A stretch of DNA of 32,325 bases from Oscillospiraceae bacterium (GCA_022769365.1 JALEJO010000047.1:1-32325); one strand, 5' to 3'; positions 1-32,325 are shown, counted from the first letter of the stretch. Made by a program: numbers and translations. Notes: generated from the sequence alone by a model not told the origin.

Positions 1-1305
1 TTCCGTTTCAATATAATAAGTTAAAGAACCTTTTGAACCTGATGAAATACTTTTATCATATATTTTTGAATTATATATCTGAGGTTCTGAAAAGTCAAAA
101 ATTTGGTTTATGTATCCGACTGAACTGGCAGACAGAAAAACAGAAATAATAATCAGCGGAAGAATTATTTTTCGTTTTTCTTCTGAAGATAAAATAAGTA
201 TCAGAATGATAATTACAGCAGAAAAAGTCAGGGAAACAAGACTATATTTTGAAAAACTCAGCATATTTATTTGCAAAACACATAAAAAATTAAAGCATTC
301 AGACATCATTACAGGCAAAAAAATATTGGGGGTTGCTGAAAAATCTCCGTTTTCTTCGCCTTTTTTATAATCAGCAATGCTGTATTCATTGTTATAAATC
401 AAGTAAAAAATAAGAATGGAAATAACAGAAATTATGTAAATAATGGCTGAAACAGAGTAACAAAAGTAATTAAATGCAAAAATGCAGAAAACAGTTGATA
501 TATACATCAGATTTTTTATTCCTAAATATACAAATCTTCTTTTTCCGAAAACGTTTTCAATATCTTTAAGGCTTTCTTTCTCTATAATAATCTTTTTTTC
601 AGAAATATCTTTAATTTCAGAGAAAAAGTCATTGATATAACAGGAATTATAATCATAGACAGGATAAAAATATAAATTTTTAGTTCTGTGACCTGATTTT
701 TGATTTAAATTTATGTTTATTGTTCCAAAATTTTCAAGAATTGTGTTGCTGACACTTTTAGCCGAAAAAATTATATTTTTTATATCTTTCTTTTTTATTC
801 TGAAATCTTTTGAAGTATATTTTTTACAGTTATCTATGTTGGAAAAGTCGGTTATGAGTGAACTTTTCTCAAAATCTCTTCCATTTTTACTGATTTTAAG
901 ATAATGAATATAAAAGCAGTCTTTTCCTCTTATAACCTGAGCAATTCTGTGTATATTTGTTTCGGCAATAAAATAATCCTGATTAAAATCAATTTTTTCT
1001 GCTATCGAATATTTTTTTCTGAAAGAGTAAAGGGAAGTTTTATCTGCCGAAATAAATTTATCAATTTTTTTCTTGTTCAAAAATCTTTTTATTTTAAACC
1101 CCTGAAAAAGCAGAATTATTGCTGATATAATAAACGGCATTGCAAAAAAATTTGCCGCTTTTGCAAAAATTATAACAATTGCAATCATTGCAAGAATAAA
1201 AGCAATAACCTTTGCAAAGTTAGTGAATAAAAAATTTGTAAGAGGAAACTTCTTTCTTTTTCCCACTGTATAATTATCAGGATTTTTAAGTTCTTTGTTT
1301 TTCAT
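1..1305 (-). CDS. Multi-pass membrane protein of unknown function, C-terminus truncated by window edge
   Basis: Reverse-strand ATG at 1305 (MKNKELKNPDNYTVGKRKKFPLTNFLFTNFAKVIAFILAMIAIVIIF...) opens a frame I translated to position 1 without a stop (435 codons). It is absent from the ORF track because no stop lies in the window. Several hydrophobic segments. Confidence 0.85.
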   Translation of the reverse strand, partial: MKNKELKNPDNYTVGKRKKFPLTNFLFTNFAKVIAFILAMIAIVIIFAKAANFFAMPFIISAIILLFQGFKIKRFLNKKKIDKFISADKTSLYSFRKKYSIAEKIDFNQDYFIAETNIHRIAQVIRGKDCFYIHYLKISKNGRDFEKSSLITDFSNIDNCKKYTSKDFRIKKKDIKNIIFSAKSVSNTILENFGTININLNQKSGHRTKNLYFYPVYDYNSCYINDFFSEIKDISEKKIIIEKESLKDIENVFGKRRFVYLGIKNLMYISTVFCIFAFNYFCYSVSAIIYIISVISILIFYLIYNNEYSIADYKKGEENGDFSATPNIFLPVMMSECFNFLCVLQINMLSFSKYSLVSLTFSAVIIILILILSSEEKRKIILPLIIISVFLSASSVGYINQIFDFSEPQIYNSKIYDKSISSGSKGSLTYYIETE

Positions 1306-1317
1306 ATCATTTATCTT

Positions 1318-1590
1318 TCATTTTAAATTGTTTTTTCTGCGTCTTATATCTTCATAGAGCTTTTTCGTTGCGAGTCCGCCTCTTATGTGTCTTAATGATT
1401 TATTAAGTTCCATAACTTCTCTGACTTTGTAATAAAGATCGGTATCATATGAAATTAATGTTTTTGTTACGTCTTTATGTACTGTGCTTTTTGAAATTCC
1501 AAAAACTTCGGCGGTTTTTCTTACAGTTGCTTTATTTTCATATATATATTTTCCAAGTTCAATGCAGCGTTTGTTGTCAGACAATATCAT
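1318..1590 (-). CDS. spoIIID: SpoIIID-family sporulation transcriptional regulator
   Basis: 90 aa; IELGKYIYENKATVRKTAEVFGISKSTVHKDVT...RHIRGGLATKKLY matches the SpoIIID HTH pattern (FGVSKSTVHKDLT...IRHLRGGEATK). Confidence 0.9.
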   Translation of the reverse strand: MILSDNKRCIELGKYIYENKATVRKTAEVFGISKSTVHKDVTKTLISYDTDLYYKVREVMELNKSLRHIRGGLATKKLYEDIRRRKNNLK

Positions 1591-1703
1591 TATATCAACT
1601 CCATTTTATAATTAATATGGTTAATTATATGATTTGATATAAGATATTAGACTATAGCAATTGAATTATAGAAACCAATTTTCAAAGATTTATTTTACAA
1701 AAA

Positions 1704-2123
1704 TCAGAAGTTTTTCTTCATCCAGATATGAGGACAATCCTCGTCATAATCAATATCGCCAAAAGAAGAATATCCCATTTTTTTATAAAATTCCGAAACT
1801 CTGCATTGTGCATGAAGAAAAATTGAATTTCCGCCTTTTTCTTTAACAGTTTTTTCGGCTTTTTTTATCATTTCCGTTCCAAGATTTTTACCTCTGAATT
1901 GCTTTAAAACGGCAAGTCTGCCAAGAATATAGGAGCTTTTCTCTGTTCCTTTGAAAATTCTGCAAACGGCGGCAGGTTCATTTTTTTCGGTATAAGAAAC
2001 GACATGAAAAGATGAATTATCAATTTCATCAAATTCATTTTCAAATCCCTGTTCTTCAACAAAAACTTTTGTACGTATATTTTTTGCATCATCTGAAAGA
2101 GTGTTATAAACAATATATTTCAT
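1704..2123 (-). CDS. GNAT family N-acetyltransferase
   Basis: 139 aa; VFVEEQGF..., ILGRLAVLKQFRGKNLGTEMIKKAE acetyl-CoA binding motif, FYKKMGY; SD AGAAGGTGA upstream. Confidence 0.88.
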   Translation of the reverse strand: MKYIVYNTLSDDAKNIRTKVFVEEQGFENEFDEIDNSSFHVVSYTEKNEPAAVCRIFKGTEKSSYILGRLAVLKQFRGKNLGTEMIKKAEKTVKEKGGNSIFLHAQCRVSEFYKKMGYSSFGDIDYDEDCPHIWMKKNF

Positions 2124-2136
2124 AGCAAGTCACCTT

Positions 2137-3555
2137 CTATTTTTTTGAATTTTCTTTTTCTTTAAGTTTTTCTATTCCGCCTTTTCTTTGCCATACATAG
2201 AAAATAATTCCCGAAATAAAGGCAATAACAACGGCTGCTGTTGTAACTGCAATAAGTTTGAATCTGAAACTTAATTTTGTTGAAGCTTCGTTTTCAGGAA
2301 TGACAGTATCATTTTTTTGTATTTTCTGAATAAATTTTATTCCGTTATCTTCGGCATATTTTTCAGCCTCCGAATCAGTTTCACCATATATTGTATAGTC
2401 CTTGTCCGTTTCGGTTTTGTTATTTTCTTCGCTGTATAAATACCCGAAAGCCTGTTCACCAATTTTTAAAACACTTGACGGAATTGAAACTTTTTTCAAT
2501 TTTTCACAATTATAAAAAGCATGGTCGTCAACATTATATAATGTTGATGGGAGAGAAATTTCTTCAAGGTTGAAACATTGTGCGAAAGAGTATGAACTTA
2601 TTCTTGTTATTCCGTCTGAAACAACTATTTTGATTATCTCTTTTCGTCTTGAAAACCATGGGATAGTTGTAATATCTGAATAAGTATCCATATTGCCATT
2701 GCCTGATATTGTCAAAACACCGTCGGATAAAGTCCACGATATTTTACTTACTTCATTACCTTTATTAAATAAATTATCATCATATGCAGGAGATGTTTGA
2801 GATGTTTCGGTTTCTGGAGTTGACTCAGTGGATTCAGTAATATCTTCAACAATAACACCATTTGCGGCAACACCTCCGTCAGGCATAATATTGGCATCTG
2901 CTGCACCTGCATATGGAACGATAACTATATTTCCTTTTTTGTCGGTTTCGATTTCCTTGGCTGAATTTGTTTCAGCATTATCAACGCCGCCTATTGCGTT
3001 TTTGTCGTTTGCATCTTTTGGATTTGTTAATTTTTCATAACTTTCATCTGTATCACTACTGCCATATGTTTTATAATTAATACCTGCATATTCGGCATAC
3101 ATTTCCGCATAACCGCCTTTTTTTACTTCAAGAGTCAAAGAAGCTGATTTACTGAAAGCATTGCTGTCTATCGATTCAACGGATTCAGAAATATAGGCAT
3201 ATGAAAGATTTGAAATATTGCTGAAATTATATGCACCTATATAACTTACACCTGAAATATTTACAGATGTTATTTCATCGCTTAAATTTATCCAGGGTTG
3301 ATAATCTGATTGATAATCGTACATTTCACCGCTTCCACTTATTGAAAGCGTTCCTCCACTGTAACTCCAGCTTGCGTTATTTCCGCATTTTCCGGAAGTT
3401 TTTTCAGGTGATTTTTCTGAAGATTTAACAGGAGAATTTTCAGATGTTTCCTCTGCAAACGAGATAAAAACAGGTGTGGAAACAGCTGTTAAAATGATTG
3501 CTGAAAAACCTGCCGCAAAAGATATAATTTTTCTTTTTTTATTTCTAAAAGACAT
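2137..3555 (-). CDS. BspA-like leucine-rich-repeat (LRR_5) surface protein with signal peptide and C-terminal TM anchor
   Basis: Signal peptide at MSFRNKKRKIISFAAGFSAIILTAVSTPVFISFA; two LRR_5-like blocks (ISWTLSDGVLTISGNGNM..., SYSFAQCFNLEEISLPSTLYNVDDHAFYNCEKLKKVSIPSSV); C-terminal TM FKLIAVTTAAVVIAFISGIIFYVWQRK. ATG at 3555 preferred over 3582 because GGAGGAC lies just upstream. Confidence 0.85.
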   Translation of the reverse strand: MSFRNKKRKIISFAAGFSAIILTAVSTPVFISFAEETSENSPVKSSEKSPEKTSGKCGNNASWSYSGGTLSISGSGEMYDYQSDYQPWINLSDEITSVNISGVSYIGAYNFSNISNLSYAYISESVESIDSNAFSKSASLTLEVKKGGYAEMYAEYAGINYKTYGSSDTDESYEKLTNPKDANDKNAIGGVDNAETNSAKEIETDKKGNIVIVPYAGAADANIMPDGGVAANGVIVEDITESTESTPETETSQTSPAYDDNLFNKGNEVSKISWTLSDGVLTISGNGNMDTYSDITTIPWFSRRKEIIKIVVSDGITRISSYSFAQCFNLEEISLPSTLYNVDDHAFYNCEKLKKVSIPSSVLKIGEQAFGYLYSEENNKTETDKDYTIYGETDSEAEKYAEDNGIKFIQKIQKNDTVIPENEASTKLSFRFKLIAVTTAAVVIAFISGIIFYVWQRKGGIEKLKEKENSKK

Positions 3556-3658
3556 ATTTTTGTCCTCCATTCTTTTATACACGTTTTAATTATATATGTT
3601 TTTGCTGATTTTGTCAACTTGTTTATTTTGAATGAGGAAGCGGCGTGTCGCCTTTTTG

Positions 3659-3848
3659 AATGAGGAATGAGAAATTAGGAATGAGGAATTGTGGTGTCGC
3701 CGTTCGGCGACTTATTCCCCCTCTGTCACTTCGTGACATCTCCCCAAGGGGAGAAAACCTCTCTATATTGGCTGTGCCAGAGAGGTTTAAAATTTGTCAG
3801 CGACAGCTGACACCTTAATTCCTCATTCCTAATTTCTCACTCCTCATT
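3659..3848. mobile_element. MITE-like hairpin-rich dispersed repeat, copy A (about 190 bp with 32-bp terminal inverted repeats)
   Basis: 3659-3690 AATGAGGAATGAGAAATTAGGAATGAGGAATT is the inverse complement of 3817-3848 with 1 mismatch in 32. The interior carries five hairpins (GTCGCC/GGCGAC, TGTCAC/GTGACA, CTCCCC/GGGGAG, AACCTCTC/GAGAGGTT, TGTCAGC/GCTGACA). Core shared with 6818-6881. Confidence 0.8.
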
Positions 3849-3918
3849 ATTATGGTCTTATTAAAAAAATGTTTTTATAAAATCATAATAAATTTACACA
3901 ATAATTTTTTGAAAAAGC

Positions 3919-3948
3919 TTGACAATTGATATGCTTTTGTGTTATAAT
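3919..3948 (+). promoter_or_regulatory. Sigma-A-type promoter of the tRNA-Lys pair
   Basis: TTGACA (3919-3924), 18-nt spacer, TATAAT (3943-3948). Confidence 0.8.
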
Positions 3949-3962
3949 AAATAACGTTGTTT

Positions 3963-4038
3963 GAGACATTAGCTCAGTCGGTAGAGCACACGCCTTTTAA
4001 GTGTGGGGTCGAGAGTTCGAGCCTCTCATGTCTCACCA
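3963..4038 (+). tRNA. tRNA-Lys (anticodon UUU), CCA encoded
   Basis: GAGACAT/ATGTCTC acceptor, GCTC/GAGC D-arm, CACGC-CTTTTAA-GTGTG anticodon arm, GAGAG-TTCGAGC-CTCTC T-arm, ACCA end. Confidence 0.96.
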
Positions 4039-4057
4039 ACATTTTTGTTGAATATAT

Positions 4058-4133
4058 GAGACATTAGCTCAGTCGGTAGAGCACACGCCTTTTAAGTGTG
4101 GGGTCGAGAGTTCGAGCCTCTCATGTCTCACCA
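4058..4133 (+). tRNA. tRNA-Lys (anticodon UUU), second identical copy
   Basis: Same 76 nt as 3963-4038, 19-nt spacer. Confidence 0.96.
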
Positions 4134-4166
4134 GACAGCATTCGTTTAGTTTGCTGTCCTTTTTAT
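4134..4166 (+). terminator. Rho-independent terminator of tRNA-Lys transcript
   Basis: GACAGCA (4134-4140)/TGCTGTC (4152-4158) stem followed by CTTTTTATT. Confidence 0.75.
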
Positions 4167-4192
4167 TCATGTTCATATGTTTTGGAAAATTC

Positions 4193-4222
4193 CCCCTCAG
4201 ATATGAGAGGGAGTTTTTATTT
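4193..4222. terminator. Probable terminator of the reverse-strand exonuclease gene (possibly bidirectional)
   Basis: CCCCCTC-agatat-GAGAGGGAG hairpin flanked by T-rich sequence on the right and AATTTT in reverse orientation; overlaps no CDS. Confidence 0.55.
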
Positions 4223-4753
4223 TTATAAAAATTTACGGAGATTTCTATATACTTCGTTTGTTATTTCGCAGTCATTCAATGCCCTGTGAGCGTGGGAATA
4301 GTCTATATTATAATAATTTGCAAGAGATTCAAGACTGTATTTTTCAAGTTTAAGAAATTTTCTTCCGAGTTTCATTGTGTCAACCGAATAATTTTCAAAT
4401 TTTATCCCGAATTTTTCTTCTGCCGCTTTTGAAATAAATCCAATATCAAATCTTATATTTTGCCCTAAAATAATATCATCGCCTATAAAATCAAGATAAT
4501 CTTTTAAAACATCATTTTCGCATCTTGCACTTTTCAAATTACCATCATTTATATTTGTAAGATTTCTTATGAAATAATTTAGGTAGCCGTTTTCGTGAAA
4601 ATCATCAGGTTTGACAAATTCTGAAAATCTTGCAACTTCACAATCGTTTTTTATTTTTATTCCTGCAAGTTCTATTATTTTATTCTTTTTAGGGCTTAAA
4701 CCCGTTGTTTCGATGTCGATTACTGTATAATCGCTTGTTTTTTCAGATAACAT
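4223..4753 (-). CDS. DEDDh 3'-5' exonuclease (DNA polymerase III epsilon-like)
   Basis: 176 aa; YTVIDIETTGLSPKKNKIIELAGIKI ... HRALNDCEITNEVY exonuclease motifs. Confidence 0.88.
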   Translation of the reverse strand: MLSEKTSDYTVIDIETTGLSPKKNKIIELAGIKIKNDCEVARFSEFVKPDDFHENGYLNYFIRNLTNINDGNLKSARCENDVLKDYLDFIGDDIILGQNIRFDIGFISKAAEEKFGIKFENYSVDTMKLGRKFLKLEKYSLESLANYYNIDYSHAHRALNDCEITNEVYRNLRKFL

Positions 4754-4844
4754 AGTATTTTGCTCCTTATTTTTGTATTTTAATAGTATAGCACATCATT
4801 TTAATGTTGTCAAATAGAAAAAATTATAAAATTTTGTTTTAGTG

Positions 4845-4873
4845 TTGCATTTAAAGTAAAAATATGTTATAAT
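4845..4873 (+). promoter_or_regulatory. Promoter of thrH-like gene
   Basis: TTGCAT, 17-nt spacer, TATAAT; 34 nt before the start codon. Confidence 0.7.
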
Positions 4874-4906
4874 GAAAACAACATTTATTTATGGAGGAAA
4901 ATAATT

Positions 4907-5509
4907 ATGTATATTACTTGTTTAGACCTTGAAGGTGTTCTTGTACCTGAAATCTGGATAGCTTTTGCAGAAGCAAGCGGAATTCCTGAACTTAAAAGAA
5001 CTACAAGAGATGAACCTGACTACGATAAACTTATGACTTGGAGACTTGGCGTTTTAAAAGAACACGGTCTTGGTCTTAAAGAAATTCAGGAAACAATTGC
5101 AAAAATTGACCCTGTTCCTGGTGCAAAAGAATTTCTTGACAAATTAAGAGAACTTTCACAGGTTATCATTATAAGTGATACTTTCACACAGTTTGCAAAG
5201 CCTCTTATGAAGAAACTCGGCTGGCCTACAATTTTCTGCAACTCACTTGAAGTTGCTCCAAACGGCGAAATAACAGGCTTTAAAATGAGATGTGAAAAGT
5301 CAAAACTTACAACAGTTAAGGCTCTTCAGTCAATCGGTTACCAGACAATTGCAAGTGGTGACAGCCATAATGACCTTGGTATGATAAGAGCAAGCAAGGC
5401 AGGATTCCTTTTCAGAAGTACAGATCAGATTAAGGCTGACAATCCTGACCTTCCTGCATATGAAACATTTGATGAACTTTTTGATGCAATCAAGAAGGCA
5501 ATGGACTAA
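4907..5509 (+). CDS. thrH: HAD-family phosphoserine phosphatase / homoserine phosphotransferase (ThrH type)
   Basis: 200 aa; CLDLEGVLVPEIWIAFAE, VIIISDTFTQFAKPLMKKLGWPTIFCN, ASGDSHNDLGMI HAD motifs in ThrH arrangement. Confidence 0.9.
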   Translation: MYITCLDLEGVLVPEIWIAFAEASGIPELKRTTRDEPDYDKLMTWRLGVLKEHGLGLKEIQETIAKIDPVPGAKEFLDKLRELSQVIIISDTFTQFAKPLMKKLGWPTIFCNSLEVAPNGEITGFKMRCEKSKLTTVKALQSIGYQTIASGDSHNDLGMIRASKAGFLFRSTDQIKADNPDLPAYETFDELFDAIKKAMD

Positions 5510-5527
5510 TATTTTTATTAACATAAC

Positions 5528-5557
5528 AAAAAGGAGCTTTTAAAGCTCCTTTTTTTG
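5528..5557. terminator. Bidirectional terminator between convergent genes
   Basis: AAAAAGGAGCTTTTAAAGCTCCTTTTTTT; includes the last codons and stop of the reverse-strand XRE gene. Confidence 0.85.
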
Positions 5558-5884
5558 CAGTTCGTGTTGCATAACTATTTTTATAAAATTTTTATCTTTT
5601 TCAGACATTGAACGATACATATTAAGTACAGAAATTTCTTCATTTGAAAGATTATTTGAAACTTCTGCATTTGATGCACCTAAAAAATATTCATATGGTA
5701 CTTTTAAAAATTGGCATAAAACAGCAAATTTATCACAGAGAGGATAGTTTACATTTTTTTCCCAGTTATTCACTGTTGAAATAGCTGTTCCAACTGCATT
5801 TGCAATATCTTTCTGAAGATACCCAAGTTCTGTACGTCTTTTTTTCAGAAGTTCACCGAAATTTTTTATTTTTTCAGCTTCCAT
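5540..5884 (-). CDS. XRE-family HTH transcriptional regulator
   Basis: 114 aa; FGELLKKRRTELGYLQKDIANAVGTAISTVNNWEKNVNYPLCDKFAVLCQFLKV. Confidence 0.88.
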   Translation of the reverse strand: MEAEKIKNFGELLKKRRTELGYLQKDIANAVGTAISTVNNWEKNVNYPLCDKFAVLCQFLKVPYEYFLGASNAEVSNNLSNEEISVLNMYRSMSEKDKNFIKIVMQHELQKKEL

Positions 5885-5886
5885 TA

Positions 5887-6666
5887 TCAGTCACCATTGT
5901 CTGTTTTTTTATTTACGTTTTCTTCAAGCATACTTGAATTGTAGTGAAGATTTCTGTATTCTTTAGGTGTCTGACCTGTTATCTTTTTAAATGTGCTGAT
6001 AAAATAACTTTGAGATGAAAAACCAAGTGTTGTTGAAATGTCAAGGCATGAAAAATCAGAGAATTTCAGCATATTTTGTGCCGTTTTTATTTTAGTATTT
6101 AAAATAAAATCACCGATATTCATACCTGTTTCTTTTGTGAAAAGTTTTGATAGATAAGTAGGGTTTAAATTCAGATAATCAGCAAGAGTTGAAACAGTTA
6201 TTTTTTCATGCATATGGTCATATATATAATCAATACACTTCCTTATGTGGAGCGAAATTACATTGTTTTTCTTAGCTTTCTTCATTCTTTCGGCGTAATC
6301 AAGCTGCATATCAAGGAACATGTCAACTATTGTCTGATATGAATTGCATACATCAGCCTTTCTTATGTATATATCAGCAAGAGTATACGATGCATCCTGA
6401 TTCATACCTGATTCAATGCAAAATCTTGATATAATTGCAACAGCAACGATAAAATGGTATCTTATATTTCTTATTTTATCGTCCGAAAGTACTCCTTTGC
6501 CCTCCATAAAATTAAAACGCTGTTTTTTAAAATTTTCTTTAATTTTTTCTATATCGCCCTCTGCAACGGCAGTATAAAGTCCCATTTCTGTTGTATACGG
6601 GAGTCTTTCAAAATTATTTTCTCTGTGTATAAAAAGTTTATAATTGAGTTCTGCTTCTGTGTTCAT
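5887..6666 (-). CDS. AraC-family HTH transcriptional regulator
   Basis: 259 aa; C-terminal KITVSTLADYLNLNPTYLSKLFTKETGMNIGDFILNTKIKTAQNML...GFSSQSYFISTFKKITGQTPKEYR. Confidence 0.92.
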   Translation of the reverse strand: MNTEAELNYKLFIHRENNFERLPYTTEMGLYTAVAEGDIEKIKENFKKQRFNFMEGKGVLSDDKIRNIRYHFIVAVAIISRFCIESGMNQDASYTLADIYIRKADVCNSYQTIVDMFLDMQLDYAERMKKAKKNNVISLHIRKCIDYIYDHMHEKITVSTLADYLNLNPTYLSKLFTKETGMNIGDFILNTKIKTAQNMLKFSDFSCLDISTTLGFSSQSYFISTFKKITGQTPKEYRNLHYNSSMLEENVNKKTDNGD

Positions 6667-6784
6667 AAAAACACCACCTTTAATATAATTATAAATATTA
6701 TAACATTGAATTGAAAAAAAGTCAATACAAATTGAAAAATAATGATAAAAAAGTCAGTTTTTTAATAGAATCAGAACCTTTATT

Positions 6785-7010
6785 AATGAGGAATTAGGAG
6801 TTAGTAATGAGGAATTATGGTGTCGCCTGTGGCGACTTATCCCCCTCTGTCACTTCGTGACATCTCCCCGAGGGGAGATAAGTAGAAACGTATAAAACAA
6901 AATCGCCCCTGGCAGGGGCTTTGACCAAAAAATTACCCTTATATTTTTAGTAACGTGGGGTGACTTGGCTGCGGCGACACGCCGCTTCCTCATTCCTCAT
7001 TCCTAATTTT
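6785..7010. mobile_element. MITE-like hairpin-rich dispersed repeat, copy B (about 226 bp)
   Basis: Left AATGAGGAATTAGGAG..AATGAGGAATT, right CTTCCTCATTCCTCATTCCTAATT. Core TATCCCCCTCTGTCACTTCGTGACATCTCCCCGAGGGGAGA matches copy A. Further hairpins GCCCCTggcAGGGGC and GCGGCGacaCGCCGC. Confidence 0.75.
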
Positions 7011-7044
7011 TAAAAGTGTATGACACTTTTAAAATCAGAAGTGT

Positions 7045-7073
7045 TTGACAGTTTTAAAATCATATGATATAAT
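7045..7073 (+). promoter_or_regulatory. Promoter of SDR gene
   Basis: TTGACA (7045-7050), 17-nt spacer, TATAAT (7068-7073). Confidence 0.75.
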
Positions 7074-7112
7074 AACAAAAAATAATACGATTGAAAGGAA
7101 AGTAAAAGTATA

Positions 7113-7832
7113 ATGAGTAAGTATGCATTTGTAACAGGTTCATCAGGCGGAATAGGCGAAGCAATTGCAAGAGTTCTTGCAGATGATGGATATACAGTTG
7201 GAATACACGCAAATAAAAATGCCAAAAAGGCTGAAAAAATTGCATCGGAAATCGGCGGTGATTTTTATGTGTCGGATTTTTCAGTTTTGGGTGAAGCTGA
7301 AAAGCTTGGTAAAAAAATTCTTGAAAATCACGAAAAAGTTGATTTGCTTGTTAATGCGGCAGGTATTTCAAAAACGGGTCTTTTTACGGATTTTACATCT
7401 GATGACTGTGTTGAAATATTCAATGTTAATGTTATATCAATGATGAATTTAACAAGGACAATTCTTCCTGCAATGATAAGAAGAAAATACGGAAATATAA
7501 TAAATATAACATCTATGTGGGGGGAGGTTGGTGCTTCCTGTGAGGTGGATTATTCAGCAACAAAAGGTGCTGTTATTGCGTTTACAAAAGCACTTGCTAA
7601 AGAAGTCGGGCCTTCAGGAATAAGAGTCAACGCAGTTTCACCGGGCGTTATAAAAACAAATATGCTGTCTTGCTATGACGATGAAACACTTGCAGAACTT
7701 GCAGATGAAACACCGCTCGGCAGAATAGGAGTTCCGTTTGATATTGCGTCAGCAGTGAAATTTCTTGCTTCTCATAATTCAGATTTCATAACAGGTGAAA
7801 TTCTGCGTGTAAACGGAGGATTTCTCATTTAA
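7113..7832 (+). CDS. SDR-family oxidoreductase, FabG-like (3-oxoacyl-ACP reductase-like)
   Basis: 239 aa; TGSSGGIGEAIA, NAAG, NITSMWG...YSATK, PLGRIGVPFDIASAVKFLAS...ITGEILRVNGG. Confidence 0.9.
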   Translation: MSKYAFVTGSSGGIGEAIARVLADDGYTVGIHANKNAKKAEKIASEIGGDFYVSDFSVLGEAEKLGKKILENHEKVDLLVNAAGISKTGLFTDFTSDDCVEIFNVNVISMMNLTRTILPAMIRRKYGNIINITSMWGEVGASCEVDYSATKGAVIAFTKALAKEVGPSGIRVNAVSPGVIKTNMLSCYDDETLAELADETPLGRIGVPFDIASAVKFLASHNSDFITGEILRVNGGFLI

Positions 7833-8073
7833 ATAAATGTATTTTTAATAAAAGAGGAGATTTTTTCTCATATTTTTTGAAAAGAAAAATTTGTGCTTTA
7901 TGCATAAATTTTTATCCTTCAAATTGTTTAAATGATATAAAAAGCAGAATATGACGAAAAAAGCCCTAAAATTCAAAATTATCTCTTGAAAAACACCTTT
8001 TTCTATGATATATTTTTATTCAGTCATAAAAATGATATAATTTTGCGTACTTTCAAAGGAGAGATAAGTCTAA

Positions 8074-9978
8074 ATGAAAATATGTAATGTAAAAAGCATT
8101 ATACCGAATAAATTTAAAGATGCTGTGAAAAATAATTTTATCACAGGTAAATTATACAGATTACATAAAAGCATAAAAACAAGAAGAGATATAAATTCTG
8201 AAAAATATAAGATGACAAATATTTTGCTTACTCTTTTATTTCCGATTTTCATAGTTTGTATGGCGGAACTTAATCAGAATAAATATCCGAGCAAGTTTAT
8301 TTTGTTTGTGGCAGAACGCCCGAACGTTATGCTTTTTAATGTTATAGTTGCATTTATGATATTTGCAGCACTATACTTTATATTAAGGCGTGGTTGGAGA
8401 GCGGTTTTTGTTCAGAGTGCTTTGTACATGACTCTCAGTACAACGGAACTTTTCAAATATAACACAAACGGCAATCACCTTACAATGCAGGATTTGTCGC
8501 TTGCAAAAAGTTTACAGAGTATAACTTCTTTTGCATATATTAAAATAACAGCCGTCCTTATAATTTATATTCTTATTTGCCTTATTTATATTGGTGCGGT
8601 TTTCTGGTTTAATCCTAAAATAAAAATGAGATGGTTCAAGGCAATTGTGCCTGCTGTTTGTTGTGCAGGTGCTTGTGCTTCAATTATGGTTGTGCCATCA
8701 TTTGGAAATAAAGTTTATGCACTTTTTGACATTGACACAAGTTCAGCTAAAAACACATTTATATTAAATGAAAAATTTAATAATAACGGTTTCCTTGCGT
8801 TCTTTATGCAGGACAGTACGGAAACAATTGAAAATGAACTTAAAGTTCCTGAAAATTACAACAAGACTTCAATTGATAACTATCTTGATGAATCTGATGA
8901 AGAAACAACTGAAAAGGAATACACAGATAACGAAGTTCAGCCGAATGTTGTTGTTATAATGTCTGAAAGTTATGCCGATTTCAGAGTTTTTGATGAACTT
9001 GGTGTAAGTGATGATTATTATAAGGGCTTTGATGCAGTATGTAATGATAAGGGAGCATATTCAGGTTATGCAATTGTTCCGACATATGCAAGTTATACTG
9101 TAAGAACTGAATTTGAACTTATGATGGGTCTTCCTGTTAAGTCTATGAATGATGCAGATATGCCGCAGAAACTTCTTTTTGACAGAAAACAGACAACAAT
9201 TCCATCATACTATAAAGCCGCAGGATACAACACAGCTTATGTTCATCCATATTTAAGCACATTCTATGGCAGAGATCATATTTATTCAAACTATAGTTTT
9301 GATAAGATGATATTTGAAGATGATTTTACAGTAAATGAAAATTATTATGGAAACTATATAGATGATGCGACAGTTTACAATCAGATAGAAGACCTTATGA
9401 AAGATTCAGATAAGCCGATGTATATTCACGCAACAACAATGCAGAATCATCAGCCTTATGATCAGGGTGCTCATCCTGATGACCAGTTTGCAAATTATCT
9501 TGACCAGATAAAGCATACAGGTGAATGCCTTGAAAATCTTATGAATGAACTCAAGGATTTTGACGAACCGACAATTGTTTTCTATATAGGCGATCACTTC
9601 CCATCACTCAGAGGCGATGACAGTGTTTATACAGAACTTGGTATAACAAGCGAAAATTGCAGCACACTTTATGAACAGCATTATGTTATCTGGTCTAATT
9701 TTGATGCAGATTACAGCAATATACCAAATGAAAAGTTCTCAACTTTCTATATGCCTTATGAACTTATGCAGATAGCAGGAATTAAAGGTGATAGTTTTAC
9801 TTCAGAAATGCTTGATAAAATAAAAACACGTCCTGTTTATTCAACAAATTATCAGCCTGATAGTCTTCCTGATGATGAACTTGATATGTTGACATACGAC
9901 AGAACGCTTGGTTCACAGCTTTCAGATAATCCTTTATCAGTTTTATATCCTGATGAAACAAATACAACAGAGAAATAA
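8074..9978 (+). CDS. LTA synthase family membrane sulfatase/phosphoglycerol transferase
   Basis: 634 aa; N-terminal TM helices, then NVVVIMSESYADFRVF, SYTVRTEFELMMGLP, HPYLSTFYGRD, FYIGDHFPSL sulfatase-fold motifs. Confidence 0.85.
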   Translation: MKICNVKSIIPNKFKDAVKNNFITGKLYRLHKSIKTRRDINSEKYKMTNILLTLLFPIFIVCMAELNQNKYPSKFILFVAERPNVMLFNVIVAFMIFAALYFILRRGWRAVFVQSALYMTLSTTELFKYNTNGNHLTMQDLSLAKSLQSITSFAYIKITAVLIIYILICLIYIGAVFWFNPKIKMRWFKAIVPAVCCAGACASIMVVPSFGNKVYALFDIDTSSAKNTFILNEKFNNNGFLAFFMQDSTETIENELKVPENYNKTSIDNYLDESDEETTEKEYTDNEVQPNVVVIMSESYADFRVFDELGVSDDYYKGFDAVCNDKGAYSGYAIVPTYASYTVRTEFELMMGLPVKSMNDADMPQKLLFDRKQTTIPSYYKAAGYNTAYVHPYLSTFYGRDHIYSNYSFDKMIFEDDFTVNENYYGNYIDDATVYNQIEDLMKDSDKPMYIHATTMQNHQPYDQGAHPDDQFANYLDQIKHTGECLENLMNELKDFDEPTIVFYIGDHFPSLRGDDSVYTELGITSENCSTLYEQHYVIWSNFDADYSNIPNEKFSTFYMPYELMQIAGIKGDSFTSEMLDKIKTRPVYSTNYQPDSLPDDELDMLTYDRTLGSQLSDNPLSVLYPDETNTTEK

Positions 9979-9990
9979 GGAGAATTTTAG

Positions 9991-10383
9991 ATGAAATTAA
10001 TTAAAACACCTGAAACTTACACTTTGACTGAAATGGTAAAAGAAGAAAATCTTGCATCAACTGTTAAAAGCGGTTCACTTGATGTTCTTGCAACACCAAC
10101 TCTTGCAGCATGGTTTGAATACGCTGCCTGCAAGCTTCTTGAAGGTTATCTTGAAGATGAAGAAACAACTGTCGGAACACTTCTTGAACTCCATCACAAC
10201 GCTCCTACAACACTTGGAGATACAGTTAAGATAGAAATAACCCTTACTGAACAAAACGGCAGAGAACTCGTTTTTGAGGCTTCTGCATTCGATTCAGCAG
10301 GTGAAGTTGCTAAATGCAGTCACAAAAGATTTATTGTGTATAAAACAAAGTTTATGGATAAGGCTAAGTCAAGAAGAGTATAA
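9991..10383 (+). CDS. Hot-dog thioesterase family protein (FlK-like)
   Basis: 130 aa; LATPTLAAWFEYAACKLLEGYL...TVGTLLELHHNAPTTLGDTVKIE pattern. Confidence 0.75.
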   Translation: MKLIKTPETYTLTEMVKEENLASTVKSGSLDVLATPTLAAWFEYAACKLLEGYLEDEETTVGTLLELHHNAPTTLGDTVKIEITLTEQNGRELVFEASAFDSAGEVAKCSHKRFIVYKTKFMDKAKSRRV

Positions 10384-10386
10384 TAA

Positions 10387-10420
10387 AAAAGGACTTCAGA
10401 AATGAAGTCCTTTTATTTTT
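10387..10420. terminator. Bidirectional terminator
   Basis: AAAAGGACTTCA-GAAA-TGAAGTCCTTTT followed by ATTTTTTT. Confidence 0.9.
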
Positions 10421-12046
10421 TTATTTATTTTTATCTTCACCATCAACAACAAGAGTTGCTGAACCATATGCTTTGTACGGATGTCCAACCTCATCAAATT
10501 CGGCTGTATAACGAACGTGGAAAGGTATTCTGTCTTTTGTGAGTGGAATAATTGCTTCAAGGTGGTCAGCACCTTCTGCAAGCTGTTTGTGCCAGTCACG
10601 ATACATATCAGCATAATCAGCAGGGAAAAGACCTGATTCAATAACAGGTTCAGGATAATTTTCAATAAGCGGCGGAAGACCCAAATCACGCATACATCTT
10701 GAACAAGGACGCATTTCTTTTGTTCCTATATTATATTCCCAGCAATAAATATTTGCCTGTTCGCTTGCTGTTCTGAATTTTTTTTCGCTTTCGGCAAGCT
10801 GTTGGAAACTTCTGTAATCATCAGTAATATTTCTTATAAGAACATAAAGAAGAGTTTGCGACTCATTATGACCTATAACACGCATTGTACTTTCAATATA
10901 AAGATTATCATCTCCGCAGCAAGGAGAATGTATCGGACGCCATGTTCTGCAAGTTTCATTTTCTTTTGATTTGATGGCACGTTTTATTGTATCAATATAT
11001 ATTTTTGCATTTTGCTTATCAAATCCAAGATTCTTCTGATATAAAACAACTTCCTGTTGTTCCATATTCATACCAAGTTCTTTAAGATAATTCTGATTTA
11101 CTCTTAAAGTTTCAATTTTTCCTTTTTCGTATGAAATAACGGCTGCACCGCCTACAAGACTATTAAAAACAAGTGTTTCAATTGATTCATAATTCCAGAA
11201 TTTTTCTGCATCAAGTTTGTCAATGAGTTTCATACCTGATTTCATTTCGCAGATTTTTGAACTTTTAAGCATATCAATATATTCATTTTCTGGGACAGGT
11301 TTAGAAAAAAGATAGCCCTGAATATAATTACAGCCAATACTTTGCAGGTATTCCGCCTGATCGATTGTTTCAACACCCTCCGCAATAACAGGTGTGCCGA
11401 GCCAATTTGCCATTTTTATAATGGAATTTATAATTATTCCGCCTCTGCCGCCGATTTTTCCTCGCATAAAAATCATATCAAGTTTAATTATATCAACTTC
11501 AACATCTTTTAAAACATTAAGAGAAGAATATCCGCTTCCGAAATCGTCCATTTCAACAACATATCCGAGAGAATGAAGGCTTTCAACAATCCTTATCATA
11601 TACTCATTTCCGCCGACAAGCGAACTTTCAGTTATTTCAATGCGAAAATAAGTAACCGGTATATCATATCGTTTTCTTATGGCTTCCATATCTTCAATAA
11701 AGTTTCCACCATAAACATCATATCTTGAAACATTGAAAGAAATTGGAACTATTCGTACATTTTTATCTATGCATTTTCTAAGAAAAGCACAAATTTTTTC
11801 AAATACATACAAATCAAGCCTTGTTATGTATCCGCTGGACTCATAAACGGGAATAAAATCCCCAGGTGACTGCATTCCATACAGTGGGTGAAACCATCTG
11901 ACAAGTGCCTCTGCACCTATTATTTTTTTTGATGTGTAATTATATTGCGGCTGAAAATATACAAGAAACTGTTCCTCTTCAAATGCCTGCTCGGTATTTT
12001 CAAGGATTTCGTTTTTATTCATAAAATATCTTTTAGAGTTATCCAT
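10421..12046 (-). CDS. c-di-GMP phosphodiesterase with N-terminal EAL and C-terminal PAS-like region
   Basis: 541 aa; GAEALVRW, ITESSL, MDDFGSGYSSL, DIIKLD, VIAEGVET, YIQGYLFSKP (EAL catalytic motifs present); two PAS-like stretches after residue ~300. Confidence 0.88.
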   Translation of the reverse strand: MDNSKRYFMNKNEILENTEQAFEEEQFLVYFQPQYNYTSKKIIGAEALVRWFHPLYGMQSPGDFIPVYESSGYITRLDLYVFEKICAFLRKCIDKNVRIVPISFNVSRYDVYGGNFIEDMEAIRKRYDIPVTYFRIEITESSLVGGNEYMIRIVESLHSLGYVVEMDDFGSGYSSLNVLKDVEVDIIKLDMIFMRGKIGGRGGIIINSIIKMANWLGTPVIAEGVETIDQAEYLQSIGCNYIQGYLFSKPVPENEYIDMLKSSKICEMKSGMKLIDKLDAEKFWNYESIETLVFNSLVGGAAVISYEKGKIETLRVNQNYLKELGMNMEQQEVVLYQKNLGFDKQNAKIYIDTIKRAIKSKENETCRTWRPIHSPCCGDDNLYIESTMRVIGHNESQTLLYVLIRNITDDYRSFQQLAESEKKFRTASEQANIYCWEYNIGTKEMRPCSRCMRDLGLPPLIENYPEPVIESGLFPADYADMYRDWHKQLAEGADHLEAIIPLTKDRIPFHVRYTAEFDEVGHPYKAYGSATLVVDGEDKNK

Positions 12047-12183
12047 ATTTCTACCCCTTTCATTATAGATTTAACTTGCTAAATGTCATTATATCATATT
12101 AACATTAAAAAATCAACTATTAAATTAAAACTTGTTTAAAATATCAGATTTTCGGTGCAAACATACATAAATTAAAATATACT

Positions 12184-12253
12184 GAAAAGGTTTTAAATCT
12201 GTCAGTGTAAGCTGACACCTTAATTCCTCATTCCTAATTTCTAATTTCTAATC
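12184..12253. repeat. Fragment (right end) of the MITE-like repeat family, copy C
   Basis: CTGTCAGTGTAAGCTGACACCTTAATTCCTCATTCCTAATTTCTAATTT closely matches copy A 3797-3836. Confidence 0.75.
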
Positions 12254-12275
12254 TTTTATCATTAAAAAAATAATG

Positions 12276-12304
12276 TTGCAATTAAAGTAAAAATATGCTA
12301 TAAT
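12276..12304 (+). promoter_or_regulatory. Promoter of pyrK operon
   Basis: TTGCAA (12276-12281), 17-nt spacer, TATAAT (12299-12304). Confidence 0.7.
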
Positions 12305-12348
12305 TGTAATATCATTCAGATACGATTATAAAAAGGAGAAAAAGTATA

Positions 12349-13122
12349 ATGAAATATAAACAGGGACTTTACCCTATAATAAAAAAAGAAAACCTTGCAA
12401 AAGATATTTTCAGTTTTGAAATACTTTGTCCTGAAATTGCCCAAATATCAAAGGCAGGACAGTTTGCACAGGTTAAAGTTGCAGGAAAATTTTTACGCAG
12501 ACCTATTTCAATCTGTGAAATAAATAAAGAAAAAGGCACAATACGTCTTGTTTTTGCAATTAAACATGAGGGAACTGAAATTCTTTCAAACTATACGGAA
12601 AACACAATGATTGATATTATTGCACCGCTTGGAAATGGTTTTAAAACAGATGAAAACTATAAAAAAGTTGTACTTGTGGGTGGTGGAATAGGTGTTCCGC
12701 CTATGGTTGGACTTTCTAAAATATATGGAGATAAAGCTATAGCTATTTCAGGATTTAGAAATTCAAAAGCCGTTATACTTCAGGAAGATTTTGAAAAGAA
12801 CAATTCAAAAACAATTTTATGTACAGATGACGGTTCAGAGGGTATACACGGTTTTGTTACACAGCCTCTTGAAGATATTTTAAAGTCTGAAAAGATAGAT
12901 ATGGTTTATTCCTGCGGACCAACTCCTATGCTTAAAAATATAGCAGCAGTTGCAAAGAAATATAATACACCTTGTCAGGTTTCACTCGAAGAAAGAATGG
13001 GTTGCGGAATTGGTGCGTGTCTTGTTTGTGCCTGCAAAATAAAAGGAGAAAACGGAGAAACAGAAAGTCGTCACGTTTGCAAGGACGGACCTGTTTTCAA
13101 TGCTGAGGAGGTTGAATGGTAA
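12349..13122 (+). CDS. pyrK: Dihydroorotate dehydrogenase electron transfer subunit
   Basis: 257 aa; FLRRPISICE, VGGGIGVPPM, SCGPTPML, C-terminal CGIGACLVCACK...HVCKDGPVF [2Fe-2S] cysteines. Confidence 0.95.
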   Translation: MKYKQGLYPIIKKENLAKDIFSFEILCPEIAQISKAGQFAQVKVAGKFLRRPISICEINKEKGTIRLVFAIKHEGTEILSNYTENTMIDIIAPLGNGFKTDENYKKVVLVGGGIGVPPMVGLSKIYGDKAIAISGFRNSKAVILQEDFEKNNSKTILCTDDGSEGIHGFVTQPLEDILKSEKIDMVYSCGPTPMLKNIAAVAKKYNTPCQVSLEERMGCGIGACLVCACKIKGENGETESRHVCKDGPVFNAEEVEW

Positions 13123-14033
13123 TGGCAAATTTAAATGTTAATGTATGCGGAATTGATTTTAAAAATCCTGTTATACCTGCATCAGGTGTATTCGGATATG
13201 GCAGAGAATACGAAGAATTATTTCCGCTTTCAGCACTCGGCGGAATTGCAACAAAAGGTACAACAATAACAAAACGTCCGGGAAATCCTGCACCAAGAGT
13301 TGCGGAAGCACCTTCGGGAATGCTTAATTCAGTAGGACTTCAGAACCCCGGAATTGACCATTTCATTGCACACGAATTACCATATCTTTTAACCAAAGAT
13401 ACAGTAATACTTGCAAATATTGCAGGTTCAACAATAGAAGAATGTGTTGAAATTGCAAAGAAACTTGAAAATACAGATGTTCATATGATAGAACTTAATA
13501 TTTCCTGTCCAAACGTGAAGCAGGGCGGTGCTGCATTCGGAACAAATTGCGACAGTGCGGCGGCTATAACAAAAGCTGTTAAACAGGCAACAACAAAACC
13601 TCTTGTTGTAAAGCTTTCACCGAATGTAACAAGTATAACTGAAATTGCAAAAGCTGTTGAATCAGAGGGTGCAGATGCTGTTTCACTTATAAATACTTTA
13701 CTCGGAATGAGAATTGATATAGATTCAAAAAGACCTATACTCAAGAATAATGTTGGTGGAATGTCAGGACCTTGTGTTTTTCCACTTGCTGTAAGAATGG
13801 TATGGCAGACAGCAAACGCTGTTTCAATACCTGTTATAGGAATGGGTGGAATTGCTTCGGGAAAAGATGCAATTGAAATGATGATGGCAGGTGCATCAGC
13901 TGTTCAGGTTGGTGCGGCGATATTTAATGACCCGCTTGCACCTGTTCATATAATTGAAGAAATGAACGAATGGCTCGACAGCAAAAATATAAAAGATATA
14001 AATGAAATAGTCGGAAGTGTTAAACCATGGTAA
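13122..14033 (+). CDS. pyrD: Dihydroorotate dehydrogenase catalytic subunit (class 1B)
   Basis: NPVIPASGVFGYG, ELNISCPNVKQGG, VVKLSPNVTSI, GMGGIASGKDAIEMMMAGASAVQVG. Start at 13122 (TAATG with pyrK stop) or 13116. Confidence 0.95.
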   Translation: MANLNVNVCGIDFKNPVIPASGVFGYGREYEELFPLSALGGIATKGTTITKRPGNPAPRVAEAPSGMLNSVGLQNPGIDHFIAHELPYLLTKDTVILANIAGSTIEECVEIAKKLENTDVHMIELNISCPNVKQGGAAFGTNCDSAAAITKAVKQATTKPLVVKLSPNVTSITEIAKAVESEGADAVSLINTLLGMRIDIDSKRPILKNNVGGMSGPCVFPLAVRMVWQTANAVSIPVIGMGGIASGKDAIEMMMAGASAVQVGAAIFNDPLAPVHIIEEMNEWLDSKNIKDINEIVGSVKPW

Positions 14034-14713
14034 CAAAAATATATCTTGTTCGTCATGCACAGGCAGAGGGCAATGTCAAAAGATTTTTTCAAGGCAGGAT
14101 AGACACAGATTTAAGTGAACTTGGCTATAAACAGATAAAATATCTTGCTGAAAGATTTAAAGATATAAATTTTGATAAAATTTATTCAAGTCCTTATAAA
14201 CGTGCAATGGCAACAGCTGAGGCAGTAAACAAGTATCATAATCTTGAAATAATAAAAGATGAAAAACTTGTTGAAATAGACGGCGGAAAACTTGAAGGTA
14301 TGCAGTGGACAGAGATAGATGAAAAATATCCTGTTGAATCTGAAAAATGGAAAATGCAGATAAACGATTTTCAAGCACCTGACGGTGAAAATCTTGAAGA
14401 TGTTTTTAAAAGAATGGGCAAAGCCGTTACGGAACTTGCAGAAGAAAATGCAGGGAAAACAATAGTTATATCATCTCATGGCTGTGCGATAAGAGCATTT
14501 TTATGTTTTGCGGAATTTGGCGACCTTTCAAGAATTTATGATGTTGGCTGGGCGGATAATACATCTGTTTCATATCTTGAATATGAAAACGGAAAATATA
14601 AAGTCATATTTAAAAATGATGTTTCACATCTTCCTGATGGATTATATACCCCGACAAGTGCGATATGGAACAGTCCGCAGGAATACCTTGAAAAGATGAA
14701 AGGAAAAAAGTAA
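14027..14713 (+). CDS. Histidine phosphatase (phosphoglycerate mutase-like) family protein
   Basis: YLVRHAQAEGNV, SPYKRAMATAEAV, VISSHGCAIRAFLC. Confidence 0.92.
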   Translation: MVTKIYLVRHAQAEGNVKRFFQGRIDTDLSELGYKQIKYLAERFKDINFDKIYSSPYKRAMATAEAVNKYHNLEIIKDEKLVEIDGGKLEGMQWTEIDEKYPVESEKWKMQINDFQAPDGENLEDVFKRMGKAVTELAEENAGKTIVISSHGCAIRAFLCFAEFGDLSRIYDVGWADNTSVSYLEYENGKYKVIFKNDVSHLPDGLYTPTSAIWNSPQEYLEKMKGKK

Positions 14714-15145
14714 ATGGTAATAATGTCAGTTGACTTTGGCGATTCAAGAACAGGAATAGCAGTCTGTGATAAATTTGAAATGCTTGCTTCACCTGTTGAA
14801 GTTATTGCTGAAAAGGATTTTAATACCTGTGCAAAAAAAGTTTCAGATAAAGCAAAAGAACTGAAAGCTGAACTTATAGTTGTGGGTTATCCTAAAAATA
14901 TGAACAACACAGTTGGAGAAAGAGCCGAAAAATGCATAAAATTCGGTGAAATGGTGAAAGAACTTTCAGGAACGGAAGTTGTTATGTGGGACGAACGTTC
15001 AACAACTGTTTCAGCACATAATTATCTTAATGTAACAAATACAAGAGGCAAAAAGAGAAAAGCCGTTGTTGATGCGGTTGCAGCAACAATAATTCTTGAA
15101 AGTTATATGGGATACAGAAAAAATACGAAGAAAGATGAAGAATAA
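14714..15145 (+). CDS. ruvX: Holliday junction resolvase-like protein YqgF/RuvX
   Basis: 143 aa; MSVDFGDSRTGIAVCD, VVGYPKNMNNTVGERAEK, WDERSTTVSA. Confidence 0.92.
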   Translation: MVIMSVDFGDSRTGIAVCDKFEMLASPVEVIAEKDFNTCAKKVSDKAKELKAELIVVGYPKNMNNTVGERAEKCIKFGEMVKELSGTEVVMWDERSTTVSAHNYLNVTNTRGKKRKAVVDAVAATIILESYMGYRKNTKKDEE

Positions 15146-15641
15146 AATGGAACTTAATCTTGTACTTGTTGAACCGCAAATACCGCAAAATACAGGCAAT
15201 ATTGCAAGAACCTGTGCGGTAACGGGTGCAAAACTTCACCTTATACGACCGCTTGGGTTTGAAATAACAGACAAAAATTTAAAGCGTGCAGGACTTGACT
15301 ACTGGGATAAACTTGATATAACGTATTATGACGGACTTGATGATTTTTTTGAAAAAACAGATGGTACATATTACTATTTTACATCAAAGGGACAGCATAT
15401 ACATAGTGATATAAAATATCCTGACAAAGTTTATTTATTATTCGGACGTGAGGACGCAGGACTTCCTGAAGAACTTCTTTTTAAAAATCCTGATTATTGT
15501 GCAAGAATACCTATGCGAAATACGCTAAGATGTTTGAATCTTTCAAATTCAGTTGCAATTGCGGCATATGAGGTATTAAGACAGTGGGGTTATCCCAAGC
15601 TTTCAACAACAGGTCAGCTGACAAAATTTGAATGGGAATAA
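15135..15641 (+). CDS. trmL: tRNA (cytidine(34)-2'-O)-methyltransferase, SPOUT family
   Basis: LVEPQIPQNTGNIARTCAVTGAKLHLIRPLGF, LLFGREDAGLPEELL, IPMRNTLRCLNLSNSVAIAAYEVLRQ. ATG at 15135 overlaps the ruvX stop. Confidence 0.93.
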   Translation: MKNKMELNLVLVEPQIPQNTGNIARTCAVTGAKLHLIRPLGFEITDKNLKRAGLDYWDKLDITYYDGLDDFFEKTDGTYYYFTSKGQHIHSDIKYPDKVYLLFGREDAGLPEELLFKNPDYCARIPMRNTLRCLNLSNSVAIAAYEVLRQWGYPKLSTTGQLTKFEWE

Positions 15642-15644
15642 AGA

Positions 15645-16868
15645 ATGAAAAAATATAATATTGTTATTATAGGCGGAGGGGCAGCAGGAATGGCGGCTGC
15701 CCTTGCTGCTTTTTACAAAGATAAAACGCTTAAAACAGCCATAATTGAAAAAAATAAAACACTCGGCAAGAAAATTCTTGCAACAGGAAACGGTAGATGT
15801 AATCTTTCAAATGAAAATATATCCTGGGAAAATTATTATCCTTATGAAAATAATTTTTATTTTGACATTCTGAAAAAGAATGAAGATTATATAAAAAAGC
15901 TGTTTGACAAACTTGGAATATTATTTTATACAGATGAAAGTGGAAGAATTTATCCGTCATCATGCAGTGCAAAAACTGTAAATGAGGCTTTTTTACGAGA
16001 AATAAAAAAGACAAATACAGATGTTTTCTGTGAGACTGAAATATTTAAAATAGAAAAATACGGCGAAAAATGGAAACTTTTTTCAAAAACAGGCGACGAA
16101 TTTTTAACAGATAAAGTTATATTTGCAGTTGGCGGATTTGCCGCTCCTGAATTTGGAACAAACGGGGTTTCTTGGAAAATTTTGCAAAATATGGGTATTG
16201 AAACTGACTATGCAGAAGCTGCACTTTGTCCCCTTTATACAGATAAAAATATAAAATCATTAAGAGGTTTAAGAGTTCGTGCAAGAATCAAAGTTTGCGA
16301 ATATAATCTGAAACAAATCTGTGAAAAAGTAATTTATATGGAAGATAATTCTGAAATTCAGTTTGGGGAAAATTATATTTCTGGTGTCGGGGTAATGAAT
16401 GCAACGACATTTATAAAAAATGACGATATATCGGGAATTTATCTTGATATTGCATTTCAGCAAAAAACAGATTTAAATGAATATTTCAGAAAAATTATTG
16501 AAAACAGACCAAAAGATGCAATTGAAACAATATATGATGGCGTATGCGACAGACGACTCGGAAAATATATTCTGACTGAACATCTTGGAATCAAGGATAT
16601 TTCAAAGCCGATTGAAAGTTTAGAAGATATTGAAAAAATTGTGGACGGAGTAGAAAATCTGTCTTTTGGAGAACTTAAAAAAGGAACATGGAAACAGTCG
16701 CAGACAACAATGGGCGGAGTAAAAAGCGAAGAAGTTACGGAAAATCTTGAACTTAAAAAGGCAAAAGGAATTTATGTATGCGGTGAAGTGTGCAACATAA
16801 ACGGAATGTGCGGCGGTTACAGTCTTGCGTGGGCTTGGGTTTCAGGTATTGTTTCTGGGTTGGCTTAA
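15645..16868 (+). CDS. HI0933/BaiN-like flavoprotein (NAD(P)/FAD-dependent oxidoreductase)
   Basis: 407 aa; IIGGGAAGMAAALAA, GRCNLSNEN, MGGVKSEEV..., CGEVCNINGMCGGYSLAWAWVSG. Confidence 0.9.
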   Translation: MKKYNIVIIGGGAAGMAAALAAFYKDKTLKTAIIEKNKTLGKKILATGNGRCNLSNENISWENYYPYENNFYFDILKKNEDYIKKLFDKLGILFYTDESGRIYPSSCSAKTVNEAFLREIKKTNTDVFCETEIFKIEKYGEKWKLFSKTGDEFLTDKVIFAVGGFAAPEFGTNGVSWKILQNMGIETDYAEAALCPLYTDKNIKSLRGLRVRARIKVCEYNLKQICEKVIYMEDNSEIQFGENYISGVGVMNATTFIKNDDISGIYLDIAFQQKTDLNEYFRKIIENRPKDAIETIYDGVCDRRLGKYILTEHLGIKDISKPIESLEDIEKIVDGVENLSFGELKKGTWKQSQTTMGGVKSEEVTENLELKKAKGIYVCGEVCNINGMCGGYSLAWAWVSGIVSGLA

Positions 16869-16892
16869 AAATATTTTCAAGAAAGGAAAAGT

Positions 16893-18488
16893 ATGATAAA
16901 AATAAGCAATATTTCGATTTCAGTTGACTATTCAGAGAGTGAACTTCTGAAAAAAATATCCAAAAAACTGAAATGTTCCGAAAAGGAAATAAAAAGTTTT
17001 TTTCTTTTGAAAAAATCAATAGATGCACGAAAAAAGAATGATATAAAATTTATTCTTACTGTTGCTGTTGAATGTTTCAATGAAGAAAAGGTACTTAAAA
17101 AAAATCTGAAAGAGAAAAATATTTCTGAATACATTCCTTTTGATTATAAAATTCCAAAAGCAAAAAAGTTTGAAAAAAGCCCTGTTATAGCAGGATTTGG
17201 ACCGGCAGGAATTTTTGCAGCATATGTTCTGGCACTTGGCGGACATTGCCCTGTTGTGCTTGAAAGAGGAAGCGACGTTGACAGACGTATTGAAGATATT
17301 GAATTTTTCAATAAAACAGGCATTTTAAAGCCTGAAAGCAATGTGCAGTTCGGCGAAGGCGGTGCAGGTACTTTTTCAGATGGAAAGCTTAATACAGGCA
17401 TAAACGATGAAAGAATAAAATTTGTGCTTGAAACATTTGTTAAATTTGGTGCAAATAAAAATATTTTGTACGATGCAAAACCGCACGTTGGAACGGATGT
17501 TTTAAGAAAAGTTATAAAAAATATCAGAAATGAAATAATTTCACTTGGCGGAGAAATTAAATTTAATTCAAAATTTTGCGGATTCAGCGAAAAAAATGGC
17601 AGAATTTCGGCAGTAAAATATATTTCTGAAAATAAAGAATATGAAATTGAAACAGATAATTTTATTCTTTCAACAGGACATAGTGCAAGAGATGTTTTCA
17701 GACTTTTAAAAGAGAAAAATTTTGTTTTAAGTCAGAAAAATTTTTCGATGGGAGTAAGAATTGAACATCTTCAAAAAGATATAAATAAGGCTATGTTCGG
17801 AGATTTTTCTGAAAATAAAAATATAATTCCTGCGGCATATAAACAAGCTGTTCATTTAAAAAACGGCAGGGGAGTTTATACTTTCTGTATGTGTCCGGGG
17901 GGATATGTTGTTGCATCTGCATCTGAAAGCGGCAGACTTGTAACAAACGGAATGAGCTATTCAAAACGTGACGGAATTAATGCAAACAGTGCCTTGCTTG
18001 TGGGTATTGACCCAAAAGATTTAAAAAGCGAAGATGTTCTTGCAGGAATTTATTTGCAGGAAAAAACAGAAGAACTTGCATTTAAAGCAGGCGGTTCGGA
18101 CTATAAAGCACCTGTAATAAAAACCGGTGATTTTCTAAACAGAAAATGCACTGATTCGTTTGGAAAAGTTTTGCCTACATACCCGATAGGTACGAGATTT
18201 GCAGAACCTGAAAATTATCTTCCTGAATTTATAACCGATTCTTTAAGAGAGGGTATAGTTGAAATAGGTAAAAAAATGAAAGGCTTTGATTCATACGATT
18301 CCATATTGACAGGAGTTGAAAGCCGAAGCACTTCACCTGTCCGCATTGAACGAGATGAAAAAAGACAGGCATTGACTTTAAAAGGATTTTATCCGTGCGG
18401 TGAGGGTGCAGGATATGCAGGCGGAATTATGTCTGCGGCAGTTGACGGAATGAAATGTGCGGAATGTATTGCAATGGAAAATCAGTGA
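16893..18488 (+). CDS. FAD-dependent dehydrogenase, COG2509-like uncharacterised family
   Basis: 531 aa; VIAGFGPAGIFAAYVLA, NVQFGEGGAGTFSDGKL, YPCGEGAGYAGGIMSAAVDG. Confidence 0.9.
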   Translation: MIKISNISISVDYSESELLKKISKKLKCSEKEIKSFFLLKKSIDARKKNDIKFILTVAVECFNEEKVLKKNLKEKNISEYIPFDYKIPKAKKFEKSPVIAGFGPAGIFAAYVLALGGHCPVVLERGSDVDRRIEDIEFFNKTGILKPESNVQFGEGGAGTFSDGKLNTGINDERIKFVLETFVKFGANKNILYDAKPHVGTDVLRKVIKNIRNEIISLGGEIKFNSKFCGFSEKNGRISAVKYISENKEYEIETDNFILSTGHSARDVFRLLKEKNFVLSQKNFSMGVRIEHLQKDINKAMFGDFSENKNIIPAAYKQAVHLKNGRGVYTFCMCPGGYVVASASESGRLVTNGMSYSKRDGINANSALLVGIDPKDLKSEDVLAGIYLQEKTEELAFKAGGSDYKAPVIKTGDFLNRKCTDSFGKVLPTYPIGTRFAEPENYLPEFITDSLREGIVEIGKKMKGFDSYDSILTGVESRSTSPVRIERDEKRQALTLKGFYPCGEGAGYAGGIMSAAVDGMKCAECIAMENQ

Positions 18489-19666
18489 TGAAATTACCTT
18501 TATATATTGAAAAAATAATTGAAATCCTTGAAGAAAACGGCATAGAATGTTATGTTGTTGGAGGCTGTGTAAGAGATTATCTGCTTTCAAGAACACCTGA
18601 TGACTATGATATGTGTGCAGGTGAAACACCTGAAAAAATATCCGAAATATTGGGAAAATATTTTAAAATTATACCAACAGGCATACGGCACGGAACAGTT
18701 ACGGCAATTTCAGACGGTCACCCTGTCGAGATAACCTCTTTCAGAATGGAAACAGGTTATTCTGATTTTCGTCACCCTGATGAAGTACTTTATACAAAAG
18801 ATATAAAAAAAGACCTTGCAAGGCGTGATTTTACGATAAATGCTATGTGTTTTAATCCGAAAACAGGCATTATTGATATATATAATGGCAGAAATGATAT
18901 AAAAAATAAAATCATAAAAACAGTTGGAAATCCCGATAGAAGATTTAATGAAGATGCACTAAGAATTATAAGAGCTTTGCGATTTGCATCTCAGCTTGAT
19001 TTTAAAATTGAATCTGAAACAGAAAAAAGCATAAGAAAAAACTTTGACTTGCTGAAAAATGTTGCGTGGGAACGGATTTTTGCAGAAACAAACAAGCTTT
19101 TATGCGGTTTTTGCGGTGTTTTAAATGAATATCGTGATGTTTTGACTAAAATCTATACAAACTATCCCGAAAATGCTTCATATTTAATAAAAAAAACGAA
19201 TATACTTGAATTGAAATATTATTTTCTTTTGAAAAATAATACAGAAGATGAACTTTGCAGAGTAACAAAACAAATGAAAATGCCCGAAAAAATGCGTAAA
19301 AATGTTTTGTTTATTTATGCAAATAAAAGTTTCAGAATTTCAAAAGAACCAGAAGAAATTGAAATAAAACTTGCGATAAGTCGTTTTGGTTACGAAAGAG
19401 CGACTTTTTTGCTTGAAAAACAGGATATTGAAGAAAAAACAGGCGGAAAATACAAAAATGCTGCCGAAAATATTTTTAAAGACGAAAAAAACTGTCTTTC
19501 CCTTAAAAAACTTGAAATAAACGGCAATGATTTGAAAGAAATGGGGATAAACGGAAAAAATATCGGTATTTTACTTAATAAGATGCTTGAAATGGTTATA
19601 AAAGGTGAAATTAAAAATAATAGAAAAAAATTGCTGAAAAGTATTGAAAAAATAATAAACATATGA
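18488..19666 (+). CDS. cca: CCA tRNA nucleotidyltransferase
   Basis: YVVGGCVRDYLLSRTPDDYDMC, RRDFTINAMCFNP, RFNEDALRIIRALRFASQLDF. Start at 18488 (ATGA overlap with upstream stop) preferred over 18455. Confidence 0.93.
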   Translation: MKLPLYIEKIIEILEENGIECYVVGGCVRDYLLSRTPDDYDMCAGETPEKISEILGKYFKIIPTGIRHGTVTAISDGHPVEITSFRMETGYSDFRHPDEVLYTKDIKKDLARRDFTINAMCFNPKTGIIDIYNGRNDIKNKIIKTVGNPDRRFNEDALRIIRALRFASQLDFKIESETEKSIRKNFDLLKNVAWERIFAETNKLLCGFCGVLNEYRDVLTKIYTNYPENASYLIKKTNILELKYYFLLKNNTEDELCRVTKQMKMPEKMRKNVLFIYANKSFRISKEPEEIEIKLAISRFGYERATFLLEKQDIEEKTGGKYKNAAENIFKDEKNCLSLKKLEINGNDLKEMGINGKNIGILLNKMLEMVIKGEIKNNRKKLLKSIEKIINI

Positions 19667-19672
19667 TATAAT
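19644..19672 (+). promoter_or_regulatory. Candidate promoter of the CmpB-like gene, overlapping the cca 3' end
   Basis: TTGAAA (19644-19649), 17-nt spacer, TATAAT (19667-19672). Confidence 0.55.
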
Positions 19673-19738
19673 AAATATAGTGGTTTTTTATTAATTTTTC
19701 CACTATGAAATTTTTCATGTATAATTCCTTTTTAGAGC

Positions 19739-19785
19739 GGCACTGTGGAGATTTTCGATATTGATAATCGCAGATTCACAGTGTC
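19739..19785 (+). ncRNA. Candidate structured leader RNA element upstream of the membrane protein gene
   Basis: GGCACTGTGGA (19739-19749) pairs with TTCACAGTGTC (19775-19785), 11 bp with two G-T wobbles; inner CGAT/ATCG stem; no T-run follows. Confidence 0.4.
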
Positions 19786-19841
19786 AATCTTTATATAGTT
19801 TATGCAATTGAAAAAAATCTGATTTAAGAAAAGGTGATTTA

Positions 19842-20660
19842 ATGACAGAAACAATTATGCAGTATGTTCTTTGTTTTTATATTTATTGTTTTCTTGGCTG
19901 GTGCATAGAGTCAACAATAGTTTCAATTGAACAGAAAATGTTTGTAAACAGAGGATTTTTAAGACTGCCTATGCTTCCGCTTTATGGAAGTGGTTCAATG
20001 GTTATACTTATTATAACGCTTCCTGTCAGGGACGGCAATCCATTCTGGATATATCTCTTTGGAATGATAGGTGCAACTATTCTTGAATATATAACCGCTG
20101 TACTTATGGAAGGTATTTTTAAAACAAAATATTGGGATTATTCAAACGAAAAATATAATTTTCAGGGAAGAATATGCGTGAAAGCTTCACTTTTCTGGGG
20201 CTGTCTGTCGCTTTTCCTTGTGTATGTTGTAAATCCTCCGATACAGTCGCTTGCGGATAAAATTCCGTTCATTCCGCTTGTCATTGTTGATTCGGTTATT
20301 TCTGCTGTATTTATTGCCGATACAATTGTATCATTCAAGGCAGCATTCGATATTAACAAGGCACTTGATGTTATGACTTCAATCAGGGAAGAAGCGGCAA
20401 CTGTCAGAGAAAAAATTGAGGAGCGAATGGCTGAAAGAACTGAAAAAGTTGAGGAAAGAAAGGCTGAAAGAGCTAAAAAAGTTGATGTTGAACTTGATAA
20501 GCTTAAATACAGACTTGAAGAACTTAAAGAACAGGCAACTTTAAATGTTGCAAAACTCAGCTTAGCTGCCAAAGATATGATTAAGTCAAATCCTACAAGT
20601 TCATCAAAGAAGTTTAATGATGCACTTGCAGATTTCAAAAGAAGAATTATAAAAAAATAA
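19842..20660 (+). CDS. Membrane protein, putative ABC transporter permease (CmpB-like, PF06541 type) with C-terminal coiled coil
   Basis: FYIYCFLGWCIESTIVSIEQKMFVNRGFLRLPMLPLYGSG...WDYSNEKYNFQGRICVKASLFWG matches this family; followed by a Glu/Lys/Arg-rich coiled-coil tail. Confidence 0.8.
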   Translation: MTETIMQYVLCFYIYCFLGWCIESTIVSIEQKMFVNRGFLRLPMLPLYGSGSMVILIITLPVRDGNPFWIYLFGMIGATILEYITAVLMEGIFKTKYWDYSNEKYNFQGRICVKASLFWGCLSLFLVYVVNPPIQSLADKIPFIPLVIVDSVISAVFIADTIVSFKAAFDINKALDVMTSIREEAATVREKIEERMAERTEKVEERKAERAKKVDVELDKLKYRLEELKEQATLNVAKLSLAAKDMIKSNPTSSSKKFNDALADFKRRIIKK

Positions 20661-20675
20661 TGGGAGTTTAAAATT

Positions 20676-21809
20676 ATGAAATTAAAAATGCTTAAAAAAA
20701 TAACCGCTGTTTTCTGTACGGCTGCACTCAGTGCATCAATGCTTACTTTTGTTCCTATGAATGTTAAAGCAGCAGGTTCGGGGGATGTCAATAATGACGG
20801 AAAATCTGATTCAATTGATGCAATAAAAATACTTCAGTATTATGCAGGCTCACTTTCAGGTACAACGGTTGATATTGACAAAACAGTTGCAGACGTTAAT
20901 GGTGACGGTGCAGTTGATTCAAAAGATGCTGTTAAAATATTAAAAGATTACGCCGATTGGCTTGCCTACACAGGCGGCGGTATGTATACTTCGGTTACGT
21001 CAGTAAACTTTTCAGATGATAATGTCACAATAAACTGGTATCCTATAACTTGTACAGGTTATGAAATAGACTGCTATGATCCTTATTATGGAGAATGGGG
21101 CAACATTGCTTCAATTCCGGATTCAATACAGTCATCATATACAAGTCCAAAGTATGAGTTTGCAGGCGGTTTTCAGGGGTATAAATTCAGAATACGTGCT
21201 ATGTATTCAAATGGTGCAACCGAATACAAGGAAACAGAAAGATATTTTGATGTTGAACACGATCTTCAAAGAATAATAGATGAGTCTGATTTCAATCTTG
21301 CACAAAGAACGAATACATCAGGTAAATATTGGTCGTTTAATTCACAGACATCTGACTGGACTTCAAGAAAAGCCGTTTCAATTTCAAAAAGAGAAAGAGC
21401 AGCAATTGAAAGATTTGCAAATTCTCATTTCAAAAGCAACTGGACACCACAGCAGAAAATAGCTTACACGCTTGCGTGGATTCATACGGAAGTTGACTAT
21501 GCATATGTCGGCGAAAAATGGAACGCAATTATGAAAGGCGGCTGGGGCAATGCTGAAGCGATTTTTGACCATAAACTTGGGCAGTGTGTTCAGTATAATG
21601 GTGCTTTAGCTGAAATGATGGTTTATCTTGGATATGATAATATTTATCTTGTTCAGGGCTGGATAAATTTTGCTGATGGAAGCAGAACACAGCATTTCTG
21701 GACGGAAATAGTTATAAATGGCAAGGTTTACGAAATGGAAACAGGAAACTTAGGCAAAAATGGTACGTGGTGTGGTTTCTGCACTCCTACTGATGAAGTG
21801 AGAAATTGA
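20676..21809 (+). CDS. Secreted protein: N-terminal type I-like dockerin, FN3-like segment, C-terminal transglutaminase-like domain
   Basis: Signal peptide; GDVNNDGKSDSIDAIKILQYYAG and ADVNGDGAVDSKDAVKILKDYA duplicated Ca-binding loops; GQCVQYNGALAEMMVYLGYDN...QHFWTEIVINGKVYEMETG Cys-His-Glu/Asp arrangement. Confidence 0.82.
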   Translation: MKLKMLKKITAVFCTAALSASMLTFVPMNVKAAGSGDVNNDGKSDSIDAIKILQYYAGSLSGTTVDIDKTVADVNGDGAVDSKDAVKILKDYADWLAYTGGGMYTSVTSVNFSDDNVTINWYPITCTGYEIDCYDPYYGEWGNIASIPDSIQSSYTSPKYEFAGGFQGYKFRIRAMYSNGATEYKETERYFDVEHDLQRIIDESDFNLAQRTNTSGKYWSFNSQTSDWTSRKAVSISKRERAAIERFANSHFKSNWTPQQKIAYTLAWIHTEVDYAYVGEKWNAIMKGGWGNAEAIFDHKLGQCVQYNGALAEMMVYLGYDNIYLVQGWINFADGSRTQHFWTEIVINGKVYEMETGNLGKNGTWCGFCTPTDEVRN

Positions 21810-21835
21810 TTTACGTGAAATTCTGATGAATTCTC

Positions 21836-21864
21836 TTGACATAATTAATTAAATAGTGTATAAT
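21836..21864 (+). promoter_or_regulatory. Promoter of pspA-like gene
   Basis: TTGACA (21836-21841), 17-nt spacer, TATAAT (21859-21864). Confidence 0.8.
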
Positions 21865-21899
21865 TGACTTATATCTAAAATCCAATGGAGGACTTAAAA

Positions 21900-22592
21900 A
21901 TGGGTATTTTTCAGAGAATAGGCGATATTTTAAAATCAAATATAAATGACCTTATAGATAAGGCGGAAGACCCTGAAAAGATGGTAAAACAAATCATACG
22001 TGATTTGCAGTCAGACGTTCAGGAAGCAACAGAAGCATATGGAAAAGCACTTGCAAGTCAGAGAATGACTCAGCGTCAGTATGAAAACGCTGTTAAACAG
22101 TCAGCTGACTGGGAAAGCAAGGCAAAGGCTGCTTTAGCGGCAGGTAATACTGAACTTGCAAAATCCGCTCTTTCAAATAAAGTGAAAACAGATGCACAGG
22201 TTGAACAGTATTCAAAAATGTGCGAAGATATTAATGCTCAGGTAAATACAATCAAGATGCAGGTCGATGCACTTAAACAGAAGCTTGATGAAGCAAAGAG
22301 CAGAGAAGCAATGCTTATTGCAAGAGCACAGATGGCTGACACAAAGAAAAATCTTGCTAAGACATCAGGTTCACTTAATACAGACAATTCTTTTGAAAAG
22401 TTCAACAGAATGGAAGAAAAAATTGCAAGAAAAGAAGCTGAAGCAGATGCTTTCGCAGAAATTTCAGGTTCAGGCAATATGCAGAATGCTGATACTTTTG
22501 AAAAACTTGAAAATGATGCAAAGGTTGATGCAGAACTTCAGCGTCTTATGAGTGAAATGAACGGAAATCAGCTTGAAATGGATAAAAACTGA
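21900..22592 (+). CDS. PspA/IM30 family membrane-stress protein
   Basis: MGIFQRIGDILKSNINDLIDKAEDPEKMVKQIIRDLQSDVQEATEAYGKALASQR; long coiled coil. GGAGGAC before ATG 21900, so the listed 21885 start is unlikely. Confidence 0.93.
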   Translation: MGIFQRIGDILKSNINDLIDKAEDPEKMVKQIIRDLQSDVQEATEAYGKALASQRMTQRQYENAVKQSADWESKAKAALAAGNTELAKSALSNKVKTDAQVEQYSKMCEDINAQVNTIKMQVDALKQKLDEAKSREAMLIARAQMADTKKNLAKTSGSLNTDNSFEKFNRMEEKIARKEAEADAFAEISGSGNMQNADTFEKLENDAKVDAELQRLMSEMNGNQLEMDKN

Positions 22593-22616
22593 TTTTATAA
22601 ACGGAGGTAAATTGTT

Positions 22617-22772
22617 GTGGAAGATAAAAATAAATCTCTCGCATTCAGAGTTTTGACAGTTGCGGCTGCTATTTTCCTTGCACTTGGTTCTGTTGCATAT
22701 ATTGTTATGCGTGTTATAAGTAATCAGCGTCATGAGGAAAAATGGAGCGACTATGACGAATGCGGTCTTTAA
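22617..22772 (+). CDS. Small single-TM protein (51 aa, GTG start), not in ORF track
   Basis: VEDKNKSLAFRVLTVAAAIFLALGSVAYIVMRVISNQRHEEKWSDYDECGL*; GGAGG at 22602-22606 upstream; one hydrophobic helix. Confidence 0.7.
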   Translation: MEDKNKSLAFRVLTVAAAIFLALGSVAYIVMRVISNQRHEEKWSDYDECGL

Positions 22773-22808
22773 TGCCTGTTAAAAATAAGAATTCATAAGG
22801 AGGCAGAA

Positions 22809-22874
22809 ATGTCTCCTTGTTTTGATAAAGAGGAAAATGATGAAGAAAAGAAGAAAAGAAAAAAAGACAAGTGA
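22809..22874 (+). CDS. Short charged ORF (21 aa) overlapping the next gene out of frame; leader peptide or true N-terminus via frameshift
   Basis: AAGGAGG-cagaa-ATG; MSPCFDKEENDEEKKKRKKDK*; A7 run before the stop. Confidence 0.4.
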   Translation: MSPCFDKEENDEEKKKRKKDK

Positions 22875-23160
22875 AGAAAAAAAGAAACAGGCTGACTCTC
22901 TTTCTTTTATTGCAATTGTCTTTGGAGTTATATCCTGCATTTTATGCTGTGTGAGAGTTGTTGGACTTGTTTTTGCAGCACTTGCAATAATTCTTGCAAT
23001 TACAGCTATGATTTCAGGCGGAAGAAAAGGCCTTGCGGCTGCTGCAATATGTGTTGCAATTTTAGCGGCAGGATTCAATATTGCTGCGATTTCAGCAGTT
23101 ACCGACTTCCTTGGAAAATTTGGTTCAGACAGTTCAGGCAGTTATAATTATGGATTCTAA
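22837..23160 (+). CDS. Small DUF4190-like membrane protein
   Basis: KKKQADSLSFIAIVFGVISCILCCVRVVGLVFAALAIILAITAMISGGRKGLAAAAICVAILAAGFNIAA; two TM helices. Confidence 0.7.
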   Translation: MMKKRRKEKKTSEEKKKQADSLSFIAIVFGVISCILCCVRVVGLVFAALAIILAITAMISGGRKGLAAAAICVAILAAGFNIAAISAVTDFLGKFGSDSSGSYNYGF

Positions 23161-23539
23161 AGTTGTTAAGTATATAAAAATAGTACTTCTTGCGATTCTG
23201 CCCGTTGTTTTGTATTTTATTTTATATCTTATGTCGGACTGGCTTATAAGTATTTCAGATGGTTTTGAAAAGTGTATCATATATGAAAAATTTGGCATAC
23301 TTTGTCCCGGCTGCGGCAATACAAGATGCGTAAAAGCGTTGCTGAAAGGGCATTTTATCAAAGCTTTTGGTTATAATATAACAATACCGCTTTTGATATG
23401 CTACTTCCTTTTTTACTATTATTGTTTTGTGCTGAAAAAAGCAGGAGTAAAAATAGTGCAGATTGTAAGCAGGCAAAGAGTTGCTGTGGCATTGATTATT
23501 TTACTTGTTTTATACTATTTTTTAAGAAATATTATTTGA
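23150..23539 (+). CDS. DUF2752-like membrane protein
   Basis: MDSKVVKYIKIVLLAILPVVLYFI...KCIIYEKFGILCPGCGNTRCVKALLKGHFIKAFGYN; CPGCGxTR signature. Start overlaps the previous stop by 11 nt. Confidence 0.82.
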   Translation: MDSKVVKYIKIVLLAILPVVLYFILYLMSDWLISISDGFEKCIIYEKFGILCPGCGNTRCVKALLKGHFIKAFGYNITIPLLICYFLFYYYCFVLKKAGVKIVQIVSRQRVAVALIILLVLYYFLRNII

Positions 23540-23573
23540 AAATACTGTTTAACATATTTGTAGCAATTTATTA

Positions 23574-23602
23574 TTGACAAATATAAATTTGTTTGGTATA
23601 AT
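23574..23602 (+). promoter_or_regulatory. Promoter of the exopolysaccharide operon
   Basis: TTGACA (23574-23579), 17-nt spacer, TATAAT (23597-23602). Confidence 0.8.
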
Positions 23603-23665
23603 AATACGTGTTTTGCTTTTTGAACAGGTTTAAAAAACATTAAAATAAATGAAATCGGGCTTGAT

Positions 23666-26130
<2,465 letters not shown>

Positions 26131-26131
26131 T

Positions 26132-27280
26132 ATGAATATTTCATTTGATGTACTGCCGCTTATCAGTGAAAATATGTCAGGAATAGGCTATTGTCAGGCG
26201 GGTCTTGTGGGTGAGATGATACGTTCTCACCCGGAGGACCGCTATACATTTGACTATTTTTCACGAAAGAATCATGAGGTTAAGAGGAAGAGACTCGCTG
26301 CATATATGCAGGAGAACTGTTCCATTAATGAATCACATTTTTCCGGATTTTTATACAGAAGCATAATGAATATCATACCGGTGCCGTACAGCGTGTTTTT
26401 TGGAAAAAAAGCAGAGCTTACGCACTTTTTCAATTATATAGTACCGCCTTTTGTACACGGAAAAAAAGTTGTAACCATTCACGACATGGTAATCCGGGCA
26501 TATCCGGAAACTGTCCGTTTCAGAACGAAGCAGCTCCTCCTTACCGGCATGAAGAAGTCCATGAAGCGTGCAGATGTAATAATAACGGATTCAGAATTCA
26601 GCAAAAGTGAGATAATCAAATACTATCCTCAGTTTGCTGATAAGATAAAAGTCGTATACTGTGGTGTAAACACAGAAAAATTCTATCACATAGCTGACAG
26701 TGAGCGTATAGAAAAGACAAAAAAATCCCTCGGGATAGAAGGGGAGTACTTTCTGTATCTGGGAACCATCGAACCGCGAAAGAATCTCGAACGTCTTATA
26801 GAAGCATACAGAATTCTTAAGGACAGATACGGCGATGTTCCGAAACTTGTTATGGCAGGCGGAAAGGGCTGGCTTAACAGCGGTATTTACAGCAAGGTTC
26901 AGGAGCTGGGACTTGAGGAAAGTGTTCAGTTTACAAAGTATATTCCTGATGAGGATATCTGTCCTCTTATGAACGGTGCATGTGCCTTTGTGTTTCCTTC
27001 CATATATGAGGGCTTCGGTATGCCGCCCCTTGAGGCTATGGCATGCGGAGTGCCTGTGGTTTCAAGCGGAGAAGCCTCTCTTCCGGAAGTAGTAGGCGAC
27101 TGCGCCGTTATAGTCGATGCATATTCCCCTTTGTCCATTGCGGAAGGTATGTATAAAATCTACTCTGACGAGACTCTCAGAGAAAATCTGAGCAGGAGCG
27201 GTATGGAAAGAGCGGCGGAGTTTACATGGAACAGATTTTCTGAAAAGCTTCACGGAATATATGAGGAAGTACTGGGATGA
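26132..27280 (+). CDS. GT4-type glycosyltransferase
   Basis: 382 aa; YLGTIEPRKNLERLIEAYRIL, FVFPSIYEGFGMPPLEAMACGVPVVSSGEASLPEVVGD. Confidence 0.92.
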   Translation: MNISFDVLPLISENMSGIGYCQAGLVGEMIRSHPEDRYTFDYFSRKNHEVKRKRLAAYMQENCSINESHFSGFLYRSIMNIIPVPYSVFFGKKAELTHFFNYIVPPFVHGKKVVTIHDMVIRAYPETVRFRTKQLLLTGMKKSMKRADVIITDSEFSKSEIIKYYPQFADKIKVVYCGVNTEKFYHIADSERIEKTKKSLGIEGEYFLYLGTIEPRKNLERLIEAYRILKDRYGDVPKLVMAGGKGWLNSGIYSKVQELGLEESVQFTKYIPDEDICPLMNGACAFVFPSIYEGFGMPPLEAMACGVPVVSSGEASLPEVVGDCAVIVDAYSPLSIAEGMYKIYSDETLRENLSRSGMERAAEFTWNRFSEKLHGIYEEVLG

Positions 27281-28401
27281 AGATACTTCAGGTAAATAAA
27301 CTCTACAGTCCGCATATAGGCGGTATAGAGCGTGTTATTCAGGATATTTCAGAGGGCCTTTCAGATCGTTATGACATAGAAGTTCTTGTTTGTCAGCCAA
27401 AGGGCAGGACGGCGGACGAGGTGGTAAACGGTATAAAAGTCAGGCGTTCGGGAAGTATAGGAACATACTTTTCAATGCCGGTATCAATTCCGTTTCTGTT
27501 CCATTTCAGAAAGATGGCCCGGGCAGCGGATATAGTACATGTTCATCTGCCCTTTCCTCTCGGTGATCTGGCTTGTCTTTTGTCCGGATACAAGGGTAAG
27601 GTGGTTGTAAGCTGGCACAGCGATATAGTCAAGCAGAAGAAACTTATGACTTTCTACAGGCCGGTTATGAATGCTTTTCTGAAGAGAGCGGACTGCATCT
27701 TTGTGGCTACAGAGGGACATATCAAAGGTTCCTGTTATCTTAAGCCGTATGCTGAAAAATGCAGGATAGTGCCTTACGGAATAGATACCGGGGCATATGA
27801 AAAAGCCGAAAAATATCCTTTTCTCACAGATAAGCTCAGCTGCAGAAGCAGTAAAAAAATACTTTTTACCGGACGCCTTGTATACTACAAGGGCATAGAT
27901 GTACTTATCAGAGCAATGAACCGCACAACAGACTGCGAGCTTTTCATTGCCGGAGACGGTGTGCTTCGTGATGAACTTCTGAAGGAAGTTAAAAAGGCGG
28001 GAACTGAGGAAAGAATTCACTTTATGGGAGTGCTTTCGGACAGAGACCTGAAAGCAGCATTCAGCGACTGTGACATATTTGTTCTGCCCTCTGTGGCAAG
28101 CAGTGAGGCATTCGGTATAGTGCAGATGGAGGCTATGGTATACGGAAAACCGGTTATAAACACGGATCTTCCTACAGGTGTGCCCTATGTAAGTCCTGAC
28201 GGATACAGCGGAATAACGGTTCCGCCGGGAGATGAGGAAAAGCTTGCTGAGGCAATTGAAAATCTTGTTCACGATAATGAACTGCGTGAACAGTATGGTA
28301 AAAACGCATATTCTCTCGTAAGAGAAAAGTACGAAATGAACATAGTTAATGATAAGATAAGCAATATATACGAGGAACTTGCAGGAAAGGCGGGAAAGTA
28401 A
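27277..28401 (+). CDS. GT4-type glycosyltransferase
   Basis: 374 aa; KLYSPHIGGIERVIQDIS, ILFTGRLVYYKGIDVLIRAM, DIFVLPSVASSEAFGIVQMEAMVYGKPVINTDL; ATGA overlap with previous gene. Confidence 0.92.
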   Translation: MKILQVNKLYSPHIGGIERVIQDISEGLSDRYDIEVLVCQPKGRTADEVVNGIKVRRSGSIGTYFSMPVSIPFLFHFRKMARAADIVHVHLPFPLGDLACLLSGYKGKVVVSWHSDIVKQKKLMTFYRPVMNAFLKRADCIFVATEGHIKGSCYLKPYAEKCRIVPYGIDTGAYEKAEKYPFLTDKLSCRSSKKILFTGRLVYYKGIDVLIRAMNRTTDCELFIAGDGVLRDELLKEVKKAGTEERIHFMGVLSDRDLKAAFSDCDIFVLPSVASSEAFGIVQMEAMVYGKPVINTDLPTGVPYVSPDGYSGITVPPGDEEKLAEAIENLVHDNELREQYGKNAYSLVREKYEMNIVNDKISNIYEELAGKAGK

Positions 28402-28402
28402 A

Positions 28403-29347
28403 ATGAAAGCACTTGTTATCGGTGCGGCCGGATTTGTAGGCGGCCATCTTATAAGGCATCTTGCCTGTGAATGTGGTTTCAGCGTGTATGCGACAAAGCT
28501 TGCACATGAGAGCCTTGAAACTCCGGATGCTGAAATATATAATCTCGATATTCTTGATGCGGAGGCTGTGGCTGAACTCCTTGAAAAAATAAAGCCGGAT
28601 CAGATTTACCATCTGGCAGCACAGAGTTCGGTAAAGCTGTCATGGGACAAACCTCAGCTTACCGCTGATATAAACATAAAGGGAACGATTAATGTTCTTG
28701 AAGCTGTAAGAAATTCAGGTTACTCCCCTGAAGTTCTTCTTGTAGGTTCAGGTGAAGAGTACGGTTATCTTAAGCCGGAGGAGATACCGGTAAAGGAGGA
28801 TACCCTTCTTCGTGCCGGAAATATTTATGCGGCTACAAAGGCCTGTCAGGGAATGCTTGGAGAGATATATGCCAGAGCATACGGAATGAATGTAATCATG
28901 GTTCGTGCATTTAACCATATAGGACCGGGACAGTCGGATATATTTGTTATTTCAGACTTTTGCAGACAGGTTGTTATGGCTGAACTCGGAAAGAAGGAAC
29001 CGGTTCTCAGTGTCGGTAACCTTGAAGCTGAACGTGACTTTACCGATGTACGTGATATTGTAAGAGCGTACTCTGCTCTTATGAAGGACGGAAAACCGGG
29101 GCAGACGTATAACGTTGGCAGCGGCAGAGCGGAAAGCATACGCAGCATGCTTGACAGAATACTGAAAAAATCATCAGTAAGCATAGAGGTTGTACAGGAC
29201 AGCTCGCGGATGAGACCGAGTGATGTGCCTTCAATTGCTGCTGATATAACGAGAATAAAGGAAGATACCGGATGGTGTCCTGAGATACCTATTGACAGTA
29301 CGATAGACGATATTATGGAATACTGGAGACTAAAGGAGAAATCATGA
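28403..29347 (+). CDS. NAD-dependent epimerase/dehydratase, probable GDP-4-keto-6-deoxy-mannose reductase (RMD-like)
   Basis: VIGAAGFVGGHLIRHLA, HLAAQSSVKLSWDKP, GSGEEYG, YAATKACQ, RAFNHIGPGQSDIFVISDFCRQV. Confidence 0.85.
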   Translation: MKALVIGAAGFVGGHLIRHLACECGFSVYATKLAHESLETPDAEIYNLDILDAEAVAELLEKIKPDQIYHLAAQSSVKLSWDKPQLTADINIKGTINVLEAVRNSGYSPEVLLVGSGEEYGYLKPEEIPVKEDTLLRAGNIYAATKACQGMLGEIYARAYGMNVIMVRAFNHIGPGQSDIFVISDFCRQVVMAELGKKEPVLSVGNLEAERDFTDVRDIVRAYSALMKDGKPGQTYNVGSGRAESIRSMLDRILKKSSVSIEVVQDSSRMRPSDVPSIAADITRIKEDTGWCPEIPIDSTIDDIMEYWRLKEKS

Positions 29348-32265
29348 AAAAAACGATAGCATTTATTACAGCACTGCTTGTAACAGCCTCATATGGCAAT
29401 GCAGTGTTTGCCGCTGAAAACGACAGCCCAGCTGAAACTGAAGTTTCACAGACAGAGGCTGTATCTGAAGAAAAAGATGAGGCCTCTGAAGGACAGAACG
29501 GAGGTTCTGATGAAACAGGGAACGGTTCGGAAGAAGAAACAGTTCAGACAGAGCCTGATAAACAGCCTGGTGAAATTACGGAAAGTACTGAAGAATCTGA
29601 ACCGGAAAACAATGATGAATCTGTAAATGATGAAAATACAGATGAAGGCGAGACTGAAGCTCATCCTTCTGAAGAAGAGAAATTTACTGAAGAGGAGTTT
29701 ATAAAGCGAATCTATCGCATTGCCCTTGAAAGAGAGGCAGATGAAGGCGGTCTTGCAACATGGAAGGGACACCTTGATTCAGGAAGAATGACAGCAGCGG
29801 ATGTTGTAAGATGTATTGTTTCAAGTAATGAATATAGTAAAAAGGAAAAAACCGATGAAGAATTCGTTCAGATGGTATGGATTCTTATGACCGACAGCGA
29901 GTACAGTGATGAAGCTGCCGCACAGATGACAGGGAGACTGGCCGCAGGATACTCAAGAACTGAGATTCAGAGAGTGCTTGAGAGCAGCAGAAGCTTTACT
30001 GAACTGTGCAGCAGATACGGCATTGAACGAAGCGGCAGATACGTGCATGATGATCTGAAAAAATTTGCCGGTTTCCTTACTGAAGGTGAGTATGAGCAGG
30101 AAATGCTTGTATGGAAACTTCAGGATAAAAACATAAGTGCATCAGAACTTCTGGAGGACTACTACACAAGGAAAACCTACCCTTTCGATGAAGAAGGTAT
30201 AAGGGAATATGTTTCTGATATGTACACAACGGTTCTTGTAAGAGACGAAGTTCCGGAGTCAGGACTTGAACATTGGAGCAGATATCTGAGATACGGTATG
30301 AGCAGCAGATTTGTTCTCAGAGGATTTGTAATGTCTGAGGAATTCAGAAGCAAATGCAGCCTCTGGGAAATAAACAGCGGAGTCATCACTGTAAATGAAA
30401 ACAGGGATATGAATGCCGGTGTAACAGAATTTGTCCAGAGGATATACAATATCTGTCTTGGCAGGAGAGCTGATGTAAACGGGCTTAATACCTGGACCGG
30501 ACACATTAATTCCGGTAGGATGACAGCCTCTGATGTTGTGAAGTCGATTGTTTTCAGTCCGGAGTATAAGTCCCGTAATTCTTCTGATGAGGAATATGTC
30601 AGAATGCTTTTTAGCCTTCTGAAAGATACAGAAGCCAGTGATGCTGAAGTAAGTGAATTTATATCTGAAACACTCGGAAAGGGACATACCCGCGAATCTG
30701 TTTTGAGAAAATTCGGACTTTCCGAAGAATTTACACGCATGTGCGCTGACTTCGGAATCGAACGTGGTGAGATAAAGGTCGGCGGCTGGTCGAGAAACGA
30801 CGGAGGCTTTAAGTGCTATATCAGTCCTGAGACCGGTCTCATGGCGACCGGTGTCCAGATGTTAGGGGACATTCACTGCTTTTTCGACAATGAGGGTTCA
30901 CTTCGTACCGACTGGAGTGATCTTAAAACATTTGTTGACACATCAGATACTCTCTATTCATATAACAGCATGGTTGAAGATATCACAGGTCTTCAGCAGC
31001 AGTATTCATCGCTTGTCAGTGTAAGCGTTATCGGCTCTACAGCTGACGGACGTCAGATTTATGATATGATGATAGGTTCTTCTGATGCCAAAAGGCAGAT
31101 CGTCATTCAGGCAGGCTGTCATGCAAGGGAGTATATGACAAGTCAGGTTCTTATGGCAAATGCAGAAAGATTCCTTAAGAATTACTGGAGCGGTTCCTAT
31201 GCCGGAAAATCCTACAGTGAGCTGCTTGACAGTTACTGCATACATATCATTCCTATGCTTAACCCTGACGGAATAACTCTTTCACAGTATGGTATAAACG
31301 GAATAAACAATCCTTCAGTTAAGGCACGTATAAGAAATATTTACAATAAGGATCTGAGAGAAGGTGTTACATCCCGCAGTTTCGACTCATACCTCAGGTC
31401 GTGGAAGTGCAATGCACTGGGAGTTGACCTTAACAGAAACTTTGACTCTGACTGGGCAGGACAGAATGAGATAAAAAGACCAAGCTGTTCGGGATATGCA
31501 GGAGCTTCAGCTGCTTCGGAAAATGAAGTTAAGGCACTGACAGGACTTGTTGAATCACTCAGTGATGTTCAGGCTGTTGTGAGCTACCATTCATCAGGCT
31601 CATGCGTTTACTGGGCATACCATCAGACCGGAGAATTCAGAAGCGTATGTAATAAAATGGCTTCGGATCTTGGTTCGCTCACAGGTTACTATCTTATAAA
31701 CAGTGATGACAGGGGCGGCGGATGCAGCAACTGGGTCGCAGGAAAGGGATTAAGAGCGGCTACCCTTGAGATAGGTTCAGGTGATTCTCCGCTTCCGCTT
31801 TCACAGTTTTCGGACATATACGAAAGACACAGAAACGTCATTCCTTATCTTCTGAGCATGCCGCTTTACAACGCAAAGGAAATTCAGCATAAAAATAATG
31901 CTGCAGAGTATGTCAGACATCTCTATAACACAATTCTGAGCAGAGAACCTGATGAAAACGGATGGAAGTTCTGGATTGAGAGAATAAATAACGGAAAAAG
32001 TACTCCGGCGGATGAAATCCGGCTTTTTACCGAAAGTACTGAATTCATGAATCATGGATATTCCGATGAGGAATTTATAGGAATTGCATATGAGGCGTTC
32101 TGCAGACGCCGTCCTTCTGATGAAGAGATTTCACAGAATCTTTCCTCACTCGGAGAAGGTTACACAAGGTCATGGATACTCAGCAGACTTGCACATTCAG
32201 ATGAATTCAGGGCTATGTGTGAAGAATACAGCATTTCGGGCGGAGAGGTTACTGTCAGAAACTGA
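29344..32265 (+). CDS. Secreted multidomain M14 zinc carboxypeptidase with DUF4214 repeats and a choline-binding-like repeat
   Basis: Signal peptide; acidic low-complexity linker; DUF4214-like repeats (FIKRIYRIALEREADEGGLATWKGHLDSGRMTAADVVRCIVSSNEYS etc.); TGLMATGVQMLGDIHCFFDNEGSLRTDW; M14 motifs GCHARE, NPDG, DLNRNF, SYHSSG, TLEIG. Confidence 0.88.
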   Translation: MKKTIAFITALLVTASYGNAVFAAENDSPAETEVSQTEAVSEEKDEASEGQNGGSDETGNGSEEETVQTEPDKQPGEITESTEESEPENNDESVNDENTDEGETEAHPSEEEKFTEEEFIKRIYRIALEREADEGGLATWKGHLDSGRMTAADVVRCIVSSNEYSKKEKTDEEFVQMVWILMTDSEYSDEAAAQMTGRLAAGYSRTEIQRVLESSRSFTELCSRYGIERSGRYVHDDLKKFAGFLTEGEYEQEMLVWKLQDKNISASELLEDYYTRKTYPFDEEGIREYVSDMYTTVLVRDEVPESGLEHWSRYLRYGMSSRFVLRGFVMSEEFRSKCSLWEINSGVITVNENRDMNAGVTEFVQRIYNICLGRRADVNGLNTWTGHINSGRMTASDVVKSIVFSPEYKSRNSSDEEYVRMLFSLLKDTEASDAEVSEFISETLGKGHTRESVLRKFGLSEEFTRMCADFGIERGEIKVGGWSRNDGGFKCYISPETGLMATGVQMLGDIHCFFDNEGSLRTDWSDLKTFVDTSDTLYSYNSMVEDITGLQQQYSSLVSVSVIGSTADGRQIYDMMIGSSDAKRQIVIQAGCHAREYMTSQVLMANAERFLKNYWSGSYAGKSYSELLDSYCIHIIPMLNPDGITLSQYGINGINNPSVKARIRNIYNKDLREGVTSRSFDSYLRSWKCNALGVDLNRNFDSDWAGQNEIKRPSCSGYAGASAASENEVKALTGLVESLSDVQAVVSYHSSGSCVYWAYHQTGEFRSVCNKMASDLGSLTGYYLINSDDRGGGCSNWVAGKGLRAATLEIGSGDSPLPLSQFSDIYERHRNVIPYLLSMPLYNAKEIQHKNNAAEYVRHLYNTILSREPDENGWKFWIERINNGKSTPADEIRLFTESTEFMNHGYSDEEFIGIAYEAFCRRRPSDEEISQNLSSLGEGYTRSWILSRLAHSDEFRAMCEEYSISGGEVTVRN

Positions 32266-32297
32266 CGGATATTCATCTTCGGAAGAACAGAAATATA

Positions 32298-32325
32298 GTG
32301 AACGAAAAAATATTTTTTCGTTCAC
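32298..32325. terminator. 28-bp perfect palindrome, probable bidirectional terminator, at the window edge
   Basis: GTGAACGAAAAAAT / ATTTTTTCGTTCAC, 14-bp perfect arms, 32 nt after the carboxypeptidase stop. Confidence 0.6.

Follow-up and report, generated by a model that had tools for sequence, protein, structure and literature searches.

Two questions are raised by the locus described here: why a secreted zinc peptidase flanked by DUF4214 repeats should be encoded directly behind genes for the making of a glycan, and whether the genome in which it was encountered is its proper home. The window—that is, the whole stretch of 32,325 nucleotides analysed—is the entire contig C153 of a 2.0-Mb, 157-contig draft genome of a gut bacterium from genus g1. 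The matter bears on DUF4214 itself, which domain is almost unstudied, although a likely role in surface anchoring has been ascribed to it in segmented filamentous bacteria (SFB; PMC12780176); an operon that makes both a glycan and a DUF4214-tethered enzyme provides a direct candidate for the DUF4214 ligand.

Domain Organization of the DUF4214/M14 Protein

The open reading frame (ORF) at 29344–32265 on the plus strand, whose coordinates and frame an earlier note on this DNA had given exactly, encodes a protein of 973 aa, identified by the ORF itself and its Pfam matches and having a near-identical gene in a g97 genome. As that note had also described, a Sec signal peptide, judged by eye (residues 1–23, with NAVFA before and AEN after the cleavage site; 29344–29412), and an acidic linker (residues 24–112; 29413–29679), which contains 34 D/E and 2 K/R among its 89 residues, precede several DUF4214 units, these forming an N-terminal array (residues 113–475; 29680–30768; PF13946). 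The Peptidase_M14 domain (residues 536–830; 30949–31833), recognized by Pfam and by its motif residues, comes next, and the further DUF4214 unit noted behind it is, according to Pfam, a pair (residues 848–966; 31885–32241). All these features lie on the plus strand. In the HMM scan that had been suggested as a check, both DUF4214 (E 2.6e-57, 191.2 bits vs. a cut-off of 23.2, in six stretches, the protein having at least six units) and Peptidase_M14 (residues 545–764; E 1.5e-37, 130.2 bits vs. a cut-off of 21.6) scored far above threshold, whereas the cell-wall-binding repeat went unmatched, no choline-binding or cell-wall-binding repeat (PF01473, PF19127) exceeding its cut-off in the window protein. 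The lone repeat of that kind claimed at residues 497–524 (30832–30915, plus strand) is nevertheless a degenerate member of the choline-binding-like repeats, since in homologues the corresponding segment is closer to the canonical form, although in the homologue L007 such repeats are likewise below the cut-off. Choline binding as the anchor of the protein was ruled out, there being just this one degenerate repeat. In a comparison of two g97 species the dN/dS was about 0.09–0.11 for the M14 domain and for both DUF4214 parts, because of which the fused gene is under purifying selection and chance is not at issue.

Catalytic Residues of the M14 Domain

The four M14 motifs to which attention had been drawn are all present: the zinc ligands H593 and E596 (HARE) and H749 (SYHSSG); the carboxylate clamp N697–R698 (DLNRNF), whose Asn-Arg pair holds the C-terminal carboxylate; and E809 (LEIG), the catalytic Glu or general base. 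As far as residues can tell, the catalytic completeness of the enzyme is supported. The HxxE...H zinc site, the N-R clamp, and the catalytic Glu are shared with the carboxypeptidases A, B, and T (CPA, CPB, and CPT; family M14), the nearest solved relatives, carboxypeptidase B being matched as a PDB profile at E 4.8e-21. From those enzymes the window protein differs in possessing K688 at CPA position 127 (Arg in CPA; assigned by motif reading), a Ser by alignment at the specificity position 255, unlike the digestive enzymes, and flanking DUF4214 arrays, and in having no recognised activation propeptide. Since the W-K motif is common to most of the stand-alone M14 relatives examined, K688 looks like a trait of this M14 group and not a loss. 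AlphaFold returned a pLDDT of 35 for the M14 part from an alignment of three sequences, which are too few, and a low-confidence, all-helical DUF4214 array (pLDDT 44), again from three sequences only.

Neighboring Genes and Provenance of the Window DNA

Upstream of the ORF, likewise on the plus strand, profile matches identified a Bac_transf undecaprenyl-phosphate sugar transferase in the window genome's own version (23666–25072), the GT4 glycosyltransferases GT_c (26132–27280) and GT_d (27277–28401), and an RMD-like GDP-6-deoxy-hexose reductase (28379–29347), while a GDP-mannose 4,6-dehydratase (GMD) occupies 25096–26130. The ATG of the ORF overlaps the stop codon of RMD (ATGA, 29344–29347), as the earlier note had read it. 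The sugar of the glycan would be a GDP-6-deoxy-hexose, probably GDP-D-rhamnose, the GMD and RMD being assigned by family matches only and the GMD intermediate leading to other sugars too.

In the core loci of g1 and g97 that we read, ManC usually separates Bac_transf from GMD; in the window it is absent there (25072–25096). The window's PspA/IM30 gene (21885–22592) precedes Bac_transf, and in g1 relatives PspA comes after RMD in this core locus.

The GMD gene is a hybrid. When aligned with L008 from the g97 genome G917, its first 657 bases (25096–25752) contain 118 mismatches (82% identity) and its last 378 (25753–26130) none, so that a breakpoint can be placed at 25752/25753, with low-GC DNA on the left (GC 0.333) and g97 DNA on the right (GC 0.437). 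From 25753 to the contig end we counted 21 mismatches in 6573 bases, that is, 99.7% identity to L008, even though the pyruvate kinases of G917 and the window genome share only 70% identity. The contig stops 60 bp past the ORF's stop codon in the hairpin of a dispersed repeat. This repeat, a MITE-like inverted-repeat element with other copies in g97 loci, related ones being in L055 and L251, is 135 bp long and complete in L008 (12951–13085), and only its initial 32 bp are in the window (32294–32325). The fused DUF4214/M14 gene was absent from all 15 further g1 genomes searched. In 13 g1 loci that we read, the Bac_transf-ManC-GMD-GT-GT-RMD core was present as far as contigs and the ORF caller show, with no DUF4214/M14 gene behind RMD, which is usually followed by a protein of 150–220 aa and then by PspA. 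Because of the 99.7% identity to a g97 genome, the GC step, and the absence from the other g1 genomes, the segment from 25753 to the end is of g97 origin: the fused gene in the window lies on g97 DNA, which meets the g1 part of the contig within GMD.

As to how that junction arose, we lean slightly toward an assembly chimera, which we rate as a little better than an even bet and under which the window's organism would lack the gene altogether. The abruptness of the switch within a conserved gene, the near-identity over 6573 bp with a genome so distant in its pyruvate kinase and different in GC content, the lack of the gene in the g1 relatives, and the termination of the contig in a g97-type repeat all speak for that explanation; but the displaced genes, when looked for in the bin by their g1 versions, did not occur there a second time, as a real replacing transfer would predict, and a very recent transfer by recombination in GMD, bringing in the g97 segment, accordingly retains a chance not far below even. 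A low-GC contig with Wzm/Wzt (C102) was considered as proof of chimerism and rejected, for the g1 relatives G009 and G011 also split their export genes from the core locus. The window's genome is probably not the native home of the fused gene, and the window illustrates how a cluster can end up in the wrong genus when contigs are joined within a conserved gene.

Context of the Fused Gene in Genus g97

All 11 g97 genomes had a match to the window protein, 7 of them in the DUF4214-fused form and 4 only as a free M14 protein of 520 aa. In every readable g97 locus with the fused gene (6/6: L007, L008, L046, L055, L245, and L246), this gene lies directly behind RMD, within the order Bac_transf-ManC-GMD-GT-GT-RMD-fused gene and, farther on, Wzm; the seventh copy, in G305, is alone on its contig, and another G305 contig begins at the expected next gene. 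The ATGA overlap is kept in five of the six, the exception being L245 (G911), a 4-contig assembly with the gene in the same position, where 261 bp separate it from RMD. The association with sugar-nucleotide and glycosyltransferase genes that the earlier note had seen in the window is, then, repeated throughout these loci. The genes downstream vary—Wzm-Wzt directly in L055, coil173-GT_a-GT_b-Wzm elsewhere—and because the position is kept while the neighbors change, we have good evidence for a functional tie to the glycan locus; this linkage in g97 is genuine. Wzm and Wzt occur together with glycosyltransferase and sugar-nucleotide genes in one locus in L007, L008, L055, and L246, the window contig ending before any Wzm/Wzt. 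The ORF caller takes the longest frame and misses genes, among them the DUF4214 ORFs of L043 and L059, which loci were left out of the evidence.

A neighborhood survey distinguished between two situations. Homologues that are widespread but never near glycan genes, the pattern regarded beforehand as adverse to a link with the cluster, are what we found for the DUF4214-free M14 subfamily, whose members sit beside unrelated genes; the DUF4214-fused form does not conform to that pattern, and M14 occurred only in the operon form in our collection of DUF4214 ORFs. The DUF4214/M14 fusion is a new architecture of known parts, conserved in g97. With the ABC transporter-dependent glycan loci of E. coli O9a and the Klebsiella O antigens, of the GDP-D-rhamnose-type pathway, these loci share ManC, GMD, RMD, GT4 enzymes, and Wzm/Wzt; they differ in their Ruminococcaceae host and in the presence of a secreted peptidase in the operon. 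The g97 Wzt, moreover, is short (245 aa), the ABC ATPase being its sole Pfam domain, unlike the O-antigen Wzt, which bears an attached carbohydrate-binding module (PMC11231755).

Among the sister species the architecture varies. A C39-like peptidase is added in five of the seven fused proteins (L007, L046, L060, L245, and L246), and four of them combine in a single protein a decayed M14 copy, the C39-like peptidase, and a second, intact M14 (L046, 8967–13265; L060, 1–4278; L245, 10061–14443; L246, 7314–11513). The first M14 of L046 has lost the HxxE, the N-R pair, and E270, that of L060 reads alike, and the N-R motif is gone from the first copies of L245 and L246. The form present in the window and L008 stops where the 135-bp repeat element stands, which element occupies the position of the C39 half seen in L007.

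Past the transporter in L007, a GH16 glycosidase with a CBM_4_9 and a lipoprotein-like start is encoded at 20014–21483; this gene is conserved in L008 and L130.

Proposed Function and Alternatives

On balance we favor, with some reserve, the reading of the protein as an envelope-held zinc carboxypeptidase produced alongside a glycan that an ABC transporter exports, this glycan being its candidate anchor. The enzyme would be secreted by Sec and stay in the cell envelope, where the DUF4214 arrays at both of its ends may retain it at the surface and the M14 domain, a putative peptidase, would trim C-terminal residues from surface peptides or proteins, a C39-like cysteine peptidase being fused behind M14 in sister species. 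Its translation is predicted to be coupled to that of the genes behind a glycan of the GDP-6-deoxy-hexose type (probably GDP-D-rhamnose), whereby enzyme and glycan would be made together; the Wzm/Wzt ABC transporter would export the latter, which is the most natural choice as a candidate ligand of DUF4214, direct binding being speculative. Processing of the cluster's polysaccharide by the fused protein, as the earlier note had entertained, was rejected, since M14 and C39-like are both peptidase families; that note's interpretation is borne out in part, as regards a secreted, catalytically complete M14 enzyme and its coupling to the glycan locus.

Another role within the envelope would be that of a peptidoglycan enzyme, with M14—along with the C39 and the cell-wall-binding-like repeats of its relatives—trimming stem peptides at the points of attachment of the new glycan. 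Such a role agrees with a weak, partial similarity to the murein tripeptide amidase MpaA (PRK10602; E 1.2e-5), with the occurrence of GH25 muramidase and amidase_3 on other DUF4214 proteins, and with the Ser at position 255; but the window protein, despite sharing the M14 core motifs, scores 24.5 against the MpaA equivalog cut-off of 157, its nearest solved relatives are CPA, CPB, and CPT, and the intact N-R clamp also exists in ordinary carboxypeptidases, so that we regard this role as unlikely, if deserving of attention. Somewhat less probable still is a general role in nutrition, with the carboxypeptidase lying in the operon by coincidence and its DUF4214 units doing no more than retaining it at the surface. 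M14 without DUF4214 is indeed common (a match in 66 of 299 family genomes at E ≤ 1e-20), close relatives of that type adjoin unrelated genes, and four g97 species have the 520-aa free form only; all fused copies with readable context, however, occupy the same place in the glycan locus, ATGA-coupled in five of the six. Finally, the M14 module could be mainly a binding domain in which catalysis is dispensable, as the decayed first copies of L046, L060, L245, and L246 might suggest; yet every one of those proteins retains an intact second M14, and the window protein has all the catalytic residues in a constrained domain, which leaves this last option highly doubtful.

Distribution and Possible Ligand of DUF4214

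DUF4214 is uncommon, having been found in 17 of 299 genomes of the family sample and in 5 of 341 of the class sample. When 39 other DUF4214 proteins were scanned, the partners were LRR, transglutaminase, GH25, GDSL, CAP, GH5, and amidase_3; because such varied extracellular domains are attached to it, we describe DUF4214 as an exchangeable general surface module, as expected for anchoring. The window protein resembles the DUF4214 surface proteins of Clostridia, SFB included (PMC12780176), in its signal peptide, its DUF4214 repeats, and its one exchangeable extracellular domain, and differs from them in that the passengers here are M14 and C39 and the gene is encoded in a glycan operon.

A Wzm-like exporter was present in 16 of the 17 DUF4214 genomes of the family sample vs. 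140 of the 282 others (Fisher p 0.0002) and, when counted by genus, in 9/10 vs. 63/116 (p 0.027), relatedness being corrected to genus level only. The rule that DUF4214 means Wzm/Wzt was nonetheless rejected, for two DUF4214 genomes of the class-level sample, G807 and G641, gave no Wzm match. Because of these Wzm-free genomes and the many DUF4214 genes that sit away from glycan loci, a fixed tie between DUF4214 and glycans is not general.

Small cytosolic proteins with a weak DUF4214-like unit are encoded just upstream of the GT_b/Stealth-like gene in L044 (3702–4223), L121 (8532–8996), L056 (5415–5921), L122 (14665–15168), L123 (7989–8462), and L058 (9619–9963), DUF4214 remaining below the cut-off in all six tested (E 8.7e-5 to 0.15). 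A segment like the unit of these small proteins forms the tail of GT_a in L007 and L008 and a separate frame in L245; Pfam gave no support for DUF4214 in the GT_a tail alone, the similarity being to the small proteins only. In L049, furthermore, a 643-aa protein (8338–10269) beside Wzt-Wzm-RMD-ManC combines an above-cut-off DUF4214 with a methyltransferase domain and, as a lead only, may be a chain terminator like WbdD, the parallel being with the terminator of O antigens (PMC3482155, PMC11231755). The weak DUF4214 of the six small proteins and this L049 protein beside Wzm-Wzt-RMD-ManC lead us to put forward, as an improbable idea, that DUF4214 might recognize the 6-deoxy-hexose glycans exported by ABC transporters, and do so both inside and outside the cell membrane: next to the glycosyltransferases as part of small cytosolic proteins and terminator-like enzymes, and externally as an anchor by which peptidases, transglutaminase-like proteins, and other enzymes dock onto the completed glycan.

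Transglutaminase-like DUF4214 proteins were also observed on the margins of two additional glycan loci (L056, 8528–10327; L057, 9347–11155), transglutaminase accounting for four matches in the scan of 39 proteins and the assignment to these two loci having been made by reading of the sequence.
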